The notes under the pieces are model-generated. The model made no database searches. It had not been told where the DNA came from and saw only the letters and a list, made by a program, of their open reading frames with translations. From contig NZ_CP075338.1 of assembly GCF_023278365.1 (NCBI RefSeq), positions 1,736,001 through 1,800,000 on the forward strand: DNA of 64,000 bases. The letters are read 5' to 3'. Positions 1-64,000 of this stretch are shown in pieces. How positions within the stretch are numbered: position 1 is the stretch's first letter; each line of letters opens with the position of its first letter. The translations under genes and the position numbers were made by a program. The stretch is from Epilithonimonas zeae. Lineage in GTDB: Bacteria; Bacteroidota; Bacteroidia; Flavobacteriales; Weeksellaceae.

Positions 1-1187
1 CTCAGGCAAGTTTATTTCATCTTCAAAAAAATCCAAAAAAAGCGGCTCAACTTTACGAAAAAGCTTTCGAGATACAACAACCCGATGCGCTTACCGCATA
101 TAAAGCAGCCGGAATATATTCTTTAAATCAAGATTCGGAAAAAGCTTTCAAATATTTGAAAATATCTTTATCTGCCGGTTGGAATGAATCCAATTGGTTA
201 TTATTCGACCCTTATTTTGATTATCTAAAAACTAATAATTCTGAAAAATGGAGAGAAATTGAAACGCTTGCAATTTCTCAGCAAAAACAATATGAAAAGA
301 CTTTGAAACTTCCCGCTTTGAGAAAAGAAATCAATCTAATGTGCCTGAATGACCAAAAACTAAGATATAAAAAATCGCAAAATAAAGATGAAAACTTAAT
401 TAAAATAATTGATCAGCAAATCAATGAGGCCGATTCGTTTAATTTAATCCAAGCAAGAAAAATCGTTAAAAAATATGGTTGGCCAAAATTATCTGACATT
501 GGTAAAGGTGGGCAAAATAATCTTTGGTTGATTGTTCAGCACGCAGACCAAGACGTTCTATTTCAAAAAAAAGCTTTAACCGAAATGGAGAAGTTAATCG
601 ATATAAAAGAATTGAATATGGACAATTACGCCTTCTTATATGATAGAGTCCAATGCAACTTGAATTACAAACAATTATATGGAACGCAAGTCAATTGGTC
701 TGGTAACGGAGAAGCATCTGGCTTTAGACCAATGATACGAGAGGATTCAGCAAATGAAAGAAGAGAAAAAATGGGACTTGAACCATTGGAAATATACTCT
801 TTAGTCTATGGATTTTCTTATCAACCTCTCGATTCGAAAGAGTCTGCAAAAAGAGAATCAATTTACAATTCTCAAGTTAAAGAATTGTTGGATAATGCTA
901 AGAGAGCTTACAGTGTAAAGGAGTTCCAAAAAACATATAATAATTACAATACAGCTTCAACTTTTCTTGGAGGAATGAGCAATAATGACAATTTTGAAGC
1001 TGCAATTTTGTTTTCTAAAATCGCGAAAGTTGATAAAGATGAAAAATATAAAGGAATTGCTTTGGATTTTTTGGATTTGTTATATCTACGAGGAAAATTG
1101 AAAAAAAATCAGCTACTAAAACAATCTGATTTCAAGATATTATATCAGGAACAAAGGTGGATTGATTTGTTGAAGAGATTGGATTAA
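1..1187 (+). CDS. TPR / DUF6624-like protein, 5' partial
   Basis: The frame is open from base 3 at the window edge, so the N-terminus lies outside. A TTG at 156 could be read as a start, but the protein clearly continues upstream: bases 3-170 encode helical, TPR-like sequence (AAQLYEKAFEIQQPDALTAY). The central part has the pattern GWPKLSDIG, LWLIVQHADQD, FLYDRVQCN and YGTQ, which I recognise as DUF6624-like. Family members often sit with toxin-immunity genes or are secreted proteins of unknown role. The C-terminal ~100 residues are helical and unassigned. The barstar-like gene follows 83 bp downstream on the same strand. Function is unknown. The DUF assignment is from memory of the motif and moderately sure. 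Confidence 0.7.
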   Translation, partial: QASLFHLQKNPKKAAQLYEKAFEIQQPDALTAYKAAGIYSLNQDSEKAFKYLKISLSAGWNESNWLLFDPYFDYLKTNNSEKWREIETLAISQQKQYEKTLKLPALRKEINLMCLNDQKLRYKKSQNKDENLIKIIDQQINEADSFNLIQARKIVKKYGWPKLSDIGKGGQNNLWLIVQHADQDVLFQKKALTEMEKLIDIKELNMDNYAFLYDRVQCNLNYKQLYGTQVNWSGNGEASGFRPMIREDSANERREKMGLEPLEIYSLVYGFSYQPLDSKESAKRESIYNSQVKELLDNAKRAYSVKEFQKTYNNYNTASTFLGGMSNNDNFEAAILFSKIAKVDKDEKYKGIALDFLDLLYLRGKLKKNQLLKQSDFKILYQEQRWIDLLKRLD

Positions 1188-1270
1188 TTCTATATTTGAT
1201 AGTTTCCGAAAGTTTTTGAAAAATGAATATTAATTTAGATATTTGAGAACATAAATATTAAGAATCCCAA

Positions 1271-1984
1271 ATGTTATCAATAGGAATAATTTATCCAGAA
1301 CTTAAAATTTTATCAAAAATTGATAACATAAAAGGACTTGAAAATAAAGCTAAAAAATTAGATTACAACACAATTCTGGCTTTAGAAAACGTAGAGAATA
1401 TTACATCTTTAATATCAGCTATTGAAAGCAATTGGAATACTGATGAAAATGATTTCGGAATTATTTTTAAAGATAGCAACAACAATCATAAATGTTATCA
1501 CATCAATATTCACGAGATAATAAGTATTGAGGACAAGAATATACTTCTAAAAGCATTCACATTTGGCGCATCAAAAGGTGTAATGAAAGCTTGGAAAAAT
1601 TATTTTTCAAAAGGAATTGAAGAAGCAAATCTGTGGACAAATCTAAAACAATCTGAAAGACAAGGCTGGCTAGAACTTGCAATGGCTTTTCAAAATGTAG
1701 AAAACTCAGTTTCTAAATCCGAAGCTATAATTGATGGAAAATATATCAAATCAGTTGAAGACTTTTATTGTTCGCTTGGAGAAGCAATCAATGGTTCAGG
1801 TGGTTATTTTGGGCGAAACTACAATGCATTAATCGATTGTATTAGAAGTCTCGAATTTGGAGGTAATGATATTAAAAAAATCTATTGGAAAAATTCCAAG
1901 AAGAGCAGATGGAAGTTGAAAAATCATTTTAAAATCATTTTAGAAGTTTTCAATGATTATGGTATAGAAATTATTTTAGAATAG
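1271..1984 (+). CDS. Barstar-family protein with extra N-terminal domain
   Basis: This is a 237-residue protein. The last ~85 residues match the barstar (barnase inhibitor) fold: a strand 'IDGKYIKSVEDFY', the motif GGYFGRNYNAL and a later IYWKNS segment with a C-terminal strand IEIILE. Barstars bind and block small secreted ribonucleases; classical barstar is about 90 residues. The N-terminal ~150 residues are acidic and unassigned. This arrangement is often seen in immunity proteins of polymorphic toxin systems. No ribonuclease toxin gene is visible in the window. It starts at ATG 1271 and is followed 34 bp later by a membrane protein gene. An immunity role is inferred. Confidence 0.75.
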   Translation: MLSIGIIYPELKILSKIDNIKGLENKAKKLDYNTILALENVENITSLISAIESNWNTDENDFGIIFKDSNNNHKCYHINIHEIISIEDKNILLKAFTFGASKGVMKAWKNYFSKGIEEANLWTNLKQSERQGWLELAMAFQNVENSVSKSEAIIDGKYIKSVEDFYCSLGEAINGSGGYFGRNYNALIDCIRSLEFGGNDIKKIYWKNSKKSRWKLKNHFKIILEVFNDYGIEIILE

Positions 1985-2018
1985 TTATATTCATCAAATT
2001 AAACACAAATGATTTTTT

Positions 2019-2588
2019 ATGAAAGAAATAATTTTCGAACTACTAATTGCTGGAATCTCATTTATGATTTTTCTGGTAATTCTAATTTTTGGGTTAATAA
2101 AAAAGAAGAAAAATCTAATCATCACTTCAATTGTCATTTTATTTATTTCAATAACTGCAGGAGCTGTAGGGATTTTTACAATTACCAAGAAGACGTATCG
2201 TATTACAAAAAAGGTTTATAACGAGATTTCTGAACTCAGCAAACCAAGAACTGGCATTGAAATCTATGAAAGTCTATTGGGGAAACCAGAAACTGATTGT
2301 GTTCAAATCCTGAATTATCAAGACCAAACAGCTCCAATAATTGATTATGCAATTTTACTTCATTTCAAAACTTGTCCAAAAGAACTAAACAGAATATTAG
2401 CACAAAAAGAATTTGAATTTGAAAAAATAAAAACATCCGAACAACCCAGCGATGATGATTGGTTCAAGCCAGAAAAAATGAGCGACAGTATTCTATTTTT
2501 CAAATATTACGACACAAATGGAAATGGACAAGAAATCTATAGTTCAATGGACAGCACAGAGGTTTACTTAAAAGATATTTATAATTAA
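2019..2588 (+). CDS. Hypothetical two-TM membrane protein
   Basis: This 189-residue protein has two predicted membrane helices, near residues 5-27 and 33-58, separated by a short KKKK loop. A soluble tail of about 130 residues follows, with a single Cys pair (DCVQIL and KTCPKE). I do not recognise a family. The start ATG at 2019 gives a clean first helix. The next gene begins 12 bp after the stop, so the two are probably co-transcribed. Position after a barstar-like gene suggests an accessory or immunity neighbourhood, but nothing in the protein itself shows this. Confidence 0.6.
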   Translation: MKEIIFELLIAGISFMIFLVILIFGLIKKKKNLIITSIVILFISITAGAVGIFTITKKTYRITKKVYNEISELSKPRTGIEIYESLLGKPETDCVQILNYQDQTAPIIDYAILLHFKTCPKELNRILAQKEFEFEKIKTSEQPSDDDWFKPEKMSDSILFFKYYDTNGNGQEIYSSMDSTEVYLKDIYN

Positions 2589-2600
2589 ATTTAGATTCAA

Positions 2601-3152
2601 ATGAAACCTCAGCCACTTCCAATCCTTTTCAGCCTCAACTCATTATATCTTTCGTTTCTCTATTTCAGATTATTTTGGATTTCTGATGGTACGGAAACGC
2701 CAGAGTTTCTAATTTATAAATACGCACTTTATTCCGTTTTCTTGGTTTATCCGCTTTTCATCTTCTCAATTTTGATTTTTTCAAAAATGACAAAGGCAAA
2801 TATGTTTCTCAAGTTTTTGATTTTCGGATTGGTTGCATCTGGTCCTGTTTTGTACTTCTACACGTTTGATTTATTTGAACAAGAAGAACTCTTTTGCGGT
2901 TACTTGCTGGTTTTGATTCAATGTTTGATCCAGTCTCAAACAGTTAAAGATGAGGAAATGACAGCAAGATTTGCTAGTGTTTATGGAGGAAAATTGTTGT
3001 TATGGTTTTTACTTTTACTTTTTTCATTGTCATATTATCTGTTTGACGACAATGAAGTCAAAATGAATATGATGTTTGGCGGAATCTATTATTTAGCCAT
3101 AGCAATCTTGGATTATTATGTCAATAAATCTAAATTCTTGACAGAAAAGTAA
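2601..3152 (+). CDS. Hypothetical polytopic membrane protein
   Basis: This 183-residue, strongly hydrophobic protein has about five predicted membrane helices (around residues 8-25, 40-62, 70-90, 98-112 and 128-146, with a possible further helix near 155-172). No catalytic motif or family was recognised. It lies 12 bp after the preceding membrane protein gene and is probably the last gene of the rightward group. Its stop at 3152 almost touches the end of the convergent methyltransferase gene (3156). Role unknown. Confidence 0.6.
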   Translation: MKPQPLPILFSLNSLYLSFLYFRLFWISDGTETPEFLIYKYALYSVFLVYPLFIFSILIFSKMTKANMFLKFLIFGLVASGPVLYFYTFDLFEQEELFCGYLLVLIQCLIQSQTVKDEEMTARFASVYGGKLLLWFLLLLFSLSYYLFDDNEVKMNMMFGGIYYLAIAILDYYVNKSKFLTEK

Positions 3153-3155
3153 TTG

Positions 3156-3920
3156 TTATTTTCTAACAATAGGAAGAATCTCGTTTTTATTAAGACCAAA
3201 TCTTTTGATATCAGCCTCAGAAAATTTTTGAGAATAGAAATTGATTTCAGCTTCAAAGCCAACACTTTTCAAACGGTCAAAATAATCCATTCCGTACCAG
3301 CGAACGTGGTCGTATTGTCCAAAATGTTTTTGACGTTCTTTTGGGTCTGTGATGGTAAAATCTTCGTAAGTTTTTTCCAGAGAGTTTTTCATTGGAACTT
3401 GAACAATTCCCCAACCTCCGGATTTCATCACACGATAAAGTTCAGACATCGCCTTTCTGTCGTCTACAATATGCTCCAAAACGTGATTACAGATAATCAC
3501 ATCAAAACTATTATCCTCAAAAGGCAAATCCAGAATGTCCGCTTTTACATCCACAATCGGAGAAAACAAATCCGCAGAAGTATAATCAAGATTTTTCATC
3601 TTTTTGAATTTCCTTAGGAATTCCTGCTCTGGCGCAATATGAAGAACTTTTAATTTATCTGTAAAAAAATTGGTTTCATTCTGAAGATAAAGCCACATCT
3701 GACGATGTCTCTCCAAAGATAGCGTTCCTGGAGACAAGGCATTTGCACGTTGTTTTCCATAACCATATGGTAAAAATTTACGATAAGATTTTCCGTCGAT
3801 TGGATCCGTGAAATTGTCTCCTTTAAAAAAAAGGACAATCAGCGGACGCAAAAAAATGCTCAAATTAATAAGCATTGGCCTGGGAATCGCATTCAGCAGA
3901 ATTTTAGCAATTTTTTTCAA
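3156..3920 (-). CDS. Class I SAM-dependent methyltransferase
   Basis: This 254-residue protein has a Methyltransf_11-type core. Motif I is the variant VLHIAPEQEF (about 92-101). The acidic end of strand 2 is near SADLFS, motif II/post-II is DLPFEDNSFDVIICNHVLEH (131-150), and a typical MKSGGWGIVQVP follows. The N-terminal ~90 residues are basic with a hydrophobic stretch. It should transfer a methyl group from S-adenosylmethionine to an unknown acceptor. It is the last gene of a probable leftward operon map - secreted protein - methyltransferase (gaps of 10 and 13 bp). The substrate cannot be read from the sequence. Confidence 0.85.
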   Translation of the reverse strand: MKKIAKILLNAIPRPMLINLSIFLRPLIVLFFKGDNFTDPIDGKSYRKFLPYGYGKQRANALSPGTLSLERHRQMWLYLQNETNFFTDKLKVLHIAPEQEFLRKFKKMKNLDYTSADLFSPIVDVKADILDLPFEDNSFDVIICNHVLEHIVDDRKAMSELYRVMKSGGWGIVQVPMKNSLEKTYEDFTITDPKERQKHFGQYDHVRWYGMDYFDRLKSVGFEAEINFYSQKFSEADIKRFGLNKNEILPIVRK

Positions 3921-3933
3921 GTCTGGAAATGTT

Positions 3934-4560
3934 TTAGAATCCTAATCGTTTTAATTCGGCTTTTATTTTGGCTGCCGTATTGAATTTGGCCACAGAACGC
4001 TCACCAGCATCGTTAGTTCCATCAAACTCGAAATCAAAACCTTTAATCTGAATTGGTTTCAATTTTGAAATTTTATCCGTTGCTTTTGGAAAATCGTAAA
4101 AATAAACCTGATAAATTCTTCCGCTGATGCCGGAATGCATACTTTGATCCCAAGAACAGAGAACGCCTAATTCCTTGTCCGCATCACGGTCTGCATTCGC
4201 AAAAAAAACAGACTCCACGTAGGCTGTTGCGCCTTCTTCTGCATAGGTATCGATAAAAATTTTATTATACCTATTATTTTCCGAAGGAATCAATAGATAA
4301 CCATCGACGTAAGAATAGTTGAGACCATTGGGCTTACCTTTTTCGATCCCTTCTTCGGAATATTCGTAGAATGCGAAAATAGGATTAGCCAAATTATTCC
4401 ATTGCTTAACTTCCAAGACTTCACCTTGGATTTGGGCATTCTGAATCGGTTTTATTCTTTTTACGAAATCTTCTCTGGACTCACCAACATTACGCTGAAA
4501 AGTCTGTGCTGACCAACAGCCAGCCCAAAATATTGAAAAAAGAACGTACACCGATTTCAC
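3934..4560 (-). CDS. Secreted hypothetical protein
   Basis: This is a 208-residue protein with a cleavable-looking signal peptide (MKSVYVLFSIFWAGCWSAQ, cleavage probably after SAQ). A Cys in the h-region makes a lipoprotein less likely but not excluded. The mature part has repeated short strands and acidic 'NADRDADKELGV' and 'FDGTNDAGE' segments that look like calcium-binding or beta-propeller loops. No family was recognised. It is placed between map and a methyltransferase with about 10 bp on either side, so co-transcription is likely. Probably periplasmic or outer-membrane associated. Confidence 0.65.
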   Translation of the reverse strand: MKSVYVLFSIFWAGCWSAQTFQRNVGESREDFVKRIKPIQNAQIQGEVLEVKQWNNLANPIFAFYEYSEEGIEKGKPNGLNYSYVDGYLLIPSENNRYNKIFIDTYAEEGATAYVESVFFANADRDADKELGVLCSWDQSMHSGISGRIYQVYFYDFPKATDKISKLKPIQIKGFDFEFDGTNDAGERSVAKFNTAAKIKAELKRLGF

Positions 4561-4570
4561 AATTCAAAAA

Positions 4571-5380
4571 TTAAAAATCAACCTGGAAAGCTCTTTCCTC
4601 GTCAGATTTAATTCCTAATGCTTCGTAAATATAATCGTAAGTCGAAAGCAAGACCGGTTTGCCATTATAAACACAAATATCGTGTTCAAAATGTGCAGAA
4701 GGCTGATTGTCTAAAGTCGTAACCGTCCAACCATCGTTATGGAACTTCACTTTCTCTGTTCCAAGGTTAATCATCGGTTCAATTGCTAGACAAATTCCGT
4801 CTTTTAGGACCTTTCCGCTTCCCGGTTTTCCATAATTTGGAACTTGCGGGTCTTCGTGCATTTGTCTTCCAACACCATGACCAACCAATTCTCTCACCAC
4901 ACCATAACCTTCTTTCTCACAATGTTTCTGGATGGCGTTTGAAATATCTCCAACACGTTTCCCTCTTACACATTGCTCGATCCCTTTGTACAAAGATTCT
5001 TTGGTAACTCTCAATAATTTTTTTACCTCATCGGAAACTTCACCAACTTCAAAAGTGTAAGCGTGGTCACCAACAAATCCGTTCCAGAAAACGCCACAAT
5101 CTACGGAAAGAATTGTCCCTTCTTTTATAGGTTCAGAATTTGGAATTCCGTGAACGACTTGCTCATTTGGTGAAATACAAAGTGAAGCAGGAAATCCGCC
5201 ATAGCCTAAGAATGCAGGTTCTGCACCGTGGTCTTTGATAAAATCGTAAGCTAATTTATCAAGATGAAGTGTTGTAACGCCAGGTTTAATTTCTTTTGCC
5301 AACATCCCCAAAGTCTGGGATACCAATCTTGCACTTTGCTTCATCAATCGAAGCTCGTCTATATTTTTGAGTTGAATCAT
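4571..5380 (-). CDS. map: Type I methionine aminopeptidase
   Basis: This 269-residue protein removes the initiator methionine from nascent cytosolic proteins. All ligands of a type I MAP are visible: His77 (VVHGIP), Asp94 (SVDCG), Asp105 (GDHAYTF), His168 (GHGVGR), Glu201 (AIEPMI) and Glu232 (HFEHDI). The two metals are bound by the last five, and His77 is the active-site histidine. The start MIQLKNIDELRLM is the usual N-terminus. There is a short C-terminal extension after the pita-bread fold, as in other Bacteroidota enzymes. It is upstream of a secreted protein and a methyltransferase on the same strand. Confidence 0.97.
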   Translation of the reverse strand: MIQLKNIDELRLMKQSARLVSQTLGMLAKEIKPGVTTLHLDKLAYDFIKDHGAEPAFLGYGGFPASLCISPNEQVVHGIPNSEPIKEGTILSVDCGVFWNGFVGDHAYTFEVGEVSDEVKKLLRVTKESLYKGIEQCVRGKRVGDISNAIQKHCEKEGYGVVRELVGHGVGRQMHEDPQVPNYGKPGSGKVLKDGICLAIEPMINLGTEKVKFHNDGWTVTTLDNQPSAHFEHDICVYNGKPVLLSTYDYIYEALGIKSDEERAFQVDF

Positions 5381-5464
5381 TTATAATTGCATTGATGTAT
5401 TATAGTAAAATGTATTTTTAAAAGATATTTTGTACTTTTTACATTTTACTTTTTACAAAGAGAC

Positions 5465-5899
5465 TTACCAAAAAAGTCCTCTTTTCTTTTCTTTTTTCAT
5501 TTTGGAGTAAGCGTGAACTTCGCCTCCTGCTACTTGGAATTCGATTCTTTCGTTGATGATTTGGTAGATTTCGCCCCAACCCGGGAATCCGCCAAGATTT
5601 CTATCATCAATGAAAAGGTCTGCGTCAATCTTTCTTGACTGCGTTTCTGAATCGAAAACTTCGCCTTCAAAACTGGAGTTAACAGCGTAAAATTCTAGTC
5701 CGTTTTTTCTGCAGAATTCTACAGCATCTTCCAAAGATTTACCGTGACGGTAAGTCCAAAGAATCAATCTGTAACCTTCTCCCTGAAGTTTTTTTAAAGT
5801 TTCGAATGCAAATGTTTTGGCTTTCCCAATTCCCGGGTAAGCATCATCCACAATAGTTCCATCGAAATCGATTGCTAGTTTTTTATTACTTTTTATCAT
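5465..5899 (-). CDS. BT0820-type HAD-like phosphatase
   Basis: This 144-residue protein begins with the HAD motif I 'LAIDFDGTIVDD' (Asp11 nucleophile, Asp13 general acid). Motif II-like LILWTYR follows, then FIDDRNLGG with the late acidic pair. The overall size and order match the small cap-less HAD group named after Bacteroides BT0820. Expected activity is Mg-dependent hydrolysis of a small phosphate ester; the natural substrate is unknown. It precedes map by 84 bp on the same strand. A TATATTTG -7 box lies 26 bp upstream of the start codon. Confidence 0.85.
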   Translation of the reverse strand: MIKSNKKLAIDFDGTIVDDAYPGIGKAKTFAFETLKKLQGEGYRLILWTYRHGKSLEDAVEFCRKNGLEFYAVNSSFEGEVFDSETQSRKIDADLFIDDRNLGGFPGWGEIYQIINERIEFQVAGGEVHAYSKMKKEKKRGLFW

Positions 5900-5925
5900 T
5901 GTTGTTTTTTATAAAAATAAGTGAG

Positions 5926-5933
5926 CAAATATA
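5926..5933 (-). promoter_or_regulatory. Bacteroidota -7 box upstream of HAD gene
   Basis: Minus-strand TATATTTG matches TAnnTTTG and lies 26 bp upstream of the ATG. No clear -33 TTTG at the expected spacing was found, so this is a partial promoter match. Confidence 0.35.
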
Positions 5934-6016
5934 CAAATTATATAAATGCCTTTTTAATTTTATAAATCAATGAAATTATTGATTTAATCAAATATTTCAA
6001 ATTTTCTATACAAGAA

Positions 6017-6041
6017 AACCTGACCAAAGATCAGGTTTTTA
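6017..6041 (-). terminator. Terminator after T9SS protein gene
   Basis: Inverted repeat AAACCTGA / TCAGGTTT with a 7-base loop and T-rich tails on both strands. It lies 35 bp after the stop of the leftward T9SS protein gene and could act in both directions. Confidence 0.6.
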
Positions 6042-6075
6042 CTACTTAATAATTGTAAATAACTATGAATATTTA

Positions 6076-7458
6076 TTAATGTTTTATGACTTTGAAAGTT
6101 TTGGATTCTCCATTCTTGAACACTGTATTGACGAAATAAATTCCTTTTGACAAATTCGACACGTCTAGCTTATTATTTTTAACTTCAGTAATCGTTTTAA
6201 TAGTTTGTCCTGCAGCATTGTAGACAAATACTTTTTCAACATCCTGAACAGAACTGATATTCAATTCATTAGAAACTGGATTTGGAAAAACAGACACTTG
6301 GTTTTTACCAGCTTCATTCACTGCTAAATATGGATTTAAGAAACCTGAAATCTCGAAGACATAATTGTATCCGGCATTAGATTCCCAAGTTTCTCCGCCG
6401 TCAAATGATGCGACAGAATCCAAATCACTTCCAGAATTAGGTGTAACTTCCCAACTTTGATAATCTGTGAACGGAAACGGTGCTGCAATAATCTCGATAA
6501 AATACCTTCCAGGTAATAAGTCAACAGGCTGGCTCCAATCAAACTCAACATCTGCTGCCACAACATCCAAAGGGAAACCTTGTACAGTGTGATAACCGTA
6601 GAAATTCTCCGTCGTTGGACCAACATTTTCAAAAGTGTGAAGAATCTCACCTGGCAAATCATTCTCAGACTTACGGATATTGATTGTTGCATTTTTGATA
6701 TTACCCAATTGCAAAGTAGAAATTTTGAATTTTGTAAATGTAAATTTCTGACCATCCGGAACTACAAAGTCATCCGCCAACGATGTCCAGATCATACGAA
6801 CACCACTTTCGTGGGAATCTCCTGGATTACCTGCTGTAAAAGACGTTCCAGTAGGTTGCTGTTCACTTGTATCATTACAATTTCCTATAACTTCAAAAAC
6901 GTGATCGTAGTAAGAAAATCCACCAAACCAAGGATCTGTATCAAATTTTGTAAAATCGAATCTGCCTAACTTTCGCGTATTTTGATCGGTAATTTCCCAG
7001 CTTACCGGCGTATTGTCGCCAGGAGCAGCTTGTAACTGAACAAAGTATTTACCTTTTGGCAAGTCAAATGGCGCTGGAAAATCTACAGTAATTTTGTAGG
7101 CATCCATATTTTCCAAAGTCGATTGATAATCCAAAACCTGAGAAGTCGGAACCAAATTTGTGAAAGTCTGAATTACTTCTCCGGGAACGCCTTGATTTTC
7201 TTTAAGAATATAGACATTCACAAAGTTTAGATTGGCAGAACCTTTCAAAACATTGAACGTTAATTGCTTTGCCGTAAGAATTTTTCCTGAAGCAACATCG
7301 AAATCAGAAGCTGCACTATATTCATAAGTACCACCTGTTGTAATATTTTCGCCGTTTGAAATTTTGTCCGAACCAATTCCATAACTGCAATTTTCACCGG
7401 ATTGTGCAAATCCTAAAACGCTGGATAACGCCAAGGCAATAAGTAAGTTTTTTCTCAT
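6076..7458 (-). CDS. Secreted protein with T9SS type A sorting domain
   Basis: This 460-residue protein has a signal peptide (MRKNLLIALALSSVLGFAQ). It carries two related beta-rich units (about 35-190 and 215-370), each containing a 'NVYILKEN/NINIRKSEN..PGE(V)I.TF.N' stretch, then 'PAPFDLPKGKYFVQLQAAP' and 'QPVDLLPGRYFIEIIAAP', so the units are an internal duplication. The last ~80 residues (VSVFPNPVSNELNIS, YNAAGQTI, LSKGIYFV) are a T9SS sorting domain, so the protein should cross the outer membrane and be attached or released. No catalytic motif is seen; an adhesin or structural role is possible. A TPR/AraC regulator gene lies 153 bp upstream. Confidence 0.85.
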   Translation of the reverse strand: MRKNLLIALALSSVLGFAQSGENCSYGIGSDKISNGENITTGGTYEYSAASDFDVASGKILTAKQLTFNVLKGSANLNFVNVYILKENQGVPGEVIQTFTNLVPTSQVLDYQSTLENMDAYKITVDFPAPFDLPKGKYFVQLQAAPGDNTPVSWEITDQNTRKLGRFDFTKFDTDPWFGGFSYYDHVFEVIGNCNDTSEQQPTGTSFTAGNPGDSHESGVRMIWTSLADDFVVPDGQKFTFTKFKISTLQLGNIKNATINIRKSENDLPGEILHTFENVGPTTENFYGYHTVQGFPLDVVAADVEFDWSQPVDLLPGRYFIEIIAAPFPFTDYQSWEVTPNSGSDLDSVASFDGGETWESNAGYNYVFEISGFLNPYLAVNEAGKNQVSVFPNPVSNELNISSVQDVEKVFVYNAAGQTIKTITEVKNNKLDVSNLSKGIYFVNTVFKNGESKTFKVIKH

Positions 7459-7611
7459 ATCAAATTTTATAATTGTTGATGCTAAACTATGCTACATTAT
7501 CTGCAAATCCAACTTTAACCCTTTCGAAATCCTTGATTTTGAAATAAGAAATCATTATTTAAAACGCTGGAATTCAATATTTTAAATTTTAAAATTTAGC
7601 TTTTATAAATA

Positions 7612-9072
7612 TTAATTTTTAGAAGCTTCGCGAATGAAAACAGAAGGCGAAATACCCGTAATATTTCGGAAAACAGTTGCAAAAGAACTATGCGAAGCGA
7701 AGCCACATTCTTCTGCCAGATAACTTATTTTATAATTCTGATATTCTTTATTAGTATAAATTTTCTGACAGATGTACGCAATTCTCAACTCATTGATGTA
7801 AGTATTGAAGTTCTTCCCTTTATACTTATTAATAACCTCAGAAAGATAACTTGTATTGGTTTTGAGTTGAAGGGCCAGACTCGCAATAGTCAATTTCGGA
7901 TTGGTAAATCTCTCAGATTCTTCGAATTTTTGAAGTTTATCCAGCAAATCTTTTTCGACAGAATTAGGAATCTGAACAGATGAATCTTTCTGAACTTCTA
8001 CCGGAGATTCTAATTTATTTTCAGTTGAAATGATCTTGTCTGACTCCAATTTATGAATGATATTTTCAAAAACCTTTCTTTCTTTTTTTCTTCGATAAAG
8101 TAAAAAGACAATTGCAAAAGCTAATATTAAAACAAAAACTGTCGCAATAATCACAATATTTTTCTTAGAACTATCGGCATCAGAAATGGCATCTTTATAA
8201 TCTTTCTGTTCAGCATTGATAGCGGACGAAATAGCTTTCATCTCACTTTCTCTGATGCTTCTGTTGAGTTTTATGAATTCCTCATTGTAAAGAGAATATT
8301 GAGATTGGTCATTCAAAGCTTTAAAATCTTGTGAAAGATTGTAATAAACATCGGAAAGCAGACGCGTATCCAAATCATTTTTATGCTTGAGAACAATCTT
8401 CAAAGTATCAATCGCTCGTTGATATTCTTTCCTATCCGCATAAACTTGGGACAAAGCATTATAAATGAAATAGTTTATCTCATTGTTATAATTGTTCTTA
8501 ATCGCAAGAGCTTTATTCAGATAGATTTCTGCAGAATCATTTTTAAGGTAATAGTAGGAATTCCCAATATTATAAAGCGAACGTCTGTGATGATAAATTG
8601 CTTGTTCATCAGGATTTTTGACTAACTCAATTTCCTTGAGTGATTTTTTATAGAATTCGCTGGCTTTTTGATAATTTTCTTCATCAAAATCGATGTTACC
8701 AATTTCCAGATAAGACAAAGTTTTCAGAAGTTTTTTCTTGTCACCTTCTGGTAATTTGTTGATTTGTTTGATGGCGTTATCAAGATAAAATTTGGCTTTA
8801 TCATTCAGATTTAGTTGAACGTACTGATGCGCAATGGAGCCGTTCATTCTGGCAATCAATGCATAATCATCTGTTTTTTCTGCAAATTCTTTGGCTTTGA
8901 AAAGTAGTTCTGTAGATTTTTTGAGGTCATTATTTTTGAAGTATGAAACCGCCAAAGATGCGAGCTCTTCACTTTTCTCTGCATTGTAGTCGTTATCATT
9001 AGACAAAATATTCTGCCCAAATAGAAGATTAGCCATCAAAATGCAACAGAAAAACAATCTGCCAATCATCAT
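7612..9072 (-). CDS. TPR-TM-AraC transcriptional regulator
   Basis: This 486-residue protein starts with a signal-like segment (residues 1-19), then tetratricopeptide repeats to about residue 270. A membrane helix (IVIIATVFVLILAFAIVFLL, about 307-326) and a basic linker follow. The C-terminal AraC DNA-binding domain covers the last ~105 residues (TIASLALQLKTNTSYLSEVI, ISYLAEECGFASHSSFATVF). The topology puts the TPRs in the periplasm and the AraC domain in the cytosol, like one-component membrane regulators of Bacteroidota. The ligand is unknown. The downstream T9SS protein gene is a plausible target. A terminator separates it from gpmI upstream. Confidence 0.9.
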   Translation of the reverse strand: MMIGRLFFCCILMANLLFGQNILSNDNDYNAEKSEELASLAVSYFKNNDLKKSTELLFKAKEFAEKTDDYALIARMNGSIAHQYVQLNLNDKAKFYLDNAIKQINKLPEGDKKKLLKTLSYLEIGNIDFDEENYQKASEFYKKSLKEIELVKNPDEQAIYHHRRSLYNIGNSYYYLKNDSAEIYLNKALAIKNNYNNEINYFIYNALSQVYADRKEYQRAIDTLKIVLKHKNDLDTRLLSDVYYNLSQDFKALNDQSQYSLYNEEFIKLNRSIRESEMKAISSAINAEQKDYKDAISDADSSKKNIVIIATVFVLILAFAIVFLLYRRKKERKVFENIIHKLESDKIISTENKLESPVEVQKDSSVQIPNSVEKDLLDKLQKFEESERFTNPKLTIASLALQLKTNTSYLSEVINKYKGKNFNTYINELRIAYICQKIYTNKEYQNYKISYLAEECGFASHSSFATVFRNITGISPSVFIREASKN

Positions 9073-9105
9073 TATTTATGAATTAATGAAACGAATTTAC
9101 ACCAA

Positions 9106-9137
9106 AAAATAAAAAAGTCGGTAAAAAACCGACTTTC
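9106..9137 (-). terminator. Terminator after gpmI
   Basis: Inverted repeat AAAGTCGGT / ACCGACTTT with a 5-base loop, followed on the minus strand by a T-rich run. It lies just after the gpmI stop. Confidence 0.8.
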
Positions 9138-9159
9138 CCATTTTATTTATCTTGAGTTT

Positions 9160-10686
9160 TTAGTTCGCCAGAATATTCCCAGTCATTTCTTCAGGAATAT
9201 CTACGCCCATCACTTTCAAAATTGTTGGCGCCACATCACCTAATTTCCCTGGTGTCAAATTCCAAGTATGATCTTTATCCATCACAATGAAGGGAACCAA
9301 ATTCGTAGAGTGCTGTGTGTTTGGAGAACCATCCGGATTAATCATCACATCGGAGTTTCCGTGGTCTGCAAGGATGAAAACCGCATAACCGTGTTCATAA
9401 GCTGTTTCAGCAACTTTTTGAATACAAGAATCAACAACTTCCGCCGCTTTTACAGCTGCAGAAAAAACACCTGTATGACCAACCATATCTGTATTTGCAA
9501 AATTAAGAACTACAAAATCTGCAGATTCTTTTTGTAACTCAGGCACGATTGCGTTGGTGATATCGTAAGCCGACATTTCGGGTTTCAAATCGTAAGTCGC
9601 AACATCTTTCGGACTCGGGCAAAGTAAACGTCTTTCCTGAACGAATTCTGTTTCTCTTCCGCCAGAGAAAAAGAATGTAACGTGGGGATATTTTTCTGTT
9701 TCAGCGATTCTGATTTGAGATTTGCCTGCCGCTTCCAATACTTCGCCCATCGTTTTTTGAAGAACATTTTCATCAAAAACAACTCTTACATTCTGGAATG
9801 TTTTATCATAATTAGTCAAAGTCACATAATACAAATCCAGCTTTTTCATTCCATACTCTGGGAAGTCTTGCTGAGAAAGCACTTCTGTAATTTCTCGACC
9901 TCTGTCTGTACGGAAATTGAAAGAAATCACAACATCGTGGTCTTCAATTTTAGCAATCGGGAAATGATTCTGAACGGCAACAATCGGTTGGATAAACTCA
10001 TCTGTAACATCAGCATTGTAAGAATCCTGAATTGCTTGAATAAAATCCTTAGTTTCTTTCCCAACACCATTTACCATCACATCATAAGCTAATTTCACAC
10101 GTTCCCAGCGCTTGTCTCTGTCCATCGCATAGTAACGACCAATGATAGAAGCCAGTTTTCCCGTTGTAGCATTCATATGCGCTAAAAGTTCTTCTACGAA
10201 ACCCTTTCCGGATTTTGGGTCACAATCTCTACCGTCTGTGAAACCATGAACGAAGACATTGTCCTTGAATCCAAATTCGTGAGCCGCCGTAAGTAAACCT
10301 TTTAAGTGATTGATATGAGAATGCACACCACCATTGGAAACCAATCCAATGAAATGTACTTTTTTGTTGTTCGCTTTTGCGTATTCGAAAGCAGCTTGGA
10401 TGACAGGTTCTTTTCCAAGACTTCCTGTTTCTACCGCCATATTTAGTTTTACAAGATTCTGATAAACCACTCTACCAGCACCAAGATTCATATGCCCCAC
10501 TTCAGAATTTCCCATTTGTCCGGCCGGCAGACCAACTGCCAAACCACTTGCTTCCAAAGTTGTGTTTGGAAAGTTTTTAAGTGCTGAATCTATAAAAGGT
10601 GTTTTAGCTTGAGCTAGAGCGGAAACACTATCGTTAAGACCGATTCCCCAGCCATCTAATATTGCAAGAATTGCTTTCTTTGACAT
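9160..10686 (-). CDS. gpmI: 2,3-bisphosphoglycerate-independent phosphoglycerate mutase
   Basis: This 508-residue protein interconverts 3- and 2-phosphoglycerate in glycolysis and gluconeogenesis using two Mn ions. Visible are the alkaline-phosphatase-like AILDGWGIG (Asp11) and the phosphorylated serine in GNSEVGHMNLGAG (Ser61). HGFTDGRDCDP and GRYYAMDRDKRW mark the substrate domain, and NFANTDMVGHTG and FILADHGNSDVM supply the remaining metal ligands. Length and motif order are normal. A -7 box lies 22 bp upstream and a terminator follows. It is divergent from a SUI1-like gene. Confidence 0.97.
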   Translation of the reverse strand: MSKKAILAILDGWGIGLNDSVSALAQAKTPFIDSALKNFPNTTLEASGLAVGLPAGQMGNSEVGHMNLGAGRVVYQNLVKLNMAVETGSLGKEPVIQAAFEYAKANNKKVHFIGLVSNGGVHSHINHLKGLLTAAHEFGFKDNVFVHGFTDGRDCDPKSGKGFVEELLAHMNATTGKLASIIGRYYAMDRDKRWERVKLAYDVMVNGVGKETKDFIQAIQDSYNADVTDEFIQPIVAVQNHFPIAKIEDHDVVISFNFRTDRGREITEVLSQQDFPEYGMKKLDLYYVTLTNYDKTFQNVRVVFDENVLQKTMGEVLEAAGKSQIRIAETEKYPHVTFFFSGGRETEFVQERRLLCPSPKDVATYDLKPEMSAYDITNAIVPELQKESADFVVLNFANTDMVGHTGVFSAAVKAAEVVDSCIQKVAETAYEHGYAVFILADHGNSDVMINPDGSPNTQHSTNLVPFIVMDKDHTWNLTPGKLGDVAPTILKVMGVDIPEEMTGNILAN

Positions 10687-10708
10687 TTTTAATTTTGTTT
10701 TATTACTA

Positions 10709-10716
10709 CAAATTTA
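10709..10716 (-). promoter_or_regulatory. -7 box for gpmI
   Basis: Minus-strand TAAATTTG matches TAnnTTTG, 22 bp upstream of the gpmI ATG. No good -33 element is visible. Confidence 0.4.
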
Positions 10717-10808
10717 CGAAATGAAAATGCGTTAAGATAATTTCTAAAGATATTTTTTGCAGATTGATAAATATGATTAACTTTAAGACCCTTTTTTAAA
10801 AAATCAAA

Positions 10809-11141
10809 ATGGACTTAAGAGACCAACTGAAAAACCTTTTCCCTGAACACGAAGAACAGGATTTCCAAATGCCTGATGAAGCCAAAGAAAACTTCAAACA
10901 GAAAGAACCTTTGGTATGCAAATTCGAGAAGAAAGGCAGAAATGGGAAACCCGTAACCATTATAGAAGGTTGGGAAGGTGACGATGAAGGTTTGAAAGAA
11001 ATCTCGAAGAAAATCAAAACAACACTCGGAATCGGCGGTTCTGAAAAAGACGGAACCATCATCATCCAAGGCGACAACCGCGACAAAATAATGAACATCC
11101 TGAAAAACCTTGGTTACAAAACCAAACGTGTAGGAGGATAA
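10809..11141 (+). CDS. SUI1/YciH-type translation factor
   Basis: This 110-residue protein has a SUI1 fold in its second half: FEKKGRNGKPVTIIEGW, LKEISKKIKTTLGIGGSEKDG, IIIQGDNRDKIMNILKNLGY. This is the pattern of eIF1 and of bacterial YciH, which influences start-codon fidelity in vitro. The acidic N-terminal 35 residues are typical of bacterial members. It probably acts at the ribosome in the cytosol. It is divergent from gpmI (122 bp between start codons). The exact role in bacteria is not settled. Confidence 0.85.
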   Translation: MDLRDQLKNLFPEHEEQDFQMPDEAKENFKQKEPLVCKFEKKGRNGKPVTIIEGWEGDDEGLKEISKKIKTTLGIGGSEKDGTIIIQGDNRDKIMNILKNLGYKTKRVGG

Positions 11142-11286
11142 CAATGAATGATAAATGATGAATTATTAATGTTTGGAGCATTGTCAGTCTGAGGCTCTCG
11201 AAGACTTTCCATAATATAAAATTCATTTTCTATTCCTCTATCATCTATTTTATAAAAGCAATTTAAAAAATTAAAATCAATATAAT
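11142..11286. repeat. Degenerate intergenic repeat material
   Basis: The 145-bp gap between the SUI1-like and nucleoside phosphorylase genes contains 'ATGAATGATAAATGATGAAT', resembling sequence near 58150 and 60880. It also holds a CAGTCTGAGGCTCTCGAAG motif that I know as part of intergenic repeats in Bacteroidota. No ORF or terminator hairpin was found. Confidence 0.35.
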
Positions 11287-12141
11287 ATGATCAACAAACT
11301 AGCAGCTTCTGAATTGGTTCTAAATGATGACGGAAGTGTTTATCACCTAAACCTTCTTCCGGAAGATCTTGCAGACAAAGTACTTCTTGTAGGCGACCCA
11401 GACAGAGTTCCAAAAGTTTCAAAATTCTTCGATACTATCGAAATTAAAAAGAACAAAAGAGAATTCTATACGCATACAGGAACTTTGCGTGGCGAGAGAA
11501 TCACAGTAATGTCAACAGGAATCGGGACAGAAAACATCGATATCGTGATGAACGAATTGGATGCTTTGGTAAATATAGATTTGAAAGCCAAAGAATTCAA
11601 AAAAGAACATAAGTCTCTGGAACTTTTCCGTATGGGAACTTGCGGAAGTGTGAATCCTGATATCGAAGTGAATAATATGCTGGTAACGCAGAATGTTGTT
11701 GGTTTGGACGGATTGATGCATTTCTATCAGGATTATCAATTCGAGAATGAATTCAGTAAGAACTTCTTGGAAAAATTCCCTTACGAGAGAATCAAGCCAA
11801 TGTTGTATTTCTCTGACTGGGCAGAAGATATTGCTGAGTATTATGCTGACGCCAAATATAGAGGAAACACAGCGACTTTCCCAGGTTTCTATGCGCCTCA
11901 AGGCCGACAGTTGAGATTGAAAGCACTTGATGACAAATTCCTAGAAACTTTGAATGATCTTGGTGTTTCCAACTTCGAAATGGAAACTTCAGCAATCTAT
12001 GGCTTATCAAAATTATTAGGACACAAAGCCATTACTGTGAACTGTGTTATCGCCAACAGAAGACGAGGCGAATTTGCAAGCGACCACCACGCTTCCGAAA
12101 AAATGATGATCGAATGGGTTCTTGACAGAATTATTAAGTAA
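11287..12141 (+). CDS. Nucleoside phosphorylase (uridine phosphorylase-like)
   Basis: This 284-residue protein belongs to the PNP/UDP phosphorylase family. It carries the phosphate-binding LLVGDPDRVPKVS (about 33-45), the ribose/base region MGTCGSVNPDIEV, and the late signature SNFEMETSAIYGLS that binds the ribose 2'-OH. It should cleave a nucleoside with phosphate to base plus ribose-1-phosphate in salvage. The GDPDRV motif favours the uridine phosphorylase branch, but base specificity cannot be fixed here. It probably stands alone, since its neighbour on the right is convergent. Confidence 0.88.
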   Translation: MINKLAASELVLNDDGSVYHLNLLPEDLADKVLLVGDPDRVPKVSKFFDTIEIKKNKREFYTHTGTLRGERITVMSTGIGTENIDIVMNELDALVNIDLKAKEFKKEHKSLELFRMGTCGSVNPDIEVNNMLVTQNVVGLDGLMHFYQDYQFENEFSKNFLEKFPYERIKPMLYFSDWAEDIAEYYADAKYRGNTATFPGFYAPQGRQLRLKALDDKFLETLNDLGVSNFEMETSAIYGLSKLLGHKAITVNCVIANRRRGEFASDHHASEKMMIEWVLDRIIK

Positions 12142-12218
12142 GAGAGTTTGTGAGTTGGAGAGTTTTATGAGTTATTGACTGAAACTCTCCGACCCTAAAA
12201 CTTTCCCACTCTTCAACT
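12142..12218. repeat. Inverted GAGAGTTT-type intergenic repeat
   Basis: The short convergent gap holds 'GAGAGTTTGTGAGTTGGAG' facing 'CTCTCCGACCC' and 'CTTTCCCACTCTTCAACTC', an imperfect inverted repeat. The same word type (CAAACTCTAACATCCTCAA) appears inside menE near 29350. Confidence 0.4.
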
Positions 12219-12776
12219 CTAGTTTCTCACAAAACAACTTTCTATGTGGTCATCTACAATTCCTGTTGCCTGAAGATGAGAATAGATAACCGTTGAACCC
12301 AGAAATTTAAATCCTCTTCTCTTCAAATCTTTGCTAATTACATCAGACAATTCTGTCGTTGCGGGTGCTTCTGTATGAACTTTCCAAGTATTCACAATTC
12401 TTTTTCCGCCTGTGAATGTTGAAATGTAATTATAAAAACTTCCAAACTCTTTCTGAAGTTCCATAAATTTTTGAGCGTTGGAAATAGAAGCCTTTACTTT
12501 TAATCGGTTTCTTACGATTCCGGCATCTTGCATCAATTCCTCAATCTTATCTTCGTTATATTTTGCAATCTTCTTATAATTGAAGTTATCAAAGGCTTTT
12601 CTGAAAGTTTCTCTTTTTCTAAGAATCGTAATCCAACTCAATCCCGCTTGGAAACTTTCGAGAATCAAAAACTCAAACATTGTTTCATCATCTGTTACCA
12701 ACCTTCCCCATTCTTCGTCGTGATACTTTTGATAAAGTTCATCGGTTCCGCACCACGCACATCTAATTTTTTCCAT
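12219..12776 (-). CDS. tag: DNA-3-methyladenine glycosylase I
   Basis: This 185-residue base-excision repair enzyme removes 3-methyladenine from DNA. The start MEKIRCAWCGTDE at 12776 is chosen because the family begins there; the frame stays open to 12830 but those residues are not conserved. Zinc ligands are visible as Cys6, His (KYHDEEWG) and the C-terminal DDHIESCF His/Cys. FEFLILESFQAGLSWITIL forms the base pocket, and NTWKVHTEAPAT and KFLGSTVIYSHLQATG complete the fold. It is convergent with the nucleoside phosphorylase gene. Confidence 0.95.
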   Translation of the reverse strand: MEKIRCAWCGTDELYQKYHDEEWGRLVTDDETMFEFLILESFQAGLSWITILRKRETFRKAFDNFNYKKIAKYNEDKIEELMQDAGIVRNRLKVKASISNAQKFMELQKEFGSFYNYISTFTGGKRIVNTWKVHTEAPATTELSDVISKDLKRRGFKFLGSTVIYSHLQATGIVDDHIESCFVRN

Positions 12777-12922
12777 TGTTTTTAATTTTGATGTCAATTT
12801 AGGAAACATTATAAATTCAAAACAAAACATTAACGTTCATTAAGATTTAACGGCATCGTAATTGAATAATTGGTTAGCATCAAATCAAATTTTTCAATAT
12901 TAATCACTAAAAACAAAATATT

Positions 12923-13261
12923 ATGAGTACGCACGACGAAAATTACAATGATGCAGAAAGAGCTGTCAACAAAACAGAAAATTCATTAGAAAATGCAGCT
13001 GACAGAGCTAAAAACAAAGTGAATGAATATGCAGACAGAGCTCGCAACTATATTGATGAACAAAAAAGAAAAAATGAAGAGCCAACAAGAGAAGGCTTCT
13101 TCGAAAATTTAAAATCAAGCGCAGCAGAAGCTTGGGAAGACACCAAAGATTTTGCAGATAAAGCTTGGGAAACAACAAAAGATACTGCTTCTGATGCTTG
13201 GGAAAAGACCAAAGACGCCGCTGAGGATGTGAAAGCAGAAGTACGTAAAGCAACGAATTAG
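12923..13261 (+). CDS. LEA-like amphipathic 11-mer repeat protein
   Basis: This 112-residue, highly charged helical protein has no hydrophobic segment. The C-terminal half contains three aligned 11-residue units, AWEDTKDFADK, AWETTKDTASD and AWEKTKDAAED, followed by a weaker fourth. This is the pattern of group 3 late-embryogenesis-abundant proteins and of bacterial YtxH/CsbD-like stress proteins. The first half (ENAADRAKNKVNEYADRARN) shows the same character. Expected to be unstructured in water and helical at membranes or on drying. It is a single-gene unit with a strong terminator. Function is inferred from repeat type only. Confidence 0.75.
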   Translation: MSTHDENYNDAERAVNKTENSLENAADRAKNKVNEYADRARNYIDEQKRKNEEPTREGFFENLKSSAAEAWEDTKDFADKAWETTKDTASDAWEKTKDAAEDVKAEVRKATN

Positions 13262-13290
13262 TTTTTAAGTTAGTAATAGTTTTTCACGAA

Positions 13291-13325
13291 AAGGAGAAGA
13301 CAATAATTTTGTCTTCTCCTTTTTA
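13291..13325 (+). terminator. Terminator after LEA-like gene
   Basis: Near-perfect inverted repeat AAGGAGAAGACA / TGTCTTCTCCTT with a short AT loop, then a T run. Confidence 0.85.
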
Positions 13326-13349
13326 ATTATATTTGCAAAATTATTATCA

Positions 13350-14516
13350 ATGGAGATGAAGAACTTATTATTTTCGGTTTTATTTTTAGGATTTTTTGCA
13401 AATTCGCAAACATTCAATCAAGATTATGCAAATATCGCCAATCTTGTTTCCCAGTCCAACATCAATACTTATTTACAGGAATTCGAAGGTCTGGGCGTAA
13501 AAACCACAGGTTCCACAGCCAACAACAATGCATATACTTGGCTCAAAAACAAATACCTTTCTTTCGGATATTCCGAATCTCAAATTACCAAAGATGATTT
13601 TACATATAGTGGAAAAACAACTTCTAATCTAATTGTCACAAAAACAGGAACCAAATATCCCAATACTTACGTTATCATTTGTGGACATTATGATACGATT
13701 ACCGGAACCGGAACCAATGACAATGGAAGCGGTGTTTCAGTAATTCTTGAAGTAGCGCGACTTCTGAAAAATGTTACTACAGAATATTCCATCAAATTCA
13801 TCAATTTTTCGGGTGAAGAGCAAGGTCTTCTTGGCTCAGCTCATTACGTTTCCAATGTCGTGAATGCAACCAATCCAAAAATGAGCATTCGTTTGGTTCT
13901 TAATATCGATGAAGTTGGTGGTGTAAAAGGAAAAACCAATGACACGATCACTTGCGAAAGGGATGAGTCTAATAGTCCAAGTTCCAACAACTCGGCTTCC
14001 AACACTTTCACACAACAATTGATGAATTGTGTGACATTATATTCAACTTTGAAAACCAACCTTAGTTATGCTTATGCGTCCGATTACATGCCATTTCAGG
14101 CGAATGGTGAAATCATCACAGGACTTTTTGAATATAACGAAACGCAATACGCACACACCGTCAACGACACTTATGCCAATCTTGACCCAGTTTACATTTA
14201 CAATATAGCGAAGGCTACAACCGGAGCGGTTCAGCATTTTGCAATTGCAGGTCAGACTTTAAACATTGATTCAGCAAAAGAATTGGAGACAAGTTTCACA
14301 CTTTATCCCAATCCTGCCAAAGATTATCTTCAGCTAGAGTTTTCAAACAGTAAGAATCAGCATTTCAGTTTTACAATTACGTCACTTGACGGGAAAATGC
14401 TTAGCAAGACGGAAAATCAATTTAGAATTGACATTTCCGGACTTCCGAAAGGAGTTTATTTAGGAACTTTCAATATCGGAGAACAGCAGATTACAAAAAA
14501 AATAATTGTAGAATAA
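13350..14516 (+). CDS. M28-family zinc peptidase with T9SS sorting domain
   Basis: This 388-residue protein has a signal peptide (MKNLLFSVLFLGFFANSQ; an ATG at 13356 is an equally good start). The M28 metal ligands are visible: ICGHYDTITGTGTNDNGSG (His, Asp), NFSGEEQGLLGS (Glu-Glu), NIDEVGG (Asp) and YAHTVNDTYANL (His). The family are aminopeptidases or carboxypeptidases with two zinc ions. The last ~75 residues (SFTLYPNPAKDYLQLEF, GLPKGVYLG, KKIIVE) form a T9SS sorting domain. It is an extracellular or surface exopeptidase for peptide scavenging. Confidence 0.92.
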   Translation: MEMKNLLFSVLFLGFFANSQTFNQDYANIANLVSQSNINTYLQEFEGLGVKTTGSTANNNAYTWLKNKYLSFGYSESQITKDDFTYSGKTTSNLIVTKTGTKYPNTYVIICGHYDTITGTGTNDNGSGVSVILEVARLLKNVTTEYSIKFINFSGEEQGLLGSAHYVSNVVNATNPKMSIRLVLNIDEVGGVKGKTNDTITCERDESNSPSSNNSASNTFTQQLMNCVTLYSTLKTNLSYAYASDYMPFQANGEIITGLFEYNETQYAHTVNDTYANLDPVYIYNIAKATTGAVQHFAIAGQTLNIDSAKELETSFTLYPNPAKDYLQLEFSNSKNQHFSFTITSLDGKMLSKTENQFRIDISGLPKGVYLGTFNIGEQQITKKIIVE

Positions 14517-14539
14517 CATCATTATTAATAAAAAAATTT

Positions 14540-14665
14540 AGGGCAATCCCCTTCCCTAACTTTCCCAAAGCTCGGGTCGCGCTATCCGCTACTATCTTTT
14601 CCATCCAAGCTAGTTCCCAGGCTTTAGAAAAGGATAACCGCTACTATCGCTATTGCAGAGAGGTT
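14540..14665. repeat. Interspersed palindromic repeat, family A
   Basis: GTCGCGCTATCCGCTACTAT + CTTTT pairs imperfectly with AAAAGGATAACCGCTACTAT across a 27-base spacer. The same layout occurs at 31379-31530 and, reversed, at 49748-49843, each with a different spacer. It is GC-rich relative to its surroundings and has no ORF. It resembles REP-like elements known in flavobacterial genomes. Confidence 0.7.
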
Positions 14666-14746
14666 TTGTTATAAAAATCAAGATTCTTGTTTTTTAGAAC
14701 ATTTCTACATTACAATTTTCGAAATAAACAACCATAATAATTTCAC

Positions 14747-14774
14747 TTTGCGAAATTTAAAATTTGTATCTTTG
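14747..14774 (+). promoter_or_regulatory. Promoter of NtrC-type regulator gene
   Basis: TTTG (14747-14750), 16 bp, then TATCTTTG (14767-14774) matches the Bacteroidota -33/-7 pattern. The ATG is only 5 bp after the -7 box, so the mRNA would have almost no leader. Confidence 0.5.
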
Positions 14775-14779
14775 CAACT

Positions 14780-15964
14780 ATGCAAAAAATCTTAATAGTA
14801 GAAGACGAAAAAGCAATCTCCGGCGTTCTACACAGTATTTTATCAGACGAACTACCAGAATACCAATTCGAAATCGCAGAAGACGGTTTCGAAGGTTTCA
14901 AATTCATAGAGAAAGAAGACTTCGCTCTAGTGATTTCTGATATCAAAATGCCAAAAATATCCGGAACAGAACTTCTTAAGCAAAGCCTTCAGTTGAAACC
15001 CGAAACCACATTTGTGATGATTTCCGGTCACGCAGATATTGATACTGCTGTCAGCTGTCTGAAAGAAGGCGCTTACGATTTCATCTCCAAACCTATTGAT
15101 ATCAACAGATTGATTACGAGTGTGAAAAATGCGCTTGATAAAGGCAATCTGCAGAAAGACAACTCCAATCTTAAGCAGGAAAACTCTCAGCTTAAGAAAA
15201 AAGTGAACAAAAAATATCAGATGATTGGCGAATCCTCTGCTCTGAAAAAGATTCAGGAAATCATTGATAAGGTAGCACTTTCCGACGCCAGAGTTTTGAT
15301 TACAGGACCCAACGGAGCCGGTAAAGAATTGGTGGCGCACGCTATCCATTCACAAAGCGAACGTTCCAGAGGGCCAATGGTTGAAGTGAACTGCGCGGCG
15401 ATTCCATCAGAATTGATTGAAAGTGAATTATTCGGTCACGTAAAAGGTTCTTTTACGGGCGCTATCAAAGATAAATCCGGAAAATTTGAACAAGCGAATG
15501 GCGGAACTATTTTCTTGGACGAGATTGGAGATATGAGCCTAGTTGCTCAGGCAAAAGTACTGAGAGCTTTACAGGAAAGTAAAGTTTCCCCTGTCGGAAG
15601 CGACAAAGAAATCAAAGTGGATGTGCGTGTTATCGCAGCAACAAATAAGAATTTGACTAACGAAATCGCACAAGGAAAATTCAGGGAAGATTTGTATCAC
15701 AGGCTTTCTGTTATAGAAATCAACGTTCCATCTTTGAACGACAGGAAAGAAGATATTCCTTTGTTGGTAGAATATTTCACGCAATTGATTTCGAACGAAA
15801 ATGGAACTTCGCCGAAGAAATTTGATGATAAATCTATCAAAGCTTTGCAGCAATTTGACTGGACTGGAAATATCAGAGAACTTAGAAACGTGGTTGAAAG
15901 ATTAATCATCTTAGGTGCAGATCCTGTGACTGCTGATGACGTGGCGAGTTTTGTAAAGAAATGA
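14780..15964 (+). CDS. Sigma-54-type response regulator lacking Fis domain
   Basis: This 394-residue protein has a receiver domain (1-120; acidic pocket VEDE, phospho-acceptor Asp54 in VISDIKMP, Lys in ISKPIDI). An AAA+ activator domain follows (about 155-385): Walker A variant GPNGAGKE, GSFTGA loop instead of GAFTGA, Walker B GGTIFLDEIGDM, and sensor WTGNIRELRNVVERL. It stops at VASFVKK, where NtrC-family proteins usually continue into a Fis-type helix-turn-helix. So it may act from solution or through partners. No histidine kinase gene is adjacent. A terminator follows. Confidence 0.93.
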   Translation: MQKILIVEDEKAISGVLHSILSDELPEYQFEIAEDGFEGFKFIEKEDFALVISDIKMPKISGTELLKQSLQLKPETTFVMISGHADIDTAVSCLKEGAYDFISKPIDINRLITSVKNALDKGNLQKDNSNLKQENSQLKKKVNKKYQMIGESSALKKIQEIIDKVALSDARVLITGPNGAGKELVAHAIHSQSERSRGPMVEVNCAAIPSELIESELFGHVKGSFTGAIKDKSGKFEQANGGTIFLDEIGDMSLVAQAKVLRALQESKVSPVGSDKEIKVDVRVIAATNKNLTNEIAQGKFREDLYHRLSVIEINVPSLNDRKEDIPLLVEYFTQLISNENGTSPKKFDDKSIKALQQFDWTGNIRELRNVVERLIILGADPVTADDVASFVKK

Positions 15965-15986
15965 GATTAAATAAATAAAAATATTT

Positions 15987-16023
15987 AACCGTCTCGTTCT
16001 TTTCAACGAGGCGGTTTTTTTTG
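15987..16023 (+). terminator. Terminator after response regulator gene
   Basis: Inverted repeat AACCGTCTCGTT / AACGAGGCGGTT with a 6-base loop and a run of Ts. Confidence 0.85.
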
Positions 16024-16082
16024 AATAAAAATGAAAATTTTGCGATTATCACTTTTCTTTTAATAAAATTATATGAAATAAA

Positions 16083-17462
16083 ATGAACTTTTTAAACAAA
16101 CAATATACGCAGGAAGGTCTGAAGTTAGCACTTCCTGTAATGCTGACACAGGTTGGACAAGTTTCTGTAAACTTGTTCGATAACATTATCGTTGGTAAAC
16201 TTTTAGGGGCTCAGGCTTTGGCTTCTGTATCTTTGGGAAATGCATTATTCTTTTCCATTTTCGTACTGGCCTTAGGATTTTCTTTCGCCATTCCGCCTTT
16301 GGTTTCGGAAGCTAATTCTCAGAAAAAACACGATGTAATTAATTCTGTTTTCAGACACGGATTTGTCATTAATCTCGGAATCGGAACATTACTGATGATT
16401 ATTTTGTTATGCGGACTTCCATTGATTTATCATATGGATCAGCCTAAAGAAATTATCCCGAATACAATAAGTTTCCTTAGCATAATGGCATTTACAATGA
16501 TCCCGTTTATGATGTTCCAGACTTTGAGAGAAGTTTCGGAAGGTTTGTCGTTTACAATTGGGGTAACCAAAGCCACCATTATTGCAAACATAATTAATAT
16601 CGTCCTGAACTATGTCTTCATAAAAGGGATGTTTGGATTACCGGCAATGGGCGTTCAGGGTTCTGCATTAGCAACCTTGATTGCCAGAATATTTATGGTG
16701 GTTTTCTTGTATTTTGTTTTGGTAAAAGAGCCCAAAACAAGACGTTACATTAAAGAATTCTCTCTGAAAATCAGTCTTTTCACAAAGGAGATGTTCAACA
16801 AAATGTTCAAGCTTGGCTTACCTACAGCTCTTCAAATGTTCTTTGAGGTAACCGCTTTTGCCGCTGCTGCTTTCATTTGTGGATTGATAAGCTCTACGGA
16901 TATTGCTTCGCATCAGATTGCGTTATCTATGGCTTCGTTTACATTCAATCTTTGTATTGGATTCAGTGTGGCTTCTACGGTTATGATTGGTAATAAAATG
17001 GGTGTTAAAGACTTTGACGGATTGAGAAAAATCGGGATTAATAATTTCAAATTAACCTTAATTTATATGGGCTTCTGTGGATTGATGTTTATTCTTTTCA
17101 GAAATGTTCTGCCCCACTTTTTCACAAAAGAAAGCGATGTTCTGGTCATCAACTTAGCTTCTAAACTGATGATTATTGCCGCACTTTTCCAATTGTCAGA
17201 CGGAATTCAGGTGACAGCTTTAGGTTGTCTCAGAGGGATTCAGGATGTGAAAATCCCGAGTGTCATTACATTCTTAGCTTATTGGGTTTTCACAATTCCG
17301 GTTGGTTATCTTCTTTGTGTGACTTTGAAAATGGGAGCATTTGGAATGTGGATTGCGCTGGGAATCGGATTGACGATTTCTGCGATTCTTTTAGTGATTA
17401 GGTTTTTGAGGTTGAGCAAGAGGAAAGCTTTAGCTAATAATGGGGAATTAATTGCTAAATGA
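16083..17462 (+). CDS. MATE-family efflux transporter
   Basis: This 459-residue inner-membrane protein has about 12 hydrophobic helices in two related halves. Typical MATE features are the N-terminal GLKLALPVMLTQVGQVSVNL and DNIIVGKLLGAQALASVSLG, and in the second half GLPTALQMFFEVTAFAAAAF, SHQIALSMASFTF and GFSVASTVMIGNKMG. It exports cationic compounds or metabolites in exchange for Na+ or H+; the substrate is unknown. It is preceded by a terminator and separated from argS by 182 bp of repeat, so it is probably monocistronic. Confidence 0.93.
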   Translation: MNFLNKQYTQEGLKLALPVMLTQVGQVSVNLFDNIIVGKLLGAQALASVSLGNALFFSIFVLALGFSFAIPPLVSEANSQKKHDVINSVFRHGFVINLGIGTLLMIILLCGLPLIYHMDQPKEIIPNTISFLSIMAFTMIPFMMFQTLREVSEGLSFTIGVTKATIIANIINIVLNYVFIKGMFGLPAMGVQGSALATLIARIFMVVFLYFVLVKEPKTRRYIKEFSLKISLFTKEMFNKMFKLGLPTALQMFFEVTAFAAAAFICGLISSTDIASHQIALSMASFTFNLCIGFSVASTVMIGNKMGVKDFDGLRKIGINNFKLTLIYMGFCGLMFILFRNVLPHFFTKESDVLVINLASKLMIIAALFQLSDGIQVTALGCLRGIQDVKIPSVITFLAYWVFTIPVGYLLCVTLKMGAFGMWIALGIGLTISAILLVIRFLRLSKRKALANNGELIAK

Positions 17463-17476
17463 TTCTTCATAAATCC

Positions 17477-17546
17477 CTCGCAGATTTAGCAAATTTTGCA
17501 GATTCCTTTTTTTAAATATCTGCTTTATCTGCCTAATCTGTGAGAC
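17477..17546. repeat. Interspersed inverted repeat, family B
   Basis: CTCGCAGATTTAGCAAATTT on the left faces CTGCCTAATCTGTGAGA on the right across a T-rich centre. A second copy lies at 31573-31644. Repeats of the CTCGCAGATT...AATCTGCGAG type are common between genes in flavobacteria. Confidence 0.7.
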
Positions 17547-17644
17547 TACTTTCACCAAAGTCAATTCATTAAGCTGATTATAATTTGTGACTTTACGTGA
17601 AAAACCTATTTTAAATTTTTAAATTTGCAACACAAAATTTCGAA

Positions 17645-19408
17645 ATGAATATTAAACAAAATATACAGTCAAAAATAACCGAAATCATCGCTCAGCTCTA
17701 CGGAATCGAAGGCGTAACGCTAGAAGTCCAGAAAAATAAAACCGAGTTTGAGGGAGATTTCACCATCGTTATTTTTCCTCTGGTGAAACAGGCGAAAAAA
17801 AGTCCGGATGTTATCGGAAACGAATTGGGTGAAGAAGTAAAAAATCAAATTGATTTTGTTAAAAACTTCAACGTGGTAAAGGGTTTTCTTAATTTGAAAA
17901 TCAAAGATCAATTATTCGCTGAACAATTATCTGAAATCAGTAATGATTTTGATAACATAACGCCGAAAAATCAAACGGTAATGGTGGAATATTCTTCGCC
18001 AAACACCAACAAACCGCTCCATTTGGGACACATTAGAAATAATCTTCTCGGTTTTTCTGTTGCCGAAATTCTGAAAGCGGACGGCTATAATGTTATCAAA
18101 TCTCAAATCATCAACGACCGTGGGATTCATATCTGCAAATCTATGTTGGCTTGGGAGAAATTCGGGAACGGAGAAACGCCGGAATCTACTGGCTTGAAAG
18201 GCGATAAATTGGTCGGAAACTATTACGTAGAATTTGATAAATTATATAAATCCGAAATCAAGGCAATGGTTGCTGACGGCATCGACGAAGAAACAGCGAA
18301 AAAACAAGCGCCATCTATCATTGAAGCGCAGGAAATGCTTTTGAAATGGGAACAAAACGACCCGGAAGTTCGCAAACTTTGGAAAATGATGAACGAATGG
18401 GTTTATGCAGGATTTAATCAAACTTATTCCAGATTGGGCGTTAATTTTGACCAGGTTCAGTATGAGAGCAATACTTATATTCTTGGAAAAGATTTGATTC
18501 AGAAAGGTTTACAAGATGGGATTCTTTATAAAAAAGAGGACGGTTCTGTTTGGTGCGACCTGACAGACGAAGGACTTGACCAAAAATTGTTGCTGCGTTC
18601 TGACGGAACTTCGGTTTATATGACTCAGGATTTGGGAACAGCTGTGGAGCGTTTCAAAGATAATGATATTCAAAAACTAATTTACACTGTTGGAAATGAG
18701 CAAGATTATCACTTCCAGGTTCTTTTCAAAATTTTGAAAAAATTGGGCTACGAATGGGCTGACCAGCTTTATCATTTATCTTACGGAATGGTAGAATTAC
18801 CGGAAGGAAAAATGAAATCCCGTGAAGGAACAGTGGTTGACGCTGATGATTTGGTTCAGGAAATGTATCAAACTGCAAAGGAAAAATCACAGGAATTGGG
18901 CAAGTTAGAAAATTTGAGTGATGAAGAGAAAGAGCGTTCTTATGAAACTGTTGGATTGGGTGCTTTGAAATATTTTATCCTGAAAGTCGATCCGAAGAAA
19001 AAAATGCTTTTCAATCCTGCAGAAAGTATTGATTTTAATGGAAATACAGGACCTTTTATTCAATATACTTATGCGAGAATTCAGTCGCTTTTGGCTAAGG
19101 CTGATTATTCTGCCAAAGAAGATTTGGGGACATATCTTCCGAATGAAAACGAGAAGGATTTGATTATGCTTTTGTCCGAATCCAAAGATGTTGTGAGCAA
19201 AGCTGCGGAATCTCTAAGTCCGGCTCTGGTTGCAAATTATGTTTATGAATTAGTAAAAGCTTACAACTCTTTCTACCAAAACAATCCAATCTTGAATCAG
19301 GATGATGAGCAGGCAAAACAATTCCGTCTTCAGTTGTCTGACCTGGCTGGAAAAACAATTAAGAAATCGTTATCTATGTTAGGAATTAATGTAGTGAATA
19401 GAATGTAA
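17645..19408 (+). CDS. argS: Arginyl-tRNA synthetase
   Basis: This 587-residue class I synthetase charges tRNA-Arg. It has the N-terminal additional domain (about 1-110), the HIGH-type motif SSPNTNKPLHLGHIRN (about 118-133), the KMSKS equivalent GKMKSREGTVVD, and the helical anticodon-binding domain ending in GINVVNRM, the usual arginyl-synthetase C-terminus. Length and motif order are normal. It is followed by a terminator, and the opposite-strand gene beyond it begins the accessory region. Confidence 0.97.
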   Translation: MNIKQNIQSKITEIIAQLYGIEGVTLEVQKNKTEFEGDFTIVIFPLVKQAKKSPDVIGNELGEEVKNQIDFVKNFNVVKGFLNLKIKDQLFAEQLSEISNDFDNITPKNQTVMVEYSSPNTNKPLHLGHIRNNLLGFSVAEILKADGYNVIKSQIINDRGIHICKSMLAWEKFGNGETPESTGLKGDKLVGNYYVEFDKLYKSEIKAMVADGIDEETAKKQAPSIIEAQEMLLKWEQNDPEVRKLWKMMNEWVYAGFNQTYSRLGVNFDQVQYESNTYILGKDLIQKGLQDGILYKKEDGSVWCDLTDEGLDQKLLLRSDGTSVYMTQDLGTAVERFKDNDIQKLIYTVGNEQDYHFQVLFKILKKLGYEWADQLYHLSYGMVELPEGKMKSREGTVVDADDLVQEMYQTAKEKSQELGKLENLSDEEKERSYETVGLGALKYFILKVDPKKKMLFNPAESIDFNGNTGPFIQYTYARIQSLLAKADYSAKEDLGTYLPNENEKDLIMLLSESKDVVSKAAESLSPALVANYVYELVKAYNSFYQNNPILNQDDEQAKQFRLQLSDLAGKTIKKSLSMLGINVVNRM

Positions 19409-19430
19409 AATTCGCTTTTAAATAAATTAA

Positions 19431-19459
19431 AACTCTGCTTTTGGGCGGAGTTTTTTTTG
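19431..19459 (+). terminator. Terminator after argS
   Basis: AACTCTGC / GCGGAGTT inverted repeat (one G-T pair) with a 6-base loop and eight Ts. It may also serve the convergent gene ending at 19463. Confidence 0.8.
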
Positions 19460-19462
19460 TTT

Positions 19463-20356
19463 CTACTCTTCCCTAACTGTATATTTTTCAAGAATATAAT
19501 AAGTAAGCGGACGCAGATCACTTCCGTTTTCCGGATTGATTCCATTATCTGTAAAAAACTCTACTTCGTTCTGATACTTAGAATACCAAATATTTTTAAT
19601 AGAACTAATTGTATCAGGCTGAGTTATCTTTTTGAAATTAGCCACTTTTTTAGGATCAATTGCAATTAAATTATTTTTAGTCTGATTACAATCTTCCGGA
19701 ACATATTCTTTTCCATTCCAATACATACACTGCTTCGTTGCAGCTAATAATCCTAACCTATTTCGATTAGTTTCTATTTCTGGTTTCTTTTTATCTGCTT
19801 TATACATTTTATTTCCAACAAACAAACCGCCACAAAGAATTGCCCCAACGATTCCTAAGTTGCTATGTTTAGTCAAAAATTCCGGAATATTAAAAATAGG
19901 ATTATTAGTTACTGTAATAAATATTTTAGAAAATTTCTCTGAAATCGATTCTTCATCATCGTTAATACTAACCTTTACTGTTGTTGACTCGCCAGTCGTT
20001 TTTGTTAATGTATAGTTCTTACAAAAATCATCGTAATCTTTATATCCCACATATTTACTTAATTGGTCCAATGTAATACCATCAATATAACGATCCTTAT
20101 TTTTTTGAACTAAATCTGTATAATACCTTTCAAACATCTTATCTGTTTTTGCAGATCCAAATAAACCTTCAAAATGAGTACTAAGATATCCGGCAAGATA
20201 ATTTTTGCTGACATTTTCTTTTCTCAACTCTTTTTCTGCTTGCTCAAAAGCTGTTTTAACTAAAGTTTTCTTCTTTTCATACATATACTTTAATTGAAGA
20301 ATTAATTCCGTGTCCAAATTAGACAAATCCCTGTCTGAAAAATTACGGTTTTCCAT
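19463..20356 (-). CDS. Unrecognised single-TM protein
   Basis: This 297-residue protein is read from ATG 20356 (MENRNFSDRDL); starts at 20374 (ATG) or 20380 (TTG) are also open. Residues ~10-125 are helical and contain LAGYLSTHFEG, KMFERYYTDLVQKN and LSKYVGYKDYDDFCKNY. I associate this arrangement with an uncharacterised Bacteroidota regulator-like domain. A membrane helix lies near residues 172-190 (LGIVGAILCGGLFVGNK), followed by a ~100-residue tail with CMYWNGKEYVPEDCN. So the helical domain is probably cytosolic and the tail periplasmic, or the reverse. It is divergent from the twin peptide genes and could be their partner. Function unknown. Confidence 0.65.
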   Translation of the reverse strand: MENRNFSDRDLSNLDTELILQLKYMYEKKKTLVKTAFEQAEKELRKENVSKNYLAGYLSTHFEGLFGSAKTDKMFERYYTDLVQKNKDRYIDGITLDQLSKYVGYKDYDDFCKNYTLTKTTGESTTVKVSINDDEESISEKFSKIFITVTNNPIFNIPEFLTKHSNLGIVGAILCGGLFVGNKMYKADKKKPEIETNRNRLGLLAATKQCMYWNGKEYVPEDCNQTKNNLIAIDPKKVANFKKITQPDTISSIKNIWYSKYQNEVEFFTDNGINPENGSDLRPLTYYILEKYTVREE

Positions 20357-20397
20357 AAAAATGATACAATCCATGTCCAAATCGTGTCCAGCTTCTG

Positions 20398-20671
20398 TCT
20401 AGGAAAAAAGACCCTATTTGATTGAAATTTGTAATCAGAAATCAGTGATAAACAAAACCTTACAAAAACAAAGTTACAAAACTGGTTTCAAAAAACAACC
20501 TGATAAGACGGAGGACAATCTCTGACTTGGGAAGCAGAAATTTCTCTTCCGTTTTTGAAGGTTACTTCCCAAAAATTTAAGAAGCGCTTCTTTTTTCAAA
20601 ACTGTGTAAACCTGCTCGTGATCTGTTTCGCGGGGAAGAACACGAATGTCAATTTTTAAATTTTTAAAACA
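20398..20671 (+). other. Structured non-coding leader before peptide genes
   Basis: No ORF of note lies here. On the plus strand, TTGGGAAG (20527-20534) pairs with CTTCCCAA (20565-20572), with an inner CTTCC/GAAG pair. A palindrome AAGAAGCGCTTCTT with a T run follows at 20579-20597 and looks like an intrinsic terminator. Further on, CGTG and CACG flank a GC-rich loop (about 20617-20644). There is no plus-strand gene upstream of this terminator other than argS, which has its own. The segment may therefore be a small RNA or an attenuator for the peptide genes. Confidence 0.4.
20579..20597 (+). terminator. Terminator or attenuator in leader
   Basis: Perfect palindrome AAGAAGCGCTTCTT followed by Ts, 75 bp before the first peptide gene and with no coding sequence before it. 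Confidence 0.5.
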
Positions 20672-20833
20672 ATGCTAAACTTACTTTTAATATTATTAGG
20701 ATTGATTTCAAATCCTTCAGACTCGAATAATACGTATAATTGTGGAAGCGACGGGAATACTACTACAGCTTCAGCACCACAACCAAATCCAGGTGATACG
20801 GGTGGAGATGAAGGACATACTCCGAGAAAATAA
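20672..20833 (+). CDS. Small exported-type peptide, copy 1
   Basis: This 53-residue peptide starts MLNLLLILLGLISNPS, a hydrophobic signal-like N-terminus with almost no positive charge. A low-complexity Ser/Thr/Asn middle with one Cys follows, then the tail NPGDTGGDEGHTPRK. A second gene 55 bp downstream shares the N-terminus and the tail motif but not the middle. Conservation at both ends, at DNA and protein level, argues that the reading frame is real and translated. It has its own terminator directly after the stop. No known family was recognised. A secreted signal or modified-peptide precursor is possible (inference). Confidence 0.65.
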   Translation: MLNLLLILLGLISNPSDSNNTYNCGSDGNTTTASAPQPNPGDTGGDEGHTPRK

Positions 20834-20838
20834 TTATT

Positions 20839-20866
20839 AAGGCAGTAAACGTTTACTGCCTTTTTG
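20839..20866 (+). terminator. Terminator after peptide gene 1
   Basis: Perfect inverted repeat GGCAGTAAAC / GTTTACTGCC followed by TTTTTG, starting 8 bp after the stop codon. Confidence 0.9.
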
Positions 20867-20888
20867 TTATATTTAAAAATTTCAACAA

Positions 20889-21038
20889 ATGATACAATTA
20901 CTTTTAATTTTATTAGGATTGGTTTCAAATCCTTCTAATCAAATTTCAACCAATGACGGAAATTCCACTATCTCAACCCAACAGTCTCTTGTGGGCGATA
21001 CGGGTGGAGAAGATGGACATATCCCAATTAAAAAATAA
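20889..21038 (+). CDS. Small exported-type peptide, copy 2
   Basis: This 49-residue paralogue of the preceding peptide has N-terminus MIQLLLILLGLVSNPS (13 of 16 residues identical to copy 1), a diverged Ser/Thr/Gln-rich middle without Cys, and tail VGDTGGEDGHIPIKK. The acidic pair after GDTGG is inverted (DE to ED) while GH and a following Pro are kept, which suggests selection on the tail. It also has its own terminator. It sits 67 bp before a periplasmic-TPR histidine kinase. Function is unknown; a ligand for that kinase is a testable idea. Confidence 0.65.
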   Translation: MIQLLLILLGLVSNPSNQISTNDGNSTISTQQSLVGDTGGEDGHIPIKK

Positions 21039-21047
21039 TTTATTTTA

Positions 21048-21082
21048 ATAAGCGAAATTATATAGTTTCGCTTATTTTTTTT
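21048..21082 (+). terminator. Terminator after peptide gene 2
   Basis: ATAAGCGAAA / TTTCGCTTAT inverted repeat with a short AT loop and a T run. It ends 23 bp before the kinase start codon, so kinase transcription must either begin inside this stretch or read through. Confidence 0.85.
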
Positions 21083-21105
21083 AATTTCGGGATAAACTAA
21101 TAATC

Positions 21106-22764
21106 TTGAAAAGTTATATTTTTTTTCTATTTGTATTCATTTATTCTTGTTCAGAGAAAACATTTTCCGATACAAAACCTGTCAATAATTTTTACGAAAA
21201 AGCTTGGGAATATCTTGACAAAAGAGAAAACATAAACGCTTTTATTGAGTTTGAAAAAGCAAAAGATTATTTTCTGAAAGAAAGAGACAGCTTTGGAATA
21301 GGAAAATGTTTAATGAATATGGCAATCATTCAAGAGAAAATGGGAGATGGTTTTGGCAGTCAGGAAACTGCTATAAATGCTTTATCTTATTTTAATGAGA
21401 AAAATATTGGCCATCAAGATTATCTATCAACAAACTATAACACTTTAGGAATTACGGCCAGCAAATTAAAAAACTATAATAATGCTGTAAAATTCTATAA
21501 AAAGGCATTGAGTTTTACCACAAATCTACAGGACAAAATAATTTACCAAAATAATTTAGCAAATAATTACACCAAGAATAAAAATTATCATCAAGCCATA
21601 AAGATATTCAGTAATACGTTAAAAATTGACAATCATAAAGATGTTAATTATGCAAGAACATTAACAAATTTAGCAAAAACAAAATGGCTTCAAAACCCCA
21701 GTTATAATCCAGTTACAGATTTTCAGAAAGCATTAAAAATTAGACTAAAAGAAAAAGACCTATGGGGATTGAATTCGAGTTATGCACATCTAGCAGATTA
21801 TTATTCAAATAATAAAACGGATTCAGCATTATTTTATGCTAAAAAAATGTATTCTGTTGCCAAAGAATTAAAAAGTCCGGATGATCAGATTGAAGCTTTA
21901 CAAAAATTAATTTTTCTAGAAAATCCTCAAAACTCAAAAAGATATTTTACCGTTTATCAAAAACTAAATGATAGTCTTCAAACCGCAAGAAATAAAGCTA
22001 AGAATCAATTTGCTCTCATCCGATATGAAACTGAAAAAAACAAAGCTGATTTTCTGAAGGCAAAAGCTGAAAGTGCCGAGCGACAAAATCATATTATTCA
22101 GCAATATATTGTGATTGGCATCGTAATATCATTATTGATTTTATCAACTTATATATTCAAAAGAAGACAGAAAAGACTTCAGCAAGAAAAACTCTTAGAA
22201 GTAAAAAACACAGAACTAAAAATCTCCAAAAAAGTCCACGACAAAGTTGCCAACAGAATTTATCAATTGATGTCACAAGTTGAAAATACAGAAATAATTG
22301 ATAAAGATTCTCTTCTGTTCGGATTGGAAAATGCGTACGAAACTTCCAGAGATATCTCTTATGAAAATAAAGACATCAACGAAAATCAAAGTTTTTCTGA
22401 ACAGCTTTATAATATGCTGAATTCTTATTCTTCAGACGCTGTGAAATTTATTCCCATCGGAAATAATGAAAAACTCTGGGAAGGTGTCAGTTTTCAGAAT
22501 AAAACAGAAATTTACCTGGTTCTTCAGGAATTGATGACGAATATGAAAAAGCATAGCCAAGCGAATATCGTTTCCATTAAATTTTCTAAAGACAATTCGA
22601 GAATAAATATCTCATATACAGACAATGGAATAGGAATTAAGAAACTTTCTCCAAAAAATGGTCTGCAAAATATGGAAAACCGTATTAATGCTATCAAAGG
22701 AACAATTATTTTTGACACAGAAACAAATAATCTATTGAAAATCAACATTTCATTTCCAGTCTAA
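21106..22764 (+). CDS. Lipoprotein-type TPR sensor histidine kinase
   Basis: This 552-residue protein starts at TTG 21106, chosen because it alone yields the signal MKSYIFFLFVFIYSCSEK with a lipobox ending in Cys. TPRs run from about residue 25 to 290 (for example FGIGKCLMNMAIIQEKMGD, NLANNYTKNKNYHQAIKIF). A coiled linker and a membrane helix (about 334-352) follow. The HisKA_3-like dimer helix has phospho-acceptor His378 (KKVHDKVANR). The ATPase domain carries an N-box near Asn479 and DNGIGI at 506-511. The TPR domain should be periplasmic. The response regulator gene follows after 10 bp. Confidence 0.92.
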   Translation: MKSYIFFLFVFIYSCSEKTFSDTKPVNNFYEKAWEYLDKRENINAFIEFEKAKDYFLKERDSFGIGKCLMNMAIIQEKMGDGFGSQETAINALSYFNEKNIGHQDYLSTNYNTLGITASKLKNYNNAVKFYKKALSFTTNLQDKIIYQNNLANNYTKNKNYHQAIKIFSNTLKIDNHKDVNYARTLTNLAKTKWLQNPSYNPVTDFQKALKIRLKEKDLWGLNSSYAHLADYYSNNKTDSALFYAKKMYSVAKELKSPDDQIEALQKLIFLENPQNSKRYFTVYQKLNDSLQTARNKAKNQFALIRYETEKNKADFLKAKAESAERQNHIIQQYIVIGIVISLLILSTYIFKRRQKRLQQEKLLEVKNTELKISKKVHDKVANRIYQLMSQVENTEIIDKDSLLFGLENAYETSRDISYENKDINENQSFSEQLYNMLNSYSSDAVKFIPIGNNEKLWEGVSFQNKTEIYLVLQELMTNMKKHSQANIVSIKFSKDNSRINISYTDNGIGIKKLSPKNGLQNMENRINAIKGTIIFDTETNNLLKINISFPV

Positions 22765-22774
22765 AATAATACCT

Positions 22775-23440
22775 ATGTTTACAAAAATTCTTATTGCCGA
22801 AGATTACGAAAGTTCTAATATATCTGTCCAAAAAGCATTAGAAGACTTAAAAATTGCCAATCCAAAATATGTAAATTATTGCGATGATGCATTTAGCAGA
22901 ATCAAAATGAGTTTACAAGAAAACAATCCCTTCGAACTACTGATTACAGACCTTTCCTTTGATGAGGATCACAGAGAACAGAATCTTAAAAATGGTCAAC
23001 AGCTTATTTCTGCAGCAAGAGAACTTCAACCAAATCTGAAAATTATTGTTTTCTCCGTTGAAAAAAAGGAAGTTATTATTGAGAAACTTTTCAAGGAACA
23101 GCAAATCAATGGTTATGTAAAAAAAGGCAGAGAAGACGTCAAAGATTTGAAAAAAGGAATAAGAGCGGTTTATAACAATGAAAAATATATTTCTTATGAT
23201 TTGAAAACGAACAGCTCTGAAAGAAATTCTTTCGAATTCTCTGAATATGACATTCTAATCGTTTCTTTATTAGCTAACGGCATTCTCCTTAAAAACATAC
23301 CTGATTATTTGAAAGAAAATAACATCAAACCGGCAAGCATGAGCGCTGTTGAAAAAAGATTAAAAGAAATTAAAGAATCTTTGGATATCAATAGCAACGA
23401 ACAGTTGATTGCTTTTTGCAAAGATTTTGGGATTATCTAA
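22775..23440 (+). CDS. NarL/FixJ-type response regulator
   Basis: This 221-residue protein has a receiver domain (1-125) with acidic pair Glu9-Asp10 (IAEDYES), phospho-acceptor Asp59 (LLITDLSF), and a Ser then Lys in IIVFSVEKKE. The C-terminal ~65 residues (EYDILIVSLLANGILLKNIP, SAVEKRLKEIKESLDIN) form a LuxR-like helix-turn-helix. It is the obvious partner of the kinase 10 bp upstream. It should bind DNA when phosphorylated; candidate targets are the neighbouring peptide genes or the downstream operon. A terminator follows. Confidence 0.9.
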   Translation: MFTKILIAEDYESSNISVQKALEDLKIANPKYVNYCDDAFSRIKMSLQENNPFELLITDLSFDEDHREQNLKNGQQLISAARELQPNLKIIVFSVEKKEVIIEKLFKEQQINGYVKKGREDVKDLKKGIRAVYNNEKYISYDLKTNSSERNSFEFSEYDILIVSLLANGILLKNIPDYLKENNIKPASMSAVEKRLKEIKESLDINSNEQLIAFCKDFGII

Positions 23441-23465
23441 TCTACTATAATAATCACTTTTAATT

Positions 23466-23500
23466 AAAAACTTTCAAATTGATTTTGAAAGTTTTTTTGT
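23466..23500 (+). terminator. Terminator after response regulator gene
   Basis: AAAAACTTTCAAA / TTTGAAAGTTTTT inverted repeat with a 5-base loop and a T run. It separates the two-component genes from the operon starting at 23575. Confidence 0.85.
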
Positions 23501-23574
23501 TTTTACGGATTTCCGTAAAAAAAGAATTTGAGACAGGGCTACTTTTGGATTGTTAAACAAGTAAAAAAATAACA

Positions 23575-23907
23575 ATGGGAAAATTCATAATTACAAAAAG
23601 AAAAGACGGAGAATATCAATTCAATTTGAAAGCTGGTAACGGAGAAATCATCCTAACAAGTGAAGGTTACAACACAAAAGCTGGCTGTAAAAACGGAATA
23701 GAATCCGTAAAAATTAATTCACAAATCGATTCAAGATTTGAAAGAAGAACTTCGACAAACTATAAAGATTACTTTGTTCTGAAAGACGGGAATGGAGAAA
23801 TAATAGGCAAAAGTCAATTATATTCTACAAAACAAGGAATGGAAAACGGAATTGCTTCTGTAAAACAAAATGCACCAGTCGCAGAAACTATTGACGAAAC
23901 AAATTAA
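23575..23907 (+). CDS. YegP-family (DUF1508) protein
   Basis: This 110-residue protein is made of two DUF1508 repeats: GEYQFNLKAGNGEIILTSEG...GIESVKINS (about 12-49) and YFVLKDGNGEIIGKSQLYS...GIASVKQNA (about 64-100). YegP proteins are small, very stable beta-rich dimers of unknown function, often linked to stress and close to phage-related or accessory genes. It is the first gene of a tight operon; the next start codon is 5 bp after its stop. Confidence 0.9.
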   Translation: MGKFIITKRKDGEYQFNLKAGNGEIILTSEGYNTKAGCKNGIESVKINSQIDSRFERRTSTNYKDYFVLKDGNGEIIGKSQLYSTKQGMENGIASVKQNAPVAETIDETN

Positions 23908-23912
23908 TAACT

Positions 23913-24983
23913 ATGGAACTCAAATTAAAACTAGAGCAACTGCATCAACGTGTCAATGGACTCAAAGACCAAATACAAACCGAAGAAGCAACAAAAACAG
24001 CTTTTGTAATGCCTTTTATCCAGATTCTTGGTTATGATATTTTCAATCCTACAGAAGTAATCCCGGAATTCATTGCGGACATTGGAACCAAGAAAGGCGA
24101 GAAAGTAGATTTTGTTGTAAAGAAGGATAACGAACCAATTCTAATTATAGAGTGTAAAAGTTGGAAAGAAAATGCGGATGCGCACAATTCTCAGCTTCAT
24201 CGGTATTATCACGTTTCCAAAGCCCGATTTGGAGTTTTGACTAATGGAATCATTTACAATTTCTACACTGATTTGGAGAAGCCAAACATTATGGATGAAA
24301 AACCATTTTTCACAATCAATCTTGATGATTTGAAAGACAGTTCCATCAAAGTTCTTGAGAGTTTTACAAAGTCAGGTTACAACCTTGAATCGATTTTGGA
24401 CTCTGCGGAAGCTCTGAAATATATCAAAGCCATAAGAAAAGAATTCGAAAAAGAAATTGAAACCCCTTCTGATGAAATCGTAAGATTATTGGTCAATCGA
24501 TTTTTTGAGAGACCACTAACAGCAAATAGAATGGTTGCTTTTAAAGAATATACCAAAAGAGCTTTAAGCCTATCAATTTCAGAATCTATTAGTTCCCGTT
24601 TAAAATCTGCTTTGGTTATTAATGATAATATCGAGACAGAAAAAACAACTGTTTCTACGACAAACATTGATCAGAATAATGAGACTTCAAAAGTTATCAC
24701 TACAGATGAAGAATTAGAAGCTTTTCAAATTGTAAAAGCCATTTTACGCGAGAAGATCTCTGCTGAAAGAATTGCTTACAGAGACACACAATCTTATTTC
24801 GGGATTCTGTTGGATGACAATAATAGAAAGCCAATTTGCAGATTTCATTTCGGAGCTAATAGAAAATTAATTGAGTTATTCCATAACGGGAAAGATTCTG
24901 GAGAGAAAATGAATCTTGGTTCTCTAGACGAGATTTATAATCACAGAAGCGAACTTCATCAAACCATTGAAAATTATAATTAA
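23913..24983 (+). CDS. Solitary HsdR N-terminal-type nuclease-like protein
   Basis: This 356-residue protein carries in residues ~20-140 the type I restriction enzyme R N-terminal pattern: TKTAFVMPFIQILGYDIFNP, then VDFVVKKDNEPILIIECKSW with the PD-(D/E)xK residues Asp, Glu and Lys, and FGVLTNGIIYNFY. There is no helicase domain, and no hsdM or hsdS gene is near, so this is not a complete restriction system. The second half is helical with a C-terminal beta segment (YFGILLDDNNRKPICRFHF) found in other stand-alone members. A nuclease or nucleic-acid sensor role is possible. Tight operon position. Confidence 0.85.
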   Translation: MELKLKLEQLHQRVNGLKDQIQTEEATKTAFVMPFIQILGYDIFNPTEVIPEFIADIGTKKGEKVDFVVKKDNEPILIIECKSWKENADAHNSQLHRYYHVSKARFGVLTNGIIYNFYTDLEKPNIMDEKPFFTINLDDLKDSSIKVLESFTKSGYNLESILDSAEALKYIKAIRKEFEKEIETPSDEIVRLLVNRFFERPLTANRMVAFKEYTKRALSLSISESISSRLKSALVINDNIETEKTTVSTTNIDQNNETSKVITTDEELEAFQIVKAILREKISAERIAYRDTQSYFGILLDDNNRKPICRFHFGANRKLIELFHNGKDSGEKMNLGSLDEIYNHRSELHQTIENYN

Positions 24984-24989
24984 ACGACT

Positions 24990-25268
24990 ATGAAAAAACT
25001 ACTTTTTACTTTATTGACATTAGGATTATTAATCCCAACAACTTACGAAGCTTCAGCAAAAAATTATTCAAATACAGAATTTTTTGCTAAAAGACAGAAG
25101 AAGAAAAAATCTTCTAAAAAGAAAAAAACATCAAAATCGTACTCAAAGAAAAATAGCTGTACATACAACGGTTATCCGTTAGAAGTGGGACCAAGAGGCG
25201 GATGCTATTATTGGTCAGGAAACAGCAAAGAATATGTGGACAGAAGCTACTGTTCAGGATGTAATTAG
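24990..25268 (+). CDS. Small secreted Lys-rich protein with Cys motif
   Basis: This 92-residue protein has a signal peptide (about 1-23), then a strongly basic stretch of Lys and Ser (about 34-52). A compact C-terminal module follows: CTYNGYPLEVGPRGGCYYWS, then KEYVDRSYCSGCN. The module has four cysteines and ends in SYCSGCN. The GPRGGxYY core resembles the PBCV-type basic adaptor repeat by eye. The next gene carries the same module behind a lipoprotein signal. The basic part could bind DNA, peptidoglycan teichoic-like polymers or acidic glycans. Function unknown. Confidence 0.7.
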   Translation: MKKLLFTLLTLGLLIPTTYEASAKNYSNTEFFAKRQKKKKSSKKKKTSKSYSKKNSCTYNGYPLEVGPRGGCYYWSGNSKEYVDRSYCSGCN

Positions 25269-25293
25269 GTTTTTAACACTTTAGAATTTGACT

Positions 25294-25497
25294 ATGAAAA
25301 AAATAATTTTATTTTTTATAATCTGTTTATCATTTAATTCCTGTTCTAGAAGCGGAGATTCAGATGGAGATTCAAACAGAAGATGTACTTATAATGGACA
25401 CACATTATATGTAGGAGAAAAAGGTGGCTGCTATTATTTATCCTCTGGCGGAAATAAGGAATATGTAGACAAGAGCTATTGCTCAGGATGTAATTAG
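25294..25497 (+). CDS. Small lipoprotein with the same Cys motif
   Basis: This is 67 residues from ATG 25294 (a TTG at 25288 is also in frame but weaker). The signal MKKIILFFIICLSFNSCSRSG has a lipobox ending at Cys. An acidic linker (GDSDGDS) is followed by the module CTYNGHTLYVGEKGGCYYLS and KEYVDKSYCSGCN. The final seven residues are identical to the previous gene. So the two genes are a duplication of one module placed on different N-termini: basic and secreted versus acidic and lipid-anchored. The next gene starts 2 bp after the stop. Confidence 0.7.
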   Translation: MKKIILFFIICLSFNSCSRSGDSDGDSNRRCTYNGHTLYVGEKGGCYYLSSGGNKEYVDKSYCSGCN

Positions 25498-25499
25498 CG

Positions 25500-25940
25500 A
25501 TGGAAGCAAATAATTCTAAAAATTTCAAACGATTAGAAATTATCTACAAAACTTTTTTTTCTTTTTGTGCACTTTGCTGTTTTTTCGCTATTCTTCCTTT
25601 GCCACTATCATATTACACATTTCTTAGAATCATCGTTTTCATTGCATCAGGAATTGTGGTTTATTATTTCGGGAGACAGAAAGAATATCATTGGTTAATT
25701 GTTTTCGGAATCATCTTGATTTTATTCAATCCGATTTTTCCCATTCATCTTTATCTCAAAAGTCTCTGGATTCCGATTGACATTGTAACGGGGATTTTAT
25801 TCTTGCTACTGGTCGTCATCAGATTAAAAAAGAAAGAACCACCTCAGGAAATCATCCCGGAAAAACCGACTCCAAAAAAAACATTCAGCAGGGACAGAAT
25901 CATTAGAACTTCATCAAAAAACAATAATAACAATGAATGA
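25500..25940 (+). CDS. DUF6804-like membrane protein
   Basis: This 146-residue protein has four predicted membrane helices (about 15-35, 40-58, 65-80 and 88-108) and a basic, Pro-rich cytosolic tail ending in Asn repeats. The spacing of YYTFLRIIVFIASG, YHWLIVFGIILILFNPIFPI and LWIPIDIVTGILFLL matches my memory of the DUF6804 family, whose function is unknown. The last codons overlap the start of the following TerB-like gene by 8 bp, which suggests translational coupling. Confidence 0.7.
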   Translation: MEANNSKNFKRLEIIYKTFFSFCALCCFFAILPLPLSYYTFLRIIVFIASGIVVYYFGRQKEYHWLIVFGIILILFNPIFPIHLYLKSLWIPIDIVTGILFLLLVVIRLKKKEPPQEIIPEKPTPKKTFSRDRIIRTSSKNNNNNE

Positions 25941-26343
25941 AATTATAGAACCAACCGAAAACCTTAAAGCCCATTTTTTAAGGCTTTATCAAATGGCACT
26001 TTGTGATGACAATTTTAGTCCACTTGAACTGAAAGCGCTTTACAAATCGGCCGAAGAAAGAGGGATATCTCCTAAAAAATTAGACGAAATCCTTTTGAAT
26101 CCTATCAATTCAAAAATCGTGATACCTGAAAATATCGAAGAAAAAATCGATTATCTCTACGATTTAACAGTAATGATCTGGGCTGATGGAATTGTTTCTT
26201 CCAACGAGAGAACTTCCTTGGAAAAATACGTCCTGATGTTCGGATTTATGGAAGAAAATGTATTACAAATCGTGGATTATCTCATAGATTCTGTAAAAGA
26301 AGGAAAAAGTAAAACTGACATTTTTAACGATTTAAAAAACTAA
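25933..26343 (+). CDS. TerB-like helical protein
   Basis: This 136-residue, all-helical protein has two TerB-type halves: FLRLYQMALCDDNFSPLELKALYKSAEERG and YLYDLTVMIWADGIVSSNERTSLEKYVLMFG. Each carries the acidic 'A..DD' or 'ADG' element typical of tellurite-resistance TerB and its DjlA-type relatives. TerB-like domains bind metals or act in membrane-linked stress and defence complexes. It overlaps the membrane protein gene upstream by 8 bp and the coiled-coil membrane protein gene starts 3 bp after it, so a physical complex is plausible. Confidence 0.75.
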   Translation: MNEIIEPTENLKAHFLRLYQMALCDDNFSPLELKALYKSAEERGISPKKLDEILLNPINSKIVIPENIEEKIDYLYDLTVMIWADGIVSSNERTSLEKYVLMFGFMEENVLQIVDYLIDSVKEGKSKTDIFNDLKN

Positions 26344-26346
26344 ATT

Positions 26347-27684
26347 ATGACCAGTAATATCAAAAACATTTTCAGGCTGAAACCTGTTGCAGTTGAGAAA
26401 GAAGAATCTCTTCTTAAAATTGTAGAAACCAACAACAATGGAGAAATAACGGAGGAAAGCAGAAAGAGAACCTACCACGAATCTGGTTATAGAGATAGCT
26501 CTCGCAACAATGGAAACCACACCGCTTTATCGATTTGTCTGGACGCCATCTATTCCAAATTTCAGAATGAGGAAAAAGAATTGGCTGACAAACAAAATAA
26601 ACTGAAAGAGCCTTACATCAACGAGCAAAAAAATAAAGAAACCGAAATCAAAGGTCTTACCATTTCTCTCGATAATAAGGAAGAGCAAATCAAAGAAATT
26701 CAGCAAAACGTTGACACAGTTAAGGATAAAATTGAAACTTTGAAATTCGAAATTAATGATATTCCGAAAAATCCGGAACAGTATCAGATCAATGCAAGCA
26801 AAGGCGCTTCTACAAAATTTTGGATTGGGCTATTGCTCTTGATTCCAATCAGTTTATACCTGTTTACATTTTATATTTCAACTTCCTTCTCGGCGTTCTT
26901 TAAAACATTTGACCCGAATGTGAGCATTATGCAAAGTGTTTTAGATGCACAAGCATTCAACAAGGCTTGGGATGAAGGTCTGTTGGAAGGTGCTTTTGTG
27001 ACTTTGATTCCGTTTGTTTTCCTCGGTTTAGGTTACTTGATTCATATGTTTGGAGAAAACAAAAACTGGCTGAATTATGTAAAAATGTTCCTGCTTTTTG
27101 TGGTGACTTTCGTTTTCGATGCCATTCTTGCTTATGAAATCGAATCTAAAATCTATGAACTTAATAAAACTTTCGATTCTCCACCTTTTGATTTGTCGAT
27201 TGCTTTTACGAAGAATCAGTTTTGGGGAATCATTTTCGCCGGATTTGTGGTCTATATTATTTGGGGATTGGTTTTCGATTTCATTATGAAAGAACATAAA
27301 GAAAAAGATAAAATCAAACACGAGCAAATCAAAAAACAAAAAGACATTCTTGTTCATCAGGACCGCATTACAGGATTTGAAAAACAAATGGAAGAAATCA
27401 AAAACGGTATTGCAAGCATCAAAGAATTAATCATCAAAGCCCGAGGAAGAATCGAAGAACTCCAAAATATTATTGATGGCGTTATCATTCCTACCAAAGA
27501 ATACAAATCTTATGCTTCGGAATATGTCCAGGGCTGGATTACATTTATTGGTGAAAAATTAGCTGTTTCTCATCCTGTAAAGCAAGAAATGATAGAGGAA
27601 TGCAAAAATCAATACAATTATAATCTGAACAAAGTCGGCGCCAATTCTGACAGCCAAAACTCTGTTTACGTCTCTGTTTTATAA
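26347..27684 (+). CDS. Coiled-coil / four-TM / coiled-coil membrane protein
   Basis: This 445-residue protein has a charged N-terminal region with a long coiled coil (about 70-140). Four membrane helices follow (about 156-176, 216-236, 243-262 and 294-316), then a second coiled coil (about 320-385) and a soluble tail. The two coiled coils lie on the same side of the membrane and could pair. No catalytic motif or known family was recognised. Its gene lies between the TerB-like and VWA-like lipoprotein genes with gaps of 3 and 9 bp. The architecture suggests a scaffold or a mechanosensing or gating component (inference). Confidence 0.7.
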   Translation: MTSNIKNIFRLKPVAVEKEESLLKIVETNNNGEITEESRKRTYHESGYRDSSRNNGNHTALSICLDAIYSKFQNEEKELADKQNKLKEPYINEQKNKETEIKGLTISLDNKEEQIKEIQQNVDTVKDKIETLKFEINDIPKNPEQYQINASKGASTKFWIGLLLLIPISLYLFTFYISTSFSAFFKTFDPNVSIMQSVLDAQAFNKAWDEGLLEGAFVTLIPFVFLGLGYLIHMFGENKNWLNYVKMFLLFVVTFVFDAILAYEIESKIYELNKTFDSPPFDLSIAFTKNQFWGIIFAGFVVYIIWGLVFDFIMKEHKEKDKIKHEQIKKQKDILVHQDRITGFEKQMEEIKNGIASIKELIIKARGRIEELQNIIDGVIIPTKEYKSYASEYVQGWITFIGEKLAVSHPVKQEMIEECKNQYNYNLNKVGANSDSQNSVYVSVL

Positions 27685-27693
27685 ACTAATATT

Positions 27694-28584
27694 ATGAAAA
27701 AAATATATTACTTATTAATTGTTTCATTATTTTTTATTCAATGTAAAAAAAGTGAACCAAAAATTGATGATGGTGGAAAAATCAATGATTCGATTGCCAA
27801 TAGCAAGAACTTAAATGTTAGTATTCTCATCGACCTTTCTGATAGAATCAACCCGGAAAAATACCCAAACCCATCAATGGAATATTATCAACGGGATTTG
27901 GAATACATCAAAGCGATCAAAAACGGTTTTATTGACCACGTTAAAAGTAAAAAAGTAATGCAACTGAATGACCAGATGCAGATATTCTTCAATCCAGAAC
28001 CTTCCGATTCCAAAATCAACGACTTTGCAAAGCAGCTGAAAGTTTCATTTGATAAGAATACTTCTAAAGAAATTATCAATCTCATTGATGAAAAATATTC
28101 TACCCTGCCTGAAAAAATTTACCAGTCAGCAATTCAGGACAAACAATATGTCGGTTCCGATATCTGGGGATTTTTCAAAAATAAGGTCAATGATTATTGC
28201 ATCAAAGACAAACATAGAAACATTCTTTTTATTTTAACAGATGGTTATATGTTCCACAAAGATTCTAAATTCACAGAAAATGAAAAAACCTCTTATCTCA
28301 CGCCAGAATTGGTAAAATCCTTAAAGTTGAATACTTCCGATTTCAAAACTAAAATCACTGACAAGGGCCTCGGATTTATCAAAGCCAATGATAAACTCAC
28401 TAATCTGGAAATTGTAGTTCTAGGAATCAATGCGGAAAAGGGAAATCCATTCGAAGGTGATATTATCAAAACCTATTGGGACAATTGGCTGAAAGAAATG
28501 AATGTAGCTAAATATCAGGTTAAAGATGCTGATTTACCGACAAATCTTGAACCTATAATTAAAAATGTAATTCTGAATAAATAA
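27694..28584 (+). CDS. Lipoprotein with VWA-like domain
   Basis: This 296-residue protein has the lipoprotein signal MKKIYYLLIVSLFFIQCKK. The mature part begins with LNVSILIDLSDRINPE, a strand followed by an acidic Asp-x-Ser-like MIDAS element. Later RNILFILTDGYMF and LEIVVLGIN give the central strands of a von Willebrand A fold. The MIDAS is not fully canonical (DLSDR rather than DxSxS), so metal binding is uncertain. It would face the periplasm. It is the last gene of the operon, before a strong terminator. Together with TerB-like and membrane partners this echoes Ter-type systems. Confidence 0.72.
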   Translation: MKKIYYLLIVSLFFIQCKKSEPKIDDGGKINDSIANSKNLNVSILIDLSDRINPEKYPNPSMEYYQRDLEYIKAIKNGFIDHVKSKKVMQLNDQMQIFFNPEPSDSKINDFAKQLKVSFDKNTSKEIINLIDEKYSTLPEKIYQSAIQDKQYVGSDIWGFFKNKVNDYCIKDKHRNILFILTDGYMFHKDSKFTENEKTSYLTPELVKSLKLNTSDFKTKITDKGLGFIKANDKLTNLEIVVLGINAEKGNPFEGDIIKTYWDNWLKEMNVAKYQVKDADLPTNLEPIIKNVILNK

Positions 28585-28606
28585 AACATATTTCTTTTAT
28601 TCTTGA

Positions 28607-28641
28607 ATGAGTTTTCAAAATATTGAAAACTCATTTTTTTA
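28607..28641 (+). terminator. Terminator of the eight-gene operon
   Basis: ATGAGTTTTCAA / TTGAAAACTCAT inverted repeat with a short loop and seven Ts. Confidence 0.88.
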
Positions 28642-28663
28642 CTTCAATACTAATATTACAAAA

Positions 28664-28696
28664 AAAATAACCAACTGAAATTCAGTTGGTTATTTA
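28664..28696 (-). terminator. Terminator after tRNA-Gln
   Basis: AACCAACTGAA / TTCAGTTGGTT inverted repeat with a T run on the minus strand, 10 bp beyond the tRNA 3' end. Confidence 0.8.
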
Positions 28697-28705
28697 GTTA
28701 CGATG

Positions 28706-28776
28706 TAGACCCACAGGGATTCGAACCCCGACAGGCGGTACCAAAAACCGAAGTGCTACCGTTACACCATGGGTCT
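28706..28776 (-). tRNA. tRNA-Gln (anticodon UUG)
   Basis: On the minus strand the acceptor arms AGACCCA / TGGGTCT pair fully. The D arm contains GTGTAACGGTAGCAC. The anticodon loop TTTTGGT gives anticodon TTG, and the T arm is CGGGG-TTCGAAT-CCCTG. The anticodon stem has one T-C mismatch at its base. The discriminator is A and CCA is not encoded. Its 3' end faces the accessory region. Confidence 0.93.
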
Positions 28777-28876
28777 GTCGTTTATTGTGGTGCAAATGTA
28801 CAGCTTTTTTTTTAAGTTCCAAATTTTCTTCGAAAAAAAATGCATAATTTTATAAAATAATTTTTCACACATCCCA

Positions 28877-29908
28877 ATGTTAATCGACCTTTCCAAAGCA
28901 TCACCAATCAGCCAAACCTCATCTAATGAATTTGAAACCAAAGTTTTAGACTTCATAAAAGAATGGTTTTCGGAGTCAAAAACAGTGAAAATTCAGAGTT
29001 CTGGTTCTACCGGAATTCCAAAAGTTTTTGATATCGAAAAATCAAAAATGTTGAACTCGGCGGAAATGACTTGTGATTTTTTAGGTTTGAAAGAAGGTAA
29101 TCTGGCTCTACTTTGTCTTCCGATTGAATATATCTCGGGAAAAATGATGGTCGTAAGAAGTATTTCGAGAAAACTAAAACTGAAAATAGCACCAACTTCT
29201 ATTAATCCGTTAGAAAATATCCTTGAGGAAATTGACTTTTGTGCAATGACGCCTCTACAGGTTGAAAATTCTCTGGACAAAATTCAATTGATTAAAAACT
29301 TAATTATTGGCGGTGCATCAGTTTCTGAAACTTTAAAGCAAAAAATCTCCCAAACTCTAACATCCTCAAACTCTCAAACCAAAATATTTGAGACTTACGG
29401 AATGAGCGAGACACTGTCTCACATTGCTTTAAAACAGATTTATCCAAATCAGGAAGATTGGTTTAAAATTTTTGATGGCGTGGATATTTCTCTGGATGAA
29501 AGAGGCTGCCTGAAAATATTTGCTCCAAAACTGAATTCGGAAGTTTTGCAGACCAATGATTTGGTGGAGATTAATGCGAAAAATCAATTCAGATTTCTGG
29601 GAAGAATTGATAATGTGATCAATTCCGGAGGTGCAAAGATTTTCCCCGAAGAATTAGAAAAATTAATCAAACAAAACATTCCCAATGAAGTTGTTTTCCT
29701 CGGAATTGAACATGAAAAACTCGGACAAAAATTAATCCTCATAATCGAAGGAGAAAATAATGAACACTTAAAATCTAAAATTTATAATCTAAAATTTGAA
29801 AAATCGTTTCATAAGCCAAAAGAAATTATTTTTGTAGAACAAATCCCAAGAACGCCCAACGGAAAAGTGAATCGTCTTGAATTAAAAAAATTGATTGTCA
29901 ACCAATGA
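28877..29908 (+). CDS. menE: o-Succinylbenzoate-CoA ligase
   Basis: This 343-residue AMP-forming ligase would activate o-succinylbenzoate with CoA in menaquinone synthesis. Motifs are the P-loop KIQSSGSTGIPKVF (about 37-50), TYGMSETLSHIALK, LGRIDNVINSGGAKIFPEE and the catalytic lysine in RTPNGKVNRLELKK. It is shorter than typical acyl-CoA synthetases but normal for Bacteroidota MenE. A low-complexity stretch SQTLTSSNSQTK (near 29350) is encoded by DNA resembling an intergenic repeat. The stop overlaps the arfB start (ATGA). No other men genes are in the window. Confidence 0.88.
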   Translation: MLIDLSKASPISQTSSNEFETKVLDFIKEWFSESKTVKIQSSGSTGIPKVFDIEKSKMLNSAEMTCDFLGLKEGNLALLCLPIEYISGKMMVVRSISRKLKLKIAPTSINPLENILEEIDFCAMTPLQVENSLDKIQLIKNLIIGGASVSETLKQKISQTLTSSNSQTKIFETYGMSETLSHIALKQIYPNQEDWFKIFDGVDISLDERGCLKIFAPKLNSEVLQTNDLVEINAKNQFRFLGRIDNVINSGGAKIFPEELEKLIKQNIPNEVVFLGIEHEKLGQKLILIIEGENNEHLKSKIYNLKFEKSFHKPKEIIFVEQIPRTPNGKVNRLELKKLIVNQ

Positions 29909-30297
29909 AAGATTTTTCTACCGAAATCAGTTACAAAACATCCCGCTCTTCCGGAGCTGGCGGACAAAATGTGAATAAGGTGGAAACAGCCGTGACAGCT
30001 ATGTGGAACGTAATGGAAACCCAATTTTTCTCTTTTGATGAAAAGCTGAGAATCTCGGAAAAACTGAAAAACAGAATCAATTCTGAAGGTCTCCTTCAAA
30101 TGACCTCATCGGAGAGCAGAACTCAGCTTCAAAACAAAAAAATCGTGACTGAGAAAATGCTGGAACTGGTTGAAAAATCACTCTTTGTTCCCAAGAAACG
30201 ACTGGCTACAAAACCTTCAAAAGGTCAAATCCAAAAACGTATCGACAACAAAAAGAAATTGTCTGAGAAGAAAGAGAATCGAAAATTCAGGTTTTAA
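29905..30297 (+). CDS. arfB: Alternative ribosome-rescue hydrolase ArfB
   Basis: This 130-residue protein releases peptides from stalled non-stop ribosomes. The catalytic GGQ is in RSSGAGGQNVNKVETAV (about 15-31), followed by the RF-1-type domain (TSSESRTQLQNKK). The C-terminal tail is Lys/Arg-rich (KGQIQKRIDNKKKLSEKKE) and enters the empty mRNA channel. Size and order are those of ArfB (YaeJ). The start overlaps menE by 4 bp, indicating translational coupling. The 3' end overlaps the convergent DUF922 gene by 11 bp. Confidence 0.95.
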   Translation: MKDFSTEISYKTSRSSGAGGQNVNKVETAVTAMWNVMETQFFSFDEKLRISEKLKNRINSEGLLQMTSSESRTQLQNKKIVTEKMLELVEKSLFVPKKRLATKPSKGQIQKRIDNKKKLSEKKENRKFRF

Positions 30298-30814
30298 AAT
30301 CCGAAAGCTTTTCTATTTCCTGATTAATTCTCTGAGTATATTCATATTGTTTCTCACGAATTCTTCCGTGATTAGTTACCGTTTCATAATCCTGCTGATA
30401 ATCCTTGTAATCATCATAAATATTAGTGTAATACTTTTGAAGTGTTTTAGCATCTATCGTTTTGTTGCTGATTAATTTTCTAAATCTTCTTGCAAACAAT
30501 TCAGCAATATCAAAATGACTCTGCTCGTGCATTAGAATCAAATCCGTTTTGTAGTCATTATGTGCCCAAGATTTGGAAGGCACAAAAAAAGATTCAATCT
30601 TAACTTCTTTGGAAGTGAATTTTTTGGTTGGACTGTTCAACAAATAGGAAATTCCGCAAAAGGTTGTCGCGGCGGCTTTGGAAGTATTCGGTTGCGTTTT
30701 CGATTGGAAATCTTCCCAAATCAACTTTCGGTTTTCATTCCAAAAAATCTTATCCTGAGCATTTGTCAATCCAATGATAAACAGAAAAATAAGTGCTAAA
30801 AATGGTCGTAACAT
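30287..30814 (-). CDS. Secreted DUF922-type putative zinc protease
   Basis: This 175-residue protein has a signal peptide (MLRPFLALIFLFIIGLTNAQ). The mature protein has IFWNENRKLIWEDFQSK near its start and the motif LMHEQSHFDIAELFARR, an HExxH zinc-binding helix (about 95-111). This combination is typical of DUF922, a family annotated as predicted secreted Zn-dependent proteases. The substrate is unknown. It is divergent from cdd with 78 bp between starts. Confidence 0.82.
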   Translation of the reverse strand: MLRPFLALIFLFIIGLTNAQDKIFWNENRKLIWEDFQSKTQPNTSKAAATTFCGISYLLNSPTKKFTSKEVKIESFFVPSKSWAHNDYKTDLILMHEQSHFDIAELFARRFRKLISNKTIDAKTLQKYYTNIYDDYKDYQQDYETVTNHGRIREKQYEYTQRINQEIEKLSDFKT

Positions 30815-30892
30815 ATCTCTTAGATGTTTTTTTTCAATTAATGTTAATTTATTTCCACAAAAAATGTATTTTTACCTCCCTCATTTTAAAAA

Positions 30893-31372
30893 ATGGAAAA
30901 AGAGATAAAAATCAACTTTGAAGTTATCCCGAGTTACGAACAACTCAACGATATAGAAAAAACACTTTTTGATAAAGCTAAAACCATTCGTGAACAAGCT
31001 TACGCGCCTTACTCCCATTTTTTTGTTGGTTGTGCGCTTCTTTTGGAAAACGGCGAAATAATCACAGGAAGTAACCAGGAAAACGCCGCATATCCTTCCG
31101 GTTTGTGTGCTGAGAGAACGACTATTTTTTGGACTTCGGCAAATTATCCAGATGTGAAAATCAAAAAAATATTTGTGATTGGCGGACCAGAAGATGCTTT
31201 AAGTTCCATTCCAATTCCACCTTGCGGCGGCTGCAGACAATCTATCCTGGAATATGAAGCTAAGCAAAAAGAAAAAATCGAAATCTATTTTGCCGCACCA
31301 AACGGAGAAATCATCAAAACAAAATCTATCCGAGACTTGTTGCCTTTCTCATTTGACGGAAGCTTTTTGTAA
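30893..31372 (+). CDS. cdd: Cytidine deaminase
   Basis: This 159-residue enzyme deaminates cytidine and deoxycytidine to uridine forms in pyrimidine salvage. Zinc ligands and the catalytic Glu are in PSGLCAERTTIFW (Cys-Ala-Glu) and PPCGGCRQSILEY (two Cys). AYAPYSHFFVGCALL forms the nucleoside pocket. It is of the homotetrameric type, with a ~20-residue N-terminal extension. Probably monocistronic. Confidence 0.96.
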   Translation: MEKEIKINFEVIPSYEQLNDIEKTLFDKAKTIREQAYAPYSHFFVGCALLLENGEIITGSNQENAAYPSGLCAERTTIFWTSANYPDVKIKKIFVIGGPEDALSSIPIPPCGGCRQSILEYEAKQKEKIEIYFAAPNGEIIKTKSIRDLLPFSFDGSFL

Positions 31373-31378
31373 TTTTTA

Positions 31379-31530
31379 GGCGCAACAAGCTGGTGGCTTC
31401 GGTAGAACATCCCAACCTGCTGTCCACTATATCTTTTTTGTCATTGCGAACAACGTGAAGCAATCTGTTCAACTTTTCAACAATCGCAATAACAAAAAAG
31501 GATGCCGTTCCCATCAGGGCTAAGTTGACA
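31379..31530. repeat. Interspersed palindromic repeat, family A (with inner hairpin)
   Basis: CTGTCCACTATATCTTTTTT faces AAAAAAGGATGCCGTTCCCAT, as in the copy at 14540. The spacer is itself an inverted repeat (GTCATTGCGA ... TCGCAATAAC) containing AACGTGAAGCAATCTG, a word common in flavobacterial intergenic repeats. This suggests one repeat nested in another. Confidence 0.7.
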
Positions 31531-31572
31531 TTTTGTATTTCTTTTCAACAATTAAAATTTCAACAATTAAAA

Positions 31573-31644
31573 TCTCGCGAACTTGGCAGATTACGCGGAT
31601 TTTACATCAAAAACAAATCTGCAAGATTAGCTTAATCTGCGAGA
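31573..31644. repeat. Interspersed inverted repeat, family B
   Basis: TCTCGCGAACTTGGCAGATT on the left faces AGCTTAATCTGCGAGA on the right, the same family as 17477-17546. With the family A copy it fills most of the 412-bp gap between cdd and the FG-GAP gene. No gene was seen there. Confidence 0.7.
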
Positions 31645-31713
31645 ATAATTTTCTTTGATAATTATCTCTGTTTATAAATTCATCTAAACGATTTAAGCAA
31701 TACCTAATAAAAT

Positions 31714-31750
31714 CGAAAAACCCATTCAGAATCCTGAAAGGGCTTTTCTT
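31714..31750 (-). terminator. Terminator after FG-GAP protein gene
   Basis: AAACCCATTCAG / CTGAAAGGGCTTT imperfect inverted repeat; T-rich on the minus strand after the stem. Confidence 0.6.
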
Positions 31751-31784
31751 TTAAAATGTAGATATGGATATGAAAATTTGGTTA

Positions 31785-33512
31785 TTAGTTTTTAATCACT
31801 TTCTGAGTAGTTTTTCTACCATTTTCCAATTGGATTTCTACAACATAAACACCTTTCTCCAAATGTGAGAAGTCAATTGTAGAATCTGATATCAGTTTTG
31901 CATTTACATTTTGCCCTGCAAGATTGTAAACCTTATGAGTTTTGATTTTACTTGTTGATTTTATATTCAACATATCTTTCACAGGATTTGGATAGATAGA
32001 AACTATTGTATTTTTAACATCTGCAACACCTAAAACAGTTAATTCTGTTTCCTGAGATTTATCCGAATACTTCTTCGCAGCATCAATAGATTTTACACTC
32101 CAGAATATTTTGGAAGGTAAATTAGTTTTGTCCAAATACCAGCTTTTTGTCGTCACAATATATTTTGCGATGTCAGCTTTTCCGGTTTCTGAACCTACAG
32201 ATAATTCATATTGAAGAGAGTTTTCCGGTGTTTTATCATCCGTTGCTCCGGACCAAGTGAACTTGATTTTACCGTCACTATCTGTTGCAGTTAAAATGGT
32301 TGGTGCATTTGGTTTTTGATTCGTGACTGTTGTTTTATTTTTGAATAATTTGGTGTAAGGCAACAAATCTTCATCAGCCCAATCAAAACCATTGGCTAGA
32401 ATATCAAGATTCCCGTCGTTATCATAATCAAATACAGCTAAAGTTCCTTGGCTTCCCAAATTGTAAAGGTTCGCATTTTCATCTTTCTCAAATTTCTGAA
32501 GTTGAGGATTGTAAAGGAAAATTTTAGAATAGGATTCATAATCATTATCTCCAATGACAACAAAATCATAATATCCATCATTATTGAAATCACCGACTTC
32601 TACTCCACCACCAGACAATCCTTCGTCCTCGATTTTATTTTCAGTAAAATTTCCTTGGCCATCGTTAATGAAAACCGCCAGATATGGGTCATAATTTTCA
32701 TCCTGACCTGCAACTACGAAATCCTGAAAACCATCACCGTTGAAATCCGCAAAAGACATTTTGCTGTCACTCACTGCTGGAAGTTCAGACTTCTGAACTA
32801 AATTTCCATTTTCATTAATATAAACAGAGAAAGTTCCTTCATAACCGGCATTATATCCATTGACAATTAAATCCAGTTCGTTATCATTATTAACATCAAT
32901 CACTTTGAAACTTCCGTTTTGTGTTCCTGCCGCCCAAGCTGTATTTTTCTGAAAACCATTTGAATTATTAAGATATAAATCTAATTCGTGTGTAAAACCA
33001 ACGCCTTCGACATACTGCGTTCCGTTAACTGCATAATCCTGTTTCCCATCGTGATTGAAATCGAAAACATCCAAACCTCCATAGATTTTTCCGGCTGCAT
33101 TATCCATCAAAGTGAAACCAGAGCCTGTATTTTTCCATCGGTATTGCTGATAATTCACGGTGTCTTTATAACTTAATCCTGTGGTGATAACGTCCAGAAA
33201 CCCATCATTATCAAAATCAATAAATTTAACCGCACTCAAGTGAACCGAATTGTCTCCAAATTCCTGAACGGAAGAGAAAGTTCCATTGGTATTTTTGTAA
33301 AGACTATTGGAAGTTGAATCCACATTAGTATCTCCGTCAGAGTCTATCGCGCCAGTGAAGAATATATCCTGAAATCCGTCATTATCAACATCTGCAACTG
33401 CTGCTGCAGAATAGAAATAATTTTTAAGATTGGGCTGAGAGATTTCTTCAAAACTTTGTGCGTTGCTAATCATAGCCGATAACAGAAAAACAGAAATGTA
33501 AAACTTTTTCAT
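31785..33512 (-). CDS. FG-GAP/VCBS-repeat protein with T9SS sorting domain
   Basis: This 575-residue protein has a signal peptide (MKKFYISVFLLSAMISNAQ). At least seven FG-GAP/VCBS blades follow, each with a calcium-binding loop: DVDNDGFQDIFFTG, DFDNDGFLDVITTG, DFNHDGKQDYAVNG, DVNNDNELDLIVNG, DFNGDGFQDFVVAG, DFNNDGYYDFVVIG and DYDNDGNLDILANG. A fibronectin-III-like domain follows (about 395-485). The end (VSIYPNPVKDMLNIKS, LEKGVYVVEI, TQKVIKN) is a T9SS sorting domain. Likely a surface beta-propeller adhesin or binding protein. Confidence 0.92.
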   Translation of the reverse strand: MKKFYISVFLLSAMISNAQSFEEISQPNLKNYFYSAAAVADVDNDGFQDIFFTGAIDSDGDTNVDSTSNSLYKNTNGTFSSVQEFGDNSVHLSAVKFIDFDNDGFLDVITTGLSYKDTVNYQQYRWKNTGSGFTLMDNAAGKIYGGLDVFDFNHDGKQDYAVNGTQYVEGVGFTHELDLYLNNSNGFQKNTAWAAGTQNGSFKVIDVNNDNELDLIVNGYNAGYEGTFSVYINENGNLVQKSELPAVSDSKMSFADFNGDGFQDFVVAGQDENYDPYLAVFINDGQGNFTENKIEDEGLSGGGVEVGDFNNDGYYDFVVIGDNDYESYSKIFLYNPQLQKFEKDENANLYNLGSQGTLAVFDYDNDGNLDILANGFDWADEDLLPYTKLFKNKTTVTNQKPNAPTILTATDSDGKIKFTWSGATDDKTPENSLQYELSVGSETGKADIAKYIVTTKSWYLDKTNLPSKIFWSVKSIDAAKKYSDKSQETELTVLGVADVKNTIVSIYPNPVKDMLNIKSTSKIKTHKVYNLAGQNVNAKLISDSTIDFSHLEKGVYVVEIQLENGRKTTQKVIKN

Positions 33513-33638
33513 AATATTTATTTAGAATAATTAAAAATTACTTCACAAAAATATAGACTTAGCCTTACCAAAAACTATTTTGGAATATGATATTTATCTT
33601 GTTTTTGGGAAAATTAACCTGGGTTCAGAGAATAAGAA

Positions 33639-34721
33639 TTATGAAATTTCAAAAATTCTACTCTCTTCATTGATGCGTCTCACAACGTTTTCTGTTCGTT
33701 CTTTGTGTGTGTCCGTAATGAAAATCTGTCCGAAACTTTCCTTATTTACCAATTCAATTAATTGAGAAACTCTGGTGTCATCCAGCTTATCAAAAATATC
33801 GTCTAAGAGGAGAATCGGAGACTTTCCTGTCAGTTCTTTGATTCGGTTGATTTGAGCAAGCTTTAACGAAATTAAAAATGATTTCTGTTGACCCTGTGAG
33901 CCTATTTTCTTGATTGAACTCCCATTCATTTCGAAAATCAAATCGTCTTTATGAGTTCCTTTGGAAGTGTAAGTTAAAGCTCTGTCTTTATCAATAGAGT
34001 TTGATAAAAGTTCTTTGAAAGTATTATCAAAAAGATGAGATTCATAAATCACGTTTACGATTTCCTTTCCACCGGAAATGATTTCATAAAAATGCTGAAC
34101 GATTGGATTCAGTTTTTCAACAAACTCTTTTCTTCTCTCGAAAATCCTTGTTCCGAAATTTGAAATTGGGTCATCATAAATCTCCAAAGAATCTTTATCA
34201 AACGTTCTGTTCTTCGCGAAATATTTTAACAAAGCATTTCTCTGCTGAATGGTTTTCTGATACTGAATCAAATCAAAAAGATAAGAAGAATCGGTTTGGG
34301 AAATCATCGCATCCAGAAACTTTCTTCGGCTTTCTCCAGAATCGGAAATCAAATTGGAATCGTAAGGCGAAATCATCACACTTGGTAAATAACCAATGTG
34401 GTCAGCTAATCTGTCGTAGCTTTTATCATTCTTTTTAATGACTTTTTTAGACTCTTTTGGCTGAAGAATTTTAATAATGTCTTCTTTTTCTTCATTTTGT
34501 ATTTCGGATTCAATCACGAAGAAATCTTCGTCAGATTTCACATTATTAAGGTCAGAATTTCCAAGGAAACTTTTTCCAACAGACAAATAATGAAGCGCAT
34601 CCAGAACATTAGTCTTTCCTACTCCATTATTTCCTACAAAACAATTGATTTGAGGAGAAAATTCGAAAGCTCTTTCCGAGTGGCTTTTGAAATTGATGAG
34701 TGAAAGTTTGTTGACAATCAT
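33639..34721 (-). CDS. recF: DNA replication and repair protein RecF
   Basis: This 360-residue SMC-like ATPase helps load RecA at gaps in the RecFOR pathway. Walker A is FVGNNGVGKTNVLDAL (about 29-44), the signature motif is GSQGQQKSFLISLKLAQ, and Walker B is LLLDDIFDKLDD. The N-terminus LSLINFKSHSERAFEFSP is typical. Its start codon follows the toxin stop without any intergenic base, so it shares a transcript with a toxin-antitoxin pair. In many bacteria recF sits with dnaN and gyrB; that context is absent here. Confidence 0.96.
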   Translation of the reverse strand: MIVNKLSLINFKSHSERAFEFSPQINCFVGNNGVGKTNVLDALHYLSVGKSFLGNSDLNNVKSDEDFFVIESEIQNEEKEDIIKILQPKESKKVIKKNDKSYDRLADHIGYLPSVMISPYDSNLISDSGESRRKFLDAMISQTDSSYLFDLIQYQKTIQQRNALLKYFAKNRTFDKDSLEIYDDPISNFGTRIFERRKEFVEKLNPIVQHFYEIISGGKEIVNVIYESHLFDNTFKELLSNSIDKDRALTYTSKGTHKDDLIFEMNGSSIKKIGSQGQQKSFLISLKLAQINRIKELTGKSPILLLDDIFDKLDDTRVSQLIELVNKESFGQIFITDTHKERTENVVRRINEESRIFEIS

Positions 34722-35033
34722 TTACTTGAAATTCTTTACTAATTTTAATAAGTCAGCGGGGTCTTTTCTTGTATCCCAAATAAAAAGAATTTCAACAGAG
34801 TCATCTTTTATTTTATATAGAATATAATAATCTTTAATGAGTTTTCCACGATAAACATTGTCCGAAATAGAAATGCCCGAATGAGGAAAATCTGCAATTT
34901 GTTGAGCGGAAGTTTCAAACAAAATATTCAGTTTTTGTGAATAGCGTTTAGATTTATTTCTCTGTATCCAATATTTCAAAATCTCTTTTCGGATTTCCAT
35001 TGCAACTGGCGACCAAATTAATCTTTTAGCCAT
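34722..35033 (-). CDS. RelE/ParE-family toxin
   Basis: This 103-residue basic protein has the plasmid-stabilisation toxin pattern: LIWSPVAMEIRKEILKYW, SAQQIADFPHSGISISDNVYRGKLIKDYYILYKI and VEILFIWDTRKDP. RelE members cleave mRNA on the ribosome and ParE members poison gyrase; the sequence does not decide between them. The start overlaps the upstream antitoxin gene by 16 bp, a normal toxin-antitoxin arrangement. The stop abuts the recF start. Confidence 0.88.
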   Translation of the reverse strand: MAKRLIWSPVAMEIRKEILKYWIQRNKSKRYSQKLNILFETSAQQIADFPHSGISISDNVYRGKLIKDYYILYKIKDDSVEILFIWDTRKDPADLLKLVKNFK

Positions 35034-35335
35034 TCTTCAAAATATGAATTTACTTCTTCATTGGTAAAAGTTTGCCCATTCTTAATTTGTTCTTCGCTAA
35101 TTTTTAGAATATCTAAAATTTCAGCAGGTAATTTTACTTCCTCTTCTTTAAAATAGTTTTCAACTTCCTCTTCAGTCATCGGTTTTTCAGATTCGTAAAT
35201 GGATGGAGATTCTGAAATAATATCGGGAGATTTTGATTCAAAATTTTTGAGGAAAGCGGATAACAAATAATAATTATCGGATTCACAGATTTTCTGAATC
35301 AGTTTTATTTTAATATCATTCATATTTTCCATCAC
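35018..35335 (-). CDS. Antitoxin partner of RelE/ParE toxin
   Basis: This 105-residue acidic protein is encoded directly upstream of the toxin with a 16-bp overlap. It has two related motifs, MTEEEVENYFKEEE and FTNEEVNSYFEEWLKD, spaced by a helix. The first may be a dimerisation part and the second a toxin-neutralising tail. I do not recognise a standard DNA-binding fold. Similar small acidic proteins accompany ParE-like toxins in flavobacteria. The role is inferred mainly from gene order and charge. Confidence 0.72.
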   Translation of the reverse strand: MMENMNDIKIKLIQKICESDNYYLLSAFLKNFESKSPDIISESPSIYESEKPMTEEEVENYFKEEEVKLPAEILDILKISEEQIKNGQTFTNEEVNSYFEEWLKD

Positions 35336-35375
35336 TCAAAAATTTCAGTAAAGATAAAACTAAATAACAACAAAA

Positions 35376-37175
35376 TCAATTTCCGAAATTCACAAAATGC
35401 GGGATATCCGTCGCAAAACTATTCATCGGCAAAAGATTATTTCGATTGCTGTTAAAATCAAAAACAGAATTGTTATCAAACGGAACCCGCGGATAATAGG
35501 TAAACGAAATCTGAATCCTGTTGAAAACCAAATAAGGATTATTAATCAAAACGCCTATTCCGATTTTTGTATTGGCTTTTGTTTTCATTAGTCTATCATC
35601 AGGCATTCCAAGCCAGCCAACAGCTGTTGTTAGGTATGGACTAAAATGAAAATTCTTCCAGGTTTTGTTTACGAAAAGCTGAAGCTGATATCTCAAGACT
35701 AATTTTTTTGTCCCTATATAATCTACATTGTAAACAGGAAAATCTTCTGCAGCAGAAAGATTGATTCTGTCTCTGTAAGAATAATTATGCTGAGGATTTC
35801 CAAGCGCTAAAGTTGGCGAAAAGAAATGTCTGACTTTAGCAAATTTCCAATTCATTAGATTAGTAAAATAGGTACCATCAAAACGGAAAGATTCGCGATT
35901 TTGACTGTCTTCATTAAAAAATCTTCCAAACTGCGCTTTTACACTGAAATAGCCTAATTTCGTAAAATCTCCATAAGCTCCAGAAATGCCTGCATAAGGC
36001 ATCATCTCGTTACTTCTTGACAACAATCCTGCTGTTATGTTGAATGAATTTCCATAAGCAATATCCTCTGGCAAATCATATTGGAAAATATTTTTTTGAA
36101 CCGAGAATTTTCTCTGTATAAATCCAGCTGACATCAAAAAACTACTGTAAGAGCGGAAATATCCAAACTGGTCAATATAAGGACTGTCTTTGTACTGATA
36201 ATTCTGGAATCGCCCTATCAAAGCAATGTTGCTGGAAACTCTCTCTTCTTTGTTTGCCGATACCGGAATCTGATAACCGCCCCACAAATCCTGACTGTAA
36301 ACTTTGATTTGAACTTCAGGAAAAGTTGTTTTATTTTCCATTGGCAGCAAAACATTTCGCATAAAATATTCGAAAGTAAAACCACCTGCCCACTTGGTCA
36401 ATGGTGAGAAAAAATCTCTTCGGGCGTTTAGATTGATTCGTTCATTTTTCCAAAAATCCCTTTCTCCTAAAACCTGAGCATTGATATAAGAGCCGAAAAG
36501 ATTATAAGCCGTATAACTTCCGTACATATAATCTTGCTTTTCCTTGGAATCGTTTCTGTAAAGAAAATCTGCCTCGTGACCTAAACCGAGAAAATTTTCT
36601 TCTGTCACACCTAGTCCAATTTTACTTCCGGAATAATTGAAGCGAGGTTTCAAACTCCAAGAATCCAAAACTTTCACAACGACATCAATAGAGTCATTAG
36701 AACTATTTTCTACTGCAATATTAACTCTGTTCACAAAAGGCATTTCTCTCAGCAAACGTTCAGATTCGTAGAGTTTTTGGGCATTATATTCCTCATCCTT
36801 TTTGAAAAGCAGATAATTATTAACTGTCGAAATTCTGGTATTTGAATGAAGATGATTCGTAAACCAATCGTACCATTTGGCTTTCTCTTTTTTCTCTTTG
36901 GTGTTATATCCGAAAGGGTCAATCGTCTCAATCCTGATATTTCGGATATATTTTCCATCATGGGTTTCCTGAACTTGCTTTTCAGTTCTTGATTTAACCG
37001 AAGCCGAATCTGCCTCACGACGAAATATGAAACGATGAATGAATTTGGTAAATCTTCTTTTGTCCGAGAACTCTTCAATTTTATAATAAATAGAATCTTT
37101 TTTCTCCTGCGCTTGCACAACGGAAAAGAAACTTGAAAAGAGAATAATCAGGAGAATAGATTTGTTATTGAACAT
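35376..37175 (-). CDS. Outer-membrane beta-barrel with POTRA-like domain
   Basis: This 599-residue protein has a signal peptide (about 1-22). A periplasmic part (about 70-170) includes IRNIRIETIDPFGY and YESERLLREMPFVNRVNIAVE, which look like a single POTRA unit of the Omp85/TamA type. From about 175 to the end it is built of alternating aromatic strands (RFNYSGSKIGLGVTEENFLGLGHEADFLY) and closes near HFVNFGN. It could be a secretion or assembly barrel or a BamA-like surface antigen. A UbiA-like membrane protein gene lies 9 bp upstream and the toxin-antitoxin pair follows 40 bp downstream. Confidence 0.8.
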   Translation of the reverse strand: MFNNKSILLIILFSSFFSVVQAQEKKDSIYYKIEEFSDKRRFTKFIHRFIFRREADSASVKSRTEKQVQETHDGKYIRNIRIETIDPFGYNTKEKKEKAKWYDWFTNHLHSNTRISTVNNYLLFKKDEEYNAQKLYESERLLREMPFVNRVNIAVENSSNDSIDVVVKVLDSWSLKPRFNYSGSKIGLGVTEENFLGLGHEADFLYRNDSKEKQDYMYGSYTAYNLFGSYINAQVLGERDFWKNERINLNARRDFFSPLTKWAGGFTFEYFMRNVLLPMENKTTFPEVQIKVYSQDLWGGYQIPVSANKEERVSSNIALIGRFQNYQYKDSPYIDQFGYFRSYSSFLMSAGFIQRKFSVQKNIFQYDLPEDIAYGNSFNITAGLLSRSNEMMPYAGISGAYGDFTKLGYFSVKAQFGRFFNEDSQNRESFRFDGTYFTNLMNWKFAKVRHFFSPTLALGNPQHNYSYRDRINLSAAEDFPVYNVDYIGTKKLVLRYQLQLFVNKTWKNFHFSPYLTTAVGWLGMPDDRLMKTKANTKIGIGVLINNPYLVFNRIQISFTYYPRVPFDNNSVFDFNSNRNNLLPMNSFATDIPHFVNFGN

Positions 37176-37184
37176 TCGGAGATT

Positions 37185-37955
37185 TTAACAAAACTGCAAT
37201 ATCAATTTGTAAGCCAAAAGACACAACAAAGGAAGTCCACTACAGCTTTCGACCCAAAAACTAAAATAAGCTTCACGATTATTATTTTCTGAAAAATAAA
37301 TTAGTAAAAATGTGATAATTGTAGTCAAGAAAAAACACAACGCAAAAACTAAATCCAAATAGAAAATACTTAACAAACTTGAGATAAAAACTAATGAATA
37401 AGCTAAAAATTTGGTCTTCTGAACACCAATCAGAATCGGGAAAGTCACCACATCATCGCTGTTCATATCTCGGATATCAAAAGGTAAAACCAAAGCCGAA
37501 ATAAATAACCAGGTAATCATAAAAATCTCCCAATCAAATTCCGGAAGAATGAGCCAGGAATTGATTAAAGCCCAGGTTAATCCAACATAAAAAACCTTTA
37601 GCAAAGGAATTTTGCGTATAAATTTTTCCAAAAAAAAGGAATTGTAAAGCAATCCGAGAATAACAATAATTGCCCATTTCAAAAGTCGTACTTCATTATG
37701 ATTTTTTAGAATTAGAATCACACTGATAATGCCACAAATACAATTGAAAATCAGAATTTTGAAGAATATTTTCTTATCGTATTGATATTTGGTGTAAAGG
37801 TAGCCACTGAAATAAGTAATAAAAATGAGCAGCAGGCTCGGCCAACGGAATATACTTTGCTCAAGCATAAAAAATGCAGCCAAAAAAGTCCCCATTAATG
37901 AAACATAAATCTGACTGTCGATGAGATATTTTTTTGCTAAATTTAGAAACAACAT
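37185..37955 (-). CDS. UbiA-like membrane protein
   Basis: This is 256 residues from ATG 37955. The frame is open to 38042, but the extra 29 residues begin inside an interspersed repeat and are probably not the native start. It has about eight membrane helices. LPFDIRDMNSDDVVTFPILIG resembles the second Asp-rich motif of UbiA prenyltransferases. The first motif (NDxxDxxxD) expected in the preceding loop is not visible, so prenyltransferase activity is doubtful. It may be a degenerate or repurposed family member acting with the downstream outer-membrane barrel. Confidence 0.7.
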   Translation of the reverse strand: MLFLNLAKKYLIDSQIYVSLMGTFLAAFFMLEQSIFRWPSLLLIFITYFSGYLYTKYQYDKKIFFKILIFNCICGIISVILILKNHNEVRLLKWAIIVILGLLYNSFFLEKFIRKIPLLKVFYVGLTWALINSWLILPEFDWEIFMITWLFISALVLPFDIRDMNSDDVVTFPILIGVQKTKFLAYSLVFISSLLSIFYLDLVFALCFFLTTIITFLLIYFSENNNREAYFSFWVESCSGLPLLCLLAYKLILQFC

Positions 37956-38028
37956 TGATTTAACAAATGTCGGAAAAAATGTTCTAAATAAAATCTTCGA
38001 AATGCCAAGAGCTTGTTTAAAAATAAAA

Positions 38029-38141
38029 AACCACATAGACACATAGAAAAAATAAATTATTTGTCTTGAAAAGATAAAATAGAAATAAATGTCTAACTAT
38101 TTAATCTTAAAATTTGAAAAAAACTATGTGCCTATGTGGTT
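38029..38141. repeat. Interspersed inverted repeat, family C
   Basis: AACCACATAGACACATAG (38029-38046) faces CTATGTGCCTATGTGGTT (38124-38141), nearly perfect arms around a 77-bp AT-rich centre. The left arm reads into the open frame of the UbiA-like gene. The rest of the 294-bp gap up to 38249 shows nothing else I can support beyond an AT-rich promoter region. Confidence 0.8.
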
Positions 38142-38249
38142 AATAAATTTTAATAGACTTCACATTTCAAAAAAATTCCAACCTTACGATAAAATAATGC
38201 ATCTTTATAAAGTGATTCATTCACTCATTCAAAAAAATACAATCTACAT

Positions 38250-41200
38250 ATGAAAATCCTAAAATCCTTATTAGTATTCTTATTAATATTTGCTACTATG
38301 AATTTTTCCGCTCAAAACTATTACGACCAGCAATGGAAAAAAATTGAAGACAACTATAAAAAAGGAACTTACAAATCCAATCTTCCCATCATTCTGGAAA
38401 TACAGAGTCAGGCTTTGAAGGATAATAATGCTATACAAATCATAAAGTCACTAAAAGCTGAATTCAGTATTACAAAACAGACTAGGGATAATACAAAAAA
38501 CGATGAAAATTCTAAATTCTTTTCGAAGCTTCAGAACACCGAAAGCAAATTGAAAGGTGATGAAAGACAATTGTTTCATCTTCTGACGTTGGAATTCATC
38601 AAAGATTATTATCAGAATAATTCTTGGAAAATCAATCAGAAAACCAATATTGACAACGCCGACTTATCTCAAATCGAAACCTGGAGCAAGCTGGATTTTA
38701 AAAATTATTTATTGAAGAATTATTCGGATTTAGAAAAAGAAAATGCTGCTTTGAAGAAAATCCAAATGCAGAAGTACAGTGAAATATTTGATGCATCTGA
38801 CAATCTTGAATATTTCCCAACGCTATCTGATTGGTACAATTACAATTATATTGAGTTCTTAAGAAATCAAAATCTCTTCACGCCGAACGAATTGAAAGTG
38901 AACTCAGCCAAAATTAATTCGATTTTCGATTCGGAAACTGCTTCACTTTCTGGAAATGCTCAGTTGTACTTCAAACATCAAAAAATCAATTATAATTGTG
39001 AATTAAATAATTGCAAAGACAAATTCGCGCAACTTGAAAAATTGGTCAAAGACGAATCTGTAAAAGGCGATTACAAAGTCTTGATTATTGATGATATGAT
39101 TGAGATTCTTCAGCAAAAACAAGATTACAAATTGGCTTTGACTTGGATAAATGATGCTAAAGAAATGTTTCCAAAATCTAAGTTTTTGAATAACATCAAA
39201 AACAAAGAAAATCAAATTAAAAATCCTCAGCTAAACATATTTTATGAAAACGAAACGCAGAGTAAAAAGCCAATTCACATTGTTGCAGAAGGAAAAAATG
39301 TAAAAAACTTTTCACTCAACATTTACAAAGCTGATGACAACGCAGGTTTTCTGAATCACATTTTTGATTCTTATCAAAATCCTTTTGCAAAGGTCAAAAA
39401 AACATTGGTAAGAAAAGACCAATTCTCTTTACCTGAATCTTCGGATTTTAAAACGCATAAAACATCTTTGGAGCTGAAAGCACTTCCAGCAGGAATTTAT
39501 TTGGCAGAATATGTGGTTGAAAATTCGACTCAGGGAAATTATCATTTTATTGTTTCGGACTCCAAGATCATTTATTCAAAAAAAGATGATTCTAATCCAA
39601 AAGCTAATATTCTGAAATTGGTGAATAATGAAAACGGAAAAGTATTTGCCAACGAAACTCTTGAAGTAGCTGAATACGTTAGAGGAAAGCAAATCGTAAA
39701 ACATTCTGTCAAAACGGATGCGTCTGGAAATTTCCAAATTCCAAATTCTGATAACAAAGAATATTACCGAAATTTTCTTGTCAAAAACGGAAGCAATTAT
39801 TCGATGATAAATGTTTACGGCTATGATAGTGATTATGGCAATCGAAATAAATCCGAGAATCAGGAATCGGCACAGATTTTCCTTGACAGAAAAATCTACA
39901 GACCTGGACAAATTGTTTATTTCAAAGCGATTGCAACTGGAATCAATGGCGAAACTCAGAGAGTAAAAACATTAGAAAAAATTCCGTTGAATATCACTTT
40001 GCACGACGCAAACGGCGAAGAATTGCAAACTTTGAAACTGACAACTAATGCATTTGGTTCCGTGAATGGCAGTTTTACGCTTCCAAAAAACAAACTGAAT
40101 GGAAGTTTCAATATAGAAGTGAATAATGATGATGACAAATCTGGTTTCCATATTAATGGCTATTCAGATTTTCAAGTTGAAGAATACAAACGTCCAAAGT
40201 TTGAAGTGACTTTTGACCCGATAAAAGACGAATACAAATATGGTCAAACCATCAAATTGAAAGGAAAAGCGATGATGTTTTCAGGCGTTCCTCTGAGCAA
40301 TTCAACAGTGAACTATGAAATCAAAAAACAGAATATCCGTTGGCGCTATTTCTGGTGGTATCCTCGTGGAAATGATAACGAAAATTCGATTCTTGGTGAT
40401 GTAAAGACCAACGAAAAAGGAGAATTTACTATCAAAATCGAGTTGAAAAAAGATGAAACTCTGGAAGGTATTCAGATTGATAATTATGCCATCAATGCTT
40501 CTGTGACAGATATCAATGGCGAAACACAATCTGTAAACACCAACGTGAAAGTAGCTTCGGTTTCTCATTACATCGCAGCTAATGAAATTGGAAATACGTT
40601 TTCCGACGAAGCTATAAAACTAAATGTTGACACCAAAAATTACAACGACCAAGTTCTGAAAAAATCTTACAACGTAAAGCTGGAAAAACTGGAAGAACCA
40701 AAACAGATTTTTAGAGAGAATTTTGCTTCGGTTGTTCAGGATCTACCAAAACTTTCTAAAGAAGAATTTGTACAAAAATTTCCTCACGACAGATTTGATA
40801 AAAATGATGATGTGAAGAATTGGAAAATTGAGAAACAACTAATTAATCGAATTGAAAATCCAACAACCGACAACCAACAACCGACAACCAAACTAGATTT
40901 AGGAAAACTAGAAGCTGGAACATACAAAGTGTTGCTTTATAATATTGAAGGAAAAGACACGATAAAAACGGAGCAATTCTTCAAAGTTTGGGATAAAAAA
41001 TCACTTGGACAAAATCAAAATCCATTCTTGGAAGTGATTAGACCAACGCAGGATTTCAAACGAGGCGAGAAAGCAAAAGTGTTTGTTTACTCTGCGATTC
41101 CAGATCCATTGGTTCAAATTTTCATTCAAAATGGAAAAGGAGAAACCGTTACGGAAACCAAATCTTTCAAAAATGGAATCTTAGAATATGAAACTGCGAT

Positions 41201-44200
41201 TCCGAAAGATGAAAGTATATCGAGAGTGAATTTGCAATTCCAATTGGTTGCATTTAATGATGTGAAAACAGAATCGGTTGATTTGAAAATTGCTGACAGC
41301 AAAGATGATTTGAAAATTGAAATGGTGACATTCCGAGACAAATTACAGCCTGGACAAAAAGAAAAATGGACCATCAAAATTTCTGGCGCTGATAAAAACT
41401 CTTCGACTCCGCTCAGAGTAATAGCGGAAGTTTTGGCAAATATGTATGATAAATCGCTTGACCAATTTGCAGCGAATTCTTGGAGTTGGCAGAAATTCTA
41501 TTCACCTTTCTATGAAAGTTCTTATGAATTAAGAAACGGTTTGGAACAACAATATTATAATGGAAAAACTAATTATTTGAATACAAATAATGTTCGTATT
41601 CCTCAATTCAATTGGTTCAATGGTGCAATTTTATTTGGCTCTGATATAGATGGTGACGGAATTGCAAATTCCGATGATGCTTGTCCAACTGTTCCTGGAA
41701 CTGCTGAATATAAAGGCTGCCCAAAACCAAAAGCAATGTATGCAAGTGAAGTTGAAATGTCTGTTTCGGCTCCAGCAATGAAACTTCAAGGAAGAGCTGC
41801 CGGAGTTAAGATTGATGACTTAGCAACAACGCAAGATATGAAAGGGATTATTACATCAAAGGATAAAGATTTAGACAAAATCCCAGTCCGTCAAAACCTC
41901 AACGAAACAGCATTTTTCTATCCTAATCTTCTTACAGACAAAGATGGAAATGTATCATTCGAGTTCACTTCTCCAGAAGCTTTGACACAATGGAAACTAA
42001 TGTTTTTGGCTCATACCAAAGATGCAAGAACTGCAGTTTTGGAAAAATTGGTTGTGACACAAAAAGAGTTTTCTATTACACCAAATTATCCAAGATTTTT
42101 ACGCGAAGGCGACGAGTTGAATCTTCAAACTAAAATATCAAGTTTGGTCAGTCAAAAGCTGACTGGTTTCGCCCAATTGCAGATTTTGGATGCTTTTACC
42201 AATGAAGATATTACAGAAAAATTTGGAATTACTCAATTAACAGCAGTTTCTGGTTATAATAAAGAACAATCTTTTTCATTAGCTGAAAATGGAAATACGT
42301 CTGCAACTTGGAAACTGAAAGTTCCTAATAATGTTTCTTCGATAATTATTAAAATTGTTGCAAAAGCCGGTAATTTCTCTGACGGAGAACAAAAAGCCAT
42401 TGCAATTCTTCCAAATAGGATGTTGGTAACTGATGCGCTTCCGATTTTTGTGAAAGAAGGCCAGACGAAAACTTTCACTTTAGAAAATCTGAAAAATTCT
42501 AATTCTAAAACTCTGACTAATGTTTCAAACACTTTGGAATTGACGACCAACCCGATTTGGGAAATTATGTTTGCGCTTCCAAGTTTGAAAAATGACATCA
42601 ATAATTCGGCAGATGTGGTTTTCAACAAATGGTTTGCAGATGTTCTGGCTTCGGAAATTTTCAAAGCAAATCCAAAACTTAAAACTGTTTTTGATGAATA
42701 TCAATCCAAAGGTCTTTTGACTTCGAATCTTGAAAAAAATCAGGAATTAAAACAATTGTTATTGGATGAAACGCCTTGGGTTTTAGAATCGAAAAATGAA
42801 ACGGAACAAATGCAGAAATTAGCAAGATTATTCGATGCGAATACGATGCGAAATTCCATTAATGATGATTGGTCAGAATTGGTAAAACTGCAAAATCCTG
42901 ACGGCGGGTTCAGTTGGTATCAAGGTTATCCAAGTTCTTATTACACTTCATTATATATCTTGAAAAATCTAGGCAGAATTAATGAATGGCTGACAGGAAA
43001 CATTTCTGATTATCAAAGTTCTGAGCAAAAAGAAATAGTCAAAAAACTGGTTTCTTATGTGGATAATGAAGCGAGTCGATATGTAGAAATGAAGCAAAAT
43101 AAATACAATATTTGGAATAATTTTGTTTTGGATTATCTTTATACAAGACAGTATTGGGAAAAGGAATATCTTTTAAAGGGTAACGGAAAAACATTGAAAA
43201 ATATGGTTATTGATGAAGCCAAAAAGGCAAAAATCACCGATTTCACTTTCTTTGGATTGCACAGAGCTGCTTTGTTATTTAACAATTATGGATTGAAAGA
43301 TGTTTCTAAAAAACTGATGACTTATCTTAAAGAAACTTCGACAGAAACAGAAACTCAAGGTGTTTATTGGAAACAAAATCTGAATGATTGGGGTTGGTAT
43401 TCTTCCAAAACAGTGAATCATGCAGGAGCCATTGAAGCATTCCAAAAATTAACGCCGACTGATGAAAATTTCATTGAAGAAATGAAAATCTGGCTGATTA
43501 CACAGAAAGAAGTGAATTCTTGGGGCAACTCCAGAGGAACAGCTGAAGTTATTTTTACGATTTTGAATTCAGGGAAATCTTGGACGTCTGTAGAATCTGA
43601 TAAAGCTGAAATTAATTGGGGAGCAAAAGATTTATATCCAGTTCCACAAACTTCTGCAACAGGATATTTTAAAACTTCAGTAAATTCTGATAAGTTGGAT
43701 AAAAATCTTGCGACAGTTTCTATTAAAAAAGAAAGCGCTGGGATTGTTCAGGGTGGATTATTCTGGCAATATTATGAGGATTTGGACAAAATCAAATCTT
43801 CGGAAAGTTATATTTCGATTTCTAAAGAATTATACAAAAAAGTGAAAACCGAAAATGGGGAACAATTAGTTAAAATCAATGAAAATTCGCCGTTGAAAGT
43901 TGGTGATAAAGTGACTGTAAGAATGATTCTGAATACGGATAGAAATATGGAATTCATTCATCTAAAAGATATGAGAGCGGCAGGTTTTGAACCTTTGGAT
44001 GTGATTTCTGGTTATCAATGGAAAAATAATCTGGGATATTATCAATCAACAAAAGATGCTTCTACTAACTTTTATATCGAATACATGCCGAAAGGAAAAT
44101 ATGTCTTTGAATATGACTATGTAGCGAATGTAAGTGGAAGTTTTTCTAATGGAATTACGACTTTGCAGAATTATTATGCGCCGCAGATGAATGCGCATAC

Positions 44201-44231
44201 GCAGGGAACGAATGTAGTGATTACAGAATAA
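38250..44231 (+). CDS. Very large alpha-2-macroglobulin-like protein
   Basis: This 1993-residue protein has a signal peptide (MKILKSLLVFLLIFATMNFSA). The N-terminal ~330 residues are helical. Macroglobulin-type domains follow, with FLDRKIYRPGQIVYFKAIATG (about 550), the A2M signature region FFYPNLLTDKDGNVSFEFTSPEALTQWKLM (about 1220-1250), and an alpha/alpha-toroid thioester-like domain (DGGFSWYQGYPSSYYTSLYIL). No CxEQ thioester is visible, so it would not trap proteases covalently. Around 1131-1160 there is a DIDGDGIANSDDACP calcium-binding motif, then LQGRAAGV near 1180. It is periplasmic or outer-membrane linked. A strong terminator follows. Confidence 0.9.
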   Translation: MKILKSLLVFLLIFATMNFSAQNYYDQQWKKIEDNYKKGTYKSNLPIILEIQSQALKDNNAIQIIKSLKAEFSITKQTRDNTKNDENSKFFSKLQNTESKLKGDERQLFHLLTLEFIKDYYQNNSWKINQKTNIDNADLSQIETWSKLDFKNYLLKNYSDLEKENAALKKIQMQKYSEIFDASDNLEYFPTLSDWYNYNYIEFLRNQNLFTPNELKVNSAKINSIFDSETASLSGNAQLYFKHQKINYNCELNNCKDKFAQLEKLVKDESVKGDYKVLIIDDMIEILQQKQDYKLALTWINDAKEMFPKSKFLNNIKNKENQIKNPQLNIFYENETQSKKPIHIVAEGKNVKNFSLNIYKADDNAGFLNHIFDSYQNPFAKVKKTLVRKDQFSLPESSDFKTHKTSLELKALPAGIYLAEYVVENSTQGNYHFIVSDSKIIYSKKDDSNPKANILKLVNNENGKVFANETLEVAEYVRGKQIVKHSVKTDASGNFQIPNSDNKEYYRNFLVKNGSNYSMINVYGYDSDYGNRNKSENQESAQIFLDRKIYRPGQIVYFKAIATGINGETQRVKTLEKIPLNITLHDANGEELQTLKLTTNAFGSVNGSFTLPKNKLNGSFNIEVNNDDDKSGFHINGYSDFQVEEYKRPKFEVTFDPIKDEYKYGQTIKLKGKAMMFSGVPLSNSTVNYEIKKQNIRWRYFWWYPRGNDNENSILGDVKTNEKGEFTIKIELKKDETLEGIQIDNYAINASVTDINGETQSVNTNVKVASVSHYIAANEIGNTFSDEAIKLNVDTKNYNDQVLKKSYNVKLEKLEEPKQIFRENFASVVQDLPKLSKEEFVQKFPHDRFDKNDDVKNWKIEKQLINRIENPTTDNQQPTTKLDLGKLEAGTYKVLLYNIEGKDTIKTEQFFKVWDKKSLGQNQNPFLEVIRPTQDFKRGEKAKVFVYSAIPDPLVQIFIQNGKGETVTETKSFKNGILEYETAIPKDESISRVNLQFQLVAFNDVKTESVDLKIADSKDDLKIEMVTFRDKLQPGQKEKWTIKISGADKNSSTPLRVIAEVLANMYDKSLDQFAANSWSWQKFYSPFYESSYELRNGLEQQYYNGKTNYLNTNNVRIPQFNWFNGAILFGSDIDGDGIANSDDACPTVPGTAEYKGCPKPKAMYASEVEMSVSAPAMKLQGRAAGVKIDDLATTQDMKGIITSKDKDLDKIPVRQNLNETAFFYPNLLTDKDGNVSFEFTSPEALTQWKLMFLAHTKDARTAVLEKLVVTQKEFSITPNYPRFLREGDELNLQTKISSLVSQKLTGFAQLQILDAFTNEDITEKFGITQLTAVSGYNKEQSFSLAENGNTSATWKLKVPNNVSSIIIKIVAKAGNFSDGEQKAIAILPNRMLVTDALPIFVKEGQTKTFTLENLKNSNSKTLTNVSNTLELTTNPIWEIMFALPSLKNDINNSADVVFNKWFADVLASEIFKANPKLKTVFDEYQSKGLLTSNLEKNQELKQLLLDETPWVLESKNETEQMQKLARLFDANTMRNSINDDWSELVKLQNPDGGFSWYQGYPSSYYTSLYILKNLGRINEWLTGNISDYQSSEQKEIVKKLVSYVDNEASRYVEMKQNKYNIWNNFVLDYLYTRQYWEKEYLLKGNGKTLKNMVIDEAKKAKITDFTFFGLHRAALLFNNYGLKDVSKKLMTYLKETSTETETQGVYWKQNLNDWGWYSSKTVNHAGAIEAFQKLTPTDENFIEEMKIWLITQKEVNSWGNSRGTAEVIFTILNSGKSWTSVESDKAEINWGAKDLYPVPQTSATGYFKTSVNSDKLDKNLATVSIKKESAGIVQGGLFWQYYEDLDKIKSSESYISISKELYKKVKTENGEQLVKINENSPLKVGDKVTVRMILNTDRNMEFIHLKDMRAAGFEPLDVISGYQWKNNLGYYQSTKDASTNFYIEYMPKGKYVFEYDYVANVSGSFSNGITTLQNYYAPQMNAHTQGTNVVITE

Positions 44232-44248
44232 GATATAAATTTAATGAC

Positions 44249-44287
44249 AGGAAAAGGCTTCAAATAATTGAAGCCTTTTCCTATTTT
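44249..44287 (+). terminator. Terminator after macroglobulin gene
   Basis: AGGAAAAGGCTTCAA / TTGAAGCCTTTTCCT perfect 15-bp stem with a 4-base loop, then an AT-rich tail. Confidence 0.85.
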
Positions 44288-44343
44288 AAATAGTTAAACA
44301 TTAAACAGATTGCATAATTTTTATTATTTTAGCAAAAAAAAGT

Positions 44344-44790
44344 ATGAAATCAAGATATCTTTTATACTTTTCTTTATTAATTCACTTATTTTCTTGTCAA
44401 AATGCAAAAATGAACAGTGGTAATTTGGAAGTAAAGGAAGTAGAATTTGAAGAGGTAAATCATGTAAATATTAGACTAATTGATTCAGAATTTAAGATTT
44501 TGAAATCCCAGGCTGAAATCAATAAGATTTACCAAATCATCAACGCAAATAATCCTTCTCCAAGAAAAAATCCTATTCCAACTTTTGAAGAGAATGAAAC
44601 CTATATTGTTTTACAACCCAAAATTGAACAATTGGACTTCACGGTTACTAAGGTTTCAGAAAGGAATAAGAATTTAGAACTAAAAATTCAGCAATACGAT
44701 AATCCTGAATTTAAAAATAAAAAATATCCGGCAATCATCATTAAGCTTAATAAAAAAAGCAATTATAATAATATAAAAATTAAAAAATAA
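44344..44790 (+). CDS. Hypothetical lipoprotein
   Basis: This 148-residue protein has the lipoprotein signal MKSRYLLYFSLLIHLFSCQN. The mature part is charged and mixed alpha/beta (VEFEEVNHVNIRLIDSEFKI, TYIVLQPKIEQLDFTVTKV). It ends in a Lys/Asn-rich tail. No family was recognised. It lies between the macroglobulin gene, after its terminator, and the metalloprotease gene, 22 bp upstream of the latter, so co-transcription with the protease is likely. It might be an inhibitor or anchor for it, but nothing in the sequence proves that. Confidence 0.65.
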   Translation: MKSRYLLYFSLLIHLFSCQNAKMNSGNLEVKEVEFEEVNHVNIRLIDSEFKILKSQAEINKIYQIINANNPSPRKNPIPTFEENETYIVLQPKIEQLDFTVTKVSERNKNLELKIQQYDNPEFKNKKYPAIIIKLNKKSNYNNIKIKK

Positions 44791-44812
44791 GATAATTTAA
44801 AATATATTAACA

Positions 44813-47041
44813 ATGAACAAAAAATTACTATTTTCAGTAGGTGTAATGTTCTCGGGAATGTTGTTCTCGCAGAAAAATTACTGGAAGCAAGTCTCAGGTA
44901 TCGACAACAAATTGCCTGTTTATGACAAAACAGCTACGCCTTCTAAATACAAACTTTTTCAGCTCAACATGGAAGAGATAAAAGCTGATTTAGCAAAAGC
45001 ACCAAAACGTTTCTCTAATGATGAGTCTTTGGTGTTGAAATTCCCAACAGCAGAAGGAAAATTAGTAGATTATGTTGTACAAGAAGCTTCTGTAATGGAT
45101 CCCGCTTTACAAGCTAAATATCCAAACTTAAGATCATATCTTGGGTACGAAAAAGGAAACTCCGGAAACTCTATCCGTTTCAGTGTATCACCGTATGATG
45201 GCGTGAATGTAATGTATTTCAATGCTGGAAAAACGGCTTATCTGGATGCTTACACCCAAGATAAATCTACTTACATGGTTTATAATCGTGAAGATTTGGG
45301 ACCTAATCTTGAAGGATTTGCATGTGGCTACAAAAATCCAGAGGGTGAAAATATTGTTTCAGAACCAGTTCCACAGTCATTGGTACAAGATGGTCAATTC
45401 AGAAATTACCGACTTGCATTATCTTCAACTATGGAGTATTCTAGATACCATATCAATAGAGCTGGGTTAGCAGGAGGAACAGTAGAACAAAAGAAAGAAG
45501 CTGTTCTTGCGGCTATGAATACGACAATGACAAGAGTAAATGGAGTATATGAAAAAACTATTTCTCTTACAATGACTATGATTGCTAATAATGACCAATT
45601 ACTTTCTATAGATGTCGATGCTTATGCACCTGGATTCACTAATGATAGTGGCTCAACACTCTTAAACGAGAATCAAGCGTTTATTGACCAGACAGTAGGT
45701 AGTGCCGCTTATGACATCGGTCACATTTTCAGTACCGGCGGTGGTGGTATTGCACAACTCAGATCACCTTGCGTAGCAGGTAGTAAAGCTCGCGGTGTAA
45801 CAGGAAGAGGGGCACCGAGAACAGACGCTTTTGATATTGATTATGTCGCTCACGAAATGGGGCACCAATGGGGCGCTCAACACACTTTTGATAATTCATG
45901 TGATAGTAACAGAACAACAGCTACATCTGTAGAGCCAGGAAGTGGAAGTACAATTATGGCATATGCAGGTATTTGCCCGCCAAATATACAGGGAAATAGT
46001 GATGCCTATTTTCATGTAGTAAGCGTTAACCAAATGTATAGCAATATTACAACTGGATTAGGTTCAAACTGTGGTGTAAAGACAGCTAACAATAATCAGG
46101 TACCAGTAATTCAACAATTAACAAATTATTCTATTCCTAACGGAACTGCATTTGTTTTGTCTGGAAATGCTACAGATCCTGATGGTGATGCAGTAACTTA
46201 TCTATGGGAACAAACAGATATTAGAGGTGCAACAACATCTGCAGCACCAGTTTCTACACAGACATCAGGAGCTGTATTCAGATCTTATAGTCCTACAACA
46301 AGTAATCAACGTTATTTCCCTGTAATGTCTGCTGTTTCCGCAGGAAATTTAACTCCAACTTGGGAAGTTATACCAACAGTTGCAAGAGCACTTAACTTTG
46401 CTCTTTTTGTAAATGACAACAAAGCAACAGGAAATCAAGCTGCCAGAGCTAATACGGTAGTAACAGTTACAAATTCAGGCCCTTTTAAAGTGACTTCCCA
46501 AACGGTAGCAGCTAATTATAATGGAGGCTCTTCTCTTCCTGTAACTTGGGATATTGCAGGCACTAATGCCGCACCAATTAATACAGAAAATGTACAGATT
46601 CTCTTATCTTCTGATAATGGTTTAACTTTCCCAACCGTATTAGCGGAAAGTGTACCTAATACAGGAAGTGCTGACGTAATTCTTCCAAATGAAAACAATG
46701 GAAATGCAAGGATTATGGTAAAAGCTGTAAACAATATCTATTTCGCTGTAAACTCTGCCAGATTTAACATTAATAAAGTGCTTGCAGTTAACGAATCTGC
46801 TTTTGACAAAGGTTTTGCTATCTATCCAAACCCTGCAAAAGGAGAAGTTAATATCTCTTTGAATAAGGTAAATAAAGGTGCTAGTTATCAAATTCTAGAT
46901 CTTTCCGGAAAATTAATTTCTAATGGATCTTTGGAAAATGAAAAAACTCAGGTTAACATCTCTAATTTGAAAACAGGAACTTACAGAATTGTAATTTCTA
47001 ACAACGGAGAAACTACTAGCAAAAATCTTATTGTTAAATAA
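44813..47041 (+). CDS. Reprolysin-like (M12B) metalloprotease with T9SS domain
   Basis: This 742-residue protein has a signal peptide (about 1-20) and a propeptide-like region to ~180. A metzincin domain has the extended zinc motif AHEMGHQWGAQHTFD (about 346-360) and, downstream, STIMAYAG with the Met-turn methionine. A beta-sandwich region follows (about 430-650; DPDGDAVTYLWEQTD). The C-terminal T9SS sorting domain is FAIYPNPAKGEVNISL, ISNLKTGTYRI, SKNLIVK. It should be an extracellular zinc endopeptidase. Length and layout match other flavobacterial M12B proteins. Confidence 0.94.
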   Translation: MNKKLLFSVGVMFSGMLFSQKNYWKQVSGIDNKLPVYDKTATPSKYKLFQLNMEEIKADLAKAPKRFSNDESLVLKFPTAEGKLVDYVVQEASVMDPALQAKYPNLRSYLGYEKGNSGNSIRFSVSPYDGVNVMYFNAGKTAYLDAYTQDKSTYMVYNREDLGPNLEGFACGYKNPEGENIVSEPVPQSLVQDGQFRNYRLALSSTMEYSRYHINRAGLAGGTVEQKKEAVLAAMNTTMTRVNGVYEKTISLTMTMIANNDQLLSIDVDAYAPGFTNDSGSTLLNENQAFIDQTVGSAAYDIGHIFSTGGGGIAQLRSPCVAGSKARGVTGRGAPRTDAFDIDYVAHEMGHQWGAQHTFDNSCDSNRTTATSVEPGSGSTIMAYAGICPPNIQGNSDAYFHVVSVNQMYSNITTGLGSNCGVKTANNNQVPVIQQLTNYSIPNGTAFVLSGNATDPDGDAVTYLWEQTDIRGATTSAAPVSTQTSGAVFRSYSPTTSNQRYFPVMSAVSAGNLTPTWEVIPTVARALNFALFVNDNKATGNQAARANTVVTVTNSGPFKVTSQTVAANYNGGSSLPVTWDIAGTNAAPINTENVQILLSSDNGLTFPTVLAESVPNTGSADVILPNENNGNARIMVKAVNNIYFAVNSARFNINKVLAVNESAFDKGFAIYPNPAKGEVNISLNKVNKGASYQILDLSGKLISNGSLENEKTQVNISNLKTGTYRIVISNNGETTSKNLIVK

Positions 47042-47060
47042 GCAATTAAACTTAAAAACA

Positions 47061-47093
47061 AAAAACCAACTTCTTTCGAAGTTGGTTTTTTTA
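47061..47093 (+). terminator. Terminator after metalloprotease gene
   Basis: AAAAACCAACTTC / GAAGTTGGTTTTT with a 4-base loop and T run. Confidence 0.9.
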
Positions 47094-47118
47094 TGTTCAA
47101 AAATTAATTTAAATCAAA

Positions 47119-47709
47119 TTAAAATCCGTATTGCAATCCAATTTGGAATCCACTATTTCTAAGTTGTTTATCACTGTTATTCCAGCTGGTAGAACCATTT
47201 TTCTTAATATCAGTGAAACCAATAATATATCTGGCTCCAATTGCCATATTATTGAATTTGAAACCTAATCCAACTCCCCCACTCAGATCCAATTGATTGT
47301 AAGCATCTTTATCTTTCTCGATTATGGTTTTGCTATCGCTTTCATATTTATTTTTATTACCAACCAAAACACCAAACTGAGGTCCACCTTCGACATAGAA
47401 CTTTGGTATCAATTCAAACTGAAACATAATTGGCATTGATACATAATTAAGATTCAGCGTGTGAGAAGTATTTCCATTTTCATATTTTACTCCCATATTA
47501 TTATAGATCAGCTCTGGCTGAATACTAAGTAAAGCATTAACTGGTGCATTCATATAAAGACCTGCATAAAAACCAACCTTAGAATTTTTATCACCCCAAC
47601 CATTTTCTTGACTAATGGTAGAAATGTTTGCTCCTCCTTTTACACCAAATGATTGTGAGTAAGCCAAAGACATCATTGTCAATCCCACCAACCCAAATAT
47701 TTTCTTCAT
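47119..47709 (-). CDS. Outer-membrane beta-barrel protein, copy 1
   Basis: This is 196 residues from ATG 47709 (MKKIFGLVGLTMMSLAYSQ signal); the frame extends to 47748 but the extra residues precede the signal peptide. It is an eight-strand-type barrel (OMP_b-brl family): FGVKGGANISTISQ, VGFYAGLYMNAPVNALLSIQPELIYNN, YVSMPIMFQFELIPKFYVEGGPQFGVLVG and a terminal FQIGLQYGF ending in aromatic Phe. It is close in sequence to the next gene. It probably sits in the outer membrane as a structural or adhesion barrel with no known transport role. Confidence 0.88.
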   Translation of the reverse strand: MKKIFGLVGLTMMSLAYSQSFGVKGGANISTISQENGWGDKNSKVGFYAGLYMNAPVNALLSIQPELIYNNMGVKYENGNTSHTLNLNYVSMPIMFQFELIPKFYVEGGPQFGVLVGNKNKYESDSKTIIEKDKDAYNQLDLSGGVGLGFKFNNMAIGARYIIGFTDIKKNGSTSWNNSDKQLRNSGFQIGLQYGF

Positions 47710-47748
47710 ATATAATTGTTTATGAAGAGCAAAAATATAAATTATCAA

Positions 47749-47778
47749 ATAAAAAAGACCGAAATAATCGGTCTTTAG
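47749..47778 (-). terminator. Terminator between the two barrel genes
   Basis: AAAGACCGA / TCGGTCTTT inverted repeat with a 5-base loop, T run on the minus strand. Confidence 0.8.
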
Positions 47779-47801
47779 TAATAATTTAATATTGTGTAAG
47801 A

Positions 47802-48488
47802 TTAGAATTTGTAAGATAATCCAACCTGGAAAGTATTGTTTCTGTTTTTACCACTTTGTTCCAATGTAGTATTGCCATCTTCGTCGTTGTTTTTCTTGTT
47901 GATATCAGTAAATCCAGCAACATATCTAGCATTAATTCCAAAATTCTGAGTGAAATTAAATCCAAGACCTAATCCTGCTCCCATATTGAATCCACTATAA
48001 AAATCTTTAATATCTCTTGAAGAATAGGACTCTGTACTAGTAGAAGATGAACCTCCAGAAGTTACAGTTGTTGTTGTATCACCTTTAGCTTTAGCTCCAA
48101 CCAAGAATCCAAACTCAGGGCCAGCTTCTAAATAGAAATTAGGCGTTGCATGAAATTGAAACATTACAGGAACTGTTACATAATCTAAATTAAGACTTGC
48201 GGAGTTTTTATCCGTTGTAGTTACACCTCCAATAGTATAAGAATTGGTTCCTGTAACTTTAGCTCCCATCTGGCTATACAATACCTCTGGCTGAATACTG
48301 AATTGTTCTGATAAAGGCGCATTCATAAAAACTCCACCATAGAATCCAGCTTTAGATTTTGAATCTTCATAACCATCATCTGATATAGATGAAACGTTAA
48401 GACCTGCTTTTAAACCGAACGACGGACTAGTTTGTGCAAATGCAAATGTTCCCGCCACTAAACCTAATCCTAAAAATAACTTTTTCAT
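47802..48488 (-). CDS. Outer-membrane beta-barrel protein, copy 2
   Basis: This 228-residue protein has the signal MKKLFLGLGLVAGTFAFAQ. The barrel follows the same order as its neighbour: FGLKAGLNVSSIS, AGFYGGVFMNAPLSEQFSIQPEVLYS, YVTVPVMFQFHATPNFYLEAGPEFGFLVG and terminal FQVGLSYKF. It differs mainly by a Ser/Thr-rich loop (GDTTTTVTSGGSSSTSTESY) inserted before the sixth strand. The pair is a tandem duplication with separate terminators. Expected location is the outer membrane. Confidence 0.88.
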   Translation of the reverse strand: MKKLFLGLGLVAGTFAFAQTSPSFGLKAGLNVSSISDDGYEDSKSKAGFYGGVFMNAPLSEQFSIQPEVLYSQMGAKVTGTNSYTIGGVTTTDKNSASLNLDYVTVPVMFQFHATPNFYLEAGPEFGFLVGAKAKGDTTTTVTSGGSSSTSTESYSSRDIKDFYSGFNMGAGLGLGFNFTQNFGINARYVAGFTDINKKNNDEDGNTTLEQSGKNRNNTFQVGLSYKF

Positions 48489-48647
48489 AATTTCAAATTT
48501 TAAATTTTGTTTTTACGATTTGGATAGTTTCAAAATCTTTGCCAAAATTTAAAAAATCAATTATTATAAATGATTATTAACTCAAAATCAATAATTCAAA
48601 AGACTTGTTTTCAACGGGTTAAAATATTATTCATTAAATAACAAAAA

Positions 48648-49694
48648 TCAATTCTGATTAAGTCCTTTATAGAAATTAAGAGTCAAAATAATTTGTTCCG
48701 GATTTAATTTTTGATCAAAAACACAAGATCCAATTCCATTTATCAAAGAAAAATTAATATTTCCATCCTGGTTTTTCTTGTCATTGAACATTAAATCCAT
48801 AATCGCTGCATTCTTGAATTCTGAAATATCGATGTAAGGAAACAATCTTTTTATTTTACTAATAATAACTGATGACACTTCTACATCAATCAATCCGCAA
48901 AGAAAAGCCAAATGTGTTTCGCAAATCATTCCAAGTGCTACAGCTTCTCCGTGAGGAATTAGATTACCTTTTTTCAAGAAAAGACTTTCCACAGCGTGAC
49001 CAATCGTATGACCAAAGTTGAGTGTTTTCCTAACATTTTCTTCTTTAAAATCCTGAGAAACCACATTATTTTTAATTTCCATACTTCGGCTGATGAATGG
49101 AGAGATTGATTCTGGTGTTATTTTATCAAGAGAACTTAATTGGCTCCAATGTTCAGCATCGGCGATTAATCCGTGTTTCAGCATTTCAGCAAAACCACTT
49201 CTAAGTTCTTCAAATTTTAAAGTTTCTAAGAATTTTGGATAAAAGAAAATACCTTCTGGCAATGCAAACGTTCCAATTATATTCTTCAGATACTGATGAT
49301 CAATTCCCGTTTTCCCTCCTATAGAAGCATCACACATCGATAATAGAGTTGTAGGAATATTGATGAATTTGAAACCTCTCTTATAAGTTGAAGCCACAAA
49401 ACCGCCCATATCTGTTATCACACCTCCACCCAGATTGATTAGAAGAGATTTTCTGTCCGCTTCCATTTCTGAGAAGATTTCCCAAAGTTGTGTTGCGGTT
49501 TCTATATTTTTATTTTCTTCGCCAGCTTCTATTTCAATAACCTCAAAATGGGCTTCGGTTTCTAGGTTTGGGAGTAAGATTGGTAAACAATGATTGTGTG
49601 TATTCTCATCCACCAAAATAAAAATCTTGCTTGGTTTGATTTGATCGATATATTCATTAAGGCTCGTGAAATCTTGGTCAAGTTCCTTTATCAT
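48648..49694 (-). CDS. aroB: 3-Dehydroquinate synthase
   Basis: This 348-residue protein converts DAHP to 3-dehydroquinate in the shikimate pathway, using NAD and zinc. It has the dinucleotide region LLINLGGGVITDMGGFVAST and RGFKFINIPTTLLSMCDASIGGKTGID. The metal ligands are Glu in FAEMLKHGLIAD and His residues in NFGHTIGHAVESL and IPHGEAVALGM. The N-terminal start at 49694 gives the usual length. The space upstream carries a family A repeat. No other aro gene is adjacent. Confidence 0.96.
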   Translation of the reverse strand: MIKELDQDFTSLNEYIDQIKPSKIFILVDENTHNHCLPILLPNLETEAHFEVIEIEAGEENKNIETATQLWEIFSEMEADRKSLLINLGGGVITDMGGFVASTYKRGFKFINIPTTLLSMCDASIGGKTGIDHQYLKNIIGTFALPEGIFFYPKFLETLKFEELRSGFAEMLKHGLIADAEHWSQLSSLDKITPESISPFISRSMEIKNNVVSQDFKEENVRKTLNFGHTIGHAVESLFLKKGNLIPHGEAVALGMICETHLAFLCGLIDVEVSSVIISKIKRLFPYIDISEFKNAAIMDLMFNDKKNQDGNINFSLINGIGSCVFDQKLNPEQIILTLNFYKGLNQN

Positions 49695-49747
49695 AACTGA
49701 AATTTTAACAAAAGTAAGAACAAATTAGCAATATTCGGTTCTTGTTT

Positions 49748-49843
49748 GGCGACGAATTGCTCGCAGCCCGACTTGAGCGGAAATCCTTTTTACGCAACGG
49801 AGTGGAGTGAAAAGATTGAGAGCGGAAGGCGGATTAAGCTGCC
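49748..49843. repeat. Interspersed palindromic repeat, family A (reverse)
   Basis: GCCCGACTTGAGCGGAAATC, a 28-base spacer containing CAACGGAGTGGAGTG, then GATTGAGAGCGGAAGGCGG. The reverse complement matches the layout at 14540 and 31379 (CCGCT..CAATCTTTT / AAAAAGGAT..CCGCT). Confidence 0.7.
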
Positions 49844-49849
49844 CAAATA

Positions 49850-49877
49850 AAAAAAGAGAAGCAATCGTCTCTCTTTA
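49850..49877 (-). terminator. Terminator after DUF4476 gene
   Basis: AAAGAGA / TCTCTTT-type imperfect inverted repeat with T run on the minus strand, just after the DUF4476 stop. Confidence 0.6.
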
Positions 49878-49879
49878 AT

Positions 49880-50821
49880 CTATTGTTTTGAAATAAAATC
49901 TCGTAATTCCTGAGCTGAACTCTGAAATTGAAATGCAGGATAAATCACAAAATAATTAACCGGGTCCACGCATCTGGAATAAGAATATTTGGCAACCTCA
50001 ACTCTATCTTTGTCATAAGTCAAAGCTTCGAGAAGTGATTTTATCTGCTCTGATGTTACCATAGCATTTCTTAATTGTTGTTTGATAACGGAAACTTTAT
50101 CATCTGCAAATTTGGTGTTTTTAACGACTTGTAAAAAGACATTAAAACTTGCATTATTCATCATATTTCCATAATAGTTCCCTTGGTTATTTCCGTTGTA
50201 ACCTTCTTGATTTCCTGTTCCGTAATATGGGTCCCATTGCCCAGAATTACCATTATTGTATGGAGAATTCCACATATCGTTCCAGATATCGCCATAATTA
50301 CCGTAAGCTTGGTTTTGAAGCTGATAAGTTCCCAAAAGATATAATCCGCGATTGCTAAAGAAATCCAAGACCAATCTGGAATTGTTACGAACATTAATTC
50401 TTGTTCTATAAAGCAGATATCCGTTGGCATAAACAGAAATCGGAACTAAACCTGGAATGATATCAAAAAACCTATATTTTCCGGAAGAATTTGCTGACAT
50501 CTGGTCGCCAACTTCCACTGTGTAGAAACCTCGTTCAGGGATTCTCAAGAATATCTCCGCATAGCCATAACCGTAATTTTGATTCCAATCATAACTCGGA
50601 TTTGGTCTAGTGTTGGGAATATTATTGTTATTATTCGGGTTAGTTCTGTAATTTGAATTGTCTAATGTTCCGTTTCCTCTTTTTCCAGATGTTTCCGGTT
50701 TGCGAGTCTGCATCTCGCTTTTTGAAGCTTCATTTTTCAAAAGTTCGCCTGCTTTTCCTGCTTCTTGAGCAAAAGTCGCTAAACTTAAAAGAAAGACACA
50801 AGTAGTAAATATTTTTTTCAT
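49880..50821 (-). CDS. DUF4476 domain protein
   Basis: This is 313 residues from ATG 50821 (an in-frame TTG lies two codons upstream). It has a signal peptide (MKKIFTTCVFLLSLATFAQ), then a low-complexity Asn/Pro/Tyr/Gly-rich region. A beta domain (EIFLRIPERGFYTVEVGDQM, about 88-165) and another Asn/Gly/Tyr-rich linker follow. The C-terminal DUF4476 helical domain (about 225-310) contains FLQVVKNTKFADDKVSVIKQ, TYDKDRVEVAKYSYSRC and FQFQSSAQELRDFI. Secreted or surface-associated. The DUF4476 function is unknown. Confidence 0.85.
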   Translation of the reverse strand: MKKIFTTCVFLLSLATFAQEAGKAGELLKNEASKSEMQTRKPETSGKRGNGTLDNSNYRTNPNNNNNIPNTRPNPSYDWNQNYGYGYAEIFLRIPERGFYTVEVGDQMSANSSGKYRFFDIIPGLVPISVYANGYLLYRTRINVRNNSRLVLDFFSNRGLYLLGTYQLQNQAYGNYGDIWNDMWNSPYNNGNSGQWDPYYGTGNQEGYNGNNQGNYYGNMMNNASFNVFLQVVKNTKFADDKVSVIKQQLRNAMVTSEQIKSLLEALTYDKDRVEVAKYSYSRCVDPVNYFVIYPAFQFQSSAQELRDFISKQ

Positions 50822-50935
50822 AGTCAATAATTTATTTTATAATATCCAGTCTAATTCTACAAATATGCCAAATTATCAATTAAAATTACAATTTTAGTAA
50901 ATAAAAAATTAAATCATTGAATATAAAGTAATTAA

Positions 50936-50969
50936 AACAAAAAAAGAGAAGCAAAATCGCTTCTCTTTA
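50936..50969 (-). terminator. Terminator after lpdA
   Basis: AAAGAGAAGC / GCTTCTCTTT perfect stem with a 6-base loop and minus-strand T run. Confidence 0.88.
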
Positions 50970-50990
50970 TAAACATATAGATGTAAAATC

Positions 50991-52394
50991 TTACATATGA
51001 ATCGAACGCTTTCCAGTCGCATCCAAAGCCGCTTCTTTCACAGCTTCTGCATAAGTTGGGTGTGCGTGAGAACTTCTAGCAATATCTTCTGCACTTGCAC
51101 GGAACTCCATCGCCATCACGCCTTCTGCAACCAAATCTGCGGCTCTCGCTCCAATCATATGGAAACCTAGAACTTCGTCGGTTTTTTCATCAGCAATGAT
51201 TTTTACAAATCCGTCTGTATCACCACTTGCACGGCTTCTTCCTAAAGCTCTCATTGGGAAACTTCCTACTTTATAAGCCACACCTTCTTCTTTTAGCTGC
51301 TCTTCTGTTTTACCAACACCCGCGACTTCTGGCCAAGTATAAACTACTCCTGGAATCAAGTTATAGTTGATGTGAGGTTTTTGTCCAGCTAAAATTTCAG
51401 CTACCAAAGTTCCTTCTTCTTCCGCTTTGTGCGCCAACATTGCACCTTTGATAACGTCTCCAATTGCATAGATGTTAGAAACATTAGTTTGCAAATGGTC
51501 GTTGGTTTTAACTCTTCCTCTTTCGTCCAATTCTACTCCAGCTTTTTCCAATCCAAGTCCGTCTGTGTAAGGTCTTCTACCAACAGAAACTAAAACATAA
51601 TCGCCTTCGAAGTTGACTTCTTCGCCTTTTTTATTTTTAGCAGTAACTTTTACAGAATCTCCGTTTCTCTCCACTGCAGAAACCGCCGTAGAAAGCTCGA
51701 ATTTCATTCCTTGTTTTCTAAGAACTTTTTGTAATTCTTTGGAAAGAGCACCATCCATTCCCGGGATGATTTTGTCCATAAACTCGACCACAGTTACCTG
51801 AGAACCTAATCTCAAATAAACTGAACCTAGCTCAAGGCCAATAACACCACCACCAATAACTACCAAATGCTTAGGAATTTCTTTCAAATTCAAGGCCTCT
51901 GTAGAAGTAATGATTCTTTCTTTATCTAAAGTGATGAAAGGTAAAGATGATGGTTTAGAACCAGTTGCGATAATCGTATATTTTGAATCGATAGTTTCAG
52001 ATGAACCATCGTTTTTCGTCACTTTGATTTGAGTGGCAGATTCGAAGCTTCCAAGACCTTCAAAAACAGTGATTTTATTTTTATCCATCAGGAAGTTGAT
52101 TCCTTTTGTCGTTTGTTCCACTACTCCATTTTTACGTTCAATCATTTTTGCCAAATCTACTTTCGGCTCATCGATGATAATTCCGTAATCTGCAAACTCG
52201 TGTTTTGCTTTTTCGAAATGCTCGGAACTGTCCAGCAAAGCTTTGGAAGGGATACAACCCACGTTAAGACAAGTTCCGCCCAAAGTAGGATATTTCTCAA
52301 TAATTGCAGTTTTAAAACCTAATTGCGCAGCTCTGATTGCTGCAACATATCCGCCAGGACCAGAACCGATAACGGTTACATCAAATTGACTCAT
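50991..52394 (-). CDS. lpdA: Dihydrolipoyl dehydrogenase
   Basis: This is 467 residues from ATG 52394 (MSQFDVTVIGSGPGG). The frame is open to 52433, but a -7 promoter box lies there. It is the E3 flavoenzyme of 2-oxoacid dehydrogenase complexes. FAD-binding GSGPGGYVAAIRAAQLG, redox disulphide GGTCLNVGCIPSK, NAD-binding VVIGGGVIGLELGSVYLRLG, GRRPYTDGLGL, and the C-terminal His-Glu pair in HAHPTYAEAVKEAA are all present. E1/E2 genes are not in the window. Confidence 0.97.
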   Translation of the reverse strand: MSQFDVTVIGSGPGGYVAAIRAAQLGFKTAIIEKYPTLGGTCLNVGCIPSKALLDSSEHFEKAKHEFADYGIIIDEPKVDLAKMIERKNGVVEQTTKGINFLMDKNKITVFEGLGSFESATQIKVTKNDGSSETIDSKYTIIATGSKPSSLPFITLDKERIITSTEALNLKEIPKHLVVIGGGVIGLELGSVYLRLGSQVTVVEFMDKIIPGMDGALSKELQKVLRKQGMKFELSTAVSAVERNGDSVKVTAKNKKGEEVNFEGDYVLVSVGRRPYTDGLGLEKAGVELDERGRVKTNDHLQTNVSNIYAIGDVIKGAMLAHKAEEEGTLVAEILAGQKPHINYNLIPGVVYTWPEVAGVGKTEEQLKEEGVAYKVGSFPMRALGRSRASGDTDGFVKIIADEKTDEVLGFHMIGARAADLVAEGVMAMEFRASAEDIARSSHAHPTYAEAVKEAALDATGKRSIHM

Positions 52395-52430
52395 ATCTTT
52401 GTGATTATTATTTCGAATAAAAATTTTCCT

Positions 52431-52438
52431 CAAATTTA
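52431..52438 (-). promoter_or_regulatory. -7 box for lpdA
   Basis: Minus-strand TAAATTTG, 36 bp before the chosen ATG at 52394. It supports that start over the more upstream in-frame codon. Confidence 0.45.
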
Positions 52439-52522
52439 CGAATTTTAGAACAATTTTGGAACTGATTTAAATAAGTAATTAATCTCTATTTTTGTATCAG
52501 ATTTTTCTAAAATTCAATTACA

Positions 52523-53173
52523 ATGTCACTCGAACAAAACTATCAAGATATCCTTTCTCAACTTCCCGAAAATGTAAAACTAGTAACAGTTTCCAAAACC
52601 AATCCAGCTGAAAAAATCAAGGAGGTTTACAATTTGGGACAACGCGCTTTTGGAGAAAATAAAGTTCAGGAATTACTGGAAAAACAACCTGTTCTTCCCA
52701 ACGATATCGAATGGCATTTTATTGGGCATCTTCAAACCAACAAAGTGAAATACATTGCAGGCTTTGTTGCAGTGATAGAAAGTATTGACAGTGAAAAATT
52801 ATTGAAAGAAGTTGACAAAGAAGCTTCAAAAAACAACAGAAAAATCAACGTTCTACTTCAGGTCAAAATCGCAAAAGAAGACACGAAATTTGGTTTGACA
52901 GTGGATCAGGCTAAAGAAATTTTCAATGATTATCTTAATGGAAATTATCCGAATCTCGAAATCACAGGCTTGATGGGAATGGCAAGTTTTGTGGATGATA
53001 AAACTCAAATCCGTGAAGAATTTTCTATTCTGAAAAATCTTTTTGATGAATTATCTGAACTGAAACCTTTAAAAACTTTATCAATGGGAATGAGTGGTGA
53101 TTTTCTTTTGGCAATTGAATGTGGTTCTAATTCTGTGAGAGTTGGTTCTGCGATATTCGGTTCAAGGTTTTGA
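52523..53173 (+). CDS. YggS-type PLP homeostasis protein
   Basis: This 216-residue single-domain alanine-racemase-like barrel (YggS/PLPBP family) binds pyridoxal phosphate and helps keep vitamin B6 and amino-acid pools balanced, without a known catalytic reaction. The PLP lysine is in VKLVTVSKTNPAEKI (about residue 24). Other motifs are FGENKVQEL, WHFIGHLQTNKVKYI, GLMGMASFVDD and the phosphate-binding MGMSGDFLLAIECGSNSVRVGSAIFG, split here by normal spacing. It is divergent from lpdA. A TATTTTTG -7-like box lies 28 bp upstream. Confidence 0.95.
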   Translation: MSLEQNYQDILSQLPENVKLVTVSKTNPAEKIKEVYNLGQRAFGENKVQELLEKQPVLPNDIEWHFIGHLQTNKVKYIAGFVAVIESIDSEKLLKEVDKEASKNNRKINVLLQVKIAKEDTKFGLTVDQAKEIFNDYLNGNYPNLEITGLMGMASFVDDKTQIREEFSILKNLFDELSELKPLKTLSMGMSGDFLLAIECGSNSVRVGSAIFGSRF

Positions 53174-53210
53174 GTTTAAAGTTCAAAGTTTAAAACTCCT
53201 GACTTTAAAT

Positions 53211-54308
53211 TTACAACATTAAACTGTTATAAACCTTCATCACTTCATCAGCAATCACCTCATCATTGAATTTCTGAACAAAATGCAACCCTTTTTCAGC
53301 ACGGCGTTTTCTCTCAGATTCGTTATCCCAAAGAAAATTGATTTTGGCACTAATGTCATCCATATTTTCAGGGTTGACATAAACAGAATCTGGTCCACCA
53401 GCCTCAGGCAAACAACTTGTATTGCTTGTAATCACAACAGTTTCTGAAAACAAAGCTTCGATAACAGGAATCCCAAAACCTTCGAAAAAGCTTGGATAAA
53501 TGAAAATTTCAGCCAACTTGTAAATCCCAGCCAATTCTTCCATAGAAACACCTGAGAGAAAATGAACTTCAACCTTCCCTTTCTTGATTTCTTTCTCGAT
53601 TAGTTTAAAATATTTCGGCTTTTTTGCACCAACTACAACTAATGGAATTTGCGAATCCTTCAATGCTTTGACAACGTTTAAAAGATTTTTTCTTGGCTCA
53701 ATCGTTCCGACACTCAAAAGAAATTTTTCTGGAAGATTAAATTTTTCTTTGACTTGACGGAGGATTTCCTCGGATTGTTTTTCTTTAAAACTAGCGTGAC
53801 AGCCCTGATAAACAACATCAATTTTACTCTCATCAACTTTAAGAAACTGAATTATATCCCGCTTAGTTTGTTCAGATATAGCAATAATTTTATCTGCAGA
53901 AACTGCTGCTTTTTTGAATTTCCAAAAATGAATTTTCCTGTCAATCCAAGTGTAATATTCCGGATATCTTTCGAAAATCAAATCGTGAATGGTCACGACT
54001 TTTTTGATTGGTTTCGAGTTCCATCGTAAAGGCAATTCGCCGGACAAACCGTGATAAATGTCTGCATTGTTATTTTGTGCATCGATTCCTGTTTTAAGCT
54101 GTCGGGAAAGCGTGCCTTTAGTCGTTCTGACAAAAATCACATTGGGTAATTTCAATATTGCTTCGCCGCGATCCGACTTTTTTTTGTTGAATAATAAATA
54201 ATGATTATCAGGGAAATACGTTGCTAAAACCCGAACCAAATCGCGGGAATAGTTTCCTAATCCAGACCAGCTGGAAAAAATACGTTTGGCGTCGTAAGCA
54301 ATCTTCAT
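53211..54308 (-). CDS. Family 4 glycosyltransferase
   Basis: This 365-residue GT-B fold enzyme has the N-terminal acceptor domain from MKIAYDAKRIFSSWSGLGNYSRDLV. The C-terminal donor domain has LSVGTIEPRKNLLNVVKAL and the nucleotide-sugar-binding E-x7-E motif IFIYPSFFEGFGIPVIEALF. It transfers an unknown sugar onto a cell-envelope glycan. The start overlaps the deacetylase stop by one base. It is the last gene of the four-gene glycan cluster. Confidence 0.92.
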   Translation of the reverse strand: MKIAYDAKRIFSSWSGLGNYSRDLVRVLATYFPDNHYLLFNKKKSDRGEAILKLPNVIFVRTTKGTLSRQLKTGIDAQNNNADIYHGLSGELPLRWNSKPIKKVVTIHDLIFERYPEYYTWIDRKIHFWKFKKAAVSADKIIAISEQTKRDIIQFLKVDESKIDVVYQGCHASFKEKQSEEILRQVKEKFNLPEKFLLSVGTIEPRKNLLNVVKALKDSQIPLVVVGAKKPKYFKLIEKEIKKGKVEVHFLSGVSMEELAGIYKLAEIFIYPSFFEGFGIPVIEALFSETVVITSNTSCLPEAGGPDSVYVNPENMDDISAKINFLWDNESERKRRAEKGLHFVQKFNDEVIADEVMKVYNSLML

Positions 54309-55099
54309 TAATTCTTATTTTTTTGAGTCCAATTTTCCAAAAATTCTTTGGTTGTAGAAAATTGATAATTATTTTTCTTTGCCCATTTGATAAAATCATC
54401 AAAACGGTTACCCATCTCTTCATTTGTATTTTTAAAAGTAAAGGCGGGCAATTTATACTTTGGATTCGAGATGTCTGCAAATTCCCAAGGATGAAAATAA
54501 ATATTCAAAAATCCTGTGGCGTTTAAAGATAATTTGGACAAAAATTTATAAATCCAAAGTGGAAAGTTATGAAAACTCAGCCAAAACAACGGAATTCTAA
54601 ACATCGTAGAAACCGAAGCAGGAAATTGTAAAACCTTCTTCTGCCAAAATGGTTTCCTGCTAACTCCGAAGTTGTTATATCGTCCTGGCAGATAAGTTGG
54701 GTTAATGGATGAATTGTAGAAGTAACCTGCATCAGAAACTGCATCTTCCGAAACCGGACTCATTCTTGGCATTCTGAGACCAACCACTTTTGTATTAAAT
54801 AATTTTTCTAATTTTTGTTTTGACTCTGCTAAATGTTTCTCTTCAAAATCCGAATGAAACCAAGTATGAGAAGCCAATTCGTGGCCTTCGGAAAGTAATT
54901 GTTTAACCAAATCCTGATTATTTTCAGCAAAAACTACAGTTGAAAAAAAAGTAGCTTTGATATTATTTTCCTTCAAAATCCTGAGAATATTCTGTAATCC
55001 TTTTCTGGAAACCGCCAACTGCTCTTCCAAAGGAATTTCGCCATTATATTCTAAAGGCATATCAAATTCTTCAATATCAAAACTTAATAAAATCATCAA
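54308..55099 (-). CDS. Polysaccharide deacetylase family protein
   Basis: This 263-residue protein has a NodB-type fold: LLSFDIEEFDMPL provides the catalytic/metal Asp, EGHELASHTWFHSDFEEKHL the metal histidines, and GLRMPRMSPVSEDAVSDAGY and the late IYFHPWEFADI complete the active site. The HPWE ending resembles the PuuE/PEP-CTERM-type deacetylases more than chitin deacetylases. It probably removes N-acetyl groups from a lipid-linked or envelope glycan. No signal peptide is visible, so it is cytosolic. It overlaps its neighbours within the cluster. Confidence 0.88.
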   Translation of the reverse strand: MMILLSFDIEEFDMPLEYNGEIPLEEQLAVSRKGLQNILRILKENNIKATFFSTVVFAENNQDLVKQLLSEGHELASHTWFHSDFEEKHLAESKQKLEKLFNTKVVGLRMPRMSPVSEDAVSDAGYFYNSSINPTYLPGRYNNFGVSRKPFWQKKVLQFPASVSTMFRIPLFWLSFHNFPLWIYKFLSKLSLNATGFLNIYFHPWEFADISNPKYKLPAFTFKNTNEEMGNRFDDFIKWAKKNNYQFSTTKEFLENWTQKNKN

Positions 55100-56023
55100 T
55101 TAAAAATTTTTCGAACGGATAATATAATTTGGACGTTCTTTGATTTGTTTGAATATTTTTCCCATGTAAATTCCTAAAATACCCAAAATTATCAGTTGAA
55201 TTCCGCCAAAGAAAACAACTGTCATCAATATCGATGCCCAACCGGAAATTTCAGTTTTATTAATGAATGCATAAATGACGTAAGGAATGTATAGCAAAGA
55301 CAAAAATGAAAAGAAAAACCCAAGATAAGCCGCTAAATAAAGTGGTTTCACACTAAAAGCGGTAATTCCTGTAAATGCGAATTTTATCATTTTTCCAAGG
55401 CTGTATTTACTGCTTCCGGAAAATCTATCCGCAGCAACAAAATCAATCGAATATTGTTTGAAGCCAACCCATTTTACCAAACCTCGAAGAAAAATATCTG
55501 TTTCACCTGTTTTTCTGATAACATTAATGACTGAAGCATCTAATAAGCGGAAATCGGAACTGCCTTTTTCTAACTCTACATCGGATAAGTTCGACAAAAT
55601 ATGGTAGAAAAAATCTGATGTTTTTCTCTTGAAAAAACTAATATTTTTAGAATATTTTCTGATGGTATAAACCACATCGTAGCCTTCTTCCCATTTTTTA
55701 ATCATATCAGGAATCATCGTTGGAGGATGTTGCATATCTGCGTCCATAGAAATTACAGCATTTCCATCCGCATAATCCATTCCGGCTTTTACAGCATTCT
55801 GATGTCCAAAATTTCTTGAAAATTCCAGATATTTTAGCTTAGGACAATTAGATGAAATCTCTTCTAAAGTCTTTTGGGTTGCATCCCGACTGCCATCATT
55901 CACATATATTATCTCATAATCATAATCAGGAAGGTTCAAAAATACTTTTTTTATCTCGCCGTGGATTATGGATAAATTACCTTCTTCATTATAAGCCGGA
56001 ATCACGATGGAAATCTTTTTCAT
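55100..56023 (-). CDS. Family 2 glycosyltransferase with C-terminal TM helices
   Basis: This 307-residue GT-A enzyme of the DPM1/GtrB type has the start ISIVIPAYNEEGNLSIIHGE, AVISMDADMQHPPTMIPDMI with the DxD-like metal site, and the FLRGLVKWVGFKQYSID region. Two membrane helices follow near 235-260 and 270-292. This class makes polyprenyl-phosphate sugars such as undecaprenyl-P-glucose or -mannose for later transfer outside the membrane. The neighbouring GT87-like protein could use the product. Stop and next start are one base apart. Confidence 0.92.
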   Translation of the reverse strand: MKKISIVIPAYNEEGNLSIIHGEIKKVFLNLPDYDYEIIYVNDGSRDATQKTLEEISSNCPKLKYLEFSRNFGHQNAVKAGMDYADGNAVISMDADMQHPPTMIPDMIKKWEEGYDVVYTIRKYSKNISFFKRKTSDFFYHILSNLSDVELEKGSSDFRLLDASVINVIRKTGETDIFLRGLVKWVGFKQYSIDFVAADRFSGSSKYSLGKMIKFAFTGITAFSVKPLYLAAYLGFFFSFLSLLYIPYVIYAFINKTEISGWASILMTVVFFGGIQLIILGILGIYMGKIFKQIKERPNYIIRSKNF

Positions 56024-56053
56024 CTGCTTATATTAATATTATTGGTCTAGTTA

Positions 56054-57223
56054 TCAGTCCAATTTATAATCTTTTTCAAAATCCTTTATCAACAATTCAT
56101 ACATCACTCTGAACCAGATTAATATACAAGGAATTGCTTTAGTGGAATATTTGATAAAAATATCTTCTTTTATAAATTTTGGAAATAAATCCGAAAATGC
56201 AAAACAAGTGAAAATCATTACAAAAATCAATAAGCAAATGTCAATTTTTGATAATTTTTTCTGCATCAAAAACCAAAGCATGACACCTGCAACTGCAATA
56301 ATATAAGTTGGACTCTCGGAACCTGAGCTGAAAAGGACAACAAACAATAGTGTAGAAGCCAAAATCATCATTTGAAATGATAAAAATTTGAATTGTTTAG
56401 TTCTGAGATATGGCAACATAAATATGATAAATCCCGGAATTAAAAAGATAAGATTAGAAATAGTAGCATCTCCTAAAACTCTTCTTACAACGCCCATTAA
56501 TGAGTAATCCTGACGTGTTCCCAAAGCTTGATTTTCCAAATTTTTCCCTGAAAGAGAAGTGTACCAGTCAAAGTAGGATTGAATACCAAATTTTGGACTT
56601 GAAATCAACATCGGCAAAACAAAAAATAAAATTGAGATTATGATTAATGAAATGATGAATTTGGTTTTATTTTTAATAAAGAAAAAAGCAGATAATCCTA
56701 CGACTCCATAGATTTTCACAAAAACACCAATCAGGATTGCGAATGCAGATTGCGTTTCTTTCCTTTCATAAATATAAATCGTTGACAACATCAATAATCC
56801 TGTCAGAATAATATTAAACTGAAAATAAGTTGCCGCGGTAATGAATTCCTGAAGACAAAGCCAGGCGAAAAAGGATTTCTTTTTATCTGAAAACGGAAGT
56901 TTGTAAATGGCATACAGGAAAACCAAAGTTCCGGCAACATTCCATAAAACTGCACCAAAACCATCCGGCAACATCGCAAAAGGAGCAATTAAAAGACTGA
57001 AAAATACACCGTAATGATTACTATCAAAAAACAAGTCGGGATATTGCGAGAAAATATTTCTTTCTTGTAACGTATTGTAAAATACGTTTTTGAAAATCAG
57101 ATAGTTATTATATCCGCCAGTTCCTCTTTTGTATTTGCTGTATGCAGTCAAGGCTGCAACGATAATATAGATTACAAAGATAATTCTGTAATCTGAAATC
57201 AGTTTCAAGAACTTCTGTTTCAC
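56054..57223 (-). CDS. GT87-like polytopic membrane protein
   Basis: This 389-residue protein has about 10 membrane helices. The first loop, YNNYLIFKNVFYNTLQERN and LFFDSNHYGVFFSLLIAPFA, matches the DUF2029/GT87 class of polyprenyl-phosphate-sugar-dependent mannosyl- or arabinosyltransferases. A basic C-terminal tail ends the protein. A GT-C enzyme acting on the periplasmic side is likely. It is first in the cluster, 30 bp before the GT2 gene, which could supply its lipid-linked donor. Confidence 0.85.
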   Translation of the reverse strand: MKQKFLKLISDYRIIFVIYIIVAALTAYSKYKRGTGGYNNYLIFKNVFYNTLQERNIFSQYPDLFFDSNHYGVFFSLLIAPFAMLPDGFGAVLWNVAGTLVFLYAIYKLPFSDKKKSFFAWLCLQEFITAATYFQFNIILTGLLMLSTIYIYERKETQSAFAILIGVFVKIYGVVGLSAFFFIKNKTKFIISLIIISILFFVLPMLISSPKFGIQSYFDWYTSLSGKNLENQALGTRQDYSLMGVVRRVLGDATISNLIFLIPGFIIFMLPYLRTKQFKFLSFQMMILASTLLFVVLFSSGSESPTYIIAVAGVMLWFLMQKKLSKIDICLLIFVMIFTCFAFSDLFPKFIKEDIFIKYSTKAIPCILIWFRVMYELLIKDFEKDYKLD

Positions 57224-57249
57224 AATCGCTTTGATAGGTTGATTAGTCT

Positions 57250-57300
57250 AAAAAAAATGTCATTCTAATAAGAAGTTTAAATTCTCATTAGAATGACAAA
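57250..57300 (-). terminator. Terminator after dapD
   Basis: TGTCATTCTAATAAGAA faces TTCTCATTAGAATGACA, a long stem with one mismatch, then a minus-strand T run. It insulates dapD from the glycan cluster. Confidence 0.85.
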
Positions 57301-57323
57301 TATAAGTTTAAAATCGATAGTTA

Positions 57324-58136
57324 TTAAACCGCTACATTATTTTCTCTCAAAGCATCATTAAGAGAGGTTTTCTTGTCTGTCGATTCTTTTCTTTTTCCGA
57401 TGATCAATGCGCAAGGAACCTGATATTCTCCTGCAGGAAATTTCTTCGTATAACTTCCAGGGATCACAACTGATCGTTCTGGCACATAACCTTTCGTTTC
57501 GATTGGCTCAGGTCCTGTAACATCAATAATTTTGGTGGACATTGTTAAACAAACATTAGCACCTAAAACAGCTTCTTTACCAACACGAACACCTTCTACC
57601 ACGATACAACGTGAACCGATGAATGCATCATCTTCTATAATTACCGGAGCAGCTTGCAAAGGTTCCAAAACACCGCCAATACCAACACCACCACTCAGGT
57701 GAACATTTTTACCAATCTGAGCACAGCTTCCTACAGTTGCCCAAGTGTCAACCATTGTTCCCGAATCTACGTAAGCACCGATATTAACATAAGAAGGCAT
57801 CATAATCACGCCACTTGCAACAAAACTTCCGTGTCTTGCGATTGCGTGTGGAACAACTCTCACCCCTTTTTCAGCATAATTTTTCTTCAAAGGAATTTTA
57901 TCGTGAAACTCGAATGGACCAACTTCTATGGTTTCCATTGTTTGGATTGGGAAATACATCACCACACCTTTTTTTACCCACTCGTTGATTTGCCAGCCGT
58001 TTTCAGTTGGTTCAGCGGTACGTAATTCTCCTGCATCTAATTTCGCAACAACTTCTCTTACGGCATTCTGATATTCTTCTTCTTTCAAAAGGTCACGGTT
58101 ATCCCAAGCTTTTTCGATTTTTTCCTGTAAAGACAT
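57324..58136 (-). CDS. dapD: Tetrahydrodipicolinate N-succinyltransferase
   Basis: This 270-residue protein transfers succinyl from succinyl-CoA to tetrahydrodipicolinate in the lysine/diaminopimelate pathway. The N-terminal helical domain is MSLQEKIEKAWDNRDLL. The left-handed beta-helix is seen as hexapeptide repeats: VIMMPSYVNIGAYVDSGTMV, GSCAQIGKNVHLSGGVGIGG and AFIGSRCIVVEGVRVGKEAV. The C-terminal VPCALIIGKRKESTDKKTSL is typical. Length normal. No other dap gene is adjacent. Confidence 0.97.
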   Translation of the reverse strand: MSLQEKIEKAWDNRDLLKEEEYQNAVREVVAKLDAGELRTAEPTENGWQINEWVKKGVVMYFPIQTMETIEVGPFEFHDKIPLKKNYAEKGVRVVPHAIARHGSFVASGVIMMPSYVNIGAYVDSGTMVDTWATVGSCAQIGKNVHLSGGVGIGGVLEPLQAAPVIIEDDAFIGSRCIVVEGVRVGKEAVLGANVCLTMSTKIIDVTGPEPIETKGYVPERSVVIPGSYTKKFPAGEYQVPCALIIGKRKESTDKKTSLNDALRENNVAV

Positions 58137-58199
58137 AATTATATAAATGATAATTGATTAATGATGATTGATTTTAATCTGGATTAATTTTAATATTCG

Positions 58200-58234
58200 C
58201 AAAAATAATAAATCTAAAGCACACTTCTCGCAAA
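58200..58234 (-). promoter_or_regulatory. Candidate dapD promoter
   Basis: Minus-strand TTTG (58231-58234), 23 bp, then TATTTTTG (58200-58207). It overlaps the 3' end of the NlpC/P60 gene and leaves a leader of about 60 bp. Confidence 0.45.
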
Positions 58235-58750
58235 AAGAAAAGCTTTGTTCCAATAAGCTTCGTTGAGGGAAGAGATAATAACGCCCTTTGAAGTTGAGGC
58301 ATGAATAAAAGTCACCTCTCCATTATTCAAAATATCATGAACAATTCCAACGTGTGTCACAGCAGATCCGCCAGCTGTTGCAAAAAACAAAAGATCACCG
58401 GGTCTTGCTTCAGAAACATTGATTAATTTTCCTTGTTTTGCCTGATCAGATGAGCGTCTGGGCATTTGAATTTTATTTTCGTCAAACACTTTACAAACCA
58501 GCCCTGAGCAATCAAAACCAGCCTTTGTATTTCCAGCATACTTGTAAGGTGTTCCCAAATAATTTTCTGCATTATCCAAAACAGACGATCTTGTTCCAGA
58601 AACTGAACCGGAATAATTGGAATTCAATTTTTTAAGACTTGTAGATTTTGATGTTGCTGGTTTTTTGTAAGAATATTTTTTCGTAGACTTAGAAGCACCA
58701 CAAGAAACCAGAATAATTGAGAATATAATTACCAGTACAGATTTTTTCAT
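58214..58750 (-). CDS. NlpC/P60 lipoprotein peptidase
   Basis: This is 178 residues from ATG 58750 (MKKSVLVIIFSIILVSCGAS, lipobox VSC). The frame is open to 58810, but a promoter overlaps that extension. A Ser/Lys/Thr-rich linker precedes the catalytic domain: FDCSGLVCKVF (catalytic Cys), PGDLLFFAT, VTHVGIVHD (His) and VTFIHAST (third polar residue). Such enzymes cut gamma-D-Glu-meso-DAP or related peptidoglycan stem bonds. It is predicted to be anchored to a membrane facing the periplasm. Similar to E. coli MepS-type hydrolases. Confidence 0.93.
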   Translation of the reverse strand: MKKSVLVIIFSIILVSCGASKSTKKYSYKKPATSKSTSLKKLNSNYSGSVSGTRSSVLDNAENYLGTPYKYAGNTKAGFDCSGLVCKVFDENKIQMPRRSSDQAKQGKLINVSEARPGDLLFFATAGGSAVTHVGIVHDILNNGEVTFIHASTSKGVIISSLNEAYWNKAFLFARSVL

Positions 58751-58807
58751 TCGACATTGTTTTAGTGTAATTATGCTTCTATACGAATCAGTTTTTTGCT
58801 TACTGTA

Positions 58808-58839
58808 CAAAAATAGGTTAGTTTAATTTCCCTAACAAA
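58808..58839 (-). promoter_or_regulatory. Promoter of NlpC/P60 gene
   Basis: Minus-strand TTTG (58836-58839), 20 bp, TATTTTTG (58808-58815): the best -33/-7 match found in the window. It supports the start at 58750. Confidence 0.6.
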
Positions 58840-58847
58840 CATTTGAA

Positions 58848-58877
58848 TAAAAAAAGAGAAGTTTTTTAAAACTTCTC
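58848..58877 (-). terminator. Second minus-strand terminator downstream of tRNA-Ala
   Basis: GAGAAGTTTT / AAAACTTCTC stem with a 2-base loop and seven minus-strand Ts, about 130 bp beyond the tRNA-Ala terminator. Nothing annotated ends here, so a small transcript may lie between the two. Confidence 0.7.
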
Positions 58878-59008
58878 TCAGGTAAATATATTGATTGTAA
58901 ATTGATTCGAAATTAAGAGGGCAACTAGTGCCCCCTTTAATCAATAATCAGGTTCTATGAACTTGATTACTTGATATTTCATGAGCAAATTTTTTGCCAA
59001 ACAAAAAA
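58878..59008 (-). ncRNA. Candidate small RNA or short-peptide transcript
   Basis: The segment lies between two minus-strand terminators. It contains a 13-codon ORF, MKYQVIKFIEPDY (58982 down to 58941), then a GC-rich inverted repeat GGGCACTAGTTGCCC, then the terminator at 58848-58877. No -33/-7 pair was found, so it may be read through from tRNA-Ala. Low confidence. Confidence 0.3.
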
Positions 59009-59040
59009 AACAATCTACTGAATTTCAGAAGATTGTTTCA
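59009..59040 (-). terminator. Terminator after tRNA-Ala
   Basis: AAACAATCT..TGAA / TTCA..AGATTGTTT imperfect inverted repeat with an eight-base minus-strand T run, adjacent to the tRNA 3' end. Confidence 0.75.
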
Positions 59041-59043
59041 AAG

Positions 59044-59117
59044 TGGAGAATACGGGGATCGAACCCGTCACCTCAACACTGCCAGTGTTGCGCTCTAGCC
59101 AGATGAGCTAATTCCCC
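59044..59117 (-). tRNA. tRNA-Ala (anticodon GGC)
   Basis: On the minus strand GGGGAAT pairs with ATTCTCC (one G-T pair). The D arm is GCTCATCTGGCTAGAGC, and anticodon stem CAACA/TGTTG encloses loop CTGGCAG (GGC). The T arm is CGGGTTCGATCCCCG-like. Discriminator A; no encoded CCA. Confidence 0.95.
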
Positions 59118-59182
59118 TTTTAATTATACAATGATAAGGATTTGTCTGAACAATATCAAAAAAAATTACTGAAATTTAAAAT

Positions 59183-59219
59183 AAAAAAATCGGGCTCAAA
59201 GCAATTTGAACCCGATTCC
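59183..59219 (-). terminator. Terminator after DUF2007 gene
   Basis: AATCGGG..TCAAA / TTTGA..CCCGATT inverted repeat with minus-strand T run. Confidence 0.82.
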
Positions 59220-59248
59220 TGTAAAACGTAAAATTTAAAAATATGAAA

Positions 59249-59476
59249 TCAATTTTGATTTGATTTTAAATACTCATCAATGATATCAAATGCTTTCTTT
59301 TCGTCTTTGATATCGACTTTAATAAAAGTGTTGGTTGCAGTGGGAGTAGATAAAAAACTAAGATAAGAGTTCTCTACATCACATTTTATTCCTGCATCTT
59401 CCAGCCTAAATTTTATAAGCTGAATCTCCTGTGGGCTATTACTTTCGTAAACAGCCACTCTTGTTGTTGCATCCAT
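59249..59476 (-). CDS. DUF2007-family small protein
   Basis: This 75-residue ferredoxin-like fold protein contains RVAVYESNSPQEIQLIKFRL, DAGIKCDVENSYLSF and FIKVDIKDEKKAFDIIDEYL, the pattern of DUF2007, annotated as putative signal-transducing or PII-like-interacting proteins. No signal peptide; cytosolic. It lies 67 bp after the lysine aminotransferase gene on the same strand and ends at a strong terminator, so it may be the last gene of that unit. Function unknown. Confidence 0.85.
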   Translation of the reverse strand: MDATTRVAVYESNSPQEIQLIKFRLEDAGIKCDVENSYLSFLSTPTATNTFIKVDIKDEKKAFDIIDEYLKSNQN

Positions 59477-59543
59477 AATTCAGATTTTGATTTTTTTATT
59501 AAGCAAAGCAATTTACGAAAAAAATATCATAATCTGAAATTCC

Positions 59544-60866
59544 TTATATTAAATTCTCAAATATTGAATTAATTTTATCTAAAATAATTTGGATTTCTTC
59601 TTTTGTTACATTCAGATGTGGACGGAATCTAAGCGACTGATCACCACAAGTCAAAATGATAATCCCTTCGTCATAAAGTTTGCTTCTCAACCACTCCCTA
59701 GACTCGCCATCTTTCAGGTCAAATGCGCACATTAATCCTTTTCCTCTTGCAGCAGAAATATGGTCTGGAAATTTCTGTGCTAATTTTTTCAATCCTTCTA
59801 ATAAAAACTCTCCTACTATTTTAGAATTTTTTACCAAATTTTCATTTTCAATAATTTCTAAAACCAATTGAAAACGAAGCATATCGATAAAATTCCCACC
59901 AAAAGTTGAATTGATTCTGGAACTTTCTACGAAAACGTGATGTTCTACTTCATCCAATTTTTCCTTATTGGCAAGGATTCCACAAACCTGAGTTTTCTTA
60001 CCAAAAGTGATAACGTCCGGAATAATATCAAGATGTTGGAAAGCCCACATTTTCCCCGTCATTCCAATTCCTGTCTGAACTTCATCAAGGATAAGGAGAA
60101 TTTCGTTTTCATCACAGATTTTTCTTAATTCAGTAAAGAATTCATTTCTGAAATGATTATCGCCACCTTCCGCTTGGATTGGTTCTATGATAATACAAGC
60201 CACTTGATCAGGATTTGCCAGAATAGCTTCTTGAATATGCAATAAAGCCAATTGCTCCTGCTTGATTGTTTCCTCCAAATTATCTTCTGTAATTGGGAAA
60301 TTCAGTTTTGGATTCGTAATTCTTGGCCAATCGAATTTTGGGAAATATTGGTGTTTTCTCGGATCAGAAGTATTGGTCAAAGACAATGTATAACCGCTTC
60401 TTCCGTGGAAGGATTGTTTGAAATGAATAACCATTCCCGCTTCTTTATCAATATTCTTTTGCCAGTTCTTTCTGGTTTTCCAATCGAAAGCAGTCTTCAA
60501 AGCATTTTCAACAGCCAAAGCACCACCTTCTACGAAAAAGCAATAGGGTAATTCTTTTGGAATCGCCACTCTGGAAAAAACTTCCATAAAATCTGCATAT
60601 TCCTGCAAATAAACGTCGCTCAAAGTTGGTTTGTACGTCGCTAATCTTCCTAACCAATTTGCTTTTTCTAAAATGTAAGGATGATTGTAACCTACGGAAG
60701 CCGATGCGAACATCGAGAACATATCAAGATATTCTTTTCCCGTCAATCGGTCTACAATATAAGAACCGTGGGACTTTTCAAAATCCATTACAAAATCGAA
60801 ACCATCGGCCAGGATGTGTTTTCCTAATGTTTCTTTTACTTTATTTTCGTGTACAAGTGTGCTCAT
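59544..60866 (-). CDS. lat: L-lysine 6-transaminase
   Basis: This 440-residue class III PLP aminotransferase moves the epsilon-amino group of lysine to 2-oxoglutarate, giving 2-aminoadipate semialdehyde. The N-terminus VKETLGKHILADGFDFVMDF and YLDMFSMFASASVGYNHPYI are characteristic of this transaminase. LILDEVQTGIGMTGKMWAFQ carries the PLP-pyridine Asp, and the Schiff-base lysine is in VITFGKKTQVCG. The gene upstream encodes an ALDH7-type dehydrogenase that would oxidise the product, so the pair forms a lysine degradation route. Confidence 0.93.
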   Translation of the reverse strand: MSTLVHENKVKETLGKHILADGFDFVMDFEKSHGSYIVDRLTGKEYLDMFSMFASASVGYNHPYILEKANWLGRLATYKPTLSDVYLQEYADFMEVFSRVAIPKELPYCFFVEGGALAVENALKTAFDWKTRKNWQKNIDKEAGMVIHFKQSFHGRSGYTLSLTNTSDPRKHQYFPKFDWPRITNPKLNFPITEDNLEETIKQEQLALLHIQEAILANPDQVACIIIEPIQAEGGDNHFRNEFFTELRKICDENEILLILDEVQTGIGMTGKMWAFQHLDIIPDVITFGKKTQVCGILANKEKLDEVEHHVFVESSRINSTFGGNFIDMLRFQLVLEIIENENLVKNSKIVGEFLLEGLKKLAQKFPDHISAARGKGLMCAFDLKDGESREWLRSKLYDEGIIILTCGDQSLRFRPHLNVTKEEIQIILDKINSIFENLI

Positions 60867-60994
60867 TTGTTATAAGTGATAAATGATGATTGATAAATGA
60901 TAATTAACTGATGACAAATGGCTTTTTGCTATTAGCTTTAAAAACTAAATTTCAAAAAAAACTTCTGACATCAAACTTCCAGCTTCCAGCAATT
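60867..60994. repeat. Degenerate TGATAAATGATGA-type repeat
   Basis: The gap between the lysine genes begins with 'AAGTGATAAATGATGATTGA' and 'TAAATGATAATTAACTGATG', short imperfect tandem units also seen at 58150 and 11150. It then holds CAAACTTCCAGCTTCCAGCA. No ORF or hairpin. Confidence 0.35.
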
Positions 60995-62536
60995 CTAATC
61001 TAAATCGAATTTAATTCCTTGTGCCAAAGGCAAACTGGTTGTGTAATTGATTGTGTTGGTCTGTCTTCTCATATAATATTTCCAGACATCGGAACCAGAC
61101 TCACGTCCGCCACCTGTTTCTTTTTCGCCACCAAAAGCACCTCCGATTTCAGCACCAGAAGTTCCGATATTGACATTCGCGATTCCACAATCTGAACCTC
61201 CGTTTGAAAGGAACAATTCTGCTTCACGAAGATTTTGAGTCATAATTGCAGAACTCAGACCTTGAGGAACATCATTCTGGATTGCGATGGCTTCTTCTAA
61301 AGTTTTGTATTTAATCAAATAAAGAATTGGTGCAAATGTCTCGTGCTGAACAATCTCATAACTGTTTTCAACCTCAGCAATGCAAGGTTTCACGTAGCAA
61401 CCAGAATTGTAATTTTCGCCTTCCAAAACGCCACCTTCTACAATGAATTTCCCACCTTCGGATTTACATTTTTCGATAGAATCCTGATATTGTTTAACTG
61501 CAGCTTTATCGATAAGCGGTCCAACGTGATTCGTCTCATCTAAAGGATTTCCGATTTTAAGCTGTCCGTAAGCTTTTACCAAACGGTTTTTCACATCATC
61601 ATAAACCGATTCGTGGATAATCAAACGTCTTGTAGAAGTACATCTTTGTCCGGCCGTTCCAACTGCGCCGAAAACTGCACCTATGATTGACATATTAAGG
61701 TCTGCATTTTCTGTAATGATGATGGCATTATTTCCACCCAATTCCAGAATCGATTTTCCGAAACGTTCAGCTACATTTTTCCCGACAATTCGTCCTACTC
61801 TTGTAGAACCAGTGAAAGAAACCAAAGCAATTCTTTTGTCGTTGACTAATTTGTCACCGATTTCGTGGTCAGCAATTACAAGTCCTGAAATTCCTTCCGG
61901 AAGTCCATTTTCTCTTGCTACCTCAGCAAATATATTTTGGCAAGCAATCGCACAAAGTGGTGTTTTTTCTGATGGCTTCCAAATCACAACGTTTCCACAA
62001 ATCCAAGCTAAAGCAGCGTTCCAGCTCCAAACCGCCACCGGAAAATTGAAAGCGGAAATAACTCCCACAATCCCCAGTGGATGATATTGCTCGTACATCC
62101 TGTGTCCCGGTCTCTCAGAATGCATTGTATAACCGTGTAGTTGACGGGATAAACCAACTGCAAAATCACAAATATCAATCATCTCCTGAACCTCACCAAG
62201 TCCTTCCTGCAAAGATTTTCCCATCTCGTAAGAAACCAATTTGCCCAGATCATCTTTATATTCTCTGAGTTTATTTCCAAATTGACGAACCAAATCACCA
62301 CGTTTTGGAGAAGGAACCTGTCTGAATTCTCTGTAAGCTTCCTGCGCTTTTGCTACCACTTTTTCATAGTCAGCAGAATCTGAAGTTTTCACAGAAGCAA
62401 TTTTATTCCCGTCAACGGGAGAGAAACTATCTATATTTTGCCCAGATGAGAAGAATTCTAATCCGGTAGAAGTACCATTATTTTCTGTCGAAATCCCTAA
62501 TCTTTTCAGGTTTTCTAATATTGAAATCGAGGACAT
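60995..62536 (-). CDS. ALDH7-type aminoadipate-semialdehyde dehydrogenase
   Basis: This 513-residue NAD-dependent aldehyde dehydrogenase of the antiquitin (ALDH7) branch has [19 protein letters not shown] and [14 protein letters not shown] for cofactor binding, and [13 protein letters not shown]. The general base is in [11 protein letters not shown], the catalytic Cys in [13 protein letters not shown]. The end, [20 protein letters not shown] followed by [11 protein letters not shown], is typical of the branch. It should oxidise 2-aminoadipate semialdehyde to 2-aminoadipate. The adjacent lat gene makes that substrate. Symbols amaB or pcd are used for relatives; I leave it blank. Confidence 0.93.
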
Positions 62537-62771
62537 AAATTTTTAATTTTTTAGAGTCCCTAAGATAAAAATATATTTCGACCAGCAAAATCAAAAGCTA
62601 ACAATCATTAGTAAACATTTAGCAATTATTATTGCTTTGAGATAGTAAAAAGATAATTAATTTGTAAAAAAGGATGTTATCAATAAATTTAATTTGATAT
62701 CAGTCACTCAAACATCTATAAATTAAGGACAATTTATAATTTTGAATGAGTCTAAATTACATAAATTTTCA

Positions 62772-62779
62772 TATTTTTG
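62772..62779 (+). promoter_or_regulatory. -7 box before small membrane protein gene
   Basis: TATTTTTG, 13 bp before the ATG. No -33 match at proper spacing. The rest of the 256-bp gap (62537-62792) shows only AT-rich sequence. Confidence 0.35.
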
Positions 62780-62792
62780 AAAAAAAATAAAA

Positions 62793-62981
62793 ATGGAAGA
62801 CCAACTACAGACAACCGAAGAAAAGAAATTGCCGAAGTGGAAAAGTCTGCTTAAAAAATTCGGAATTGGCGGAATTATTTTTTTTACAGTAAAAGGTATT
62901 ATCACTTCTACATTAATCTATTTTCTTGGCAAAAACTTTTGGGTGATAATCAAAGATTACGTTGCTCAATGGTTTGATTAA
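62793..62981 (+). CDS. Small single-TM protein
   Basis: This 62-residue protein has a charged N-terminus (MEDQLQTTEEKKLPKWKSLL), then one membrane segment of about 20 residues (GIGGIIFFTVKGIITSTLIY) and a short aromatic tail. I recognise similar orphan proteins in flavobacteria but no function. A -7 box just upstream and a terminator-like hairpin downstream support a real gene. It is convergent with era. Confidence 0.65.
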   Translation: MEDQLQTTEEKKLPKWKSLLKKFGIGGIIFFTVKGIITSTLIYFLGKNFWVIIKDYVAQWFD

Positions 62982-63007
62982 ATTGAATTTTATTTTTAAT
63001 AAGAAAT

Positions 63008-63037
63008 AAAAAAAATCCTTTGCAGCAAAGGATTTAA
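63008..63037 (-). terminator. Bidirectional terminator between small gene and era
   Basis: AAATCCTTTG / CAAAGGATTT with a 3-base loop and A/T tracts on both sides. It serves era on the minus strand and probably the small membrane gene on the plus strand. Confidence 0.85.
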
Positions 63038-63041
63038 TTTT

Positions 63042-63917
63042 TTATCGGTAACCGAAATTCTTAAGATCTCTATCATTTTTTCGCCAGTCTTTTTTGACTT
63101 TCACAAACAGATTGAGATGGATTTTTTTTCCAAAGAATTTTTCCAAATCTATTCTTGCCTCTGTCCCTACTTTTTTAATAGCTTCGCCTTTGTGGCCGAT
63201 GATAATTCCTTTTTGTGTATCCCGTTCCACGTAAATGATTGAATCTATAACAATTGCACCTTCCTTTTCTTTGAAAATCTCCGTAACCACTTCTACCGAA
63301 TAAGGGATTTCTTTTTCGTAGTTAAGAAGAATTTTTTCACGAATAGCCTCATTCACAAAGAAGCGCTCCGGCTTGTCTGTGTACATATCTTTATCATAAT
63401 ATGCAGGACTTTCCGGCAACATAGATTTCAGTTTCGGAAGGATAATCTCCGTATTGAAAGAGTTGAGTGCAGAAATCGGAAGAATCTCAGCTTTCGGGAT
63501 TCTCTCGTGCCATTCAGTTGCTATTTTTTCTAAACTTTCTTGGTTGGTCTGGTCAATTTTATTCAACAATAACAAAACCGGAACAGGAATTTTGTTGAGT
63601 TTATCAATTAAAAACTCGGATGGTTCTGCTTTATCTGTCACATCTACAATGAACAGGAAAACGTCCGCATCCTGCAAAGAATCCTTCACAAAATCCATCA
63701 TTTTTTCCTGCAAACCATATTTTGGGTCGAGAACACCTGGTGTATCAGAAAAAACAATCTGCAAATCTTCTTCATTATAAATCCCGAAAATACGGTGACG
63801 CGTGGTTTGTGCTTTTTGAGTAACAATCGCCAGCTTCTCTCCCATCAGTTGATTAAGAAGTGTAGATTTTCCGGCATTCGGTTTTCCGACGATATTTACG
63901 AATCCTGCTTTGTGCAT
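63042..63917 (-). CDS. era: GTPase Era
   Basis: This is 291 residues from ATG 63917 (MHKAGFVNIVGKPNAGKST); the frame is open to 63977, but a -7 box at 63975 and the family length favour 63917. The GTPase binds 16S rRNA during 30S maturation. G1 is GKPNAGKST, G3 is DTPGVLD, G4 is NKIDQ and G5 is SALNS. The C-terminal KH domain has GIIIGHKGEAIKKVGTEAR and FVKVKKDWRKND, as expected. All motifs are intact. Confidence 0.97.
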   Translation of the reverse strand: MHKAGFVNIVGKPNAGKSTLLNQLMGEKLAIVTQKAQTTRHRIFGIYNEEDLQIVFSDTPGVLDPKYGLQEKMMDFVKDSLQDADVFLFIVDVTDKAEPSEFLIDKLNKIPVPVLLLLNKIDQTNQESLEKIATEWHERIPKAEILPISALNSFNTEIILPKLKSMLPESPAYYDKDMYTDKPERFFVNEAIREKILLNYEKEIPYSVEVVTEIFKEKEGAIVIDSIIYVERDTQKGIIIGHKGEAIKKVGTEARIDLEKFFGKKIHLNLFVKVKKDWRKNDRDLKNFGYR

Positions 63918-63974
63918 TGATTTTAAATTAAAATGATTAAAAATTAAAAGATTGAGAAATCTTTTAATGGACTG

Positions 63975-63982
63975 CAAAGTTA
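63975..63982 (-). promoter_or_regulatory. -7 box for era
   Basis: Minus-strand TAACTTTG matches TAnnTTTG, 57 bp before the chosen era start. The -33 position falls at or beyond the window edge. Confidence 0.5.
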
Positions 63983-64000
63983 GGGAAATTTAAAGGGAAG

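Follow-up and report, generated by a model that had tools for sequence, protein, structure and literature searches.

A conserved module of small peptide, leader RNA and membrane protein beside a TPR sensor kinase in Bacteroidota, and its possible role in peptide signalling

Introduction

Peptide signalling is mainly known from Gram-positive bacteria. Among the closest described systems are the RRNPP systems (Rap, Rgg, NprR, PlcR, PrgX), and a recent survey of them was limited to Firmicutes and viruses (PMC10075063). As in these systems, the locus described here has a small, putatively exported propeptide gene adjoining a TPR receptor, and asparagines are conserved in the TPR helices (here N112, N150 and N188); in the RRNPP receptors the key asparagine anchors the peptide (PMC3601992). 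The RRNPP receptors are cytosolic and their peptide is imported, whereas here a signal sequence and a transmembrane segment (TM) would put the TPR domain outside, and the setting is Bacteroidota instead of Firmicutes, with an RNA and a membrane protein in addition. The agr and Com peptide-sensing two-component systems also have the peptide gene, the kinase and the regulator in one locus, and agr has an RNA tied to its circuit (RNAIII), but here the RNA is in the peptide leader, the sensor is a TPR domain, and neither an AgrB-like processing protease nor an ABC exporter was present among the neighbouring genes scanned. The outline is like RRNPP or agr-type signalling, but the locus belongs to neither, as its receptor would not be cytosolic and the genes scanned nearby include no AgrB.

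Three other systems share single traits with the locus. In Porphyromonas gingivalis, also of the Bacteroidota, the surface protein PorA feeds the sensor kinase of PorXY (PMC7712824), but PorA is a large type IX protein with the conserved C-terminal domain, and the peptides here are 49-71 aa and encoded beside the kinase. MgrB, which acts on PhoQ, and other small membrane regulators of kinases are tiny membrane-anchored proteins next to a kinase sensor, as could be the case here; MgrB is however induced by the response regulator, while the operator at this locus follows the type of the divergently encoded membrane protein, which we call Div. The layout that we propose for Div, with a cytosolic DNA-binding domain, one TM and an outer domain, is that of ToxR and CadC, but Div has two unrelated N-domain families and neither matches a known DNA-binding Pfam family.

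The module is real and conserved, and apparently undescribed, as Rfam, Pfam, NCBIfam and the literature searched yielded no description of it. We tentatively propose, while leaning towards doubt, that it is a new Bacteroidota communication system, widespread in the group, in which a periplasmic TPR kinase would read an exported peptide whose gene is expressed behind a new pseudoknotted leader RNA. A membrane-bound transcription factor that evolution exchanges in its DNA-reading domain and its operator at once would control this expression. If this is true, Bacteroidota gain a genetically encoded peptide signal and its receptor in a single locus, which would open peptide, kinase and regulon to direct tests.

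Results

The window, the whole stretch of 64,000 nucleotides of Epilithonimonas zeae that was analysed, holds the following features at the locus.

19463-20356, minus strand: Div, single-pass membrane protein and candidate membrane-bound transcription factor
20343-20358, unstranded: palindrome TTACGGTTTTCCATAA, a degenerate TTACGG-N4-CCGTAA
20374-20401, unstranded: operator-like array TGTCCA-N5-TGTCCA-N5-TGTCTA, three direct repeats with an 11-bp period
20424-20431, plus strand: GAAATTTG, resembling the Bacteroidota -7 box (..TTTG conserved in alignments), before the leader RNA
20438-20671, plus strand: leader RNA, with covariation and a match to model R1, no Rfam match
20672-20833, plus strand: pepA, putative exported peptide of 53 aa with the tail GDTGGDEGHTPRK
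20839-20868, plus strand: terminator-like hairpin and T-run after pepA
20889-21038, plus strand: pepB, 49 aa, a tandem duplicate of pepA that lacks a leader RNA of its own
21047-21084, plus strand: terminator-like hairpin and T-run after pepB
21106-22764, plus strand: periplasmic-TPR sensor kinase of the DesK/HPK7 type, TTG start, 552 aa, TPR and HATPase_c
22775-23440, plus strand: cognate response regulator, receiver and C-terminal LuxR-like HTH

A preliminary description of this DNA had claimed two tandem genes of 53 and 49 aa with a common N-terminus and tail, a terminator behind each, and a TPR kinase with its response regulator downstream. All of these are present. The two peptides have in common the pattern M..LLLILLGL[IV]SNPS ... 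GDTGG[DE][DE]GH.P, and the hairpins are at 20839-20862 (10 bp) and 21047-21076 (13 bp). The twin is a local duplication. The tail pattern was found in the own genome (3.94 Mb) only at pepA and pepB, and not at all in the reversed control; among 120 host-family genomes only G000 had two tail matches, and each of the other loci examined had one peptide, so that the twin is peculiar to the host genome. The proposal also depended on the peptides being translated, and a codon comparison in five groups gave a pN/pS of 0.27-0.32 for the peptide frames, which shows that they are translated and under purifying selection.

One search of a GTDB genome collection yielded 80 loci with homologous kinases, which span Weeksellaceae, Sphingobacteriaceae, Chitinophagaceae and Flavobacteriaceae. 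A short peptide was encoded near about 64 of the 80 kinases, usually 50-650 bp upstream. In Weeksellaceae, Sphingobacteriaceae and Chitinophagaceae the tails are GGDTGG-like and contain G[HQ]; in most Flavobacteriaceae a lipoprotein signal is combined with a CCGDxG[DH]IPPPPP-like tail, and a few have acidic tails. The signature of a hydrophobic N-terminus together with a tail was seen in 48 of the 96 short ORFs that closely precede the kinase as compared to 1 of 1291 elsewhere in the 80 loci, and that single match was a true copy that had been relocated. Co-occurrence of the tail with the TPR kinase had been set beforehand as a refutation test: the 120 whole host-family genomes gave 16 tail matches (reversed control 0), and all 16 adjoin a homologous TPR kinase and Div.

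In the homologous loci that were checked, the kinase gene was directly followed by that of the response regulator. From its N-terminus, the kinase has a signal, the TPR domain and, behind a TM at about 333-351, a core that matches DesK by fold and has H378 within KKVHDKVAN. This arrangement fits the earlier claim that the TPR domain should face the periplasm. The claim of a lipoprotein-type kinase holds only in part; a lipobox is there, but FIYSC is a weak one, and in many homologues its place is taken by an ordinary signal sequence. Among the TPR residues that are conserved are N112, N149, N150, N188, R213 and S225, and three of them, N112, N150 and N188 (conserved to 92-100%), form a ladder with 38-aa spacing on successive repeats, followed by S225. 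The closest solved folds to the sensor are TPR proteins with bound extended peptides, for instance LGN, and together the ladder and the LGN-like fold lend support to a sensor that may bind peptides.

The own genome has a second TPR kinase with a regulator at 2970384-2975036, with 42% identity to the first and without peptide, RNA or Div. The asparagine ladder is equally conserved in this paralogue, and therefore it can be taken to mean that the sensor would bind peptides, but not that it would bind this one. Since about 16 of the 80 kinases also keep the ladder without a peptide alongside, the ligand of the TPR domain may be another peptide. It is conceivable that the kinase and the peptide cassette, sharing a locus, could be functionally separate.

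In alignments of the loci, a non-coding stretch of about 230 nt upstream of pepA proved strongly conserved. It is kept from Weeksellaceae to Chitinophagaceae and folds into these elements, all on the plus strand.

20438-20446/20481-20489, plus strand: stem P0
20505-20513/20547-20555, plus strand: pseudoknot stem PA
20527-20534/20565-20572, plus strand: pseudoknot stem PB
20579-20592, plus strand: palindromic hairpin P2
20604-20607/20640-20643, inner 20615-20621/20627-20634, plus strand: stem P3

PA and PB make up an H-type pseudoknot supported by covariation. Both sides change in 20 of 42 pairs in the Flavobacteriaceae alignment, where 53 covarying cells were counted as compared to 20.8 after shuffling, and none of 500 shuffles reached 53. 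The corresponding numbers are 22 and 4.5 for Weeksellaceae, and 51 and 13.5 for PB and P2 in all 50 sequences; the signal is lost once the pairing partners are slid. P2 is a 12-nt palindrome that is kept by compensatory change, with GCGC, GGCC or ACGT centres. Neither the window nor six homologous loci gave a credible covariance-model match in Rfam 15, and a known riboswitch or sRNA was dropped as an explanation for that reason. P2 was also considered as an sRNA terminator and rejected, because no T-run follows it directly in Pedobacter and several Chryseobacterium forms.

A covariance model of the leader RNA, R1, matched 16 of 297 genomes from the phylum, with one copy in each. Fifteen of the matches adjoin a TPR kinase together with the peptide, Div or both; the last is inside a 909-aa frame and is an apparent false positive. 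The model matched 32 of the 120 host-family genomes, nearly always once each, and all 24 newly fetched RNA loci of the host family hold the kinase and Div. A single host-family genome in the sample, G404, had two matches (C46 and C32). Relocated RNAs were looked for where the kinase has no peptide, and only weak matches without peptide or Div were found, except in Bizionia, where the kinase and regulator have Div, RNA and peptide as one block on their downstream side.

Div, RNA and peptide stay together when they move. Div is present at 50 of 51 peptide loci, mostly with 345-383 bp between its start and the ATG of the peptide gene, and at none of the 17 kinase loci that lack the peptide. A profile search found it in single copy in 28 of the 297 phylum genomes, including all 15 that are truly RNA-positive, and most further Div loci that could be re-read have the peptide and the TPR kinase, while in several the ORF filter gave no clear reading. 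In the window the ATG of Div is at 20356, and no stop interrupts the frame as far as a TTG at 20380. An N-terminal domain is followed by one TM and a C-terminal domain with the motif CMYWxGKEY...WYxKxxxxxEFFT. No Pfam or NCBIfam family matched Div, no recognised Pfam DNA-binding domain was found in it although the TM is present, and the fold search gave no match with E below 0.5. Both Div and the leader RNA are conserved, and neither family turned up in Rfam, Pfam or NCBIfam. A single-TM protein encoded elsewhere in the own genome (3374733-3375158) is similar to Div in its N-domain (E 1.4e-4), and in light of this the Div-type N-domain may be a wider Bacteroidota regulator domain.

Direct repeats with an 11-bp period are located between Div and the RNA. 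Matches at lag 11 numbered 121 in Weeksellaceae as compared to 4.5 after shuffling, and 137 as compared to 6.9 in Flavobacteriaceae; the array of the window is unique in its own genome at up to one mismatch. GAAATTTG, between the repeats and the RNA, is probably the promoter element of the leader RNA.

The N-domains of Div belong to two families, unrelated by profile comparison, and the repeats differ between them. Counted without regard to kinship, the first family (46 loci) has TTTCC, TGTCC or TGTCA arrays and never GGAAT (0/46), and the second (15 loci) has GGAAT in 14. In Weeksellaceae, all 7 loci of the KFLxxKKKL subtype have TTTC, and 13 of the 14 loci of the other subtypes have TGTC by script, the fourteenth having TGTC too when read by eye (Fisher p 7e-5 for the pairing, kinship again ignored). 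Sister kinases, such as those of loci L013 and L018, differ in Div subtype and operator at once, and the argument from co-switching holds despite the uncorrected ancestry because the switch is repeated between sister lineages. Two Chryseobacterium-like genomes, L027 and L104, have a Pedobacter-type N-domain together with a Pedobacter-type operator, and the kinase of L027 groups with Chryseobacterium in spite of this. These two seem to be exchanges of Div and operator type between genera, with the peptide tail still host-like.

The simplest reading is that the N-domain of Div would bind the 11-bp repeats, and Div is probably an operator-binding regulator. Because its N-domain type changes together with the operator repeats, the transcription factor for the peptide gene is likely to be Div rather than the response regulator, and Div probably switches the gene on. 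The response regulator was also considered as driving the peptide promoter through the repeats, but this was rejected, as the repeat core follows the N-domain of Div while the HTH of the regulator is conserved.

Discussion

The model that we propose begins with Div, a membrane-spanning DNA-binding protein that would read the 11-bp repeats and control one promoter. The transcript would hold the pseudoknotted leader RNA first and then the short peptide, which would be exported through the membrane and initially stay anchored in it, by a lipoprotein-type anchor in Flavobacteriaceae, and in Weeksellaceae and Sphingobacteriaceae by its hydrophobic N-terminus. Its C-terminal tail, which is conserved, would then occupy the groove of the periplasmic TPR domain, either released or still tethered, and set the activity of the kinase, and through it the response regulator. 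The analysis shows the conserved architecture, the translation of the peptide, the fold of the RNA, the joint switching of Div N-domain and operator and the asparagine ladder of the sensor; DNA binding by Div, export, the tail-TPR contact, the sign of its effect, the role of the RNA and the regulon are inferred.

Signalling from tail to kinase is the best explanation of the locus as read from its sequence, and we give it about an even chance of being right. The evidence is stronger for Div controlling the peptide gene than for a peptide ligand controlling the kinase. The Weeksellaceae peptides have no Lys or Arg ahead of the hydrophobic stretch, which is unusual for a Sec signal, and no processing site or transporter was identified for the peptide; both facts weaken the case for signalling from tail to kinase.

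In another explanation, modelled on NlpE for Cpx and PorA for PorXY, the peptide or lipopeptide carries no message between cells but marks export or lipoprotein traffic, and the TPR kinase senses its mis-sorting or pile-up. The peptides of Flavobacteriaceae are clearly of lipoprotein form, the strong terminators favour plentiful peptide relative to kinase, and in one species of the Bacteroidota PorXY receives a signal from the surface by way of PorA (PMC7712824). The C-terminal tail is however conserved, although such a marker needs little beyond its signal sequence, and the Weeksellaceae forms have no lipobox; we consider this explanation unlikely. Just as unlikely, in our judgement, is a local feedback of the MgrB-PhoQ kind, where the membrane-tethered peptide modulates the kinase of the same cell, Div, or both, and no message passes between cells. 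It would agree with a small, membrane-anchored peptide that is nearly always encoded beside the sensor, and with the C-terminal domain that Div itself has across the membrane, but an MgrB-type loop needs a response regulator that drives the peptide promoter, of which there is no sign; the operator follows Div.

The strong conservation of the RNA core, its covarying pseudoknot and the preserved palindrome of P2 could also mean that the RNA is the main product, RNAIII-like with a dual function or controlling translation of the peptide, and that the peptide is secondary. This is improbable, since the RNA looks like a leader, lying in each family no further than 130-156 nt from the ATG of the peptide and having no T-run after P2 in Pedobacter, and since the peptide itself is under selection. 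That the small genes are unrelated to the two-component system and stand beside it by chance, for which only the general caution towards genome-context arguments speaks, is hardly credible and already contradicted by the enrichment of the signature upstream of the kinase and by the kinase adjoining every tail match and newly fetched RNA locus of the host family. Signalling from tail to kinase remains the reading that we prefer.

Two further observations were made around the locus. The palindrome TTACGG-N4/5-CCGTAA recurs at 23503-23518 in the window and at 122150, 1540456, 2709983 and 2971159 in the own genome, of these copies, one precedes the next operon and another is close to the response regulator of the paralogous kinase; as a site for the response regulator it was rejected, because it occurs at few, scattered places in the genome and outlines no clear regulon. 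Downstream, at 24990-25268 and 25288-25497 of the window, are two tandem genes for small secreted proteins with the common C-terminus GGCYY..S....KEYVD[RK]SYCSGCN.

What the first reader, a model, noticed from the sequence alone, without database searches (positions are those of the whole stretch)
23575..28584. Eight-gene compact operon of stress or defence type (YegP, HsdR-N, Cys modules, TerB-like, coiled-coil TM, VWA-like)
Eight genes run with gaps of a few bp or overlaps (one gap of 25 bp), bounded by strong terminators at 23466 and 28607. The parts come from families linked to stress or mobile-element conflict: solitary HsdR N-terminal domain, TerB-like helices, VWA-like lipoprotein, and unknown membrane proteins. 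I know of no described system with this exact set. An envelope-spanning complex with a nuclease-like arm is a reasonable hypothesis.
Basis: partly seen in the sequence, partly recalled or inferred. Interest (0 to 1): 0.72.

Follow-up and report, generated by a model that had tools for sequence, protein, structure and literature searches.

The report
Two-component switch for bacterial defence genes
The eight genes are a membrane-linked module with a nuclease, sitting directly behind a two-component sensor and regulator whose exact promoter also lies in front of many unrelated virus-defence systems in related bacteria, so this looks like a shared control switch for bacterial immunity.

Summary
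The operon is real (eight ORFs, 23575-28584), but it is only the right half of a larger conserved unit. Just upstream lie a DesK-like TPR histidine kinase (21106-22764) and a NarL/RcsB-like response regulator (22775-23440). Between regulator and operon is a palindrome, TACGG-N4-CCGTA, exactly 22 bp before a Bacteroidota -7 box. In 85 of 88 related loci this promoter is found, always with the 22-bp spacing. Genome-wide, the strict promoter occurs in 49 of 53 genomes with the regulator and 1 of 95 without it; in a phylum sample, 23 of 26 against 0 of 231. The scattered copies stand before horizontally variable operons, including Gabija, Hachiman, CBASS, Lamassu and SIR2-HerA systems and TIR, SEFIR and restriction genes, plus many small secreted proteins of unknown role. 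The core TerB-like/4-TM coiled-coil/VWA-lipoprotein genes stay together. They occur fused, or beside type III CRISPR genes, and one relative carries an N-terminal PLD nuclease. Best reading: a master two-component switch for an immune arsenal, with an uncharacterised membrane defence module as its resident operon. The regulon is strongly supported by sequence; the sensed signal and the operon's own antiviral activity are inferred.

The parts
19463..20380 (-). c4: divergent gene of unknown function that borders the unit
   Evidence: Cluster c4 is present in 84 of 94 distinct loci; no Pfam match for a representative.
20344..20357 (.). operator-like palindrome TACGGTTTTCCATA (1 mismatch) near the c4 start
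   Evidence: An operator with at most 1 mismatch occurs in the c4-kinase stretch of 77 of 85 loci, against 2 of 85 shuffled stretches. The 22-bp spacing to TA..TTTG was not found here.
21106..22764 (+). TPR sensor histidine kinase, DesK-like, one TM helix at residues 333-351
   Evidence: Pfam TPR and HATPase_c; PDB matches to DesK kinase; hydropathy; present in 88 of 94 distinct loci.
22775..23440 (+). response regulator of the RcsB/NarL/DesR kind
   Evidence: Profile search of PDB: RcsB 6.6e-10, DesR 2.5e-5, NarL 1.9e-4; present in 88 of 94 distinct loci.
23466..23500 (+). hairpin terminator between regulator gene and operon
   Evidence: Read in the sequence; below the G-C rule of the scan.
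23504..23517 (.). operator TACGGATTTCCGTA
   Evidence: one of four exact palindromes in the genome and the only exact full promoter.
23540..23547 (+). -7 box TACTTTTG, exactly 22 bp after the operator
   Evidence: the same 22-bp spacing in 85 of 85 sites. That TAnnTTTG is the Bacteroidota -7 element is recalled.
23575..23907 (+). gene 1: YegP-like, two DUF1508 repeats (variable part)
   Evidence: PF07411 1.2e-41; 66 of 94 loci.
23913..24983 (+). gene 2: HsdR N-terminal type PD-(D/E)XK nuclease
   Evidence: PF04313 3.9e-14; PHROG 4225 endonuclease full length 1.2e-124; D66, E80, K82 and Q94 invariant in 9 aligned sequences; 75 of 94 loci.
24990..25268 (+). gene 3: secreted Cys-rich small protein (variable part)
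   Evidence: weak PHROG 2459 only; gene-3-type cluster in 23 of 94 loci.
25294..25497 (+). gene 4: lipoprotein-like relative of gene 3
   Evidence: same cluster as gene 3.
25500..25940 (+). gene 5: DUF6804 membrane protein, 4 hydrophobic stretches
   Evidence: PF20619 4.5e-22; 81 of 94 loci.
25933..26343 (+). gene 6: TerB-like helical protein
   Evidence: PF05099 0.013, below cut-off; profile match to a solved TerB-family protein, E 0.024; 80 of 94 loci.
26347..27684 (+). gene 7: 4-TM protein with long coiled-coil arms
   Evidence: No Pfam family above its cut-off; AF2 model pLDDT 83, pTM 0.54; 4 TM helices; no PDB match at E 0.001.
27694..28584 (+). gene 8: VWA-fold lipoprotein
   Evidence: AF2 pLDDT 87, pTM 0.84; VWA domains among best PDB matches, Z about 13; lipobox Cys17 in at least 90% of rows.
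28605..28636 (+). terminator at the right end
28705..28776 (-). tRNA-Gln next to the right border

Best explanation
The kinase-regulator pair is a dedicated switch for an immune arsenal, and the eight genes are its resident operon. Proposed chain: (1) the TPR domain of the kinase, outside the inner membrane, responds to an envelope disturbance (signal unknown; inferred). (2) It phosphorylates the NarL-like regulator (inferred from family). (3) A regulator dimer binds TACGG-N4-CCGTA and, from a fixed distance of 22 bp, recruits RNA polymerase to the -7 box (site and spacing shown by conservation; binding inferred). (4) This turns on the local operon and, in relatives, separately acquired defence operons that carry the same promoter (promoter positions shown; induction inferred). 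(5) In the local operon, the TerB-like protein, the 4-TM coiled-coil protein and the VWA lipoprotein form an inner-membrane complex with the VWA domain facing the periplasm and the coiled coils the cytoplasm. It senses or blocks DNA entry and works with nucleases such as the HsdR-N protein (inferred from fusions and neighbours).
For: Promoter: operator found in 85 of 88 loci (78 exact, 7 with one mismatch), all 85 with 22-bp spacing to TA..TTTG. Co-distribution with the regulator: 49 both, 4 regulator only, 1 site only, 94 neither of 148 relatives, Fisher 3e-33; outside the genus 26/4/1/94. Phylum sample: 23 of 26 regulator-positive and 0 of 231 other genomes. Reversed-pattern control 0 in all rows. 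Defence operons behind scattered copies: GajA 1e-250 and GajB 2e-219 (L374), HamA 6e-108 and HamB 2e-286 (L368), CBASS cyclase 4e-110 with TRIP13 4e-114 (L367), SIR2-HerA (L350), bSEFIR (L369); LmuA 1e-131 (L340), TIR-TM 9e-104 (L385), DUF3644/PDC-S19 (L366), type II methyltransferase (L377). PADLOC families at 1e-10: 323 for 87 regulon proteins, 14 for 83 control proteins. Core module: genes 7 and 8 adjacent in 19 of 19 genomes that hold both in a phylum sample; fused in Runella inside a type III-B CRISPR locus; near CARF and RT-Cas1 genes in L225; N-terminal PLD domain in L220.
Against: No expression, binding or phage data exist here. Many regulon genes are small secreted or lipoproteins of unknown role, so a general envelope-stress regulon is possible. 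A random 10 of the 67 regulon proteins not hand-picked gave 0 PADLOC hits at 1e-10, so the defence share lies in about 14 of 48 operons. The window's own genome has only one exact full promoter, and the two other palindromes outside coding sequence stand before genes of unknown function. Two of three GajA loci in the family carry only degenerate sites. The regulator has a paralogue that may share the operator. Some genomes keep the kinase and regulator with no operon.
Confidence: 0.68

Rival explanations
1. The two-component system is a general envelope-stress regulator. The operon repairs or guards the envelope, in the manner of Ter or Psp systems, and defence operons have joined the regulon because envelope damage is a useful warning of phage.
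For: Many target genes encode small secreted or lipoproteins. DesK-like kinases are known membrane sensors (recalled; match). TerB-like plus VWA recalls the Ter stress systems (recalled).
Against: Complete, unrelated defence systems sit directly behind the promoter. The core lies in type III CRISPR loci in two lineages.
Confidence: 0.25
2. Genes 5-8 are not effectors but the accessory sensor of the kinase, feeding envelope information into it and being upregulated by positive feedback.
For: Tight linkage to the kinase and regulator in 88 of 94 distinct loci; membrane and lipoprotein parts.
Against: Several relatives keep kinase and regulator without genes 5-8; at least three loci keep genes 6-8 without the kinase nearby (L043, L045, L046); Runella and L225 have the pair in CRISPR loci.
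Confidence: 0.2
3. An ordinary chromosomal housekeeping or metal-stress operon with no link to immunity.
For: YegP and TerB names are linked to stress (recalled); chromosomal, no relative of gene 7 found in phage or viral records.
Against: Patchy presence (23 of 148 relatives), variable gene slot, empty sites, promoter shared with defence systems.
Confidence: 0.07

Closest known systems
NarL/RcsB/DesR-type two-component systems (DesK-DesR, RcsB)
   Same: Kinase matches DesK and regulator matches RcsB, DesR and NarL structures; inverted-repeat operator at a fixed distance from the promoter.
   Different: Sensor is a TPR domain, and the targets include many unrelated, horizontally variable defence operons.
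Ter (tellurite resistance) stress systems
   Same: TerB-like protein together with a VWA protein and a membrane partner (recalled comparison).
   Different: TerB match is below Pfam's cut-off; none of the eight proteins matches TerC or TerD families; the VWA protein is a lipoprotein.
Type III CRISPR membrane effectors (for example Csx23, CorA)
   Same: A membrane protein pair occurs in type III loci of Runella and L225.
   Different: No CARF domain detected in gene 8, and only a CARF_TM hit of 0.004 in gene 7; in the window there is no CRISPR system beside it.
Regulators of single defence systems (WYL or HTH regulators of CBASS and BREX; quorum-sensing control of CRISPR)
   Same: Control of immunity genes at the level of transcription (recalled; PMC12462963 seen only in the listing with the start of its abstract).
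   Different: Here one dedicated phosphorelay and one invariant promoter are shared by many different systems.

Membership tests
NarL/DesR-type two-component system | DesK/NarX-like kinase with HATPase domain | tested here: met
   HATPase_c 1.6e-5, just below its cut-off; DesK in PDB 4e-6.
NarL/DesR-type two-component system | receiver plus C-terminal DNA-binding domain of LuxR type | tested here: met
   Profile aligns along RcsB (6.6e-10), DesR and NarL. Pfam finds the receiver only.
NarL/DesR-type two-component system | regulator binds the inverted repeat | not testable with these tools
   Only co-distribution and position.
Known anti-phage defence system (PADLOC) | confident match of the eight proteins to a listed system | tested here: not met
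   Best hits PDC-S48 8.7e-7 (gene 6, part only) and Cas4 4e-4 (gene 2).
Ter system | TerB domain | tested here: inconclusive
   Pfam 0.013 under cut-off; TerB structure 2ou3 E 0.024.
Ter system | TerC or TerD-type partners in the operon | tested here: not met
   No such Pfam hit among the eight proteins.
VWA domain protein | VWA fold | tested here: met
   Model pLDDT 87; VWA-domain structures at Z about 13.
VWA domain protein | full MIDAS motif DxSxS | tested here: not met
   D47-L-S49-D50-R51 is invariant: the last position of the motif is R. D183 is conserved. The motif itself is recalled.
Type I restriction enzyme | HSDR_N nuclease domain with conserved catalytic residues | tested here: met
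Type I restriction enzyme | helicase motor and HsdM/HsdS partners | tested here: not met
   Gene 2 is 356 aa without a motor; none in the operon.
Type III CRISPR ancillary effector | located in a type III CRISPR locus | tested here: not met
   Met only in Runella and L225; the window's operon has no cas gene by Pfam or PADLOC beyond weak Cas4-type nuclease matches of gene 2.

The most novel reading that the evidence does not exclude
A mobile 'immune promoter': defence systems with no common ancestry carry the same 44-bp activator site and promoter, so that on entering a Bacteroidota cell with this kinase-regulator pair they fall under one inducible command. The resident operon is a new envelope-level defence system: a VWA lipoprotein, 4-TM coiled-coil protein and TerB-like protein that detect DNA or phage entry and direct exchangeable nucleases (HsdR-N in trans, PLD in cis, SNase or EEP nucleases exported).
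Probability: 0.45. Interest if true: 0.95.

Novelty: categorically new. Interest (0 to 1): 0.86.

Why it matters
Bacterial genomes hold many defence systems, yet how they are switched on together is largely open. A single sensor-regulator pair with an identical promoter in front of CBASS, Gabija, Hachiman, Lamassu and SIR2-HerA operons would make inducible, coordinated immunity directly testable. It also gives a simple search key: any gene behind this promoter in Weeksellaceae, Flavobacteriaceae or Pedobacter is a defence candidate, including operons with no known family. The TerB-like/4-TM/VWA core itself is a candidate new system.

Tried and rejected
Phage and viral records: no relative of gene 7, so the module is not a common phage gene. 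Plasmids: only Runella pSP2_2. PDB match for gene 7: none at E 0.001; the listed hits are generic coiled coils. Gene 2 against PDB: nothing useful. The regulator alone against PDB found nothing; only the profile did.

Considered and rejected: that the palindrome is a terminator. It follows a separate hairpin with T-run, has no T-run of its own, and keeps 22 bp to the -7 box. Considered and kept apart: about 15 of the listed strict sites (my reading) lie in the last codons of the kinase gene, where a conserved protein stretch spells the motif. I do not count them as regulon sites. In the phylum sample G256 has only such a site, so a stricter count there is 22 of 26. In the relatives sample the sites of G028, G051, G053, G057, G068, G071, G074 and G082 were not listed and could not be checked.

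Result against the reading: 20 regulon proteins were hand-picked for PADLOC and 17 matched at 1e-10 (one of the 17, L372, matches only a TPR model); a random 10 of the other 67 gave none. The PADLOC enrichment is therefore carried by whole systems in roughly 14 of 48 operons, not by most proteins. The control set's 14 families are mostly generic AAA or ABC matches. The 48 operons come from 78 promoter sites away from kinase-regulator loci, and only ORFs of 150 aa or more in the first four genes were used. Three near-duplicate proteins were dropped.

GajA was the only defence family searched in reverse (3 loci).

Papers: nine searches found no paper that describes this regulon or module. I saw listings and the starts of abstracts only and read no paper. 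The library lacks most subscription journals and preprints.
Full report
What is there. The window comes from an unnamed 3.94-Mb genome; its nearest named gene-7 relative, 97% identical, is Epilithonimonas arachidiradicis. The eight ORFs are present as described. Gene 1 has two DUF1508 repeats, gene 2 an HSDR_N nuclease domain, gene 5 a DUF6804 domain, gene 6 a weak TerB match, and genes 3, 4, 7 and 8 no Pfam family above cut-off. PADLOC and NCBIfam name no system. In gene 2 the residues D66, E80, K82 and Q94 are invariant in nine aligned sequences; that these are the PD-(D/E)XK positions is recalled.

The unit is larger. I fetched gene-7 relatives from 148 related genomes (23 positive, the window's own included) and from a collection of 84,980 species (340 relatives, best 80 kept). 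In 94 distinct loci, genes 7 and 8 are called in 94 and 92 (a profile finds gene 8 in every locus), gene 6 in 80, gene 5 in 81, gene 2 in 75 and gene 1 in 66. Kinase and regulator are upstream in 88. Of the six without them, two are cut contigs (L088, L121), one is Runella, and three (L043, L045, L046) are true exceptions. Between regulator and gene 5 lies a variable slot: gene 3-type Cys proteins, SH3 (c9), bPH-SHOCT (c20), TM2 (c24), YidD (c31), DUF6232 (c34) and others; SNase genes (c28) follow gene 8 in many Pedobacter loci. Twelve Pedobacter loci lack a detectable gene 6. Pedobacter gene 7 is 61-69% identical to the window's although Pedobacter belongs to another order, while several members of the window's own family are near 42%, which suggests horizontal transfer.

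Empty sites. In sibling genomes without gene 7 (L202, L205, L209, L211) the same kinase-regulator pair is followed directly by the chromosomal gene that elsewhere follows gene 8. In L202 and L211 the operator and -7 box remain behind the regulator with no such operon; in L203, L205, L206, L207 and L209 no operator remains there. In L212 a different payload (AAA+ ATPase module c99-c103) takes the place.

The promoter. In 88 loci with the regulator upstream of gene 7, 78 have exact TACGG-N4-CCGTA and 7 have one mismatch between regulator and payload; 3 have none (L044, L096, L109). All 85 have TA..TTTG exactly 22 bp later. The window site is 23504-23517 with TACTTTTG at 23540. The c4-kinase stretch also holds an operator with at most one mismatch in 77 of 85 loci (2 of 85 shuffled), which suggests autoregulation, though without the 22-bp promoter.

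Who binds it. I searched the full 44-bp promoter in 148 relatives: 50 genomes have it, 183 sites in my tally, reversed-pattern control 0. Compared with the regulator at E below 1e-30: both 49, regulator only 4 (G060, G064, G077, G090), site only 1 (G082), neither 94. In 257 genomes across the phylum: 23 site-positive, all among the 26 regulator-positive; 3 regulator-positive without a strict site (G090, G227, G241); 231 with neither. Within the genus, genomes with the main regulator have 1-10 sites and those with only the paralogue 1-2 (Mann-Whitney 0.004). The regulator matches RcsB, DesR and NarL structures and the kinase matches DesK.

What else it controls. I fetched 80 regions plus earlier ones and parsed 100 distinct promoters. 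Of 78 away from kinase-regulator loci, 71 have an ORF of at least 40 aa starting within 220 bp of the -7 box, median 36 bp. Behind them are Gabija, Hachiman and CBASS operons, SIR2-HerA and bSEFIR, LmuA of Lamassu, TIR-TM, DUF3644, a type II methyltransferase and DUF262-type proteins (DUF262 by eye), and DndB, AbiC-like and AlbA_2 proteins. PADLOC families at 1e-10 number 323 for 87 regulon proteins and 14 for 83 control proteins. The honest limit: a random 10 of the 67 proteins that I had not hand-picked gave no hit. By my loose count about 14 of 48 operons carry a PADLOC-supported defence protein. The rest are mostly small secreted proteins, lipoproteins and unknowns. In the window's own genome the exact palindrome occurs four times: our operon, a secreted SHOCT-like protein (the SHOCT call is by eye), a c80/c79-type operon beside a resolvase, and one inside a TonB-type ORF, probably chance.

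The core module. Gene 8 is a VWA-fold lipoprotein: model pLDDT 87, VWA-domain structures at Z about 13, invariant D47-L-S-D-R and D183. Gene 7 has four TM helices and long coiled coils. The pair is adjacent in all 19 genomes that hold both in the phylum sample. Three natural experiments bear on function. First, in Runella sp. SP2 plasmid pSP2_2 the two are one 704-aa protein with an extra hydrophobic helix before the VWA part, inside a type III-B CRISPR locus between WYL and Prim-Pol/cas2/cas1 genes. Second, in L225 the pair lies near CARF-PDDEXK, CARF and RT-Cas1 genes. Third, in L220, behind the same kinase-regulator pair and promoter, the gene-7 relative has an N-terminal PLD nuclease domain (PLDc_2 4e-23) and is followed by a gene-8-like lipoprotein and gene 2; L235 has a similar pair.

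Interpretation. The regulon is the firm part: position, spacing and co-distribution leave little room for chance. That the operon is itself antiviral is an inference from its regulon, its nuclease, the PLD fusion and the CRISPR loci. The module most likely acts at the inner membrane, with the VWA domain outside and TerB-like and nuclease parts inside. An envelope-stress role is the main rival.

Known or new. No PADLOC system, and no paper found in nine searches, describes the core or the regulon. Two-component systems, Ter-like parts and transcriptional control of single defence systems are known kinds. A dedicated phosphorelay with one invariant promoter shared by many unrelated immune systems is, to my knowledge, not.

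Noticed in passing
G000:C1:2971199-2971861 (L213) and siblings such as G022:C24:10978, G015:C1:725887: A paralogous kinase-regulator pair. In about 15 sibling genomes a strongly conserved copy of the promoter follows the paralogue, often with no clear ORF behind it; perhaps a small RNA or peptide.
   Followed up: partly
L029, L114, L073, L212 (clusters c99-c103): An AAA+ ATPase module (149, 565, 58, 173, 515 aa) sits in the same payload slot as an alternative or addition.
   Followed up: partly
L358:636-4197, L276, L425: An operon behind the promoter in several genomes: 343-aa membrane protein, P-loop GTPase-like protein (by eye), 517-aa protein. No Pfam hit for the third, no PADLOC hit for the second; a candidate new defence system.
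   Followed up: partly
L326, L418, L422, L423: In genomes of the same order (genus label g35) a second regulator is followed by the promoter and a secreted endonuclease/exonuclease/phosphatase-like protein of 267 aa (family named by eye).
   Followed up: no
between c4 and the kinase gene in many loci (clusters c18, c36): Small secreted Gly/Pro/Thr-rich peptides of about 55-70 aa, a possible signal or partner of the kinase. TGTCC repeats also recur in this stretch.
   Followed up: no
L333 (o20) and L375 (o62): Genes behind the promoter that encode short tandem peptide repeats (STLRGGG-like; GLQGSDGRM-like).
   Followed up: no
L401, L403: Two GajA operons of other genomes carry degenerate operators at the same place and spacing, one with both half-sites changed symmetrically (TATGG...CCATA), hinting at operator variants.
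   Followed up: partly
L210: A kinase-regulator pair with 78% identical regulator but different flanks (G071), whose genome also has a separate gene 6-8 locus without the pair (L045).
   Followed up: no
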